From assembly GCA_030141605.1 (NCBI GenBank), contig JAQGDQ010000317.1, positions 62,001-126,000 on the forward strand: DNA of 64,000 nt, in the 5' to 3' direction. A model generated the notes under the pieces. That model worked only from the letters and a program-made list of their open reading frames with translations, did no database searches and was not told where the DNA came from. Origin of the DNA: Tubiluchus corallicola (Eukaryota; Priapulida; Priapulimorpha; Priapulimorphida; Tubiluchidae). The position numbers were made by a program, and so were the translations under genes. Position 1 is the stretch's first letter. Each line of letters begins with the position of its first letter. Below, piece by piece: positions 1 through 64,000 of the stretch.

Positions 1-235
1 TATTCCAAATAAATGACAGATAAGTTTATTTCCTTTTCTAATTCAGTTGTGTTTATCTAATGAGTGTATCAGAATGACTTAAAACAGAATTTTTGAAACA
101 GGCTAACAATAACAGACTGCAAGCAGATACCAAATCACAATAATATCAGAGCTTTCAAAAAATGAAATTTTTTATAAACAAGACATGATAACAAGAGAAA
201 TAAATAAAAGTAGTGCGTTCATAGATTATAAATAC

Positions 236-3200
236 CTTGGCATTTAAACACACCAGGCAAGTTACTAAACTGTAACTGTTCCTCCCCAATGTAACACAAT
301 GTCAGCATCTTAAGAAGGTTCCTGGTAAGATATTTTCCTGTTAACATGGGACCTAACCTGTGTGATAGCCACAGGACACTATCTGTTGCAGCATGTGATA
401 TATTGTACTCAGTAACATGTGACCTAGACAATACAGATGAGTCGGCTTCAGCTTTTTCTACGTTAGATACTTCAAGTGCATTTTCGTCTTTCTGGGCGAT
501 ATCTGTGTTCAGTTCCACTTCAGTTTCATGATCAAATTCAAAAATTTCATCTGTTTGTATGTCATCGAGTGGCACAGCAGCAACAACTTCTTCCGTAGGT
601 GCTTCTTCATCAGTTTCAATACTTTCGTGATCATGCTCACGGTCTGCATCACTTTCAATGGCACCATCCAGCTGTGGGACTGAAAAACACACAGCATCAT
701 CAACATTCATTGTTCCTGACTCTAAATTATCTTTATTATCACTTATGGCAGCATTACAGCATTCAGCAGCATCTACAGTGACGTCCTCTCCAGCTGATGG
801 CACAACGATATCATCTGCCTTTTCAGGACTTGTTTCTCTTAAAATTTTTTTAATATGTTCACTTTCACCAACTTCAGGAATCTGATCGGCGATGTTCATG
901 ACTTCGTGTTGCTTTTCTCCACCCACTTCTTCTGTTCCTACTAATTTCTCAACAGGTTTTAAATGAGCAGGAGCTGGTCGCCGCAAAGTACCGGCCGGCG
1001 TTCCCATTTGTTCCATAGGGTCATAGTCTTTATAGCTGCTGACAGCTTCCACTATGAGAGTACTAAAATTGCTAAGAAATGTTTGTAAACCAAGTCGAAC
1101 AATGAGTTTAAGTAGAAATGTTTGGTGGTAAAATTTTACATGCTTAGCCGTTGTATCTTCAGTATTGTACAAGCGTATTAGGAATGGTAATAACTGCCTA
1201 GCAGTGTCTTGTGGCCCGAGTATCTCACCAACTGGGTTAAACATCAACCAAATAGCACCAACAGATGTGCTTGATTGTCCCATCAAAAGAGTTATAAGAG
1301 GCATAAGAAATGCAATGCCCTCTTCATCTAGCTGTGGCAGTAATTTGACAATGCGTGTACAAGTATTTCTAGCATCATCTGGTAATATTTGGAAATTCAT
1401 CTGCTTAAATGCATTGTAGTCATGCATGACGCTGTACAACTCATCAAAATACTTGGGAAAAGGGAACACAGCAAACACTGGATGCAGTAAGTGAGCTGGA
1501 GTAGGAGGTGGAAGGCCTCGTGAGCTCACTGGCTCATATTCAAACACAAGACTAGCTTCACCAGGCTCATCATCAACTTGTTTTTCACTGTTTTTAGAAA
1601 GCTGTAACAAAGTATCTAAGCCTTCTCGAATAAACCTGGAAAAACAGAACATGAGTAGGCTAAATCAACTGTTTCTACCTAATTACTTTTAGCAGATTTT
1701 CTCTGGCTACCTGTCACTGTTCTCTGAAAACAACATGAAACAAGAAAATTAAAGAAGCAAAACTCATACTATACTAACTTAATTTCAAAGGAATAAATTA
1801 ACATTGTTACCAAGTGTTACCAATAGTTACCACTGTAGTTGGTAAAACACTTACCTAGGGAAGATAGAATGATCCATGTGATAATGATTTTTAATGATAG
1901 AATGCCGGTCTGCCAAATTTGGTTTTTCACCAGCTGACTTTGGTTTCGCACCAAGAAATAGTTCAGCAATTAAGCAGCCTAAAGATTGCATATCTCGCAA
2001 TTTTTCTTTGTCACTGCACCACCAAGTGGCAGCACGTGCCTGCAACAGAAATCAATTTTCAAAACTACGTGTTGATTTAAAAGGCATAACTACTAATAAA
2101 ACACGTAAAAATGATCCTTAGTTCTGCCTAAAAAAGCAACGGAAGTTTTACTGCAGTCTAAAGGGACTAGGGCAACAAGTTAACAGCCACACTGTATTTC
2201 TTTATATTTGATAAAATTATCATGAAATAGTTTACAAATAAAAGTATGCATGTGAATTGACAGAGAGTATCAACAGACGAAAGCAGCAGTTATACAAATT
2301 TTGTATGCTTGTTCAAAATCAGAAGAGAAGTTATGAAAGATTTATTAAATGTTTCAAATAATTAAGCAAAATTATCTGTTATACATTGTCAGGCTGAGAA
2401 ACATGTCCAGGCTGAAGATGAATCATTTTTGCATCGACATCCAATTTCGTCAAAAATGCACACTTTTTCTCTATTTCTTCTAGTTCTTGCAGCGGATTGG
2501 CAATGACTGGAACTGTCAAAACTGCATCAGACTCAGCGATTTCAACAAAATCCCAGGAACTTCCGTTGTTAACTTTTGATTCGGTCAACTCACTTGCTGA
2601 ACTCGTTACTCGGGATTGTTCATTCACAGTTTCCATGTGTTTTGCAGATATTAGGCTGTCCTCAGCTGAATCCAGTTCTTGCTGCAAAACAAATTACAAA
2701 ACCATTTTATAAAACAAAAGTTTGACTTAGTCAACTACATTTAACTTGCACCTCTGTGACTGAAAAACTGCTACTATTAAGTGAAATGTTAAGTGACTAT
2801 ATACACATACACATGCTGAGAAGCCACTGAAGCGATTAATATGAGTTAACAAAAAGTTAGAATTAGCCAAACTCAACAGACCAGACTGCATTTTGCTAAA
2901 TTAAATTGGAATGTTACTAAGATTCACATTTACAGGTACAGTTGTCTGTAGACATTAAACCAAGCATAGAAAATTCAAGAAAGAAAATAAACCACATTAC
3001 CTGTAACCAAAAAGAAACAGGTGGTTCATCAATAAACTTTTGTGGGTGTGGTTCTGTGAATAACTGCACAATGCCACAATTTCTCAGACTTGTGTCTTGC
3101 TGCACAAGATGCAGACAAACGTTCTTAGATTTGACTGCAGCCACACCTGTTAACTAGAAACAATTTTTATTATTTAGACTTGAGATTGTTACAGTCTGCA

Positions 3201-6200
3201 AAACTCAGATATGATAACGAACGTATCAAAAACCGTTAATTTTTATATACCTGCACATACTTATAGACTCTATAACTGAAAGGACTTCTCAAAATCCACT
3301 GAAAGAACTAACCATTCTTCTTAGCTCAACAAATTCATCTAGAGGTGCTTCAGTCTTTGTTTGCAGATTAGGAATTAGTCCGACCAGGTCAGTGTAAAAA
3401 TTGCCTCCCCACCCCTAGATTGGCCACATGATTTAAAATAAAAGCCTATAAACTACATCTATTTTTTATTCTATAAAAAAAGGAAAGAAAAACTTACTGT
3501 GAATCGTATTGCTAATATACAGAAACCACTAACATCATGACTATAACAATCAAGACCAAGAACAAAATTAAAACCAGAATAATGGGCCTAGAGGCGATCA
3601 CTGCTTAGAAAGTATTGCAAAAGATCAGATTTCTCCACATAAAACTTAATATAGCCTTACTTTGTAGCCGAAAACCAAATCAATCCAATAGTGCAACTTT
3701 CGAGAAACACTTTCACTCTCCAAAGCTGCTCTGTGATGACGAATAAAATCTTCAACTCCTGTGCACCAAGATGGCACATCCAGATCGGGAAGATCATCAT
3801 GTATGGAACTGAATATATTGGGGTCAGTGAAAAACTCCGGAATGCATTCATCCGGCGTCCACTCAAAAATGCGCTGTAAACTTGCTGGGTACTCATGAGG
3901 CACCCATTTGGTACGGACATGCCTAAAAATGAGATACATTTGTATTACAATAGCTTGACAGGTTCTCTGCTATTATTAAAAGACTGCGTATTAATACCAG
4001 AGTTTTAGCTGGCTATTAACCAATTTTAACTTACTTGCACAACAAATCAACTGAAGTCTGACGAGCTTTGTACATATAATAAGTAATATCAGACAGAAAA
4101 TCAGTGATGTGGTGAGGCAGAGTGGAAATTGCCTGATCTGTGTAACCTATAGCCAACTGAGTATGCATTAAACTCTCATACGTGAGATCCAACTGTCTAT
4201 CACCTAAAAAACAACGATAGAATTATTCAAAACTTGTACTATTGATATCATATAATCTGCAGAGCAAAATCATGCATTGGCAAACTTTTTATCAATTTTT
4301 TATAAAAACTGATAAGCAAAGAACAATCTAGTAAGAATAAAATGTTAATAATGATGTTTTGTAAATTCTCATAGCTCATGCACTATTTTTAGTCTTTGTC
4401 AATATCTACCAGTCTCTATACCCTCTTGCTCTGATGTACTATGTACAGCATTTACTATAATGCCTACCAGATGCCTGACCTGATGTGTTCAAAAAGAATC
4501 TTCATTGACTGGCTGCAAACTAATGCAGCTGATTTCGCCATCACAATACTAATCTGCCTACGATAATATATGACTATACTATACTATAATGTATGTGAAC
4601 ATTAAAAATCCTGAAACCGTTAAAGGTGTGTAGCCATGCCGCACTTGATGCCTTACCTAATACCAAATGCCATAACATATACATATATATACAATTTCTC
4701 TCAAATAGTGCTTAACTACTATCTAAACCTTGTATATACCTTTATTTAATCGATATTTGGTTTTGCTTAGATCTCTCCATCCTCCGTCAGCTGAGGTGAA
4801 ATCAATCACCCACGGCAACACCGGATGCAGATTTGGATCTCCCATTCGCCGTCCAGCAAGACTATTCAAGCTCATTAAGTAATCAAAATTTGTAATTTTG
4901 CCAGACTCCCACTTCTGCGTGAGCTCGGGTAGTGGAATGTTAATCAAATTTATATCTGTGCTACACTGTGTCTCAGTTTTTGGTTTTACTACTACTCTTG
5001 GATTAGAGAACAACTTTGGTATTTTGACCTGTACGCACATGCTAGGAGAGAGTGACACATCGTGTGCACACAAATCGCCAACTGTAAAACCACCAGCATG
5101 ACAAGACTGAAGCAGTCGAAGAAGTTGAAAAATCACAAATAAAGCTTTTGCACTCGACGATGAAAACATCGATGGAGAAAATAAGATCGCATCATGAAGT
5201 GTAAATTCAGTATATGGATAAACAACACAAAGCATAGATGGCGTTTTAACTACAAAAACTGGCTGCAGGATCACAGAATGGTTATGTTTTGTAGGGACGT
5301 AAATTGCATAGTTCACTGCTAAGTTTGACTTGACTGGTGTAACACCATACAAGTGCGAAATTGCCTCTACCAAAAATTCTTCATGAGTCTGCAAAGTAAG
5401 TTGAAAAATAAATCAAAATCCACAAAACAAATTCCTGTATAGTGAGAAAAAAGGCTAATCTCTTTGTATTCTAACAACAGGTGCTTTGATGTGTTTAGCC
5501 AGCCTTTTCTATTGTTTAATATGATTTGCTAACACGCACGCACGCACGCACGCACACACACACAAAAACAAATTCTCCATAAACACAGCAGTGCATACTG
5601 ACAGAAAAAAGCATGTAACGCCTTTAACCAGGAGTTAACTTAAAAGCTACAGGAAAGGAACAAGAGCAAAAAAATTTAGTGGCACGTTGCGTGCCAGAGA
5701 TCAAACTGTGTAGGATGAGTGCATCAAGCTGGATTATAGCCGATTTGCTATGCTGACTTGGAAATGTAATGCAAAGTAATGGACTGACAAAATAATAAAT
5801 AAAAGGAACAACTTTTACTAAACTTTAACATAGAAAATGCTAAAATTAATAACAATTTATGAAAAAAAATAGTAGAAATTGTTTTTTTCAATAATGTGAG
5901 TGCCTGCATAAATTGACTTAGATAAAAGGAATCTTAAGAAAGGACAGAAACAATTCTTTTCATCTCAAGATGTCTTTTTCTTTATAAAGATGACAGTAGT
6001 AACAATTTAGCTTCACTTACAAAGTAAACTGTACCAGTTTGTAATTCACATGTAACTTAAACAAATGTAATATTTTAAAATACCAAGCAAAACTAGTAAA
6101 AACAACTTTACTACAATAAATAAAACTTATGAATGAAAAATCTGTTAAACTTTTGCCAGAAATATACCAACCCTGACTGTAGTTTTAGTATGTGCTTTAC

Positions 6201-7176
6201 GACCATATTTACGATTGGCTGCTTCGCACAAGTTAATTCGATTTTGTTTGTTCACGTAAGCCATCACAGAAGAGTAGTCTTCACTGAGTCCATTAATCAT
6301 ACGACTGCTTGTTGGAATGTGACTGCCGAGAAAAAACAAGATTTTGTTTTTAAAAACAATTAAGTTACACACACTGCTTTTAAAACGACAGTGAGCCACA
6401 CGTTAAAAAAACAGACAGTTGCAATAAACAAGATGATCTCAGTAATATTACTTGTACCGTATTATCATTCATGCACTATGAGAGAAGCATAACTAAAAAT
6501 TTACATTATAACTGCTTTGTTAGTGATGCATACCATTTCCTTGTGCAGAATATATAAATGATGCACAATTTCCAAATTCAGCCAAAATAATTCAGAAGCT
6601 ACTGCATCTTTTAAACACACAGCTGCTTGGGGTCGCAAAAGTTTGCTCCAATGCCAGTGAGTGCAAGACAACTTACCCAGTTGTCAACAAATTAATACCG
6701 CTTTTTAATTTTTTTATACATAAATGTACAGTCCAGTGTTGCATCTATTACTGCCATAATTTATTAGACAAAATTGTTGCAAATTTTGCAAAATCACAAA
6801 GTGCTGTGATAGTATCAAGAGCAGTGATCACTTGAAAAATAAGATGTCAATTAACTAAATACAGACATGATGCCAATCTTGTAAGGTCCTCAAATCAATC
6901 GCTGTAGCTAAATAATGAATATTTTTCTGTTCCTTTTCTTGATCTGATTGTCAACAAAATTAACAGGCCCTGACAAAATAAGGAAAATGTACAAACTTAC
7001 AGTATGATGAAACCTTCATGGATAGAAGTCATCTGAAAAGTAAGACGAAGCCATGGGGATGCTGGTGGGGGAGTGGATGGATACAAATGTTCCATACATT
7101 GATCAGCCTCTGGCATGAAATGATGCTCTGGAACTTTGCCAGTGGAGCATATTTCGTCAACCCATTCTCTATGAAC
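236..7176 (-). CDS. WDR81: WDR81 orthologue, 5' portion (BEACH domain protein; gene runs off the left edge)
   Basis: WDR81 acts with WDR91 on endosomes, restraining PI3-kinase/Rab7 maturation and supporting autophagy. Nine phase-compatible exons, minus strand: 7001-7176, 6172-6322, 4740-5388, 4035-4203, 3661-3922, 3001-3153, 2385-2681, 1855-2039, 236-1635, about 1,147 codons. Seen directly: the BEACH core with [20 protein letters not shown] and TPDECIPEF, then LPDLDVPSW and [11 protein letters not shown]; after it [13 protein letters not shown], a kinase-like remnant ([14 protein letters not shown]), [16 protein letters not shown] and [20 protein letters not shown]. All follow human WDR81 in order. 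An acidic spacer fills about codons 280-410 of the last exon. The last exon ends at a GTATTT donor, so the C-terminal WD40 propeller lies to the left of the window. The two most 5' exons are the least certain; the donor of 6172-6322 (AGG|GTTGGT) is weak. The true start codon was not found. Confidence is high for identity, moderate for the 5' end. Confidence 0.93.
3313..3414 (-). other. Candidate 34-codon phase-0 cassette exon in WDR81
   Basis: Inside the intron between WDR81 exons 3661-3922 and 3001-3153 there is an open 102-nt segment with an AG acceptor (CTAG) and a GTTAGT donor. Both neighbouring junctions are phase 0, so its inclusion keeps the frame. The peptide contains [20 protein letters not shown]. 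It would fall between FGYK and [11 protein letters not shown], which are contiguous in known WDR81 proteins, so it is either an alternative exon or a chance open stretch. Confidence 0.3.
5533..5566. repeat. (ACGC)n/(AC)n microsatellite
   Basis: Short CACG tetranucleotide run passing into a CA dinucleotide run, in the WDR81 intron upstream of the BEACH exon. Confidence 0.9.
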
Positions 7177-9601
7177 CTAAATAGGTAACATATATGTGAA
7201 CTTGCTAGGATCCACACATCCAAAGTGTCAAAAACAAACACATCCGTTTATGGTTTTATAAATATTTTTAAAATGATATGTTTAGAAAAATTTGCAGTTA
7301 CAAAATAGCTTTAGCTATACAACTTAGACAACTTCAAAAAGTCTTAAAAGCAAGAAAAGCAACAGTCCTGGTCTTATAAAGATGAATTATAATAAATGCT
7401 GACATCTTCAATTTATTTTCAAGACATGAATGAAAAACCAAAATTTTCCTACATATTGTTAAGTCCACTAGAAATTGTTCTCTACATGTATATTACTAAA
7501 AAGAACTCACATCACATATTATCGAAAAAAATCTTTACTCTAGAATGATGTACATATGCTGCAGCTATGACCTTGTGAGAGTAAGAAGATTTTATATTTG
7601 GGAAAAAAAACAAAAGCGCCTATAATAGTCTCCTTCTGTTTGGCTTGACTGACGTCATAGAAATAGCATGGTCACATATTTGTATGATAACAAATATTGT
7701 GTATGACGAGTGCTCAACACTAGTCTTAATAACTTACACGGATTCATAGAGATATTTAATTTAAGTTTAACAATGCTGTATTCTTCATTTCTGGAAATTC
7801 CCAGAAACATGCTAATTTTTTATGGTTTCACAGCCAAATATTTTGGATAGACAAGAAAATCCCTTAAGCTTTGGGAACTGCAAAAATAACCGATTTGTGA
7901 CAACTAGTAGCTTTCTATTCCTTTCCCACATAAGTAATTCGGCAGGAAAACCTGCAAATTCAGTCAATTCTCTGCAGTGCTTTTGCAGTGAACATTATGA
8001 GTGGCAATTTTTGGAGAACTTTTGATCTTGATCATGATATGAGGTTTTCTCATACTTATTGAGTATACTTCATTGATGTCTATTACAAAAAAAGATAAAT
8101 ATATTGTAGGTTGATGACCTTGACCTCAGATAATATGTGACCTGGTGCAACATTCTCTATGTCTTGTATTCTCATCCATTAACCAAAAAATAACTCAGCA
8201 ACTCACTGCTACACTGTAAAATGTGTGCTCATTTACAAAAATGATTTTTTAAAGAACGACAATGGCAACAATAGCAACAACAACAACCTAGCAAAGCACA
8301 GTAAAGTGCAAAACAACACTTAAATGTCAGCGAACATTAATTTCCAGAAAAACAAGTTTAGCGTGCAAGAAAGAAAAACTGCAAAAAACACAAATGATAC
8401 CTACAAGAAATATAGCTTCTGCAGATGAAGTAGTTTGAAACTGGTGACATTTAAGTTTCAAAATTTCAATGATATTATCCATTATGTTTAGTTATACATG
8501 CACATGAATTTCTAAATTTGTCATTCTTGGACTTTTTCTGCACCATTTCTTTCTTCTCAAGTAATTCTGCAAAAACACAAGGTGATATAAGTAACAGAAA
8601 TGCTACGAAATCACCTGAATCTATTTTGTAAGAAACATAAAAATCATTAAAGTCATTAGTTAAAGTCATTAACATAAGCATATAAATAGCAGATGTAAAG
8701 CAATGATCCTTATATTTTAATCTTTTCAAGGATTCCTCTTCATCCATTAAGCTACTGTGTTCCTCTATCTCCAAAATAAAATTTGCAGTAATATTTCTTC
8801 TTTCTGCATAGACAGACAAGCTTAGACAAGTCTTGCAATTCCTATTTCATACTGTTCCCATCTGGTACCAGAGTAATTACCCGCTTTGTTATTACCCGAG
8901 CTAATATTTTTACCTGGTTCAAACAATGAAAATGCTGACATTATTAAATTTTGTAATACGATATACATTGTTAGAAAAGAGAATTTAAGATTTAAATGCC
9001 ACCTTCTGTTATACACTTCTATGGTAGGTACCTACAATCAGACTATTAACTGCTGCGTTGGCAAAGTGCCAGGACAACAGCCAGTAGAGAAATGGCAGAT
9101 CGAGTCTTGCTCATGGGTGACTTACAAAAAACTGTGATTTTTACCAAGGGATTAATTACCCAAATGAAATTGTTTATTAACCTTTAAAACCTATACCAGG
9201 CCACGAACAAAGATACAAATAAATGGACTGTTAAGTTTAACACCACACAAAAAGGATAATACAGATTATTTTATTCCCCTAATACCTATGCTGTATTAAT
9301 AGTGCTTAGTGTGATACTACCTATGCTGATATTGCTGACTCATTCATAAAGTCTGCAACTAAGTAATTGAAAAGTATGGCAGATAAAAAACCCATCAAAT
9401 GCCTTGTGGGGAAAACACTAACTTTTGCGACTAACAGTTCGTTTGTTCTGGCTCTCAAAGCATAATGAATGCTTGTTGTTAACATAATAGTGCAGTCATC
9501 TGAAATTCCTTCCCAAATAACCATACCTTCTTTTATTTTCATAAAAAGGATTGTATAGTAAAATATGATGTAAACATGATATAAGTCCAAACCACGCTTA
9601 C
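7177..9601. other. Upstream of the recognised WDR81 exons: no certain gene
   Basis: AT-rich sequence with several short open frames (for example 8475-8819 minus) but no recognisable protein. Part of it is probably the 5' intron region of WDR81, because the first recognised exon at 7001-7176 has no obvious start codon. Confidence 0.5.
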
Positions 9602-9695
9602 AAAGTCTATCACGTTCAGCTATCTTCCATCTAAATAATGGATTTCTATTAATTTCCAATGCACCAATTCTTGCTCTCACCAGCAACTCCGCCAT
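9602..9695 (-). other. Possible first coding exon (unassigned)
   Basis: An ATG in fair context opens 31 codons (MAELLVRARIGALEINRNPL then FRWKIAERDRL) and runs into a GTAAGC donor in phase 1. It lies 2.4 kb upstream of WDR81 on the same strand and could be its first coding exon. It does not join exon 7001-7176 in frame directly, so an unseen intermediate exon would be needed. It may belong to another gene or be chance. Confidence 0.25.
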
Positions 9696-9879
9696 ATATA
9701 CATATCGTTCACTCAGTTTTCAAACCTTGTGGTTTGTTGTGCAAAAACATATTACGAGTAGAAAATACTTCCAGTTAATCCTACCATAGTTGTAAACCTT
9801 TTTCCCTCATCTTTTTTAAATTAACTGATTTCAACCTTTTTCACAAAAAATTAAGTCAGCTATTTTCTTCAACTCATCC

Positions 9880-10930
9880 CATGAAAGTTCTCCAAGCACC
9901 AAAATGTTTCCAAAGACTTCAAAGTAATTATAAAAAAATTACTCATCTAACTCACTTAGACCCTATCCTGCTACACACTGCAAAGCATATTACCCTTTCA
10001 ACCAGTCTATCCTTGTATATCCAAATAAATATAATTGTATTCAAGCTTCACTCTCTCTCTTCAAATGATGAAAAACCAACCTCTCTTCTCACAGCAGCTC
10101 CAATATACACTTTTGTTTTCCATATCCATCTTGCAAATTCATCCTGCATACTTTCACCTCTTTCTGACAAAATATCCTACCAACACAACCAAACATTGTC
10201 TTAGGTACAATTACAGACTTCCATTCAACTCTCCCTAGTTCTCTTCTTGAATCTGAAGACATAGCCGTATATTTCAATGCACCAATTCCTCAAATCTGGA
10301 GTCCTCTCTTTCCAACCATTTTCATTTCCACTTTCTTTAAGTAGCACACCTAAATATTTTCTTTACATGGACACCTTCACATGACAACCACTTAAGTGAT
10401 CTAACATAAACCTCTCACCTTAGTCACCATTGGAAACCTCATCACTTGCTAACAATACAGATATGCACCTAATTGCACTGAAACCCATTCCGTACTGAGC
10501 ACAAACACCTTCAGCTAACAACAGTAAGCTACTATGGCTTGCCGCTCATCTGCAAATAGAATAAGATCATCACCGAAAGCTAAAACGTACCCAACCTCTC
10601 CTACATTTGACATAATGCACTTCAGTTAACCCGATCACATGCTTTCTACAGATCTAGTAGAACCGCACACACATTTTTGTTTTGAGCTTTAGAAATTATG
10701 ACCCAATTATCTTCTAATCTTCTATACGAATAAAACCCATTTTGCACATCAGCAACCACATTCTCGTCTTCTATTGCACTCACTAGACTATCTTTGAAAA
10801 TCCTTGATAGAAGTTTGCCCATTACCGATATTATTGTAATTGACCTATAACTATAACTTTATAATGTCATAAGTAAATCACTCTTCCACAAACAAGGAAC
10901 AAGTAAAAGTACTCTTCCATGAAAAAGTTA
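9880..10930 (-). mobile_element. Decayed non-LTR retrotransposon (reverse transcriptase remnant)
   Basis: On the minus strand, fragments of a LINE reverse transcriptase are readable across stops and frameshifts: a palm-type start (SITIISVMGKLLSRIFKD), a segment like DVQNGFYSYRRLEDNWVI, then VCAVLLDL, and an FGDDLILFADE segment equivalent to the catalytic FADD box. Further downstream (10089-10277) an open piece includes VPKTMFGCVGRIFC, in the position of post-RT LINE sequence. Inactive. The clade cannot be fixed by eye; boundaries are approximate. Confidence 0.7.
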
Positions 10931-11164
10931 GTTGCTAACCGTCGTGCCCATTACGCCTGTTGCCAATGAGCACGCACAATTTTAAAATAAAAGAAATCTG
11001 TCCTCAAGTTACACAGCAGTAATTCAGCAAAAGATTAAACAATGCTATGCCAGTTCCATTGGCTTCTTAACCACATCTTCCGGCCAATAACAACATAACG
11101 ATACGGGAAACCTTTGGTTGAGTGACCATGTTTTCAAAGTATACAAATTTAAAGTAAAGAAAGT

Positions 11165-13205
11165 TGCTGCGCAGCAGTTCGCGCAGTTAGTGTCGCCCTA
11201 GCGGCACAGCAGTACGGACTGTTGTCAATTACAATACAGCGCAAGCTGTGTGTACTGTAGCAGATGAATTGATGAGACTACCAAAACAAGGCCGGTTAGC
11301 AGGCGCTCATAAATTGCTCAGTAGTGAGTTGCGAAAACACAACTAAAATATCTTTTTAAATTTGCAAGGATGAAGCCAGGTAATTATAATAAAATGTTAA
11401 TTATAACACAGTTTTGTAACTTTTGTTAAAAGTTAAATATTTTGTACACTAAGCAAAGACTGCAAAGCCTACATCTCTCTTTGGCGATTTATAGCAGCCG
11501 TTATATTTTTGAATAATATTTAAAGCAAGCATAAGGCATTAAGAATAATTAGTAGTTAAAATAAAAACTATTATAATCATATCTCATGAAAATTAATAGG
11601 CTTATTTACAAAAGAAGTTAAGAAAGTTGATCATATTGAAAGTTTGCAAATACCTGGCTTCTGTAGTATTCTATTTCTGGAGAAATATTTGTTCCAAACA
11701 GCATTCCTATCTAATATGTTCTTATCAGGAAATATAACTTGAAGAAATATTAGGCCTGGCTTCATGTCTAATACCTTTCATAGAAAAAAATTGATTATTT
11801 CAGAAGAGCAATTAATTTTTCCAGAACAAAACTTAATCTAAGCATCTACATGTTTTGTTAATTCCAAGTTAAAAGAAGTTTAAAAAGCATATAATCATAC
11901 ATTGGCCTTTGTTATGAGGAGTTGGTTATAAAATCACGTCGAACAAACGGAGATGCACTTATCACATTACTCCTCTTTTTTACTATCAGTGAACAAAAAA
12001 TAACAAAACAAAACATCAGAGCTGTCATCCTAAGCGGCCAGCATTACTTCCACCTCTATAACAACCAACTAACTAGATCAAAATCAAGTTACGGAATTCA
12101 GCTGAGAAGCCAACCTGGAGCATAAATTAGAATCGGCAGGCGTGTCATAACACTTTATATATCATGTATAGAGGTCACTTATATTTAGCCTAATTTTTAA
12201 AATTCAGTTAGGCTTACGTCAAATTAAGTGTTCGTTAAATACAGTTTGTTTATGTGTAAAAAATGTTCTTATATAAGCGTACTAATAAAACACCTGTGGA
12301 TAAAACCACTAACAAGTCTTAATAATTATTATTTATTGATGACCTTAAATTAAGGCCTAGGTGCTAAGGGCAATCACTTTATATCGTTAAATATATAGGC
12401 TCAGCTTCATAGAATCTTTGTATGTAATAATGCATACATCATACATGTATGTGAATCTGTGTGCATGGGTGTATCAAGATGTTACGATGCCCTAGGCTGG
12501 TAGTTCACTCCTACTTATATTTACTACTGTAATGCAAACCTACAATATAATATATATATATGTAACCATATAGATTAATTGCAGGGCATGTAAATGGGTA
12601 CAATTTTTAATGTGCCAAATTCGCTACCTCGCATTGGAGTAAAATGACCAAGAAACAAATGGCAGAAGCTTCAACAAAAGGAAAAGAAGGATCTCTCTCT
12701 CTCTCTCCCTCTCTGTCTCTCTCTTTCTTTCTCTTTCCCACCCTTTCACTGTTTCTCTTCCTCTCCCTCTCTCTTTCTCTCTAAGAGAGGGAGAGAGAGA
12801 GAAAAATCAATAAATCAATTACTTTTCTTCATGGTAGGCAGCCCATCATGCGGTCAGCTAGCCTCTTTCCTCAGGAAGAACAATAAAATTTTACTTACAA
12901 GAAAACTGAAGAAATATTTGCAAGTACATAATACAAACTTATTGCTACAATTTTTTCCTTTCCATTAAATGTTTTCAGTTTTTAAACTAATAATTGCTTT
13001 TAATTGAGTTATTCTTCTTTTATTAAAAACGCAAAAGTGATTTTGGCTTATCGAAATTGAACTTGAGATATTATTACTACAGTCAATGCGCCGCTCTATT
13101 TTTTTTAATTATCTGCCGTTTGATTGCGCCAGCATAGCCGCTAATCGCAAAAACGAAATACGCAACAATAAAATTTCGTTCTTCCTTTTTTACACTTTGA
13201 TGTTA
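11165..13205 (+). repeat. Left arm of a large inverted repeat (dispersed repeat copy 1)
   Basis: About 2 kb that reappears in reverse complement at 18872-21675 with many small differences. Matching landmarks: the segment around GTTCGCGCAGTTAGTGTCGC (11178 here; about 21650 in reverse), the AAGCAAAGACTGCAAAGCC region near 11450, a CT-rich microsatellite, and the inner end (CAAAGTGTA, reverse strand) near 13200. A third partial copy at about 37740 shows that this is a dispersed family. No coding frame is convincing in it. Confidence 0.85.
12692..12803. repeat. CT-rich microsatellite with short GA inversion
   Basis: Polypyrimidine CTCTCT tract followed by AGAGAGGGAGAGAGAGAG, able to fold on itself. 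It is an internal part of the repeat family; the right arm carries its complement at about 19312-19395. Confidence 0.9.
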
Positions 13206-13569
13206 TAGTTGTTAGTACAGAAATAATCTATGGTTTATACTCCTGGCTAAATGATTTGCAAAATAACACAGCAACATTGAAGTTGTTATCAACTATTGCA
13301 CTTAAAAATCAAAATGGTGAGTAAAACGAATTAAACGTTAAAGTTAAACATTGTAAAAGTAAAATTGTGTTACAAGAAACCTATTATAAATGATTTCTGA
13401 TGTCTAATGTGTGTGACATGCAAGATACTACACGACGTTAATTTTGTTTTTGTATCAGGGATATATACTTCAGATGTTTCAATTTTATGTTGTTATAACA
13501 TAAATTACTATAAGTGATAATAGTGAATTGAAGGCTGTTAGATAAATGAAATTACAAACTGTAAAGTTA

Positions 13570-14420
13570 AAAATCATTTTCAACCTAACAAGTTAACACA
13601 AAATGGTAATGAGTACAATAACCATAAGGATATAAGTGGAATATTAAATCAGTTTTTTAGTAACATAGGCAGCAAAATGGCGAGAAAGATACCATACACT
13701 GAAGTAAAATTTGATTCTTTTTTGAAGAACCCAGTAAATAGTACATTTTTTATGTACCCTATATTAGAAAATGAAACATATGCAGAAATCAATAACTTAA
13801 ACATTAATAAATCTGCAGGTCCAGAGAATATTCCAATTTATTTTTATAAACTAGCTGTCAGCATTATTACACCATACTCAACGACACTTTATAATAAATC
13901 GATTACTAGTTAAAACTAGCAACATTTTAAAATTAGCAAAAATAATTCCAATTGTAAGTCTGAATCACCCGAAAATCCCACTAACTATAGACTTATTTCT
14001 TTACTTTTACTGGTTGCCAAAATATTTGAAAAACTCATCTTTATCCAGCTTGACAAATTCATTTCAACAAATAAAATACTATCACAACACCAATTTGGTT
14101 TCAGGAAAAAGCAGCACTCTACTGCCTTAGCTGTATCTGAACTAACCGATAGAATTCTCAGTAATATCGACAAAAACGTATTTGTGTGTGGCATTTTCCT
14201 AGATCTGTCCAAGGCTTTTGACACTGTACAACATAATATATTACTGCAAAAAATGAAACATTATGGTATGAGAGAACTATCCCAAAATTTCTTTGCATCT
14301 TACTTGCAAAACAGACAACAGTACACTTCCATTGGAGATAGTAACTCGAATCTAACTACTATAACATCATACTTTATATTGCATCTGCTGGAGAAAAATG
14401 TCTGCCGAACTAGATATTAA
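13570..14420 (+). mobile_element. Decayed CR1/Jockey-type LINE reverse transcriptase fragment
   Basis: The plus strand reads, over several frameshifts, as the N-terminal half of a non-LTR reverse transcriptase: INKSAGPENIPIYFYKLA (finger region), RLISLLLLVAKIFEKLIF, HQFGFRKKQHSTALAV and GIFLDLSKAFDTVQH (first catalytic aspartate motif), ending near SYLQNRQQYTSIGDSNS. The FADD half is missing. It sits in the spacer of the large inverted repeat. Inactive. Confidence 0.85.
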
Positions 14421-16341
14421 TGAAATCTACTACAAGTATGACTAATTTGGCGTTTACATATCATCTGGATGCGTATGCATTTTGGGGGGTGCGGAATAGA
14501 TAAAATTTTGGTTTATATTGTTTTCAAAGCACCCATTTGTGCAGCCTGCATATACGTTATACTTTTTCTGCAGCTATTCCTACTGATTTTTTCCGAAGAT
14601 GGAAACGAATACGCATGATCAGTTATGGTAATATAAAGCCTGATAAAGGGCATTCAAACAATCTAATGATCTTTATACAAACTCTTGCCTCTAACCCCGA
14701 GTTCCTTATTTCCCAGTTGCTAAGTTCTTCCTGCCTTTCTACATGCCCAAGATACATGGGCTACATGCCCTTTAGAAAGTGGTGCAGCAACACGTGAGAG
14801 TCAACAAATTGCTGAAACAAGGGCGAACAAAACAATAACAATCTATCTACATGTATGCGTAACTGCAGAGGTGGCAGCAAAAAATTGTTACAAAGTTTTA
14901 CTGCACATTACTTCAAGCTGAATACCAACCAGGTAATCACACATGTACCATAAATGTTCCAATTTAACAAGAAAGTTTGAAAACTTTGCCAAACCCTTGT
15001 CTACTTTTACCCAATTTCATTATACTCATAAACACCAAACCAGCCACAAAATGTTGTGGTTACTTGAATCAAGTAACCATGGATTCAAGTACCCAAGATA
15101 TTTGAGGTTGTTTTTTGTCTTATTCAGGTAACCATCATATTTGTGACTGTTTCAGAGTATAAGACGGAGATTTTCTTGTGACAAGTCTATTACGAAATTT
15201 GCTTATTTGGAACTCACAAGACATTAAAACAAACAGTTGCAATCATGGAGTTAATTACGGACATCTAAAGATCCGTGTGATTTTATTTATCAGTATTTAT
15301 TTTAGGATTTATTAACAATTATTACAGCAGTATCACAGTCACAGATGAAAAGCAATAACCAATAGATTAGCCAGGCTACTTTTATTCTCTAATTTGTAAT
15401 ATTATATAAATTAACAAGCAATATTGCAAAAAAAATCACACAAAAAGGATGTCTAAAACTACACAAGACTACATTAGCTACTATGTCCACTACAAAAACA
15501 TTGGTTTCTAATCAGAACAAAGCACAGATTTTTAATATTCAATTTATCTAAGTAGACAGTGCAGACATGATACTCAGGTATAAATGGCCTATCATCGCTA
15601 AGAAAGGCAACACTAGTATACATGTAAGAGCTTAATTTTCCACATTTGCCACTTTTGCCAAAATAACGAGTAGAACTAACTTAGTACTATTACTATAACA
15701 TAATGTTACCTAATGGTAACATTAACTAACGACAATGTTACATGGTCTATATTGGACTGTCCAGATGGTAACACTTCAGACTATAATTAATCCCAGTATA
15801 CATTTTCAATCACTGTAGGCAGTATTTTCAAATGAGATCATACCATTATTGAATAAATAAACTCTGAAAATCTCACAACACATTTAGAAATTAGAATAAA
15901 AAGGTAAGATAGAATAATTTAAAAAATGTTCAACTTAAAAAACAATAATACATTAAGTGTATAAAAAATCCTTAATTACTGTTCACATCACATCACAATT
16001 GCACTTTTTAATACCATATTTAAACATAGTGGATTGGCACTTTAATCCGTAGACTAATTCTACTTTTATAGTACCTAAGCAATACCTGTGGAGTGCTGTA
16101 ACTAAGTTTTACTACATGAGCAGCACTTTATGTTATTATTCTAGCAGCTACTAGTAAATCTCAAAAATGAATACCTATACAACAAACAAAAAAAGATTGT
16201 CTTCAACAGACAATTAACTTATTAACTTCTGAATACCAATTACTGGGTAGTTTAAGTAATAATTTAAGTAATTCATAATTTAAGTAAATTTGGGATACCT
16301 TAGTACAGTTTATTGCTGTCAGATAAGGCCAGTTTAATAAA
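14421..16341. other. Intergenic, no gene seen
   Basis: AT-rich sequence between the LINE fragment and the 3' end of the sphingosine kinase gene. Short open frames (for example 14537-14797 plus) show no recognisable motif. Confidence 0.5.
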
Positions 16342-16347
16342 TTTATT
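16342..16347 (-). terminator. Polyadenylation signal AATAAA for sphingosine kinase
   Basis: AATAAA on the minus strand, about 110 nt downstream of the stop codon at 16456. This is a normal position for the 3' end of that transcript. Confidence 0.5.
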
Positions 16348-16455
16348 ACACTTAGAATACAAGCACTTTACAGATCAAATGATTAAAAAAGCTGTTCAAA
16401 ACAAGTGAAAAAATTGGTCCCTGTAATACTGGTCTCTACTAATAAACATTTGCAT

Positions 16456-18261
16456 TTACAGCATAGTGGAATGGTGTACAGTGATTAAACGACTAAGTCC
16501 AGGTATTACTTGTCCCTGAATAGCTCCGTATTCAATTTTTTCTCCATCTACAGTCATTAGTCTTTCTCCCAGATCTGACAAACAGTCCATATTCGGTTCA
16601 ATGCGAAATGCATGTGCTGGGAAAACTTCAAAATATGGAGAGTTTATGTGTCCGCCAGAATCCAGTTCCACAAACAGACTAAGTAAAGCACTCCGAGGTA
16701 TGCCCTTACGGACTATGCACACGTGTATAACACCGTCGTCAAACTCGGCAAAAGGCACAAACCTTGAGTCATTGCTTAAATGTGACTGGTAAACGGCACA
16801 GACCAGCACAAACTCCCCTTCAATGATAGTCCATGTATCAGGTACTGGTTGTTCAAGTGGAACAAGATGCTCAGTTTCAGGTGACATATGTGATGGTACT
16901 GCTTCAGAAGATCCTGAACATGAAGACTGAGTGCTGTCATAATAATGTGACTTGCAACTATTTCCTTGAGAGTGATACACAAGGTTGTGATCAATATTAT
17001 TCCCTGTATTAACTTCTCCATTCATTTTTGCTTCCTCTATGTTATGTAATTGATCTTCTGGAAGGTTCCAGTAACTCAAATGGGAATGAGGCATATGAGC
17101 CTTATGATCCAACTTTGAAGGTACACTCGCTGATGTACGTAAAAGACTACTCGGGAATATTCTGTTTGAGCCAACTGTTTTACTGCGCTTCAGAACATCC
17201 GTATGAACATCTGCCTGTTTACGCATGTAGTCACTCACTGGCAAAAAGGACACACGCCCAGTATATGTGCGCAAATCTAATATTCGGGCTAAAGCTCCTA
17301 GGGTAAACCTAGCGCTGCCGAAGTTCCTGAACTTTTCGCTCTCAATGTCAACATCAGACACAATGCCCCATGCCACAGATAAACATGAGTATAACTGTCT
17401 TCCACTTGATAAATGAACTCCAACAATATCCATTGGAGATGGATTTCCTTGAGCTATTATTAATGCTGAATAAAAGGCAAAATTCTCCTTTACCGGCAAA
17501 CCTGCATTGTAATTGATAGCTGCACAAACAGCATTTCCTGAGCCACCAGGCAACATTCCTATAGGTGTTTTAATTGCACTTTCCCAATCTGACCTTTGCA
17601 TTAATCCTTGCAGCACTTCATGAAGGAGGCCATCTCCAGAACAGATGACAATGCCATCCCAACTTGTCAGAGCAAGAGTTTTGCAAATTTCAATTGCATG
17701 ACCCTGATGATCAGTGACAACAACTTGATAATAAATATCAGCTTCTGCAAAAATAGGTGCTGCCTTTTCTTTAAAAATGGTCAAAGCTCGACCTTGCCCC
17801 CCTGCTGGGTTGACTAGAACCAACATTTTACGAAGAGGAAGCTGCATGCTTAACTTCAACTCTTTCCCCAAATGAATAGCACGTATCATGCTAATAATTG
17901 CTGTTCTCCATTCCGCTGCAACAGTTGCATTTTCTCTGTATGAATCATATTTATTTACTGTAAGTGTAATTAGTTTCCTCCTCTTAATCATGCCACCAGC
18001 ACTTTTTTTCTTCTTTGGATAAGCATATACTGTAAAATAAGCTTGTGTGTCAGCCGCATGACGACCCTTCATACAATGGCACCCAACACAGTCGCTAAAT
18101 TTTATTTCATCAATCGTGTCAATTACTTTGTCTGATGAAGAAATATTAAAGATGACAATCGCAGTTGCTGTTAAACGAATTTCATATAATTTACGGCTCG
18201 GATAAACAAATACCTTCTCACTCAAAATTCCATCAATGTGTGAATTTAAGCATGCATCCAT
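16456..18261 (-). CDS. SPHK: Sphingosine kinase, single coding exon, 601 aa
   Basis: Phosphorylates sphingosine to sphingosine-1-phosphate using ATP, controlling the ceramide/S1P balance at membranes. The diacylglycerol-kinase-like catalytic core is intact: nucleotide-binding LVNPAGGQGRA (about residues 149-159), the catalytic SGDGLLHEV loop (208-216), LPGGSGNAV (237-245), the substrate-side SVAWGIVSDVDIESEKFRNF segment and a C-terminal EFDDGVIHVCIVRKG...FRIEP...DGE block, as in SPHK1/2. The N-terminal 140 residues look PH-like, as in longer SPHK forms. A low-complexity Ser/His-rich insert of about 140 residues sits before the last domain, as in SPHK2. I start at the ATG at 18261 (context AACATGG); the open frame continues seven codons upstream only to a TTG. 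The coding region has no intron, but a 5' UTR intron is likely (acceptor at 18330). It lies between the arms of the large inverted repeat. SPHK1 versus SPHK2 cannot be assigned. Confidence 0.93.
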   Translation of the reverse strand: MDACLNSHIDGILSEKVFVYPSRKLYEIRLTATAIVIFNISSSDKVIDTIDEIKFSDCVGCHCMKGRHAADTQAYFTVYAYPKKKKSAGGMIKRRKLITLTVNKYDSYRENATVAAEWRTAIISMIRAIHLGKELKLSMQLPLRKMLVLVNPAGGQGRALTIFKEKAAPIFAEADIYYQVVVTDHQGHAIEICKTLALTSWDGIVICSGDGLLHEVLQGLMQRSDWESAIKTPIGMLPGGSGNAVCAAINYNAGLPVKENFAFYSALIIAQGNPSPMDIVGVHLSSGRQLYSCLSVAWGIVSDVDIESEKFRNFGSARFTLGALARILDLRTYTGRVSFLPVSDYMRKQADVHTDVLKRSKTVGSNRIFPSSLLRTSASVPSKLDHKAHMPHSHLSYWNLPEDQLHNIEEAKMNGEVNTGNNIDHNLVYHSQGNSCKSHYYDSTQSSCSGSSEAVPSHMSPETEHLVPLEQPVPDTWTIIEGEFVLVCAVYQSHLSNDSRFVPFAEFDDGVIHVCIVRKGIPRSALLSLFVELDSGGHINSPYFEVFPAHAFRIEPNMDCLSDLGERLMTVDGEKIEYGAIQGQVIPGLSRLITVHHSTML

Positions 18262-18329
18262 GTTTACATAGACTTTGAGCAAAAGAGTTGAGCAGAGTAG
18301 TTTTGATCTTCGAGTTGTTCAACCGAGTC
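18262..18329 (-). promoter_or_regulatory. 5' UTR exon end with an AUG-stop minimal uORF
   Basis: A TTTCAG acceptor precedes a 68-nt leader to the sphingosine kinase ATG. In it, ATGTAA (18269-18264) is a start codon followed directly by a stop, 2 nt before the main ATG at 18261. Start-stop elements of this kind are known to stall or divert ribosomes in other eukaryotic genes; its effect here is inference. Confidence 0.55.
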
Positions 18330-18871
18330 CTGAAATAAAATCAGGAGTTTATTGATTTCAAAATTATGAAAATATCTAAATAAACAACTTCCCTTCTAAA
18401 CTATGACTGAGTGAGTGAGTATGATATTGACAATGACAGTACAGAATTGTATAAACCTCCAAGATGCAGAAATGCCTTGATTTTCTAATAAAAAAGAACT
18501 TGCAGCACAGCTCCAAAGTTCTAGTTATATTTTTACAAGATGTTTCATCAGTTTTTGTAACTTTTGTTTACTGTTGGCAGTTCTGCCACGCCCCACAACA
18601 CAGCCACACTACGTAGGACTTAAGCCATTTATCTCAATGCATCGAGTACAGTCAGGCAAAGGCCTACTCTAACATAAATAATTAAATACTTAGTAATAAC
18701 TTATTTACTGCAATAAATCACCGAATTTTCTTATCGCCTGAACAATTTTTAAAACTTTCCATATACTACGTACACTTACGGAACGGGTCACTAGGGCGCT
18801 ACAGTTCACTTAGCATTGCCAGAAATCTTTAACAGAGAGAAACGGATTTTAAAAGCGGGTCAAAGATATTC
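18330..18871. other. Probable 5' intron/promoter of sphingosine kinase
   Basis: Non-coding. It should hold the first non-coding exon and promoter of the minus-strand kinase gene, but I could not place them. Confidence 0.35.
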
Positions 18872-19311
18872 TTAGCAAAGTGTACAAAGAGGAAGTGACG
18901 AAACAGGTATTGTTACGTATTTCGTTTTAGCGATTAGCGGCTATGCCGGCGGCATCAAACTAAAAAAAAATTGCGGCGTTTTGACTGTAATAATAATATT
19001 CTTATGTTCACCAATAATGTTGGCATACGCTCAATTTTGATAAGCCAAAATCACTTTTGCGTTTTTAATAAAAGAAGTATATCTCAATTAAAAGCAATTA
19101 TTAGTTTAAAAAAACTGAAAACATTTCATGAAAAGGAAAAAAAATTGTAGCAATAAGTTTGTATTATGTACTTGCAAATGCCTCTTCAGTTTTCTTGTAA
19201 GTAAAATTTTATTGTTTTTCCTGAGGAAAGAGGCTAGCTGACTGCGTGATGGGCTGCCTACTATGTAAAAAAGTAATGCATTTTTTATTGATTTATTGAT
19301 TTTTCTCTCCC

Positions 19312-19395
19312 TCCCTCTCCTAGAGAGAAAGAGAGGAAAGGGAGAGAGAGAGAGTGAAAAAGAGAGGGAGAGGAAGAGAAACAGAGACAGAGAGA
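19312..19395. repeat. GA-rich microsatellite (counterpart of 12692-12803)
   Basis: GAGAGA-rich tract with a short CTCCCTCTCC start, in the same relative place in the repeat as the left-arm tract. Confidence 0.9.
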
Positions 19396-19626
19396 TCCTT
19401 CTTTTCCTTTTGTTGAAGGTTCTGCCATTTATTTCTTAGTCATTTTACTCCAATGCGATGTAGTGAATTTGGCACATTAAAAATTGTACCCATTTACATG
19501 CCCTGCAATTAATCTATATAGTTACACATGTATTATATTGTAGGTTTGCATTACAGTAATAGAGATGAGTAGGACTGAACTGCCAGCCTAGGGTATCGCA
19601 ACGTCTTGATACACCCATGCACACAG

Positions 19627-20395
19627 TGGCGTCATGCCATAGGGGCCCGGGGGGGGGGGTGGTAGGGGCGGTATGCATATGTAGGTTTGTATATAAATAA
19701 CTCGCACATGCACGCATGCACACAACAAGTAATTGCATGATACAGTGCTTCATATATACAATTCAAAACGTGCATTTATTTCCATATTCATGATATAACT
19801 GAGGCAAGTAAATGTATTTAATTTTTACAATGGAAATACAGTGGTGAAAGACCAAGAGGGTCAACTAGTCAAGCCATCCTTCAATGGATGTATGTGATTA
19901 TTGGGATGACACTGTAACTGTAACTATTTCACGCATGAATAGTAGTAAAATTACATTATTACTATTTTACTTAGCAACTTGATATGTTTAAAATTCTCTA
20001 ATCAACTTTAAATAACTGAAGGATGAAAATGCAATCAAAGATATCTAAACATACAGGAAAATGATAAACAAAAAGCAATGGTAAGCAAAAGCCAAATAAT
20101 GTGGTACAAATGAATAAAAAATTATCAAAATTCAAGCTGTCATATCGTCCATGCATAACTCAATATGAGAAAAACATGCAAAATAATAACAAAAATACTA
20201 AATAAAAAATAATAAAAAGCAAATTAAATAAAATGAAAAGCAAGCTAGCCAAACAGAAATTTAAATGAACTTTCAAATAGGGAACTGAATCAAGCTGCAA
20301 AATACATGCATTAAAATAATAACTAAAGAGTCTGATTAATAAACAAAACAAAATAAAAACAAATGAGATCAACTAAGTTTGATTCAAATACCGAA
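19627..20395. mobile_element. Extra sequence inside the right arm (probable nested insertion)
   Basis: The left arm goes from the CACACAGATTC region to AGATTCTATGAAGCTG in about 50 bp; here the same landmarks are about 770 bp apart. The extra DNA opens with a G-rich block (GGGGCCCGGGGGGGGGG, near 19641) and continues into AAATAAAAT-rich sequence. No TIRs or coding frame identified. Confidence 0.5.
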
Positions 20396-21844
20396 AATTA
20401 GATTCTATGAAGCTGAGCCTATATATTTAACTACATAAAGTGATTGCCCTTGGCACCTAGGCCTGTATAAAATCAATTAATTTAAGCCCATCAATAAATA
20501 ATATCTATCAAGACTTGTCAGTGGATTTAGCCACAGGTGTTTTATTAGTACGCTTATACAAGTACATTTTTTACACGTAAGCAAACTGTATTTAATGAAC
20601 ATTTATTTTGATGTAAGCGTAACTGAATCTTAAAAAATTAGGCTAAATATAAGTAATGTCTGCACATGATATATAAGGTGTTATGACACGCGTGCAGATT
20701 CTAATTTATGCGCCAGGTTGGCTTCTCGCCTGAATTCTGTAACTAGATTTTGACCTAGTTAGTTGGTTGTTATAGAGGTGGAAGTAATGTCGGCTGCTTA
20801 GGATGACAGCTCTGTAGTTTTGTTCAGTTATTTTTTGTTCACTGATAATAAAAAAGAGGAGTAATGTTGTAAATGCACCTCTGCTTGTTCAACGTAATTT
20901 TATAACTAACTCCAACTCATAACAGAGGCCAATGTATGATTACATGGTTTTTAAACATTTTTTAACTTGGAATTAACAAAACATGCAGATGCTTAGATTA
21001 AGTTTTGTTCTGGAAAATTATTTGCTCTTCTGAAAAAATCTTTTTTTTCTATGAAAGGTATTACACATGAAAGTCAGCCTAATATTTCTTCAAGATATTT
21101 CCTGATAAGAACATATTAAATAGGAATGTTTTTTAAAAAAAATATTTCTCCAGAAATCGGATACTACATGAGCCAGGTATTTGCAAACTTTCTTTTTGAT
21201 CAACTTTCTTAACTTCTTTTGTAAATAAGCCTATTAATTTTTATGAGATATGATTATAATAATTTTTATTTTAACTACTAATTATTCTTAATGCTTGCTT
21301 TAAATAATATTCAAAAATATAACAGCTGCTATAAATCGCCAAAGAGAGATGTAGGCCTTGCAGTCTTTGCTTAGTGTACAAAATATTTAACTTGTAACAA
21401 AAGTTACAAAACTGTGTTATAATTAACGTTTTATTATAATTACCTGGCTGCATCCTTGCAAAATTTAAAAAGATATTTTTATTTGTGTTTTTGCAACTTA
21501 CTGCTGAGCAATTTATGAGCGCCTGTTAAACGGCCTGGTTTTGATGGTCTCATCAATTCATCTGCTACAGCACCCACAGCTTGCGCTGTTGCGTACCTGA
21601 TAACAACAGTCCGTACTGAATTGCCGCTAGGGCGACACTAACTGCGCGAACTACGGCGCAGTAGTGTTTCCCTACTTTCTGTGGTTTATATTCTTTGTTC
21701 TTATTGCCTAATGGTGTACACGGTTTCGCGCGTTGTTCGAAATTTCAATATTGCTGAGCAGGTTTCTTTTTGTAAATAAGTTTGTTAACGTAAGGAACTG
21801 ATGGTTACAAGTAACTGTCATAATTCTTCCTTGAAAGCAGATTT

Positions 21845-24045
21845 TTTGGCACTTATTAGAATCCAGGTCCTGAGCGATTGCCTATTTCGATATGGTTGCT
21901 TGGTGGATTATGACGAGCCGTGCTGCGCATATGATACGACGGTTGATTAGCCCGAGTTTTACTTGTGGTGGAATAAGTTAATGAAATAATACTGGCCAGA
22001 GTTTCTGCTATCCACAAGAAAGGTGAAAGAGACTTAGCAAAAAATTACAGACCTATCACTAGTATCAGTCTGACATCAGTTGTTTGTAAATTGCTAGAAC
22101 TAGTAGAAGGAATACTAAGGGATAAAATCTACAACTTCATTACTGAACATAGTCTCATTTGTGATAGTCAACATGACTTCAGAACTGGCAGATCTTGTAC
22201 TACCAATTTATTAGTTTCTCTTGAAGAATGGATGGATTTACTTGAGAATAAGGGCGAAGTTGATGTTATCTATTTACTTTTTAAAAGCATTTGATCGAGT
22301 ACCCCACCTAAGACTTCTTCAAAAACTTGAATCATACGGAATTTGTGGTCACCTGCTAACATGGATTAATAGTTTTCTCTGTTGGGAGAAGGCAATGTGT
22401 AGTAGTTAATGGGCAAGAATTAGAATTTGCAAATGTGACCAGTGGCATACCACAGGGAAGTGTTCTTGGACCTATTTTATTCACAATTTACATAAATGAT
22501 CTTCTTGAAGTTTTCAACTGCGGTAAAAGCCTGTTTGCAGATGACACTAAAATATATGGTAAAGCTTGCTGCCTGGATGAGTTTGAGGTCATGCATAATA
22601 ACATTAACTATGCCGACCAATGGTGTCGCCATTGGCAAATGGAATTTAACACCGAAAAATGTAAGCTCCTGACTATTGGAAGGCATGATACTGCAGGTTG
22701 TACATATAAAATGGCACATGGACAAGGTTCTAAAGAAATTATAAGCGTCACAGAAGAAAAAGATCTGGGTATCACCTTTGACAGTATGCTTAATTTTCAA
22801 ACATATAAACAATGTTGTCAATATAAAGCACGTGGAAGTCTGACTTTAATCAAATGTAGTTTCTCTTATCTTGACGGATTTATGGTGACCAAGCTATATA
22901 AATCAATGGTTCATCCTATATTGGATGATGGTGATGTGATTTGGAGCCCAAATCGTCAAGACATGGTAAGGAAAATTGAAAGTATACAACGTCGAGCTAC
23001 TAGACTTGTACCTGCCATTTCTCATTTACCATATGTTGCAAGACTTGAGATTCTGGGCCTTACAACTCTGAAGTACAGACGCACAAGACAAGATATAATC
23101 CAAACATTTCGTATTCTTAAAGGTATAGAAACCATCAACAGTGAAATATTTTTCCATCGACAGACATATCATGGTACCAGAGGTCACTCCTACAAAATCA
23201 AGAAGAGAACAGTTCCCCAAAGGTAGAGCAGAAGAAAATTCACATTTGCAAGGCGAGTAATTAATGAGTGGAACACGTTGCCTGATCATGTAGTTCAAGC
23301 CTCCAATCCTGCCCAGTGTAAGTCTCGTCTCGATAGATATTGGAAAAACAATCCTGAAAAATATATAGACCTCAGGTTGCCACAATGGCAACAAGAAACC
23401 CTGTGCTACACTTCATGATTGCAGTGCGGCCACCTATTTTTGATCATTTTTTATATTGATGAAGTAAACAAGGAAGAGTGGAGAGGTCCATAAGCTATTT
23501 ATGCTTAACCTCTATCCTTCGACGGTAACGGAATTAATAGAATATAAAAGTCCACTAAGTTTACCATTTTGTTTTTATAAAGTACATCTTCATTATCATT
23601 GCCATTGGCATTATAATACTATTAATAACTAAGCGTGCCACAATAAGATTTTAATTTCCACAGTCGTCGTGTTAATAAACGTTTCATTTACGTATCTTTG
23701 AACTTTTATACCTAATTTTTAATGTTATGCTCTCAGACGATTTTTTAGCCACGCGCATTGTCTGACACAGCAGGTTGTTTACATTATATTTTGGTCGACG
23801 GGTGGACTGAATGTACACTTAAAAAGTAAAATTACATCGACGGAGATGATGGAAAACGCAAGTTTTTCTTGTTAAATTTTAGTCAAGGGTGGGCTGGATG
23901 CCAAACCACTGAAAAAACCAGCTGACGCGCAAGCAATCGCAAGACCAGCGTAGATCGTCATGTTGCATTGAGCAACAATATCGAATAGGTTATCGCTCGC
24001 CGAAAATCAAGCTGGACCTGGATTCTAATAGAGTGCCAATTTTTT
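21845..24045. mobile_element. Segment bounded by about 60-bp inverted repeats, containing a LINE
   Basis: The left boundary reads TTGGCACTTATTAGAATCC then AGGTCC and, after a gap, TATTTCGATATGGTTGCT (to about 21900). The reverse complement at 24045-23970 gives TTGGCACTCTATTAGAATCC, AGGTCC, TATTCGATATTGTTGCT. This looks like the ends of a DNA transposon or foldback element, with the LINE at 21985-23420 inside. The right end stops about 150 bp before the NEK2 start codon. Confidence 0.6.
21985..23420 (+). pseudogene. CR1/Jockey-like LINE reverse transcriptase, frameshifted
   Basis: Nearly full reverse transcriptase domain: NYRPITSISLTSVVCKLLE, HDFRTGRSCTTNLLVSLEEW, then after a frameshift near 22270 KAFDRVPHLRLLQKLESYGI, after a second near 22385 TSGIPQGSVLGPILFTIYIN and SLFADDTKIYG (catalytic FADD), DLGITFDSMLNF, MVHPILDDGDVIWSP, IQRRATRL, and a tail up to NEWNTLPDHV with an in-frame TAG at about 23224. 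At least two frameshifts and one stop make it inactive, but it is much less decayed than the other two LINE pieces. Endonuclease ORF and poly(A) tail not seen. Confidence 0.9.
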
Positions 24046-24197
24046 ATTATATTTGAATTTTGCCTTCCAATATACTTGTAAAATAAAGACAATATTAATG
24101 ACCTAGCATCAAACCTAGATAACAATCATACAATAACAACAAAGAATTGAAATTACTGTGCAAGTTTTTTCCTTTTTTGCATTTTAGTTGCATTGAA

Positions 24198-27100
24198 ATG
24201 CCTTCTTCAAAATTATCAGATTATGAAGTTATATCGTCAATTGGTAAAGGATCGCACGGTGTTTGTAGAAAAGTCAAGAAAAGAGACAGTGGAAAGGTGT
24301 GTAATAACTTGGTGCTTTAATTTGAACATCACAGCCTTGCGTAGTTTAGCAAAAAAGTCTTCTAGGCAAATCTCAAAATTCATAGACAGCCAAATCTGTT
24401 TCTCAGTTCAAACTGTTTCTTTTTGGGCAAAAAGCCTATATAGGTTTCACCCTGTCTATCTATGGTAAATTGTGTACTCAGTTTTATCTGACTATACAGA
24501 AAGACCTACAAGTGAGGATGTCACTGTGAGCATTCGTGTACAGATCTTACCACATTAGGCTGCATCCATCTTACCATTTCCCTGTTATGCCATACCCCAT
24601 TCTAAATAGTGTTCGCAACATGCTTTCTAACTAATTGAGGTGTAATCTGTGTAACCTTTTAGCTTTTGCACATACTTTGCCTTGTATCTTATAAAACATT
24701 AAAAGTTACTAAACCTGTCCTTGGTTGGTGGGCGGGTATATTACAGCTGCATATTGGTTTCAGATTCTGACCAAAATCCCATTGTAACAACAAACTGTTA
24801 GGTCATTCCTATTTCTTACCAAAATTCAGCGGTTTAAAACAGTTGCATGATTGTTGTGTTTTAGCCAGAGTCACCTGAAATGCAATGTTGTTACAATGTT
24901 CAGAAAATTTTATTCGTGACGAAAATCTAATAGTCAGAATCTGATGTTGTCAATGGGTAGCTAATTCTCAAAAATAATTTCTTGAAATCACTAATGAGAT
25001 CCTGCAGTTCTAAGTTCGCCTAGTTCTAAGTAATTTTTCTGTTGCCACATATCCATGTACTGCTCAGACTAAGTGTTTCTTTACATTAGTTGCTAAGCAT
25101 GTAGTAACCCCTCACCAGCCTTTTTTTCATAACACTACTCTACTCTTGGCTGTCTTATCTTAAATGTTAATTTCATACTAATCAGCCTGGCCTTCTTGAG
25201 CTTGTACGTGCCACAATTAGGATTGCGACCATTCCTAATTTGGCCCGGAATCTCCTGAAATTCAGCTATAGCTCCACAGTGCGGTTGGATTTTTGAAAAA
25301 GGTTGAAATCTCCTGATTTCAACCATCGCATTGAAACTTAAATCAAAAATACCAAAATACACCTTGCATGCTATTGAAACTTTGCAGCCATTGAATCTTT
25401 GCCCATTCGCTCACTTTGCTTGAGGCAATTTGAACGTGCGAGATTTATAGGTTTTAATAGCAGAAAATTCACGCAATAGGAAATTTAGCTTTTATTTATA
25501 TGAAGTGAAGTTCATAATCATTTGATCGCTAAAAATTGTCTCCAAAGACCTCAGAGAATGTGAGAAATGTTTTGGAATTGGGGAAGAGCTCCAAAAATTG
25601 ATGTATTGCTTATATTTTTGTCAGTTTTAACCTGAAGAATGTTAGAAATCACGAAATTTGCATTACGTCTGTAGTTCTATTTCTTTATTTTTGCTTCTGA
25701 AAAAGCCCTCAAGCCCTCAAATTGTCAACAAATGCAGGAAATGTGCAGGGCACATTACAGCAGTTCCCCAAGTCTCCTAGGTTACTGACTTCTGATTTCG
25801 GTTCGTGATGAAGTGACAACCGAAGCCACAATACTAAAAACATGTGCGTGCACAAAGCAAAGCCAAATGAGTCTGGCCAGCAAACTTCAGTGTGTGTGTT
25901 ACACTAACTGCCATTTTGTAGGAAAATTGGCTTGTTGATTTCAGATTTATGTTTGGAAAGAATTAAACTATGATATGATGTCAGAGACTGAGAAGCACAT
26001 GCTCGTGTCAGAGGTCAACTTATTGCGAGAGCTGCGGCATAACCATATAGTCAGGTGATAAAAAAAATTTCAGTATTATTGGAATGGTCACTATTGAAGA
26101 GCAATGTCCACACCGTGTTGGACTTGTGATAGAAAATGCAACTCTCTTGTTGTAATATTACTAGTACATAATTTCCAGGAAACGACATTATTAATGTTTG
26201 CATGAGAATAAAGACCATTACTGGAAAAGGTGAGTTTAATTGGCGCTAGGTTTATTCTCTTTATCCATGACAAATGTTTGCTTTTTCACTTAGGTATTAT
26301 GACAGGATAGTGGATAAAACAACAACAACTATCTACATAATTATGGAGTACTGTGCTGGAGGAGACTTGGAAAAATTAATAACAAGGCAAAGAGCAAAAA
26401 GGTGGAGATATTATTTCATAGTTTCTCTTATTAAACAGTATTAGTATCCTCCGTACGTAAAATATTTGCTACATCTAGAGAGAGAGAGAAGCAAAGAAAA
26501 CATATAAAAAGTTACATCCAATAGTCACCAGAAAAGAAGGAAATAATCATAAATTTTAAACCACGAATGTTCTTTACTTCCTGAAAGCACAAAATGTTAA
26601 GCTTTGGTAAGTTTGAATGGCTTTGATTGTAACAGCAAGCTATTTTACAGGGAGTTAATAGATGAAGAATTTGTGTGGAAAATTTTTCACCAGATTGCTC
26701 TGGCTTTGAAGGCATGTCACCGCTGTACGTCTGGCAAGGCAGTCCTGCATCGTGATATCAAACCAGCAAATGTGTTTCTGGATGCTGAAGAAAATGTGAA
26801 GCTAGGAGATTTTGGTTTAGCTAGAATACTGTCAAGTGATTCAAGTTTTGCTCAAACCTTCGTGGGAACTCCATATTACATGTCACCAGTATGTTATCAT
26901 TTACTATGTTCATGGCAGTTTGTAATAGCTATTACTTGTAAAATCGCAGAACATAATATTGAGTTACCAAAATACTGAGTTACTGCTGCTGCTGGAATTA
27001 CTACTCCAAGAAATTTGCAGCTTATTACTAGAGTTATGTTCAGTATATTTAACTTTTTACTACACGAACAAACAAAAAACTTTGCCACATAAACTTACCT

Positions 27101-30100
27101 GGAATGCAAAAATATGATGTAGTCATTGCATGAGAAAATCCGTACTTATTTTTACTGTGCTATGCAAATACAGTCATACTTCTTTATATACGTCTTTGGG
27201 ACTGCAAAAAAATGGCGTGAAGCGAATTTGGCATCATAACGAAGTGCATTAATATATTTCTATAAAAATATATATATATACAGTCATACTGTATATATGT
27301 CTATTCAAATATAGGTATTTTGTTTTGCTAAAGCGAGGTTGACATTATAGAGGGGGGGGGACATTATCACAAGGTTTCGCTGTGTCCCTGATTCCCTGTA
27401 CTACTACATTGCTTTCATATTGCCAAGTTAAAGACTCATTAAGAGGACTAGTCGCACACGAGTTCTTCGAGCTTCTTTTGCTATCTTAGCTGTCTCGTAT
27501 ATGTGCATTACTTAGATGCCACATGATTTTTTTTTATTGGTTGTCGTCGATGTGTGCACTATGCAGCCCTTCTTTATCAAATATTAAAATAACATTTGAT
27601 CGCCACGTGTTTTGGTATTTTGGTCAAGTTTCGCTTTTTGTTGTACTTTACTTTTGCACATGTTCTAGTACTTTTTTTGTCCTATTTTTCATGTACAAAT
27701 TAGTTATTGTTGTAATTTTTCTAAAGATATTTTCATCATAATAACATGGATAACAATAATGACTTTGCTTTCCTCAACCCCTATTCATTTATTGAAAATA
27801 TTATACGTAATTCTTACAATAGTATACCTCATAGAAGTTTTTGTCTCAAATTTCTTACCAACTGTATTTTGCACATTATATTGGTAAAAATTTCTACAAA
27901 AGTAAACAGATTAGTATATTTTTTAGCTAATGTTTAGTGATTATATCATACTATGCAATTTATTGTAGCATACTGTAATTAAGAATATTTTATTTAATTA
28001 GGAGCAAGTCAGCAACGTTTCTTACAACGATAAATCAGACGTATGGAGTTTAGGCTGTCTGCTGTATGAACTGTGTGCTCTGGCACCTCCCTTTCTGGCT
28101 CCAAATCAACAGGAATTGGCTAGGAAAATACGAAATGGTCTGTTTCACAGGATTCCGGCAGTTTATTCTGATGACTTAAATAATATTATTAGGTCCATGC
28201 TGACCGTTGATGTAAGTGGTCTGTTGTGCAAATGCTTGGGGACCATATCAATGCTTAATTACCTTTATTTCCTAACTTAATGAATATGCCAAGTTCTGTT
28301 AACAACTTGGTTTTTACAACTTTGTCAATGTGCAACCCCTTTACAGTTGCACCATTATAGTTTTCACTGTTACAATTTGCATATAGCAGTTTCCATGTAC
28401 CATATATAACTGTTGCACTTTACAAATTATATCATGGTAAATTGTATTTAATGCTTATTTTTTGCAGATCAGGGCTTACTATCTGTCAGAGTATAAAATC
28501 CTGCTGAATTAAAGACATATATAGTTTTTAGAAATTGTCTGAGTTAAAAACTCATCGTAAAGATCATACTGATCATGTCATCAAAAATTGATAACTACGT
28601 AAAAGAAATGGTTATAATTTTTGTTTTAAAAGTACTAAAATGTTTTTATCTCAAACAAGTGACACCATTGAGTGTCACAATACTAAAATGAAAATTTTGA
28701 AAATTTGTTAATTTCAAATTCATTAGATTCTGATATAGACTGTATTCTTAACATGGTAGGACAAAAAACGGCCGTCTATTATTAATATGATGAGTGATCC
28801 ACGTGTTTTGAGACATACTGAAGCTGGTGTTGTTGGTGACGGCCAAGAAAAATTTTCATCCAGTGACACAAAAATGCAAGTTGTGCAAAAAACCAATGAG
28901 ATTTTGCAAAAAAAAGAGGAAGAACTGTCCACAAAAGAAAGAAGACTGGAAAGGCGAGAGGAAAAGATCACTGAAAGAGAGAAAAAATTAGACATGAAGG
29001 AGAAAAGGTTAATGGAGCGGCAGTTAGAAATTGAGAGTAAGTATAAACAAATCTGTTAAGTTTCCTTAAAAATTTATTTAAATTAACTGTATGAAATGTA
29101 GAATTAAATGTAGAGAATAATGTACAGTCAAACCTCGTTATAACGCCAGGTCTGGGACGCTACTAAATATGGCGTTATGGCAGGGGTTGGCGGTAAGACG
29201 CGGTTCATTAAATATGGAAGCCATTCTGTTGTGTGGCCGCCTAGTTTTTAGCATTTCCCAGTTAATTTTAATATGTGATAAATAGTATAATGTTATTATA
29301 CCTACAAGAATACATGTGTTGTATACTGTATGTTTTTGCTACGTTAACAATGCAGTAGTAGTTCTACGGTGGCACATTGTAAACCTTTTACGTGATACAA
29401 CATGAGAAGCAATCCTGTGAAATACTGGTTACTGCTGATAAAAGAAATATGCAGCCACACCACTCACCCAACATACTGGACCATTCAGACTTTAAATAGC
29501 CGCTGTGTATAACTTGACCTTGAGCTTTTACAGCCATTAAATTCCCATCGGTTCAGTACTGAAACTTAGCTACAGAACTCTTGCACTCTTAAAATGCATG
29601 TTACTTGTTCCAAACCTCAACATTCACTTTCATACAGTCATATGCAACAAGACCTAAACCTTAATTGTTTTTCTCTTCAGAGGTCATTGTTTTTTAACAA
29701 ATGACTGTTTCTTACAATACAATGGCTGTTTTTCAACAGCATTGTTCATTGTACTTTGTCTTGGTTGGCATTATAAGGGGGGTAAATTTATTATGTACAA
29801 TAGACTTTTGGCATGGCAGATACATTGGGGGATGGCAGTAGGCGAGGCTGGCGGTATTTCATATACTATATTATGGAAATCGTGACAGGGCAAAAGTTGA
29901 CGTTATGACGAGGCTGGATTTATAACGGGGGCAGTATAACGAGGTTCCGCTGTATTAGCAAGTCAAAACGTATCTCTGCCCATCTTTGTTGTGTACCAGT
30001 AATAGAAGTAAATGTACTTTAAATGCAAGTGACTCGTGGTATGTAGTTGTTGATCTTTTTATACAGGAAAAGAAATGGAATTGAAACTAAGACTTAATGC

Positions 30101-31435
30101 GCCATTTCGGTATGTGCATTTTCTTATATTATTGAAAATTAATTTTACATTCACGGTATCACTAAAAAATTCCTAAAATATACCTTTCGTCACACAAGTG
30201 ATAATTACACAAACATTTCTAGATTTGGTAGTGTATAAAGCAGACCGCCAATGTGATTATGCTATTTCTTCTCTAAAACTCCTCAATGACTCTTATGAAT
30301 CTGAAATTCAAAATTTGGTTCCATTTTCTGCAAATATTTTTTAAAGTAGAGACTAAAATACTTGAAGGTATGTGGTGTTTTTTTTAAGCTACACTATTTT
30401 CATATTTTTGCCCAATTCTATTTCAAACACTTTACAATTAATCCAATGTACCCTTGAATTCATTTTGAAGTTCAGTGAACAAACCACACATTTTGTCTTG
30501 TCTTTACTATTTTACTTTAGCTCCGAGGTGCTGCGTGACAGAACCAACCAAAAGCGGCAAAGTAGAAAGTCGCAGACAGGTTAGCATTTCGTTTCACTCA
30601 GCTTGAAAGCTTCCTGTTTTATGGTGGCAGTCTTGGGAACTAACGTGTCAAAGTCTTCCCTATTATTAGATTTCTTTGCTGTTTGGTAGTTGATTTTTCT
30701 GCATGCATGACTTGTGAATTGATTAGTTAAGTGCAGATAGAACGTAAAACTTTTGGTTATGTGTAATGCTAACACCTAGTGCCTTGTTGCTGTGCTGGTA
30801 TATAGTAAGCTGTGCCAAAGTGTTGTTTGCCCTTTGTTGCCACTTTTTTTGCATTGAATTATCATATTCAACTTCTATCGTTATTATAATAAAATAAAAT
30901 AAATATAAAATACCTCTCATAAGTCCATTCGAAACAATATGTAGTATTAGTTATATTTATGCACTATAACCCACCTATCTCTCTCTAGCTTAGAAGACAT
31001 TAGTTGATTTTAATTATGTTTTCTGTTGCCTGCCAAAAAACTTTGGTGTGGCAATCTACTAATTAATTAACATAGCGTGGTTGGTATTTACTTGACCTTT
31101 GCATAATATATTACATAAATTGTGTAATTTAAATGAGCAATAAATTCAGGCAAAAATTTTAATCGAATGTTCAGGCTATAATTTGTGCTGATAATTGAAT
31201 CAACTGTTTAAATGCTACCTTTGTTGCAGAACCATCAGCAGAGTGCTGTGCATTCAGGGATTCTGGGGAAACAAATAATTATTCAGAAAATGTCTGTTAT
31301 CGCCTTCTTAAAACAGGTAACACGGTGCACGATCGATTACAACGGGCAAAATTAAAGGCAGATTTGTTACACCCGTATGCCTTAGAAGCAGAAACTAAAA
31401 GCAAGTATTTGCTAGGTTTAATCAAAAATAAATGA
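24198..31435 (+). CDS. NEK2: NEK2 kinase orthologue, nine exons, 449 aa
   Basis: Serine/threonine kinase of the NIMA family that promotes centrosome separation at mitotic entry. Exons, all phase-compatible: 24198-24296, 25945-26054, 26294-26401, 26651-26888, 28002-28211, 28760-29036, 30067-30109, 30521-30579, 31230-31435. Seen: start MPSSKLSDYEVISSIGKGSH (glycine-rich loop), VWKELNYD (ATP lysine), IMEYCAGGDLEKLI hinge, catalytic HRDIKPANVFL, DFG in KLGDFGLARIL, FVGTPYYMSP, then DVWSLGCLLYELCALAPPF. After the kinase a heptad coiled coil (KKEEELSTKERRLERREEKI), as in NEK2's dimerisation segment. The last exon ends with DRLQRAKLKADLL and KSKYLLGL, matching the NEK2 C-terminus. Length is close to the human protein (445 aa), so the gene looks complete and functional. 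The DFG+1 is Gly followed by Leu, normal for NEKs. Introns 4 and 6 carry pogo-like MITEs. Confidence 0.95.
27171..27382. mobile_element. Diverged pogo/Tc1-like MITE in NEK2 intron 4
   Basis: Starts TA-CAGTCATACTTCTTTATA and ends with AAGGTTTCGCTG, a worn form of the CAGTCAAACCTCG terminal repeat shared by the other MITEs here. Confidence 0.55.
29125..29952. mobile_element. Pogo/Tigger-like MITE in NEK2 intron 6
   Basis: Terminal inverted repeats CAGTCAAACCTCGTTATAAC at the left and TATAACGAGGTTCCGCTG at the right, flanked on both sides by TA as for Tc1/mariner/pogo elements. The 0.83-kb interior has no transposase frame. Confidence 0.8.
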
Positions 31436-31732
31436 AACAGCTAGTACATGTAGAAGTGAAATGCCACAAATTAGCAACTTTCTTGAGTTTATCGACACGA
31501 ATCGGTTGTGATAAGAATGTGATGTCAGTGCCAATTATTCCATTGATATCATTAGAGCCAGTTATGGGTGCAAGCCACCAAGTTTAACTTTGAAAATCTT
31601 AAAGCAACAAGGAAGTGATACAATACAAAAACTAAAAATCAAGGTCACTTGGAAGCAGTGTTGCTTTACCTGCAAAACTTGAAATATGCAATAGTGCCTT
31701 AAAAAGTAATAATTTGATTTTCAAGAAATTGG
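31436..31732. other. NEK2 3' UTR region
   Basis: Non-coding sequence directly after the NEK2 stop codon; no clean polyadenylation signal was assigned. An AATAAA overlaps the last codons (31427-31432). Confidence 0.4.
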
Positions 31733-32497
31733 TAGTCAAACCTCGTTATACCACCAAACTCGTTTACCGTCTGCAAAATGGCCAGGAACAAAACGGCTGT
31801 ATTCAACTGTATATAAAAATAACTCTTTATACTCTTCCTGTTATCCACCATTCACCAGGCAAATTAATATACATGTTCAATAGGGAAATAGCCTCAACTA
31901 ACGCCAGCTGCTTCTTGATATATGAAGCTGCTACACTCTCTGCTGAGTTGCTGTCACTGATCAGACGTTGTGTCGTGTAAAATAATGTGCATTATCGAGT
32001 TTTGATTGTTTGCAAGCTGTACTGTACATCGTACAATTTCAATAGTAAACGACTGATAGCTCTGATATTATTGTCAATGCACCACACAGTCATACTAGCA
32101 ACGGACAAGCGGCTCTTTTTTTGCCACTAGAGCAACCAAGCAAATCCCAGCAAGAAATTTGTAGTTATGACTCAAGTTTTTTTTAACCTATACATGTTTA
32201 GTGGAGCAGTAGGCTTACAGTTTTTTATATGGTTGAGTACAAGCCACATTTATTATGTAAACAAAATAAAACATTGATTTTGAGTGAATCATTAATTCAC
32301 AAATGATTAATTTAATAATTTTCACATAGTTCATTAACCTTTAGAGTGAAAATTGAGGACTCTAACCTATGTACACTTGCTGACTGTTGTGATTCGTCTA
32401 TGGCAAAATTTAACTCACCTCGTTATAGTGCCAAACTCACTATAACGCCAACTTTTTTCCCATCCCAAAGTGGGTGGTTCAAATAGGTCTGACTGTA
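31733..32497. mobile_element. Pogo/Tigger-like MITE downstream of NEK2
   Basis: Left end TAGTCAAACCTCGTTATACC; right end reads, in reverse, TACAGTCAGACCTATTTGAA. A second internal CTCGTTATAGTGCC block near 32419 suggests subterminal repeats. No coding frame of note. Confidence 0.75.
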
Positions 32498-33744
32498 CTT
32501 CAATTACGTCCCGTTGTTACAATATGCTGGTATTAGATTGGTAAAACACCATATTTTTTAGATTTCTCTTTCTAGATTAACCGGATTTCGAACTAACAAA
32601 TTTCGTTGTATTCGGCACATGTATTTTAATTTTAAGAACAAATGTAATATCTTTGCTATTCCACATAATCAAGCATTTAATTAAAAATTAATGTAGAGTG
32701 TTGTTTTCTTTAATCGTTACCCTCATTATGCTATTTATCACTTGTGATGCATGTAAATCTTTATATATAGGTACTTTTGCTGTGCTTGCATCTCATTAAG
32801 TGGAAAAGAGTGATATAGCCTAAAAATTTAAAGTTTTAACAAATTATTTGAAATTTAATATAAATTACGGATGTTGAACACATAAACTTCTATTTACGTT
32901 AACTTACATAATCAAACCAAATAAATGAACTTTAAAAAAGGTTACTTGTATTTTGTTTGTTTCCTATAGAATTCAAGAATTTCAGAATAGCATCACATAA
33001 AAATGACATTAGCCAGCCAAAGGATTAAGCAAGAAATTGTCCATGTCCAGGTTTATGACCGATTCAACAGGTAACACTAAAAGATGCCACATGGCTGCAG
33101 CAATACACATCATTTATCAACTTTTCAACTGTTCATCTTGAAACCTACAATTGTGAGATTGATTTGCAAAAGTGGTTTCAGTATGTAGGGATTTATGTAA
33201 TTATGCAGAATGCATCTGTTCCATATATTATTCATTTAAAAATCAAACAACATAATGAGACTCCACATGGTAACTTTAATCAACAAATTCAACAGTGTTT
33301 TGGTATCTTAAAACGAGGTGAATCTTCTATTTATCCCTATAGAGTGATTTAGTGGTTGTATTAACCTTCAAATGACAAAAAGTTTGGAACAAAACAATCA
33401 AGTATTTATGGCATTAATAACAGTATTAATTTCATTAACTTTACTGCTTGCTTCTGTTACCTGCACGTAAATCGATGAAGTGGTTTCTGGTATAGTCCTG
33501 AAAATGCTAAAAATTAGTTCAGACAAGTGCTAATACTATTATAATACAGCAACAGTGTAGCACATAAGCCCTTACATTGCTGGGTAGACTGGTCTGCAGG
33601 TACAGTTTCATGATTCTGCACATTATGCAAGTATGAATGGAATATCAGTTTTTCATTTTACACTACTAATGCGCATCAAATTCCCAATACATGTTCTACA
33701 CACAATTACAGCAAACAAGTATAAACCAGTGATGTTCAATAACA
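32498..33744. other. Intergenic, no gene seen
   Basis: AT-rich; short open frames such as 33164-33352 plus show no recognisable motif. Its right part may be the 3' UTR of the minus-strand small-protein gene. Confidence 0.45.
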
Positions 33745-33969
33745 TTAGCAAGTTCTGCGAGGGCCTCCATGAGCTCGGTCCCATTCATCCTGCCGCCTTG
33801 CCTTTGCATCCCTATCGCCTAGCAACCAGGTTTTGTTTTTCATGTGATCTAGCTTTGCACCTTCGCTTGCATCCAACTTACATCCAATGTAATAGCCTAT
33901 GAATGGAAGTGCACATAAAGCAAGTGCAGTGCCATTAAATCTGCCTCCGGCAGGTGGTATTCTCAGCAT
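33745..33969 (-). CDS. Small mitochondrial-type membrane protein, NDUFB1-like, 74 aa (second ORF of a probable dicistron)
   Basis: Open from ATG 33969 to the stop at 33745 in one exon whose acceptor lies at 33987 (TTTTTCAG). Seen: a short basic N-terminus (MLRIPPAGGRF), one hydrophobic segment (ALALCALPFIGYYIG, about residues 15-29), then KLDASEGAKLDHMKNKTWLL and a charged tail. The pattern hydrophobic-IGCKLD followed by a basic helix with NK(S/T) resembles NDUFB1 (the MNLL accessory subunit of respiratory complex I, a single-pass inner-membrane protein of about 58 aa). That assignment rests on remembered family sequence over about 25 residues and is tentative. The ATG has A at -3. The only upstream exons visible encode a different small protein that stops 16 nt before this ATG. 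If exon 34553-34670 were skipped, exon 35192-35270 would join this frame and give an N-terminally extended form. Confidence 0.6.
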   Translation of the reverse strand: MLRIPPAGGRFNGTALALCALPFIGYYIGCKLDASEGAKLDHMKNKTWLLGDRDAKARRQDEWDRAHGGPRRTC

Positions 33970-33985
33970 TCTGAATGGTGTAACG

Positions 33986-35270
33986 TCTGAAAAATCAAAT
34001 GATGAAAGGTGCATAAAAACTACACTGAAAAATATGAAATGTCTCAACTTCAATATGAAGTTATCTTAGTTATGACTGCTTCTTAAAGGATAAAAAAAGT
34101 TCTTTTAATATAAGTTACAGGATAAATGATTGAAAAAAATATTGTGTATAGTTCACTCGTCTTAAAAGAAATTTCTATTTTTCATATTTTACTATGAAAC
34201 TACACGAAGGTTCATCATTGTATTATGTCATGTGGCTGAAAAAGTTAAATGTAATGTATAACGCACCAGAAGTATGTTGCATGATTTTGTTGTAAACACA
34301 ATTCATCAAGCTTCCGATTATTAAAAACGTTTGACACAAAAAAAGATTTCTTTAGGGTGCCAGGAGTTTTAAGAAAACTTACGTCCTTACAATGTTGCCC
34401 ACATATCATATCTATGTAGTCCAGTACATTTTTTGCACAAAATAACATAAATTTATAATGATAAGTTTTTTAGAGCATTCATTCAATAAACTGCTATCTT
34501 CTTGTTCAACTCAACCAGTCAATTTTTTATAAAGTTACAATGTTCCACTTACTATTCTAAACTTTCTTTGTCTATCTCAACAGCGAGGGTTTGATCTTTT
34601 CTGAACTGCCTCGTGTGACTCCAGTCAGCATAAATAGCGAGACCCACAATCGTAGGTACAGTAATAACGCCTAAAATTTGATGTTGTGAAATAAATTACA
34701 TTTATATAACCTTTCATTTAACCAAGCAATTAGTTTCAATGTAAGCTTCTATATAAATGATATAATCTCATGAACAAAAACACGAATGTTCCAGGTCCAC
34801 TTCTCTCTTAAAAAATTAAAGATCACTCGATCGACACTGAAAAAAGCTTTTCAAATGTGCTGAAATTTGTTTATTAAAAGTGTTATAAAGATAAGAAATA
34901 TTGTGTGGAGAGTGCAACAAGAAATTGCATAGACTATTTTATTCTTTGGCATCATAATCGATGTACTCGTAAAATAAATGATAATCGAATTTTATCTTGC
35001 CATGGATTATTAAGCAACACACCCACGCATTTATCTATCAGCCCTCAGGAGCTATAAGTAGAATGGCGATTCAACAAAACCTTGACCATTAATATTACTA
35101 CTGACTATCGTGCAAAATAAGAGCACCAAAGAAATAAACACAATAAATGGCAACGATTAATATAGGTGAGTAAACCTTTTTTGAGGCTTACCTAAATGTT
35201 TCCAGAAAAATCGAAATGGCAGCAGAAGGTACCGTGTTAAATTCGATTCTGCCGCTGATGGTGCTGCCAT
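33986..35270 (-). CDS. Unrecognised 65-aa single-pass membrane protein (first ORF of a probable dicistron)
   Basis: Exons 35192-35270 (ATG at 35270; donor GTAAGC) and 34553-34670 (acceptor TTTTAG, donor GTAAGT); the stop is TA from the second exon plus A, the first base of the third exon at 33986. The protein starts MAAPSAAESNLTRYLLLPFR, has one hydrophobic segment (HLGVITVPTIVGLAIYADW) and ends in a charged tail (RQFRKDQTLAVEIDKESLE). A short basic/aromatic N-terminus before one membrane helix is typical of small inner mitochondrial membrane proteins, but I do not recognise the family. It faintly resembles the second ORF in layout, so the two might be related. A three-codon uORF (ATG CAG TAG, 35312-35304) precedes it. 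Confidence 0.55.
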
Positions 35271-35695
35271 GCAACAGCTCAAATGCAAGTACAGGAACTA
35301 GCCCTACTGCATGCCAAAATCACAGCCCACTGCAAAAAAATGGATTTCTGGGTTATTTCCGTTCTCTTATCTGCTGTTACCTGAAAATCCAGCAAACTAA
35401 CCAAGCACACCTTATATACATAAACTGATTAGTGATTAGAATTAAAAACGTCAAGTAAATTAAGGTTTTGAGGAATTATTTGTAGTCTGAATAGTGGCGT
35501 AGGGTTTGTGGAACAACGGCAACGTCAGGCACTTTAGATGCATCCTCGAAGAAAATCCTTAAGGCGGAATTTGTAAAATTTAGCTCTACTGCCTCCCAGG
35601 TGCGAAGAAACAAATTGTTTGTGAAGAAATAAATTCACTCTACAACGCACAGAGGCTTCTTCAAATGTCAATATTCACAGGAAAGAGTATAATTA
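35271..35695. other. Promoter side of the small-protein gene; no gene seen
   Basis: Contains the leader of the minus-strand gene (a possible acceptor TTTTTTTGCAG near 35332) and otherwise no coding signal. Confidence 0.35.
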
Positions 35696-36257
35696 CCGTA
35701 TTTTCCCATGTATAAGAGACCCTTGTGTATAAGAGACCCCTTCAATTTTTAGGTAAAAATTCTGGAAAAAAGTTTTTCGGTAATGAATAACTTTATTCAT
35801 CATAGAAATCATTAAATTCCTCATCACTCTCATCAAATGCTTGTATTGCTTACAACCGCTTCATAGTCGAACGCGACACGCCTTGCTTAGGCTGACTCAT
35901 CTCGCTGACCTCTGCCGACGTATCAATGACGTCGACGGGCATGCAGAGAGCTTATGCAGATGCATTGATTGGCTGCAGAACAATCGATTTCTCTCCAATA
36001 CCAAAGAGACATTTAAAAAAATAATAACTTACCCGGTACATTAATTTTATCATTAGAATTTAGCCATGGAGAAGATTTATTGAAAGGAAACTATAATTAT
36101 TCGAAATAAAACAGTTGTAGAGCACTTATTTCTTTAAAATCATTAGTGTCACAATTTATGCATCTTATTGAAAAGACTTACTCCCATGTATAAGAGACCC
36201 CCTATTTTTAAAGTGAAAATTCTGAGCAAAAAAGGGTCTCTTATACACGGGAAAATA
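35696..36257. mobile_element. DNA transposon relic with CCGTATTTTCCC-type TIRs
   Basis: Left end CCGTATTTTCCCATGTATAA then GAGACCC; right end is its inverse (GGGTCTCTTATACACGGGAA then AATACAG). The GTATAAGAGACCC motif occurs twice near the left end and again, in both orientations, near the right end, as subterminal repeats. The right tip abuts or overlaps the next MITE at 36258. The interior keeps a piece of coding sequence (next entry). Confidence 0.75.
35793..36000 (-). pseudogene. Remnant of a transposase C-terminus
   Basis: Minus-strand reading: SEMSQPKQGVSRSTMKRL, an in-frame TAA, then AIQAFDESDEEFNDFYDE and a stop at 35793. An acidic tail ending at a stop close to the TIR fits the last codons of a DNA transposase left in an internally deleted copy. 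The family is not identified. Confidence 0.4.
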
Positions 36258-36436
36258 CAGTCAAACCTCGCTATAATGTCCTCCTTTATAACACCAACCT
36301 CGCTTAACGCTAACATTTTTGGCAAAACATGTCTCATATTTATATAAACATGTGCATATATATATATTAATGCACTGCGTTATGATGCCAAACTTATTTG
36401 CAGCCCCAAAGTAGGTGGTACAAAGAGGTTTGACTG
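36258..36436. mobile_element. Short pogo/Tigger-like MITE
   Basis: CAGTCAAACCTCGCTATAAT at the left and AAAGAGGTTTGACTG at the right, TA on both flanks, 179 bp. Confidence 0.85.
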
Positions 36437-37136
36437 TAAATGTAATTCACAGTTAACTCAAAACATACAGTACAATGCAGAAATATTTAAAGCAAAGACA
36501 ATCTATGCTGCAAAGATTACAACAATTACTAATTATCTTATCGTCTTCTTTTGCAACAATCAGCAGAGACGCTGTAAGTGGCATTTTCTTAGACAATTAA
36601 ATTGCCTGGTGTTTTGCCTTGCTACCTTTCTAACAGAATCAACTTATTTGGTGCACTTGATAAGTGCTGCCCGGACGAACTGCTTTCTCCTTAGCTATGC
36701 CACCGTGTTATAACATGTATTATAAAGTTTGAACGGGTCTATTTGAGTATATAGTTGGTGACTTAATAAACAAGACTGTCAAGCCAAAATCCCGCACCCA
36801 GAGTCTACTTACATAGACCTTTGTGGTGACACAAAAACATAGCTAAGATATCAAAGAGTATTCTCTTAAATTGCATATTGAGATATGTCGCAGTCACATA
36901 CAGATGCAATGCATGTATATAATGAACCTCGTAACGAACTGCACTGTGAACTTGAAAATGACTGTATGCCTAAATGACTTAACATGGCAACAAAGACAAC
37001 AGCGAATCGTTTTTCTCATGACAATGATGCTGGCTCAGTATCAAGTTTTTTGCCTCTGTATATGGGTAAGTGACATTCAGCATGTGGTAATTACAGTGTA
37101 CATTGAATATCGAATATTCGTGCACATCCATAATAT
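36437..37136. other. Intergenic, no gene seen
   Basis: No coding or structured signal beyond short chance frames. Confidence 0.4.
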
Positions 37137-37275
37137 ATACAGTATAATCCACTTATAACGAGGCATTGTTATAACAAGCCTCTGGTTATTACGAGGAAAT
37201 TTCAAAGTCGCGCCAAATCTTAGGCTTAAATAATATATTTAAACCTCGCTAGCACGAGATCTTTCCTCGTGTCTA
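37137..37275. mobile_element. Fragment of a TA-flanked DNA element
   Basis: Begins TA-CAGTATAATCCACTTATA with an ACGAGG block, a relative of the other CAGT...ACGAGG ends; repeated ACGAGG/CCTCG words follow. No clear right end. Confidence 0.4.
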
Positions 37276-37739
37276 TTTTGCCATTTCTGAAATCTGCTGC
37301 TTCTTTTTACATGCTAATAGTAATACTAATACTTATAGTAATAATATTTGTAATATGGTATGTATTGTCATATAATTGTACAGTTCATTATTTATGCTTG
37401 CAATTATTCGGTAGAGATCAATGTTCATTACAGTCTATGCAGTAATCTCTGTTGTGTTGTAATTTGAAAAAATCAAGCATATATATTATATAAAACGTAA
37501 AAAATGTGTAAAACATTACAGACTCTAAAGTATTGACAAATCCTGAAAAAACTTGGTTAATTTGAGAAGCTTGCTCATGGAGTTAAATAGTGAAATAAAT
37601 ATATGAAATAGTGTAGTTACAAAAAAACTACTACGTCTAACTGTAACTGTATCTGTCCTTTACGTCTTTTCCACTTTTTTGGACTTCTTCCGCAAGCAAT
37701 ATGCCATATCTTTGGTAGATTGATAAACTTGTCTTAGAA

Positions 37740-38085
37740 GCAAAGTGTACAAAGAGGAAGAACGAAGTGTGTTATACGTCTTTTGTTTTTGCGATTAGCG
37801 GCTGTGCTGGCGGCATCAAACGGCGAATCAGTAAAACATTTTGAGCGGCGCATGACTGTAATGATAATATTCTTAATTTCACCAATAATGTTGGCATACG
37901 CGCAATTTCGATAAGCCAAAATCACTTGCGTTTTTAATAAAAGAAGTATATCTCAATTAAAAGCAATTATTAGTTTATAAAAAGTGAAAACATTTCATGA
38001 AACGTAAAAAAAATGTAGCAGTAAATTTGTATTATGTACTTGCAAATACTTCTTCTTATAAGTAAAATTTTATTGTTCTTCGTGC
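37740..38085 (+). repeat. Third, partial copy of the inverted-repeat family
   Basis: From GCAAAGTGTACAAAGAGGAA through GCGATTAGCGGCTGTGC, ATAAGCCAAAATCACTTGCG and AAAAGCAATTATTAGTTTAT to AAGTAAAATTTTATTGTTCT it follows the inner 340 bp of the right arm (18878-19220), then diverges. Confidence 0.85.
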
Positions 38086-40302
38086 CTATACGTAATAAGG
38101 AAAAGCAAATTCTGTTTATCTTGTTCAGCGATTACTGCAAGTCCAAATCGCAGACCACTTCAAAAAATGAGCCATTCTTCATCTTTCTCCAGGTAAGTTA
38201 AAGCATGTCACAAGCTAGACTTGTGCAAAAAATCCGAGATTCCTCAAATGAACTCTCGGGTCTCTCCACAACAATAATTTTATTTGTCCATTGTTGACTA
38301 TTATTTCACTACCTCGTGCATCCAGCAATTTAATGTTATTGAAAGCAAGAGTCGCCGACTGTCTAAACGTCTCGTCTATTTAAACCCACAAAAATAACCA
38401 ATTTCTGTTATATCATTAAATGTCACTGCACCTCCAACTGGTCAGGTAAGTACTAAACAGGTTAGTAACTTAAAAATGAAAAGGTCATCTAGTCGAAAAT
38501 AAGAAGATTGTAGAAGCAAAACAACAGCAGATGAAACAATTAATAAATTAATGATTTGACAGTTTAAGGTACTTCCTTATTTTCGAGGCATACTTTGACG
38601 AACTTTGAGGAAGAGTTTGACAAGGTGGTGCGCACTAACGTTGCAGAGTTTCATGTTTTAACTTTGGACATTATTTTTTCCTTAATGACATGAGACATAT
38701 TCTGTACAGTACAGTATTGGTCAAATGTAGCTCTAAATTGATTTTCTAGCAGACTAAACAACGTTATGAAGTTGTCAGTCAACACACGCAGTCGCGTGTC
38801 ATCACCGTGAAAAGACTTCAGTGAGATGTACAAATTTTCATTTTCACAAATCGTTCAGAATTCATTATTAACCTAGAGATAACAAATCACAACGTGTACA
38901 AGGATTTCGCCTATAAATCTCACAATCGTCTATATGGTTGCTAAAAGTGCTGATTAATACACAATTGCACGTCTATATCTCTGGACAAACAAAGGATAGC
39001 TTATAGTTTATTTAAAGAATTTGTGACAAGTTTATGTCAAACTATTATAAAGATTGCTAAAATATATCTAGAGTAAAAATATTCAAGATGGATGCGGGCG
39101 AGTTAGAGGGTGGACCGTCTGAGATGGGTCTCATAATTTCATTAGTCTAATGGCCCCAAAAGATCATAATCCGACAGTTTAGGATTTGCAATTTTCCACA
39201 AACGTGTATAATTTTTATCAGATTTAAGCATTGTCTCAAGCTTTTATAATGATTATTCTTTCACAGACTCGAAAAATTAATGCTTTCTGCAAAAATCCTG
39301 TAGTAGTTAAAATTATCAGTATTGACGCGGTAGTAATTTTTAATGTCAATAAGTGTAATTCTTTAATAAAAAAAATGAATACTTATATATGTGCCATTAA
39401 GTGCTGCTTTGATGTCAATTAAGGATTTGTGCTTTTTCTTTTGTTTTTTCCTGTGCGTATAATTTTGTTGCTATAATTAGTAATTTTTTAACGAAGCTGC
39501 ATGCTTTTATGATTTTCTTTGTGCTTTCTATTTAATAATTGTGTCGCTATGATAATGAAAAATCTGCATTAGTTAAAAATTAATAATGACAATGCTCAGT
39601 GTTTTTACATACATTAAATCACTTTTCTTGTTTATATTTATGTTTGTGTTACATGTGACGCATGCAGGCAAACCGCATAAACTAACTGTTGTTATGCAGA
39701 ACTATATATATGCAGTAAATGGTGCTGACATTTAATACTATAATCTTGACTTTAAAACTATCATAATTAACACGGCAAACCACTCGATGAAATGCACCTA
39801 ATTTTGAACTAAAGTAAGTTGCTGAGTTACGGGCGAGCGGCGAACTAAAATAGATTTCAAAACTAATTTATGATGTAAAACAGGAAAATAATGCAATTAA
39901 TTTGCATAATAAAAACTGCATTCTTATGATTTAATTGTTGCAGGACTAAAAATTATCAACATCGTCATAATTATAAACAAGAACATAATAAATAGCATGT
40001 GTTTATGTTTTTCAAGTATTCTTGTAATTGTCGCAGCTCTAATTTCTAATTTCCGATACGATAAGCCCATACGTATAGGTACCAATTAAGCACTGCGTAA
40101 ACACTTTAGTAATACTTCTTCCATTTAAACTGTGCAATAAACAAAGTCCAAAAACATTTTCATATAGGCTACAATGTACAAGTGACGTGTATTTTTTGAA
40201 ATTATTGAGTAAGTAAAAAACAATTTGCAGTGTTACATGCATTCAAGAACAGTAAAAACCTTCGTTATTAGTTTGCACTTCTATTTCATATTATAATTCC
40301 AT
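38086..40302. other. Intergenic, no gene seen
   Basis: Over 2 kb, AT-rich, only short frames (38651-38833 minus, 39231-39422 plus) without recognisable motifs. It includes the 3' flank of the GMC oxidoreductase gene; no AATAAA was found near its stop. Confidence 0.45.
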
Positions 40303-42090
40303 TCATTTTCTGTTGTCTTCTTTAATCATATCAGCTGCTTTTTCTGCAATCATTACGGTTGCAGCTTGGAGAGGTCCAGAGACCGTCTCTGGCATAACTG
40401 ATGCATCAGCTACCCTCAGGCCTTTAATGCCTCTTACTCTTAATCTTGGATCAACAACAGCCGTTCTGTCATTTGCTGCACCCATTTTGCACGTCCCAGA
40501 TGGATGATATATGGTAGTAGTAACCGCACGGACACAGCATTCCCAGTACAGATCACCTGTTAGCTTCTCACATCCTGGGACTTTCTGTTCCCGCAGTCGA
40601 GCCCCAACAGCTTTGAAAGCTTTTGTGTCTGCAAATTTGAGGGCCATCTTAATACCCTCCACCATCATTTTCACATCTCTGTCGTCTGCATAGTAGTTAG
40701 GATCAATTAAGGGATGATCAAAGGGATCATCAGATTGTAGCTTTATTTCTCCAATACTGTATGGATGTAGAAGAAATATTATAAACATGAAAACGTGCCT
40801 GTTGACATGCTCATCGAAGTTATATTCTATATTAAATTTCTTATCAAATCCCACAAAATCGTAAGCCAGCTCTTTGCCAAAACTTCCAGTCCCGAAAGCA
40901 CTAAAAAGTAATCCAACATCAGGAAATTTTATGTTAGGGTCAGAATGCTTTGTTTTTAGAAATGTGGCACCATCGGTAAATGTAGAAGACACTGGACCAC
41001 TTTTAAATAACTTGTACAGCCATTGGGATTTCCAGTTGTCTACGATAGATTTTGTAAAAGTCATTGGTTTGTCGATCCAAAATTCGGGAAACCAGACACC
41101 CTGATGTTCTTGCAAGTGTTTTCCGACAGGTAGATCAGAGACAGTTTCAATACCGAACTCCTTTAAATGATCAGAAACACCAATGCCAGACAACATGAGC
41201 AGATGGGGAGAACCAATGGTACCTGCAGCTAAAATAATTTCCTTCCTCGCCTTCACTATCTTTTTATCTGCCATGTGAATGAAAACAACTCCAGTAGCTC
41301 GCTTACCATCAAACAGCACTTTTATCACGTGGGCGTTAATTAGCACGTCTAGATTGTCTCTCCTTGATGCTGGTTTTAGGAATGCTTTTGATGTACTCCA
41401 CCTGGTCCCATCTTTTATGTTAGCCTGATTCTTCATTATTCTATACTGGTCTTCTCCATTGATGTCTCCAACAGCAATTCCCAACTCCTTTCCAGCCTCG
41501 ATGAAGATATCTGCCAGGGGACTTGCATGCACTTCAGAAATTGGCCATGGGCCATCATCTCCATGGTAGCCGGATTTAACGTATTCTGGATTCTGGTTAC
41601 TCTCGGATTTTTTAAAGTATGGCAAGACGTCATCATATGACCAGCCTTTTGCACCCATATTTTCCCACAGATCAAAATCTTCCTTGTGGCCTCTCACATA
41701 ATTCATCACATTTATGCTGCTTGAGCCACCCAACATTTTTCCTCTCGGCCACATACTTCGCTTGTTTTCACACGCATTGCAGCCATGTTTTTGAGGCACC
41801 GTTTTATATTTCCAATCCTGCTTTGTGTTTCGCAGGAAACCGTGGTTACCGGGAATATCAACGTCCGGATTGTGGGTATCTCGGCCACCGGCTTCAAGGA
41901 TTAGCACTTTGTCCGAATTTTCAGATAGTCGATTAGCAAGAACGCAGCCGGCGCTTCCTGCACCGATTATTACATAATCATATTCTTTGTCGGCATCTTT
42001 GGCAATAACGTAATCATCTTTTACATTGTAGAGCACGTATAACGCTGCTAGTACCGCAACTCCGATAACCACAACAAGGTTAGACGACAT
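40303..42090 (-). CDS. GMC-family FAD-dependent oxidoreductase (choline/glucose dehydrogenase-like), intronless, 595 aa
   Basis: GMC enzymes oxidise an alcohol or sugar hydroxyl using bound FAD. Seen: an N-terminal signal-anchor ([17 protein letters not shown], residues 5-21), ADP-binding GAGSAG in [18 protein letters not shown] (38-54), the EAGG motif (66-69), GMC signature 1 [20 protein letters not shown] (115-134), signature 2 in [17 protein letters not shown], the catalytic His in [11 protein letters not shown], and the C-terminal [11 protein letters not shown]...NP-equivalent block. Length is normal for the animal/bacterial choline dehydrogenase group. The ATG at 42090 is the first in frame and gives the membrane anchor. 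The exact substrate cannot be told from sequence; insect glucose dehydrogenase and choline dehydrogenase relatives look alike at this level. No introns, unlike NEK2, WDR81 and RAP1 in the window, which may reflect retroposition or simply an intron-poor family. Confidence 0.93.
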
Positions 42091-42678
42091 AACTGTATTA
42101 AAAGCACTGCTTATTGCTTAGCTATGGATATAACGATATGCGTAGGCCTTTACGTTTACCATATATTTAGAAACATGTTTGAAAACTTGTAATAAATTGA
42201 TAAATACACGCACTTGCATACACGTTTCTACCGGCATGAAATGTTGCCCAGCGGTAAAACGCATACAGAAAGCAAGCACAGATAGTTTACGACCTTGAGA
42301 TTTGTTCAGTTTTCAATAAATTAAAAACCCTGGAGGTAGCTGGCAGACGCTTGTCGTTATTCGTTTTAAGGTCAAGGGAAACAGCTTTACAGAAATTTAT
42401 CATTCTTCCTATCGCAGATCGTTTAAGTACGCGGTCGCGTGAGTATAAGAAAGTTAAAAGAAAGGAGAACTAGCACTCTCGAATGACCATTTGGTAAATT
42501 TAAACACAGTGCAGTTTGAAAAAACTGTTTTCAGGTTCGGTGTAAGGCAGTAGGCATATTAAAAAGAACAAAATGTTAGTGCATCTGCGTTCAGCTAGGT
42601 TACTGAGCTATATAGTACTCTGAAAACATTTAGGCTTAATGCATACAATGTGCATAAGATACACAACAACTGAAGAAG
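42091..42678. other. Upstream region of the GMC gene; no gene seen
   Basis: Presumed promoter and 5' UTR of the minus-strand oxidoreductase; no specific element recognised. Confidence 0.35.
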
Positions 42679-42754
42679 AGTTATAGGGGTTTTGGACATG
42701 GGGATTTTAGACATGACGCTATTTCGACACAATCATTTTGGACGCAGGTTATCT

Positions 42755-43045
42755 CGACACATAGGACATTTGGACACAAAGACATTTAGACAAGACATTT
42801 GGACACATAGGACATTTGAACACAAGGTAATTTGGACTTGTAGGACATTTAGACACGTAAGACATTAATTTGGACACAAAGACATTTGGACACATGGGAC
42901 ATTTGGACACAAGGTAATTTGGACTCGTAGGACATTTGGACACGTAAGATATTTGGACACATTGGACATTTGGGCACAAAGTAATTTGTTTGGACAAGCG
43001 GGACATTTGGACATTGGGGTATTTGGACATATAGGTAATTTGCAG
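42755..43045. repeat. Degenerate minisatellite, GACATTTGGACACA-type unit
   Basis: About 15-25-bp units with the words GGACATTTGG, GGACACA, TAGGACATTT repeated about a dozen times. Confidence 0.85.
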
Positions 43046-43244
43046 ATATTTAATAGTTATATTAACCCAAAATATATGTATGCCATTTTTTCCAACTTTT
43101 CTATTTGTGCCATTTGTACCTGTGGCATTTTTACCTACACTCGTCATTGACTCATTAGGCTGATGGTAATGCGTTGAAAAGGGTTGTGCACACCACCTTC
43201 ATATTCCAAAAAAATGAAAATGATTTAACTATATAGTTATATAT

Positions 43245-43245
<1 letters not shown>

Positions 43246-43274
<29 letters not shown>
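43246..43274. repeat. (AT)n microsatellite
   Basis: Uninterrupted AT dinucleotide run. Confidence 0.9.
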
Positions 43275-43275
<1 letters not shown>

Positions 43276-43350
43276 AGAAAACTGTACTAAGTACCATTTA
43301 TTCTACCAGTTATTACATTATTGGTATTTTTATTCTTTCATTAGGTGTTT

Positions 43351-43797
43351 CTGTGGTGTTACATTATGTGTTAAACTTCAGGTTATTATGCATTTGGGCG
43401 ATCTTACATTATGCGTTGATTTTTTTATTATATTATCAGTTAATTTTATTACACTATCGGTTATTTATTACATTACGCATTGATTTTTTGGTATTACATT
43501 ATCAGTTGTAACACACGACATTTGCGCAAGAATATTGCAATCGTTTCACAACAATTTCACGAAATATATTATTCTGTGGTGTTACAATATGCGCTAGACT
43601 TCAAGTTATCACATTATGCATTTTGGAGGTCTTATATTATATGTTAATTTTATTACCTTGTCGGTTATTTATTTCAATATGAGTTGATTTTTTATTACAT
43701 CATACGTTATTTTTTTGGTATTACATTATCGGGCGTTTGTTGCATTATCAATTGTAACACAGAACATTCGCACAAGTATATTGCAATCATTTCGCCC
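43351..43797. repeat. Two diverged tandem copies of a 223-bp unit
   Basis: CTGTGGTGTTACATTATG at 43351 and CTGTGGTGTTACAATATG at 43574 start two copies that share AACTTCAGGTTAT/GACTTCAAGTTAT, GCGTTGATTTTTT/GAGTTGATTTTTT and the GTAACACA(C/G)...TTGCAATC end. Confidence 0.8.
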
Positions 43798-44089
43798 AAA
43801 GTGCCCTGTGTCGAAATGACCTATATGTCCAAATGTTTTGTGGCGGAACGTCCTGTATCCAAATGTCTATGTCGAAATGCCTGCACAGCGTGAAGAAGCT
43901 TACATTTAAAATTGCCAAACTAGTCTGTTAGTAGGTGAATTGTACTGATTGTTTCTAGTATGCTACAGTTTATTTAATATTAATCGCCAGTGATCATCAT
44001 CGAGGCACAGTATAGACAAGAAAAAGATTGCTTTCAAATCACAGTAAATGAGATGCTTAACAGACCAATGGCAGTCAAATTAGCCCAAA

Positions 44090-45322
44090 AACGGTATGAC
44101 TCGGACAAAACTAGTGTAACTCAAGCAGAATTTTCGTGCAGACACACAGAAAGTCGACCATAATAACATATTCAAAATCTCCTGAAATCCACTTCGGGGT
44201 GAAAAAGTTATGGGGCTTTAAATTCAAAAAGGCCGCTGCTTTAATGTCAAAATAACTCAACTATATATACAGGTGGCTTTTAAGACAGCATAAATATATT
44301 ACCAATTCATATAAACACATGGTTTAACTGAAAAATAGTTTCAAGGTCATTCAAACTGGCGGCGGATGCTTAAATACAGTCAAAACAGTTGAACTAGACA
44401 GCATTCTAGACTGCACAAATGTATTAACAGTTGATATAAAAATACGTATGCTTACTTACAGTTATCCGTCAAGACCTCGTGGTTCCTCTGTTGACTCTTG
44501 AGATGGCTGTGGAGACCAAGCCGTGATCAAAACTGCTTGGGAGAAATTGGAAAGAAAAGGAATTCTATTGCTTTGACCTCTATTGGTGGGCCGTCTTCAA
44601 TTCCTAGAGATTACTGTATGTCATTGATTGCCGTTGCTGACTAACTTACACTTAGAAGGTACTTCAGAACATAACTTAAAGGTTCTGTTCATATGATCTT
44701 TATCTAGGAAGGCTTAAGCCATCCGTATTTCTTCAAACTATTTTAAAAGTCACTCTAAAACAAGATTTAAGAAAAACGAGCTCCTGGCTGGAAATGACAT
44801 GTCCAATCCATCTCAACTGCCACGTGTAGATAATACTTTTGAGACTTCCTGAGCAAAGCCATTGAAAAATTTCAACATTCATTGCCCTTCTTGTCATATG
44901 ATATTATCACAAAAATAATGTTTCAAGGTCATTCAACATCTTTTTATCAAAATGGTTTCCATCATCTTTATAAATTGAAAATAATTGTGTAAAATATAAT
45001 CAAAATATTTGGCCATTTAACTCATTACCAGCTGTTATAAAAATGTGACCATACTTTCAGAAAAACATTATTCCAAAGTCAAAACATTAATGAAAAATCA
45101 CAATAATCAACACATAGAATCCGCGTCATATTATTTGATCTTGTAGACCTGAATTAGTCAAATGCGTTTATAGGTCGTCATTCTTAGATACAGCACCAAT
45201 CAATTCCTTTTTGTTTTGGCATGTCTGCACGCGACAATTGTTGCAAGTTGCTACACAGTACAAGTCATATTGAATTATCTTGACCTTGAATGACCTTTAA
45301 AATCCCCTCCACCCTCCACCCC

Positions 45323-45379
<57 letters not shown>

Positions 45380-45615
45380 GACGAAATGCATGTTTATATG
45401 AGCTGGCAATATATTTATGCCATATTAAATGCCATCTAGTTGAGTTATTTTAACTCTACAACAGTGTTGGCGTCCATTTTTAATTTAGTGCCCAAATTGC
45501 CCCGTAACTTTTTCCCCCAAAGTGGTTTTCAGGAGATTTTGAATATGTTCACTGGACGACTTTCTCAGTGTTTCAGCACAAATTACAAAATTTTTGTTCT
45601 GGTCATACCTTATAT
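44090..45615. mobile_element. DNA-transposon-like element with about 230-bp imperfect TIRs
   Basis: The left end (44090-44330) contains GGTATGAC, GAAAGTCG, ACATATTCAAAATCTCCTGA, AACTCAACTA and GCATAAATATATT. The reverse complement of 45615-45380 contains the same words in the same order. The interior has repeated AAGGTCATTCAA/TTGAATGACCTT words but no transposase frame. Confidence 0.75.
45324..45376. repeat. (CT)n microsatellite
   Basis: Near-perfect CTCTCT tract just inside the right TIR of the preceding element. Confidence 0.9.
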
Positions 45616-46124
45616 TTTTGACGGGAACTACAATGCCTAGATTGGTAAACTGGTAATTGGCCGTCAATTCTTAGGTGCGCGTATGGTACGTGTTTAATAC
45701 GATAGTATTATTTTAGCAGCTTAAAGTGAATTTTGAATCTTGAACCCCGCAAATAATTGTAATTATCCATTTACTGTGTTTCACGTAAGTAATAGAACAA
45801 CTCTCTTTGGAATATCCAAATTTGTCTTGCTCTGCAGTGCGCCTTGTGGTTAATATGTTACTGTAGCGCATAACACGCGTAAACACGCAGTTGTTAAGTT
45901 GAGAAGTTTTGAGTTTTTTAAGAAGATGCTGTGATCGCTATGTATCTTTTTTTAGATAAGATATCAGCGAAAAACGTTTAAGTGCAGTGGACTAAGTGAT
46001 AAATATATTGAATTAGGGACCTTATGTTTAAATAACCCGAGTCGTGCTTAAACTACATAATGAATGTAGTAGACTCATAAAGTCGGCCTAAACTGTGAGT
46101 GTTAATTTTATGAAGTGAAGTGAA
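45616..46124. other. Presumed promoter and 5' UTR of the RAP1 gene
   Basis: No coding frame; the plus-strand gene starts at 46125. No core promoter element could be assigned with confidence. Confidence 0.35.
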
Positions 46125-49100
46125 ATGGAAAAACTGTCATGTACTTGGAACTGTAGTGCCTCTTGCAGTTTCAAACACAGTAATTATTTATTTACTAAAT
46201 GGCCTGATTTTATGCCTATGTTGTTTTACATTGAAACGTATCGGAAAAAGTCAGATAATTATCTTCGTCATGAAGATGAACTTGATAAAGAAAGAGCTTT
46301 ACTTTGTAGACTTGTTAAGGTATGAGTAATCATTTAATATTTTAAAAGAAGAGTCAAAGGCTATATGCTTTTTTAATTTCAAAATAAGTAATTTAAGCAG
46401 GATTTCCTAAAGCAACTGGAAAACAATAATTGCACCATGGCATTTTTAATGCATGTCTTGAAGCCATAGCAACAACTTTTGTAAGTAAAAAGCCTTGTGT
46501 GTGTTTTTTCTAATTATTTTCATGCATGTATCTCCACAATAATATAAACTTTCTTCAGCTGCATCTGTGGCAAAATCATTTTTTACTACTTTTAGGACGC
46601 ATTTGGATAATTTTATACTGGATTCATTTTCCATGCTACTTGGCATCACCTTGTTTGGGTTTATATCAGGACTCCATTTTCCTATACTTTTCTGGAGCTT
46701 TTTCAGTCTTTTAATCAGTCTTCGCCACTATTCACTATTCCTCACACTTTCAGCAAATCATTGTCTGTGCAATATATGTGTACTTGCATAAGTTGGCAAT
46801 TAAGTTTATCTAGTTAGTCACACACTTGATTTTCATTTCACGGGAATCATTTTGATACCAAGCTCATCGCTCTATGCTATTTCTAAGCTGAGATAATCCA
46901 CGTTGAAGTTGAAGTGCACAGTATGCATTGAAAAACATGACCTTAAGAAAATCGCTGTTAAAGTTATCAATTGTATTTTGTCATATGTCTACAAAACACT
47001 TAGCAACCGCACACAAATATTGGCTGCAAAGGACTTTGCAAGAATATATTGAAATGTTTAAGCCCAGTAGATGGCTGTTCCTGACGAAGATCTGGGCTTG
47101 GCAGCAGAAAAAACCCGAACCAAAATATCTGCTTCCATGAGCTACTATTGGTCTTGAAAGGTCTATTAGTTGAAAGGTCTTGTATAAGCCCATAGCCATG
47201 TGAACCGGGTAAAAAAGGAATTGACATGTGAACAAAGAAAAAAACAGGGAGAAAGGTTAGATCACACAGGACCGGAAGAAGAATGTATTAGTGGAAAAAA
47301 GACATTAAGTTGTGTAATGTTTATATCAGCTCTAAAAAGGAATCAATGATATATTTTATGCATAATCTGTACTGGGATTGTGGTATGGCTGCTGCAATAA
47401 GTGTAGGATATTAAGAAGTAATGTATTTATTGAAAATCATTGCTTTATATTTCTCTTTAAATTTTTGTGTTGGCTGAATAGTTTTTAGTTCCATCATTTA
47501 TACCATTCTGCAGTAAAGCAGAGCAGCACATCATATGCCATCATATAGTGCCAATCTGAACTCATGGTCTAGGTATATAGCTTCATTATAATGGATTTAC
47601 CCGGTGTAACCACTGTAAGTCAGACTTATAAGTACAAATGGCCCTTTTGATCCAAAGTCAGTTTAAATAATTGCTGAGGATTTACTGTATAGTTTTCAGC
47701 AGTACAATTATTTTTTATGGTATAATGACAGCGTAGATTACATAATGCTACAGTATGATGTCGCAATTTTGATAATTTGCTGTCATTCATTGAATTTCGC
47801 TGTTGTACTGAATGTGATAATGTGAATGTGTTAAAAAACTGCATAGGCATTACCCCTTATCTGTATTAGTGTCTCTATCTGCACTTATATGTGTATAGTG
47901 TGTTAGTTAACATGCATTTATTATTTATCTGTATAATCTAAGTCTATCCTAGGACATATGTTATGTTAGTTTAGATGCCATAAATTTGTTACTGCTGCTG
48001 AACTGATTAGCTACCTGTTACAGTAATCTGGTCTATGAAAAGCTGGAATAAGCTTCTCAGATAATTACTTGTTTGATATTGATATAGAATAGAATAGAAT
48101 ATTGATATAGAATGTAAAATATTGATATATAATTCTGCCAAATTTGCCTGCCATGCATAGTTTGTAAACGCAGTAAACTTTGTGCACTCAGCTCTTTATC
48201 ACATTGTTGATTGTTCTTGTCACTAAATACGTACTGTTTAACATATTAGCGTGTGTTACCAGAAAGCAAATTTTTTGCATTCACATTATGCTCGTGGGTT
48301 TTATAGTAATCCATGCAAAAACTTAAAAATTTGTGCAGCAAATTCCACTGTAGTGACAAATAGCAGCAGTCCATTACATATCATTGAATCTTAAGTGTCA
48401 TTTCGTGAAAAACTACTAAAATACTAAAATTGGAAGAACGAAAAGCTACAAATTTCTAGTTTAACCCTTCAATTCCAGGTTAAACACTACCTAACTATGC
48501 TGAAATGCATGCAGTATAGTCTTACTAGAAGAGAATTCATCTGTAGTGAAGACAAGTTTATCAACTAATTGTTACGTCATTTGAGATGCAAGGTGAAGGG
48601 AATCTCTAAGTATTTATAAAGAGTGACTAAATTATACATTCGTATGTACATAGGGAATGGGACAACAGTTATAATGGACAATTTATTTATGACGGACTGC
48701 CCTTTCCCAATTAGTAATTTCTAATGAAGAATTACTGACCTGGCACCTAATCAATATTTTGATGATAGTCATCTCTTGTGTTTAAGGCACTTTGCCACAT
48801 TTATTACCAAATTCTGTTATTGCAGCATGGTGGTGGTTGCATTATCAACAAAATGGAGCATGGAGCATACAGGTGATTGTTGCCAGAATTTCTAAATTCT
48901 TGTAGAATAATTTATTTTTATTTAATTTATTTAATTAATACACCATAAATTTAATATTTCAAGTTTATAATACAAAAGAGGTATTAGAATGTTGACTATT
49001 AATGGTGGAATTTGTTGTTCAAAGTAAGTTAGTGTAGATGCCTGGTTATGATGTATGTTGTTAGTTCCAATATGAGGCCAAAATTTTGAAACTTCATAAT

Positions 49101-52100
49101 TTTTGTAATTATGGCAGATGTTAATGTAAGTCCATTTGTAGCTAAGGTGTTTGAGTAATATTCTAACCACCTGTCCTTGTGTGCGGAGGACCAAGGTTGC
49201 GAATATGTAGATGCCGTGACTATTTATCCCTATGCTTATGTGCATTCTTCTTCTATATCTTTTTTTATACAGAATAATATTATAATGTAGACTTAATGTG
49301 ACTCGCATTTCACAATACCTATTTACTTATGCTTACCAATAGAAGTAATATAAAAATCACTACTTATTAAAAATGCATTAACTGTTTCACAAAAAGTGCT
49401 TATTTTATACGTAGATTTCTACCTCTTTTCAGAAAATTCTAATCATTCTTAATGTTGAGCATAATACTAAAATTGGTAAAGTCAACCATGGCTAAAAGCA
49501 AAAATGTGGCCGCAAAGTAATATAATATTCAAAGTTGTATAAATAGTTTTGTTTGTTTAGGTTGTTACGAAATGGAGATAAGGCTGCTACTTCGGGCTGC
49601 TTTTACTCTTTTGATTACGTACACAAATGTGTTGAACAAAACAAGCTATTGGATATTGAGCAATTCAGGTAAATAACAATAAATAGCTATTTGACAGAAT
49701 GATTGTGAAGTTATAAACACATGTATACATAAATGAATATATATAATCATATATATTGTCACATTCCATATGTTCTACTTACTGTAAAAGAGAAACATAC
49801 CCATGTTAATTGCAATTGAATTTATAAATAACAATTCTGATTTAAGAATTTTTTTTATAATATATGTGTATGTGTGTGTGTGGGGGGGGGTGCATGTGTT
49901 ACATCAGCTATTCTTAATATTTTCTAATTTGTGATTCTGTTGTTGCTTTTATTATATAAGTATTTACCTCTATAATGTATTGTAAAAATACACTTAAATC
50001 AGATTTGTTATTCATAAATTCCATTCCCGTCAGCATGGGTATGTTTCTGTTTTACAGTAAGTGACCCAGCATGTTCTGGTAATGGAACTTATTTGCAAGC
50101 AAAGTTAAGCAACACTAGGTGTGAAAAGTCTGATCTGAATGTCTAAATTGGGTGTTTTGATTTACTGCTGGTCGTGCTGCTGTTGGGGAACTTCTCAAAG
50201 CCAGTTTTTTCCTTTTTTAGATTTTTAAGTTAAGATATTTATTTTAGGGTACTGAAGTCACAATGTAGTGGCATTGATGATGGAACCAATTCTGTTGTCA
50301 AAATGTGGAGAAAATAATCTTTTGCCTCCATTTGTAATTCTGTATATATGATGTTTGCAGTGACTAAACCACAAAAAATCTGTTGGCCAACTATTTCCTA
50401 AAATAGTGTATATGTGTATTTCACTGCATTGCCACTCCTAACCATTTTCATTCAAGAACTTAGGTAATGCTGGTTGCCTTGAAAATATACACATCTTACA
50501 CAGTTGTTACCTCCTTGAAGAGTTCTTGTTATAGCTAATGGGCAAGTGTACTTATTGTCATATTTTTTTAGAATCTCGGCACATGTGACTGAACATTCTC
50601 GAGTCGCCGGTGATGAATTTGGTGTCTTTGGAGGTAAAAGTGGTTTCCAATAAACAAGTTGTTAATATTTCAGACAGTATTTTAGAATTTTTCATAAACT
50701 ATAAATGTCAATTTGAATGCATGCACTGTGACTCAGAGTTAGAGCTTTTTCTCGTGCTTACTGCTTAGGGCAGTTAAAACATGAGGCATTTTGATCCTCT
50801 AGAATGTGCATCTTGCAAAGAAGAGCTTTCTGTTCCACCTGCAATTTTGTTCACTGTATAAGCAGTGCAACAGAAATACAGTCTTCATTTTCATTGTTTT
50901 ATTGTGCTCGGTCAAAACTAACTAACTTTTGTACTTTAATTCACTTTAAATGAAATTTGACCTGGTTATAGACCCTGCGAAAATCCATATTTTGATTCCA
51001 ATTCATTAGGGCTAATCATGTCTCCAGCCTATTAGACGAATATTCTTTTTAAAGTGCTTAGACAAAGTTGAAATAGTCTTAACTTTAGATTTAAATTTAA
51101 CCAAATCCTGTGTTTAGCATTTAAATTAGGGTGTTTATTCAAATATATGACATCAGAACAATGACGTTGTCAAAGACATCAACATGAAAGTGCAAGAACA
51201 TGGCAACTGTGTAGCAGATATAACTGAAATAACGACACCAAACCAATGACACAAACTAACTAGATGACACAGGATAATTTCATGAGCCTAGATCATGACT
51301 GATGTAACCTCAAATAGTCTGTAATATGCACAGAAATTTAGAATCAAAGCAGCACTGCAACACAGTGAAATGGCCAGCTTATTTCACTTACTAAGTGAAG
51401 CTCTTAGAAGGAAGATAGGCACAAAATATTACTAGTGATGGGCTGATCCACATTTTTGGGTATCGAGCGAATCGACTTTGCTGTTCACCTATACTAATTG
51501 ATCACCGAGTGATCATAAGACGGATAAAATACGTAGATATCACTGCTATAAAAATTATCTTTAATCATCATTTAACTGTATTCGATTTTCGGGACATTAT
51601 TAATTTTGTCAAATATAAAATTGTATAAAATATGATAATTTTGTGAAATAAAAACCAAATGTTTTATTGGAATTTTGAAAATTTAGCAAGATTGCTCATT
51701 ATTGTATAAAGTAAATAGTGCAACAAACAGCGTGAGTGATCAAGCAGCGGGACTGAAATTCTTAATCTGCTGCATGTGTTTGGATGATGCCCTTTGGTAA
51801 GGCAATTGAACAAAATATGGTAGCCATATGCAAAGAATTTTGCCCTAAAATGCGTTAAACATTTCAAAACCTTTACTGTAAATTTTTAATATTTTATTTT
51901 TGCATTTTCTTATAAATTCAGCAATTTTTATGGCCTGATCGGCTCAATAGTTTACCAAACCAATCAAATGTCGAACCGATCACACCGAACACTTCTGTTC
52001 AATTACCGATCACTGATTGGCTCGGCCCATCACTAGATATTATAACGTTTGACAGATTAGTAGTCCGCTTATGTCTTTACTGGGACATATCATTAAACGG

Positions 52101-55100
52101 TAGCAAGTCCCTGGAATGGCTGCAGGCCATGATTTAGATAAAAGTGTCATCAAAAGCACAGAGTAGGCCTATTCTCCTAAATATTCTTTCCAAAGCAAGT
52201 TTGTAGTGGCTTAGTATAGCAGTGAGTTTTGCAGTTATATGGTTAAGTATTGATTAGCTTCAGGAAAAATAGACCTGCTAAATGTTACATGTTACAATGT
52301 TCAGGTTGTCATCTTAAAATGCAATGACTTTACTCCTGTATGGCACATATTATTGTTTTTTCCAAATATGTAACAGGAAAATGCAGAACACACTGGTCAG
52401 TTCATGATCATGTTCATCTAGATTGCACATTGTCCACTAGTCAGATTACTCATGACCATGGCAAGACAATTGCTGAGTTGGCAGACTTTGCTTGTTTAAC
52501 ATATTGTCTTTAACATGAAGAAAGTAGTTACGGAGCCTTGAAAATTACGTATCCCCACTGAGCCCTTTCTCGTTTTTATGTCTTAGTTTAAGTGTGAAGT
52601 GATTTGCATGAGTTTTCAAAACTAAACAGGAGATGTAGATGATAGTCCCATACTGATTGGGTCAAGCCAAGAACAACTGTCGGAACATTCCCAAAGACCA
52701 GTGATAACTCAGCTGAACAACGTGGATTCTTCAAACAATTCTCCAATCTCAAGGCTTAAAGATAATTTGTCCAACCTTATCCAGAAAGGTTCACCCATTA
52801 CCAAAAATCACTGTACTGGTGATTCCATTAACGCATTTGTCATATCTGACAAGGTTCGTATGAGGTAAGTAATCCCATTATTGTTTCTTTTTACTTATTT
52901 TCTTTCCAGAGTTTTGAAAAATCATCTACTTTGTTTGTGTTTGAAACTTTAGTCAATTCAGCAAGTTGACTACTGCTACATGAGTCATCTCTATTTAGTG
53001 TATTGTTCCATAATCAAGTTGGGTTTGTGCAGAAAGATAACCTGCAAAATTGTGTATCTGAACATTCATCTCTATAATCTTGTACACTTGAATTTCATTA
53101 GAGACTTAAAATGTTACTGAACAACGAGTTGTTTTTTAGGCCTACTAGCTTTGGACATTCAAAGGCTGAGGCCCGTGGCTACTTTTTTATGTTTAATGAG
53201 TCCTAGTTTCATTAAGCAATAGATCAGCGTAAATAGGATGAAGTTCCTTAATTTGCCATATCTTAGAAACTTATTATTGGCTATGTGACATAGACGTTTG
53301 TTTCTCAAAAGAAAAAAATTACTTATAATGCCAAAAACACAACATTTTTTGCACAAGATGTTGTAAAAATGACTTACTTGTGCTTAGCCAGTGTTTTCTA
53401 AAACCTGTCAAGTAAAATAAGAAAAAACGTTTTGGAGGCAAAAGCAGTCTGGCATCTTACGAGAGAAACAGTGGAATGCAGTAAAATTAATCTGAACCGT
53501 AAAAATAAGAAAAATCTCTTTTGATTAGTTAATACTACCAACTTTTAAATTCAGAGTCTTCAAGATCTTTGCATTTTTCAGTTGACAACATGTTCATGGG
53601 TTGTTGTTTTTTGTGTTTGACAGACTGACAGTAATGTCATTGTTGTAACTATGGCAACACAGCTTGTATTTCTGTAGAACTTTGGCATTCTTATAATTTA
53701 CACAAATTTTTAATTTTTGGTTTCAGTACTTTCCCAAATTAGCTGGCAACTTACGATATCATTAATTAATCATGATTGTGATTGCCAAAATTTTTTATAA
53801 ACCATTGCGTTTTATTTTACCAATTATTACTCATTACATGTAATGAGTTGAAGAAAGGAGACACTGGAAAAATTGTAGACTAGTCTGGATCCTACTAATC
53901 CACAATTTTTCATTGCCTCCTTTCTTCAACTCATTACCTGCAATGGGTAATAAATTGGTAAAATAAAACACAATGGTTTATAAAAATCCTGGCAATCACA
54001 GTCATATTTGAATTAATGATAGTTAATTTTTTTATTAGTTTCCAGCATGAATAATATGTGACCATTTGTTTCCATACAAACAAAAAATCATTTTTTAAAT
54101 AAACACCACACAATAATATTTATAAATTTATACATTTGAACTGTTCTGTTTTGTAGGAAATGATACCAAAATTATTTTAATAAACTGCTTACTCCTACTG
54201 CCAACACCATTTCCAAAAAAACTGCATATTAAAGTTATGGCCCCAAGTGTCCGCTTTATTTTTCATATCCACTGCTTTGGTTTATATTTACTGGATTTAT
54301 GTTGCACTAAATTTTGTAGGCATTTCTATTCTTTACAATGTTTATTGGCATTCTATTTCATTTACTGCCAGGCAACAAGTTTCACTTCGCATCAAAATTC
54401 TATTTTTCTAGTTTGGAAGTTTTGATGACTGGAACTTTACCTATTGTTTTATTATACAATGGCTGTTCCATTTTCAGGGTTCTCTGGTTTTTAAGACCTT
54501 AATGGCTCACAACTTCACCTTTACGTGTTTCCATATTTTTTCTAAAAATGCTGATCTTTTCTTTATTTTGTATACATTTACTTATGGCCAGTTATGAAAT
54601 AGTATCTTTTCTTAGACGGAAAAAGTATAATGAGAAAGAAGACATAGCTATCATGAAATACATTGTGGAGCACAAACGATACAGGGAAGTAAAAGGCATC
54701 AAACTATGGCGGGACATGGAGGAACTTCAGGCATGTTATTGATATTTTATTAGTTTGACAATGAGTGTTTACTGGCAGTTCTCCTTTATTTATTATGCCT
54801 GCAATCTTGGCTGTGCATAACTTTGGATCCTTCATTTTGGAGGACGATGCTCAAAATTTTTTCCCACTGGGTTACACTGCCCAAATTTTTATTTTAACAC
54901 TATGTACCCCTCAAAAATTTCTTAAAATAACATATTCGAGGATTTAATAAAAATTGATTTCTAGTGTACTTTTCAGCCAATTTATGAGAGAACTATGTGT
55001 ATCGTAAAACACAGTATCTTATATTTTTTAAAAGCCACTGTATTTTCTATCTGTACCAACTTGCAAATGGGTGATTACTGTTTGTTCAAAAATTAAAGTG

Positions 55101-58100
55101 TGTTAGCAAAAATAGTGAATAGGATGTGCATTATATCCACTAGTGGCTGGCTTCACATCTATTTGGATAAATATTTTTATGAAGTTTTCATAAAAAACTT
55201 CTGAGGGTACACCTGCAGATCATAACCTGGAAAAGCAAATTAGTTATCGTCCTTGCTAGATATGTTTTAAACATGTACTGCAAGGCTAACCAGCTAAGTA
55301 TTATGCGAGAAACTATACACGTAAATCTAAAATAACAATTTTATTGTAAAGGTGAAAACTAAAAAGTGACACTTCAAAATTGAGAATTTTTCTCCAAAAG
55401 TACAAGAAGAGAACGGCAACATTGAATGACAAATAGAAATACAGTTCCTCAACATCTGTTATAAATACTATTCTATGTAAAAATATAGGTGTATTTATTC
55501 TGAATATGTTTAGAAAGACATGTGCTAAGAAGTTTTTTCAACGCATTTTATGCTCACTTCACAATTTATTATAATAATCATATTATGTGAAACTTTTCTG
55601 TTGTTCTTTTTTGGATTGTTATAAAGTTAATTATAAACCATAAAGAACTTGCATGACTTTCATATCTAGGCTGAAAATCTGGAATTAAATGTATTTTTTC
55701 TGCTTGAATTAATATTAAAATGGCAAGGTATTCAAGTTCTTACACCAGTTTCATCTAGGAGCTTCAGTAGTTCATTAAAACTAACTAAACAGTCATCCCA
55801 TTGCAACCAGAAAAGACTAAAAAGTTCTGCTGCCAAAAAGATGAGTTTTGCAGCAGGATTAAACAGAGCTAAAGCTGAGGATATGAGGAATGAGTGTTGA
55901 AATCATCTCCATTCTATTTGAGAAAGGCCTATGTTGGGCCTTTCCATTTTTTATTAACTATTGCGGTTACTGGCTTTTCATGTCACTTTCTCAACAAACT
56001 GTTTTTTCATATTGCTAGTTTTGGCTTGCTGTTTACCCTAGCTAACAATCCTCTAAGATAAAATGCTCGACATATGCATCCTTTCCTGCAGATAGGTCGC
56101 AAGCAGCATATTTGATGTTGTATGCACGCAAAATTGCCCCAGAAGTGATTATCCAGGCAGTAGCCTATCCATCACTGTTTAACTTCAGTCGCCTAGTATT
56201 CCATGTTTGGTCAGTTATTCTTGATTGCTAAGTTAATACGTTTAATTAAGATTTTTGGCCAATGTTAGGAGAAATTTCACGTTTCTGGTTGACTCAAAGG
56301 CAAGGTATGATTTTGCAGTATAAAAGTGATACAAGAACTGTGTCGCTTGATTTTTCTAAACATGTGGTGGTGTAGAGTGTCCATCACCCTGTGAGGTTTT
56401 TCCAGTATTAGATTCACGTTTTAGTGATAAAACGTGCTGTAAGTACACAAACTCTTCAAGAGTGAAAAAACTGTTTTAACTTTTGTCTTAACTGTGCACA
56501 ACAGCTTGACTACACCTATAGCAGGTAAGGAACTTCAGTATAGTAGACAACATTTTGACTAACAGGCCAGCTGGATGTGATTTATATCGACCAGCCACAC
56601 CAGGCATACTTAAGCACTTATTATCAATTTATCAATCAAAAGAGTTTTGAGCTGTTATGCCACTGTTTAGAAGAATCGTGCAATAGAACTCTTGTATCAC
56701 TGTTATACTGCAAAATTATATCTCGCATTTAGCTAATCAGATGTGTAGGTTTTTTATAATTTTGGATAAAGTCTTTCATAGATTGAAATAAACATTTAAT
56801 TAAAATAATAAATTAACTAAGAATTGAATAATTTCAGTGTATATCTGAAATGGGTGTTGCATTTATATGTACACTTAATTACTTTGTATGCTTCTTTGCT
56901 TCGTAGTCACATTCATTATTCACTTGTTAACTTATCTGCTTAATGTATAGATGTTTCCTGTATTTAGTTTTTGTGTTTTAACATGCTAGGTGACTATTCA
57001 TAGTGCACAGTCAATGAAAGATCGGTTCAGACGTTACATTTTGCCAGGTCTAGACAATTACAGTATAGATGATAAATGGCGTACACTTTTTCGCCATCAG
57101 TGTACTATTTGTGATGATGCATATGAATCAGGTAATTCAGTATTTAGAATTGCAGTTGGTTGGAATTATTTTTAAAAGTGGTTGTCTTAGTAGTTTTTTA
57201 TGGTTATCTAGTAGTCATCTTGATAAGAACTACAGCAAAATGCTTAGATAAGCCAGGATTTCACTGGGTTCACGATTCCCATAATTATCCAAAAAATTTC
57301 TATTCCAGCAATTGCCAAACATGTTCAAAGGTTCTCCAAATTGCCGTAAAACATTTGTATGTGCTTGTCATGGTTTCTTCAAAAATATTTTAAAATATAG
57401 AAAGTATGTTGCAGAAGTCGCAAAACTTGCCACACCTCACCAAAGCTTCTCCAAGCTGTCATAAAGTTGTCATACCATGCACCAAACCTGTGCGCTTAAG
57501 TCTTCACTTATTCGTGATGTTCGTAATTTCAAAATTTTAAAAATTTGGAGAAAATTTTAAGATGCTTCTGAAAATGCTGCAGTGACTTTGCGACTATTTT
57601 TCAACATTTTAGAGAACTTCAGTTACCCCATCACTTCTTTCTCCGAGAATTCTGTGAAATGGCCCTGAAACAATCTCAGTATGTTCTCATCGAATGTCTT
57701 GCAACATTCGCCTTGTCGCACAAATATCACAGAAGTCGCCAATCATTTGCAAAAATGTGCAGATTTCTTACAACGTTCTCAGTGTTTTCACCCGAGAAAA
57801 AAGTCAGGAATTTGCAAGAGTTAGGCACCTGTTGCGCGAAATTATTTAGAACTTTGTTATGATGACTGATTTGTTAATGTGAATAGCAAATGTTATTTAT
57901 CATGTTAGAATGTTTGAAAAAAATTTCTAATTTTTTTTATTTAGATTCTGATTCAGATTTATCAGACTTTGACATTCGATTGCGAAAGCGAGCAACTGCT
58001 GGTAATGAGTTTTCATTTGCTCTAAATATATTCTATGCTTGACTGCAAGGACTGCCAAGTGTGTCTTGGTGTGACTACTTACTTGTTTTTAAAACTTTAA

Positions 58101-61100
58101 AAGTTTACACACTGTGCTTAAAATTTAATCACTTGCATTTATTTTTTTTACATTTCTTAAGCATGGACCTGACACGTGTATTTTGCTCTACGATTGTTTT
58201 TTACTTCTTTAGGTAGGCGGTTTGCTATTCCATCTGAGTCTGAAATGTCAGATTTTGATGCTGGTATACGTAGTAGAATACGTAAGTATTTTTTACTAAT
58301 AACGTGGAATAGTAATGTATGTAATATGCCGTGTAAGTATTACAGTAAATTATCTATGCTTTTACCCTTTAAAACTTTGCTTGTTGTTACTGTGTTAGGA
58401 CAAAGGGAAATGCTAACTGACATTGTGTTTAACAACTGAAGTTATACAATGCTGTATCTGATCAGTAAATGGATAGGTGATTGCCAGGAAAGCCTTCTGT
58501 ATTAAATAACAAATGTTACTAAGACACAGATGTTTCAGCCGATAGTGAGGACTAGAGGATGTCTTTGATAATGAGCTGGCATCTAGAGTTGCCACAACCA
58601 TACCCTTTGGAATGTATTAAATAACAAATGCTACTAAGACACAGATGTTTCAGCCGATAGTGAGGACTAGAGGATGTCTTTGATAATGAGCTGGCATCTA
58701 GAGTTGCCACAACCATACCCTTTGGAATGTATTAAATAACAAATGTTACTAGGACACGGATGTTTCAGCAGATAGTGAGGACTAGAGGATGTCTTTGATA
58801 ATGAGCTGGCATCTAGTGTTGTCACAACCATCGTCATAACAAATAAATCATGGTGCTGAGTAATACCTATTTGTAGAATGCTAAACTGTGCGTGAAGTAA
58901 AAACAGTGGCTGATTGAATCCCACTTTTCAAGCAGCTTGGTGGAATATATATGTAGTGTGAACTGGTTAATATGAAATCAGTAAAGATGCACATTGGTTG
59001 GTCTTAAGATAGTTGGAAATACTTTTGCGTGTGTGCGTGCGCCTGTGTATGTGTAAGGCATTACTGCAGATCAGCAATGCCGTAGTCTATTCTGTTCACG
59101 CTTTACACTTAATTAAACACTGGGAACATGGATATTTACTACGGTATTGCAAACTTTTTAGCAGCTTTTTCATTTGAGGATTTATTTAGCTGATACACCA
59201 GTATGACAAGTGTTTTCCATCACATTTCTAGACGCTATTATTATACAGTCTTAACTCTGTGGTTCTCAGGCATGGCTCAAAATGCGCTGGCAACAGCACT
59301 CGCACTGTTGTTGGTACATTTATGATGTGATTTTTTTTACTAGCTCGAAAAAATTGCCTATAAAAGCTGGTAATAACGACAAGAGAATTTTATTGGATAG
59401 CAAAAATAGGTGTAGTGGTCAGCTACTAATGCAGTTACTGTAAACCGTAAAATTAATGCATGCTAGAAATGTGAGCAAATTTTGCAAGGAGGGCTCGATG
59501 TAATCATTTCCAAACACAAATTAAACAGTAATAAACTCGGTTAGTGCCTTCTTGCAATGGTCTAACACTTATTAGTAATTTTCGCTGTGCCGGCCTATGT
59601 GTTAATTATCAGGAAATGAAATGCACTGCCTACTTTTGTCGCTTCTTTTTTCTCAGCACTTGGTTATTGACAAATCGTTTGGTGACTAAACATTAAAGTC
59701 AATAATTATGAAAGCAAATGCTGAAAGCAGATTGTCATTATTTGGCCTAGAGACAGTGTTGTTTTGAGTTTTGGGCTTTTTGATTGCCCTAACAAGGTAA
59801 TTTGTTTTTGTCAGATCCTTAATTTTTAACTGAAGCATGCATCTGCGTGCAAAAACTGTGTCCTTGAAAATGTTCTGTTTTTTAAAATCAGTGCTAACAC
59901 AAAATGGAACTTGATTTTAATTTTATAACCTTAAACTCTAAACATATGATCTTAAAAATGATTGTTTTACAGATTTTCACGAGTGAACAATTTGCTTTCC
60001 AAGAACCAAAAGTGTATAAATTATAAATTATCTACATCTGTGATTCGTTGGTAACAAGTAATAACAGTGCAAAATGCAAGCATGATGCGAATTGCACTTG
60101 TAGCTTATAGAAACATTTCCCTTTTATTACGACATCAGTAAGCACAAATAATGAGCTTTTTCCTGCTATTAGGCATTAAGAGAATTTATCGTTTTTTTAT
60201 TTGTTGACTTCTCAGAACTAATTGTATACGTAATGGATACACAAAAAGTTTTTTATCCACTGCCAGTCTGAATTGGAAACTTTTGTTGTAGTTTTTGTAT
60301 GTTTGCCTTTAAACAGGTAAGTGTTTACTCCATTTTTAGATGACTGGATGCCTTACGAAAGCTGTGTCTCAGATAGTGATGTTTCGACTTCAAGTGCCAA
60401 AACTCCAATGGATTACGTGCGAGCTTTACCACTATCTAAAAAAGCATCAAGTGTTAACGAATGCGGTATATTACCGACTGGAGAAGTGTTTGAGACACCT
60501 CCTATGACACAGCCTGTACGACGCAGAAAGATCGTTTATCCTGTGACAAAATCGTACTATCTCCGTCGGACAAAAAATAGGCGGCTACGTACTCCAAAAC
60601 GACAGCCAAAGTGGAATCGTATGGAGAAAAAAACATACAATCTGCGATCAGCATGTTCACCACCTCCTACAATTAGAGAAACTGCAGGAGCAATGGTTAG
60701 GAATATCATGGGACATTTGCAGCTGTTGTATGCTTCTGCATCTATACCTAATATGACTGAAGAGCCTAGTACTTGTCAAGCTAGTAGTCGGTAAGTATTA
60801 CCTCGTTTAGAACTTTTCCATAGATAGCCATAGTTTAGAATTGTTCATTCTTATGATGTAGTTAATGGTAAGATACTGTCTCTCAAAAATGTGACATCTT
60901 ATTTAGCAAGAATCATGTCTTACCTAGAATTGATGAAGTTTAAAGCATGCAAATGTGTCGTACATTTGTTTTTTGGCATAAAAATCAATTTAGGTTTTCA
61001 GCAATTCTTTTGAAACTTTCGTTAGTAAAAGAGCTGTGGCTAGTAATTGAGAAATTTCAAGACTATATGGTCTACATATACATAATCCTTTCATTTTATT

Positions 61101-61491
61101 ATAAATATTAAGTTTTTTATAGCAATTGTAAAATACTTAGTTATGTGAAAAAATGCAATAGGAAAAGTTTGTGAAGATAGAGAAACTAGACTATTTTTTG
61201 TCTTCCAGACCACCAATTGCTTTTCTCTCCCACCACTCAAAATTTCAATTTTGTGTTTTTGCATTCAGTGTTGCATAGTTCTGTGGCTGTTTTACCATAT
61301 TGTCATATCTTTGTTGTCTTAGATATAGGCTATCTAACACACCAGCTACAGTTAATAGCAACAGTAATAACAAGGGCAAAGAAGACCAATTAAAAACTTC
61401 CATAATTGTCTTGGATCGTATTGAAAATGACACTAATGGTAATGCCAACGTAGGGCCTGCGACAGCAATAACATCAAGACAGGATCTCTAA
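46125..61491 (+). CDS. TERF2IP: RAP1/TERF2IP homologue (shelterin component, BRCT plus Myb), 11 exons, 549 aa
   Basis: RAP1 joins telomeres through TRF2 in animals and protects ends from recombination; it also acts off telomeres in transcription. Exons: 46125-46319, 48826-48872, 49561-49668, 50572-50633, 52630-52864, 54616-54730, 56990-57131, 57945-58001, 58213-58281, 60340-60790, 61323-61491; every junction agrees in phase. Seen: a BRCT domain (about residues 30-118) with MLFYIETYRK, LVKHGGGCII and FDYVHKCVEQNKLLDIEQF; a Myb domain (about 216-280) with YNEKEDIAIMKYIVEH, KLWRDMEEL and SAQSMKDRFRRYILPGL, both aligning with human RAP1 in that order. Residues 302-343 are two acidic mini-exons; 344-494 include a strongly basic patch (SYYLRRTKNRRLRTPKRQ). 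The usual RCT domain that binds TRF2 is not recognisable. Intron 6 uses a GC donor (CAG|GCATGT). Longer than human RAP1 (399 aa). Identity is well supported by the domain pair; the far C-terminus is unassigned. Confidence 0.88.
50090..50190 (+). other. Possible 5S-rRNA-derived fragment in RAP1 intron 3
   Basis: AAGTTAAGCAACACTAGG followed by TCTGAATG, TTGGGTGTTT and GTGCTGCTGTTGGGG resembles the 3' half of 5S rRNA (GAAGCTAAGCA...TGGATGGG...GGTGCTGT). Too diverged to be a working 5S gene; it could be a 5S pseudogene or the head of a 5S-derived SINE. Confidence 0.25.
51433..52035. mobile_element. hAT-like MITE in RAP1 intron 4
   Basis: Ends TAGTGATGGGC and GCCCATCACTA are perfect 11-bp inverted repeats of hAT type; the 8-bp flanks AATATTAC and GATATTAT match at 6 of 8 positions, as an old target duplication. 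603 bp, with GATCGG/CCGATCA words inside and no transposase. Confidence 0.8.
53758..54021. repeat. 264-bp palindrome (foldback element) in RAP1 intron 5
   Basis: The two halves are close reverse complements: TATCATTAATT...GATTGTGATTGCC...TTTATAAACCATTG...TTGAAGAAAGGAG on the left and the complement in reverse order on the right, around a short centre (TAGACTAGTCTGGATCC, near 53876). Arms of about 120 bp would form a strong hairpin in DNA or pre-mRNA. Confidence 0.85.
58498..58835. repeat. 115-bp tandem repeat, about 2.9 copies, in RAP1 intron 9
   Basis: TGTATTAAATAACAAATG begins copies at 58498, 58613 and 58728; each holds GATGTTTCAGC(C/A)GATAGTGA and GATAATGAGCTGGCATCTAG. Copies 1 and 2 are almost identical, so the duplication is recent. 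Confidence 0.95.
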
Positions 61492-64000
61492 CATTTCTCA
61501 ATCATTTTTATTGCTAAATGATTCAACTCAAGCGTCAACTAGTTATCATCACCATGATATACTCACTATATGTCACATACATTACATTTTTGTTAATGCT
61601 GTATATTTCTGTGCTGTTATGTTAAACTTAAAAAGTTTTTGTTCTGTTTTTGAAAAAATGTCATCTTCAGATATGTTATAGTCCATTTGTATTATTGAAG
61701 TATGTATTGTTGCCATCACCAGTTACTGATTTTCGTAAAAAAAGCTCCATAGTCATATTAATTATGTATGACTATGTGGCTTAGATATAGTATTTACATG
61801 GGGGGGCAAACAATTTATGCTAGATACTATCTGCATCAAGCCCAAATTAACAATAATGTAAAATCAGTGACATTGAAAACCGAAAAGCATATTTTTTAGT
61901 AGTCCTTACTAGCTGCCACATTATCCTTTTGGCACTAATGAAGGTCGATTCGCCAGAATATAGCTCGTGGACATGTAGATATGAACTATTTTTATCACAT
62001 TCAGCCAGTGAATTGTTTATAGCAAAATTAGGCATTGCAAAAGTAAATAAGCTGTAAATGCTAATTACTTTGTGATAAGAGCATGCAGCAAATTGTTTCA
62101 ATTCCTGCTAAATTTTGCTTTAATTTTTGTTTTTGCAAATATTTAAAAGACCTCTGCAGTTACAGGTGTGCTTACTTTTCAAGTTCAGTAAAAGGACAAA
62201 GTTAAAGCTTCCCCAAGTAGTAAAATCTCTATGCTCTAGATTCCCTACAGAAATCAGACTTCATCCAAGATGCATCTAGAGAGTAGAAACCTTTACTTCT
62301 CTTACTGCCCGAAATAAAGCTTCATCCAAGATGTGTCTAGAGTACAGACCTTTACCGACCTTTACCGACCTTTACCTCTCTTGTTGCTTCATTAAATATG
62401 AATATTTTGGGTTTAGCCCGATGCGATGCTATGGCCAGTATTAAATAGCCCAGGAATTCCAAGAACTGCGTGTATACAACACTATCCCAAACTTGCAAGC
62501 ATTGCATCTCTTCATCCGGAGTTAATTCATGAAATAACAAGTCATTCCATTAGATCTGTAAACATAAACTGGTGAATGCTACCTGATTGACATCGTCAGT
62601 AGTCAGTAACAGTGGCTCATACTTTAGTTGACAAAATACATGAAGTTCTTTTTTTATTTTAGTGAAACAACAGCTTAGAACATCTTGGTCTGTCATTGTC
62701 ACTAGATGCACTGCTAATGATAAAATGAAAATAATACAATTAGGACGCTATTTGTATCTTACGATGCTACACTTTTATACAACTATCATGAAAACCTCCA
62801 TACAGTAGTAGTCAAAATTTATTTTTCTCCCAAAGTTTCATAAATCACATTATCTGTAAAATTGCAATAATCTTTTATCAATTAACAAGTCAATAAAATT
62901 TCTGAAAATATGCTCAGTAATCTGAAAATAGAAGAAATCCGACAAAATCAATTTCATGGAGCTTCTAAACAGAATACAGTGTTACTAATATAAGAAAACA
63001 TGCTACATTATCATATAGATAAGAATAATAAACATAGCTGCCATAATGCTAACAATCTAAAATATTAAGTACATTTATCATCATTCTAAATTTAACAAAG
63101 GATTATTTAGTAAAGAAATAAATAAACGCCAAGCAGGTTTAATAACTAAATACTACATTTTTTCAAATTACTATTGTACACACTAGTTAAAATTTACATG
63201 AAGCAATTTTTATTTCTAAAATTTGACAATTAGTAAAATATATCTGCCTTGGTGACACATTTGCAGCATTTTCTGGTAATATTGTACATCATAATTTACA
63301 TTAACTGCAAAATTTGTAACAGTTGTTTGAACACTTGTAATAAACTACAAATCTTGCATATCTCTTGAAGCATAATTCTGGCACATTCTTGCACCAATTT
63401 TCACAACCTCATCAATGGTGACATCTACCCATACACGACTGAAGTTATACATTTTCTAAAATATTCAATCATCCTGTTGTTATTTCAGCTTCACGACATG
63501 GTACGGTTTCATTCCATTTCAAATTTCAGTTACAATTATTACAGTCCCCTAGTTTTTAAAATTGTTTAACTTTCAACTGAAACAGAATGTTGTAATGGTG
63601 ACTTTTCAGTTGCGGATCGGCTAAGCTGTTACAAAGTGTAAGAAGTAGTGTAAATGCTAGAATTTATATTTTACTCCAAATTAATAAACACCTACTAGAG
63701 CTAATAAAAATTAAATGCATAGTTTTTACACTAGGGTACAGTACTGATTCATAACAAATAGTAATATGTCTAACCACAAATATATGCTGTTCTTAAGTAG
63801 TCAACAATCATTAGGCATTTCTGCACTTGGACGCTAATTCGATGTGGAACATGGGACGGAAGAAATTTGTCTACACACTATTAGAAAAACAAACATTTAA
63901 GGCACCAAATGCTTTTTTGTTGGACGGCATAATAAAGAATGAAAAAACTTTTTGGAGTTAATTTTATCACTCAACAGTTGAGAGGAAGGCTGCAAGGTGG
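61492..64000. other. RAP1 3' UTR and downstream; no gene seen
   Basis: No convincing coding frame to the right edge. An AATAAA at 62311-62316 is a distant candidate polyadenylation signal for RAP1. Short minus-strand frames (61847-62101, 62352-62540) have no recognisable motif. Confidence 0.4.
62262..62385. repeat. Small tandem duplication plus 10-bp triplet repeat
   Basis: CTTCATCCAAGATGCATCTAG and CTTCATCCAAGATGTGTCTAG mark two copies of a unit of about 60 bp (the shared run is shorter); the second ends in GACCTTTACC repeated three times. Confidence 0.7.

What the first reader, a model, noticed from the sequence alone, without database searches (positions are those of the whole stretch)
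33745..35270. Apparent dicistronic gene for two small mitochondrial-type membrane proteins
Three minus-strand exons with good splice sites give a 65-aa single-pass protein whose stop codon is split across the last junction (TA|A). After it come 16 nt and an ATG with A at -3 that opens a 74-aa NDUFB1-like single-pass protein. No separate promoter-side exon for the second protein is visible. Two microproteins of similar layout on one mRNA suggests coupled production of partners in one membrane complex, or a duplicated gene. Skipping the 118-nt middle exon instead fuses exon 1 in frame to the second protein, so splicing could switch between two separate proteins and one extended protein.
Basis: partly seen in the sequence, partly recalled or inferred. 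Interest (0 to 1): 0.75.

Follow-up and report, generated by a model that had tools for sequence, protein, structure and literature searches.

The report
Two small mitochondrial proteins, one mRNA
A gene of what is probably a priapulid-like marine worm appears to carry two small proteins on one messenger RNA, an unknown membrane protein followed by a subunit of mitochondrial complex I, a layout already reported for the same subunit in flies and a tick.

Summary
The exons, the split TA|A stop, the 16-nt gap and the 74-aa second ORF are in the sequence as described. ORF2 is best read as a divergent NDUFB1 (MNLL) subunit of complex I: z 8.8 against human NDUFB1, next best 1.9 among 20 other targets, though below Pfam's cut-off. 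ORF1 matches nothing searched and is not a copy of ORF2. A sphingosine kinase in the window pairs with Priapulus, so the host is probably a priapulid relative (Ecdysozoa). The layout has a published precedent: Drosophila's NDUFB1 gene, CG18624, has a 54-aa conserved upstream ORF, Ka/Ks 0.11, the pair traced to a tick. Sloth1/Sloth2 is an experimentally studied two-microprotein mitochondrial mRNA whose reporters support leaky scanning. Start contexts here fit that: T at -3 for ORF1, A at -3 for ORF2. New caveat: an acceptor 38 nt upstream, no weaker by pyrimidine count, would fuse both ORFs into one 158-aa protein. No RNA and no relative of ORF1 could be examined. Verdict: probably a real dicistronic gene, a new member of a known kind. 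Whether ORF1 is the arthropod peptide's ortholog is the open, testable point.

The parts
35192..35270 (-). Exon 1, coding part of ORF1 (residues 1-26 and the first base of codon 27)
   Evidence: 5' end of the transcript not known
34671..35191 (-). Intron 1 (GTAAGC...TTTTAG)
   Evidence: GC 0.31; 7 pyrimidines of 14 before the acceptor
34553..34670 (-). Exon 2, rest of ORF1 with most of the hydrophobic stretch; ends in TA of the stop codon
33987..34552 (-). Intron 2 (GTAAGT...TTTTTCAG); if retained, ORF1 stops at TAG
   Evidence: GC 0.28
33970..33986 (-). Start of exon 3: A completing the TAA stop, then the 16-nt spacer
33745..33969 (-). ORF2, 74 aa with stop, NDUFB1/MNLL-like
33987..34024 (-). 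38 nt that become exon if acceptor 34024 is used; fuses ORF1 and ORF2 in frame (158 aa)
35304..35312 (-). Two-codon upstream ORF (ATG CAG TAG), present if the transcript starts upstream of it

Best explanation
One nuclear gene makes a spliced, dicistronic mRNA. The first ORF encodes a 65-aa single-pass microprotein and the second encodes complex I accessory subunit NDUFB1. Some scanning ribosomes start at the weak first ATG; others pass it and start 214 nt downstream at the better ATG of NDUFB1 (leaky scanning), which ties the amount of NDUFB1 to ORF1. Shown: the sequence layout, the start contexts and the NDUFB1 likeness. Inferred: the splicing, the shared mRNA, translation of both ORFs, mitochondrial location and a functional link.
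For: Layout confirmed. ORF2 against human NDUFB1: 0 of 500 segment-wise shuffles reach the score, z 8.8, while the next of 21 targets is z 1.9. 9 of 9 PDB matches at E up to 10 are NDUFB1, though each at E 0.36-0.64. Exons stand out in GC and the joint model is rare in the window. A consensus donor GTAAGT sits exactly at the ORF1 stop, which a gene ending in exon 2 would not need. Start contexts: tgttgcATGG for ORF1, ttcagaATGC for ORF2; one ATG between, with T at -3. Precedents: fly CG18624 upstream ORF of 54 aa, Ka/Ks 0.11, the pair seen in ESTs down to the tick Boophilus; NDUFB1 coding sequence in one exon in two Drosophila species and Anopheles, as here; Sloth1/2 reporters support leaky scanning. 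The host is probably an ecdysozoan like those arthropods.
Against: No transcript, ribosome or protein data. ORF1 has no detectable relative and only weak codon evidence. I could not see the arthropod peptide's letters, so its kinship with ORF1 is untested. The scarcity of ATGs between the two starts is not significant (1 seen; P 0.10 and 0.37). The acceptor of exon 2 is weak, and a fused 158-aa reading is equally open.
Confidence: 0.58

Rival explanations
1. ORF1 and NDUFB1 are two transcription units, or one pre-mRNA cut into two mRNAs (alternative promoter in intron 2, or spliced-leader trans-splicing at the TTTTTCAG before exon 3). ORF1 then ends at TAG in an unspliced last exon.
For: ORF1 keeps its stop if intron 2 is retained, and the acceptor before exon 3 could take any upstream exon or a leader. 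An ATG at 34014 in intron 2 opens the ORF2 frame (89 aa) in unspliced RNA.
Against: A consensus donor at the stop codon would be a coincidence. The published arthropod pairs are on single transcripts or ESTs. No spliced leader was sought in this genome, so this rival is little tested.
Confidence: 0.15
2. The main product is one fused protein: 158 aa with two hydrophobic stretches through acceptor 34024, or 106 or 117 aa by skipping exon 2.
For: The joins are open and in frame. Acceptor 34024 has 11 pyrimidines of 14 against 10 for 33986. Codon score 25.5 bits for the 158-aa reading. The extra 18 codons score above composition shuffles (p 0.049). A deposited pig NDUFB1 chain is 135 residues with NDUFB1 at 78-135.
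Against: The other 8 NDUFB1 chains are 54-58 residues. The extra 18 codons add only 0.1 bits. Frame agreement is expected about one time in three.
Confidence: 0.12
3. ORF1 is only a translational brake on NDUFB1; its peptide has no job.
For: ORF1 ends 16 nt upstream and has no family found.
Against: It has a membrane-type hydrophobic stretch. The fly upstream ORF is under strong purifying selection, if it is the same peptide.
Confidence: 0.12
4. ORF1 and ORF2 are tandem duplicates.
For: Similar size and layout; 44 of 196 annotated fly bicistronic genes pair homologous ORFs.
Against: No similarity above shuffles (z 0.33 for ORF2 against ORF1), and neither ORF2 nor NDUFB1 is among the 8 best of 21 targets printed for ORF1.
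Confidence: 0.03

Closest known systems
Drosophila CG18624 (ND-MNLL, NDUFB1) with its conserved-peptide upstream ORF (Hayden and Bosco 2008, PMC2276209)
   Same: A 54-aa ORF precedes NDUFB1 on one transcript; the pair is traced to a tick EST; the fly NDUFB1 coding sequence is one exon.
Sloth1/Sloth2 bicistronic gene (PMC9681215)
   Same: Two small single-pass mitochondrial proteins, short spacer, weaker first and better second start.
   Different: Those are complex III assembly factors (orthologs of SMIM4 and C12orf73); the spacer is 5 nt; the pair shows 27% similarity. ORF1 and ORF2 hit neither Pfam family.
NDUFB1 / MNLL subunit (PF08040)
   Same: Shared core around IGC.LD......L....NK, one hydrophobic stretch.
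   Different: ORF2 is longer than the 54-58 residue chains and scores below the Pfam cut-off.

Membership tests
NDUFB1 / MNLL (PF08040) | Profile score above the curated cut-off of 27 bits | tested here: not met
   13.5 bits, E 0.058
NDUFB1 / MNLL (PF08040) | Specific pairwise likeness to known NDUFB1 over other small proteins | tested here: met
   z 8.8 against a next best of 1.9 of 21 targets; 9 of 9 PDB hits are NDUFB1 but each at E 0.36-0.64
NDUFB1 / MNLL (PF08040) | Only NDUFB1 candidate in the genome | tested here: inconclusive
   One other weak PF08040 hit, 19.1 bits, below cut-off, read as chance. The same search did not list ORF2 itself, so it could miss another divergent copy.
Conserved upstream ORF of NDUFB1 (fly CG18624 type) | ORF of similar length upstream of NDUFB1 in the same mature mRNA | tested here: inconclusive
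   Layout present in DNA; mRNA not seen
Conserved upstream ORF of NDUFB1 (fly CG18624 type) | Amino-acid similarity to the arthropod peptide | not testable with these tools
Sloth1/Sloth2 | Belongs to UPF0640 (SMIM4) and DUF4516 (C12orf73) | tested here: not met
   Neither family listed for ORF1 or ORF2 at E up to 10, with HMMER's filters on; the recalled human proteins hit these families
Spliced-leader operon | Leader added at the second ORF's acceptor | not testable with these tools
   No RNA data

The most novel reading that the evidence does not exclude
ORF1 is the ortholog of the conserved peptide encoded upstream of NDUFB1 in flies and a tick. An unnamed, ancient mitochondrial inner-membrane microprotein would then have been made together with NDUFB1 on one mRNA since the last common ancestor of arthropods and priapulids, perhaps as an assembly factor rather than a subunit, with splicing able to fuse the two.
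Probability: 0.35. Interest if true: 0.6.

Novelty: new member of a known kind. Interest (0 to 1): 0.4.

Why it matters
If ORF1 is the arthropod peptide, a two-protein mRNA has been kept since early in the history of moulting animals, and its first product is an uncharacterised candidate for complex I assembly or dosage control. Because the fly complex I structure reports no subunits of its own beyond the mammalian set, an assembly factor is the natural first guess, as with Sloth1/2 for complex III. It can be tested directly in Drosophila.

Tried and rejected
Duplicate-gene idea: ORF1 against ORF2 gave no signal. Named candidates for ORF1: of 20 human small proteins plus ORF2, the best was PET117 at z 2.1, p 0.04, not significant over 21 comparisons. 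MbhE (Pfam E 0.005, 17.3 bits against a cut-off of 27) was set aside as below cut-off and, from memory, an archaeal hydrogenase subunit. Homologue searches for ORF1 and ORF2 in the large protein set found no candidate sharing three words. In viral contigs ORF1 found nothing and ORF2 one 21-residue match, L001, taken as chance. An NDUFB1 alignment found no relative in prokaryote genome contigs or viral contigs. Structure of ORF2 alone had mean pLDDT 58.7, so no fold search was made. No COX1 match in the assembly, so no mitochondrial placement. Rfam and tRNA scans of the window were empty. NDUFB1 passages in PMC4965872 concern Ndufb11 only. Literature: searches on NDUFB1 or MNLL with dicistronic, bicistronic, uORF, smORF or microprotein showed no report of this pair other than PMC2276209, found through CG18624; some searches listed only 20 of 330, 15 of 500 and 12 of 270 papers. 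A search on operons and sponge genomes, made before the host was placed, led nowhere (10 of 175 listed).

Papers seen: PMC9681215 abstract, outline and sections 5 and 11; PMC2276209 passages, abstract and outline, and section 5 part 1 of 2; passages only of PMC10036122, PMC551531, PMC2241641, PMC4965872, PMC7260771; all others search listings with starts of abstracts.

Full report
What is there. The script reproduces every coordinate of the finding on the minus strand: exon 1 35270-35192, exon 2 34670-34553, exon 3 from 33986; ORF1 65 aa ending TA|A; 16 nt; ORF2 74 aa from 33969. Skipping exon 2 gives 106 aa. Three things were missed. ORF1 ends at the same residue even if intron 2 stays in, because the donor GTAAGT overlaps a TAG. 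An acceptor at 34024, 38 nt upstream, joins exon 2 in frame to ORF2 for 158 aa. One at 34019 joins exon 1 in frame to ORF2 for 117 aa. By pyrimidine count in 14 positions, 34024 (11) is no weaker than 33986 (10), while the acceptor of exon 2 has only 7.

Is it more than chance? I asked how many other acceptor-like sites in the window have a three-exon ORF of 60 aa or more upstream. A first run with stricter pyrimidine limits missed the target, so I loosened them: 28 of 361 other sites have any such ORF, 11 with at least the target's codon score, and 3 also with a hydrophobic stretch of 1.5 or more (target 1.71). Of those 3, two are these exons with other acceptors and one sits in a long ORF near 671 that was in the training set. 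Exons have GC 0.42-0.48 against 0.28-0.31 in the introns. ORF1's codon score by itself is weak (p 0.076; exon 1 alone p 0.37, exon 2 alone p 0.06), ORF2's better (p 0.017). A control stretch gave p 0.0005, but it is part of the training set, and this gene's introns were part of the background.

What ORF2 is. Pfam's MNLL profile matches at 13.5 bits, half the cut-off. The PDB search at E up to 10 returns 9 sequences, all NDUFB1, none significant alone. Against 20 recalled human proteins and ORF1, with shuffles that keep the composition of the N part, membrane part and C part apart, NDUFB1 stands alone at z 8.8. The aligned core is IGC.LD......L....NK, and chains 8b9z and 8ba0, fly from memory, align over 33 residues. 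I take ORF2 as a divergent NDUFB1. A whole-genome search found one copy of ORF2, and the Pfam profile found no convincing other NDUFB1, though that search is not sensitive enough to list ORF2 itself.

What ORF1 is. A 65-aa protein with one hydrophobic stretch (best 19-residue mean hydropathy 1.54; human NDUFB1 gives 1.23). Pfam above cut-off, the PDB at significance, the large protein set and the viral contig set hold no relative, and at E up to 1 the genome holds only its own two exons. It is not similar to ORF2.

Whose genome. The assembly has 343.5 Mb in 2344 contigs. The uninterrupted sphingosine kinase ORF at 16459-18282 has Priapulus caudatus as its best match, 496 bits against 414 for the next, in a search that scored a capped 7990 candidates. 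It pairs with Priapulus at 93/93 support in a tree of the window protein and 13 of the 120 listed hits, just under the starred level, with 45% identity over 512 columns. So the host is probably a priapulid or near relative, an ecdysozoan (lineage).

How it most likely works. The first ATG has T at -3, the second has A at -3, and one ATG with T at -3 lies between. That resembles the arrangement for which reporter tests support leaky scanning in Sloth1/Sloth2. The scarcity of ATGs between the starts is not significant. Sixteen nucleotides is little room for re-initiation after a 65-codon ORF (general knowledge), which also favours leaky scanning.

What is known. Hayden and Bosco list CG18624, the fly NDUFB1 gene, with a 54-aa upstream ORF under purifying selection (Ka/Ks 0.11, p below 0.0001; main ORF 0.06), and name Boophilus microplus as the most distant organism with the pair in an EST. 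The NDUFB1 coding sequence is one exon in two Drosophila species and Anopheles, as here. Passages of the fly complex I structure paper give 43 subunits with no accessory subunit unique to the fly, so the fly peptide is not a visible structural subunit. The kind of gene is therefore known. What would be new is its presence outside arthropods and, if orthologous, the age of the pair. I could not read the supplementary peptide sequences, so orthology stays a guess at about one in three.

Limits. No RNA, no ribosome data and no second scalidophoran genome were available. Searches of the genome for the Sloth families did not complete.

Noticed in passing
window 33987-34024, minus strand: Alternative acceptors at 34024 (158-aa fusion) and 34019 (117-aa fusion with exon 1); an ATG at 34014 also opens the ORF2 frame (89 aa) in unspliced RNA.
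   Followed up: partly
window 35304-35418, minus strand: A two-codon upstream ORF (ATG CAG TAG) 42 nt before the ORF1 start, and a TATATAAG string at 35411-35418.
   Followed up: no
window 16459-18282, minus strand: Sphingosine kinase in one uninterrupted ORF of 608 codons, nearest to Priapulus among the hits scored.
   Followed up: yes
window 40303-42090, minus strand: Uninterrupted 595-aa ORF that looks like a GMC oxidoreductase (named from memory, not searched), with a low-complexity CPNV-type repeat ORF beside it at 42749-43147.
   Followed up: no
window 22435-23226, plus strand: ORF that looks like a fragment of a non-LTR reverse transcriptase (from memory, not searched).
   Followed up: no
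PDB chain 8uep_1f: A deposited pig NDUFB1 chain is 135 residues long with NDUFB1 at 78-135, so a long N-terminal extension is recorded in a mammal.
   Followed up: no
G000 assembly: No COX1 match at E up to 0.001, so the mitochondrial genome seems absent from the assembly.
   Followed up: no
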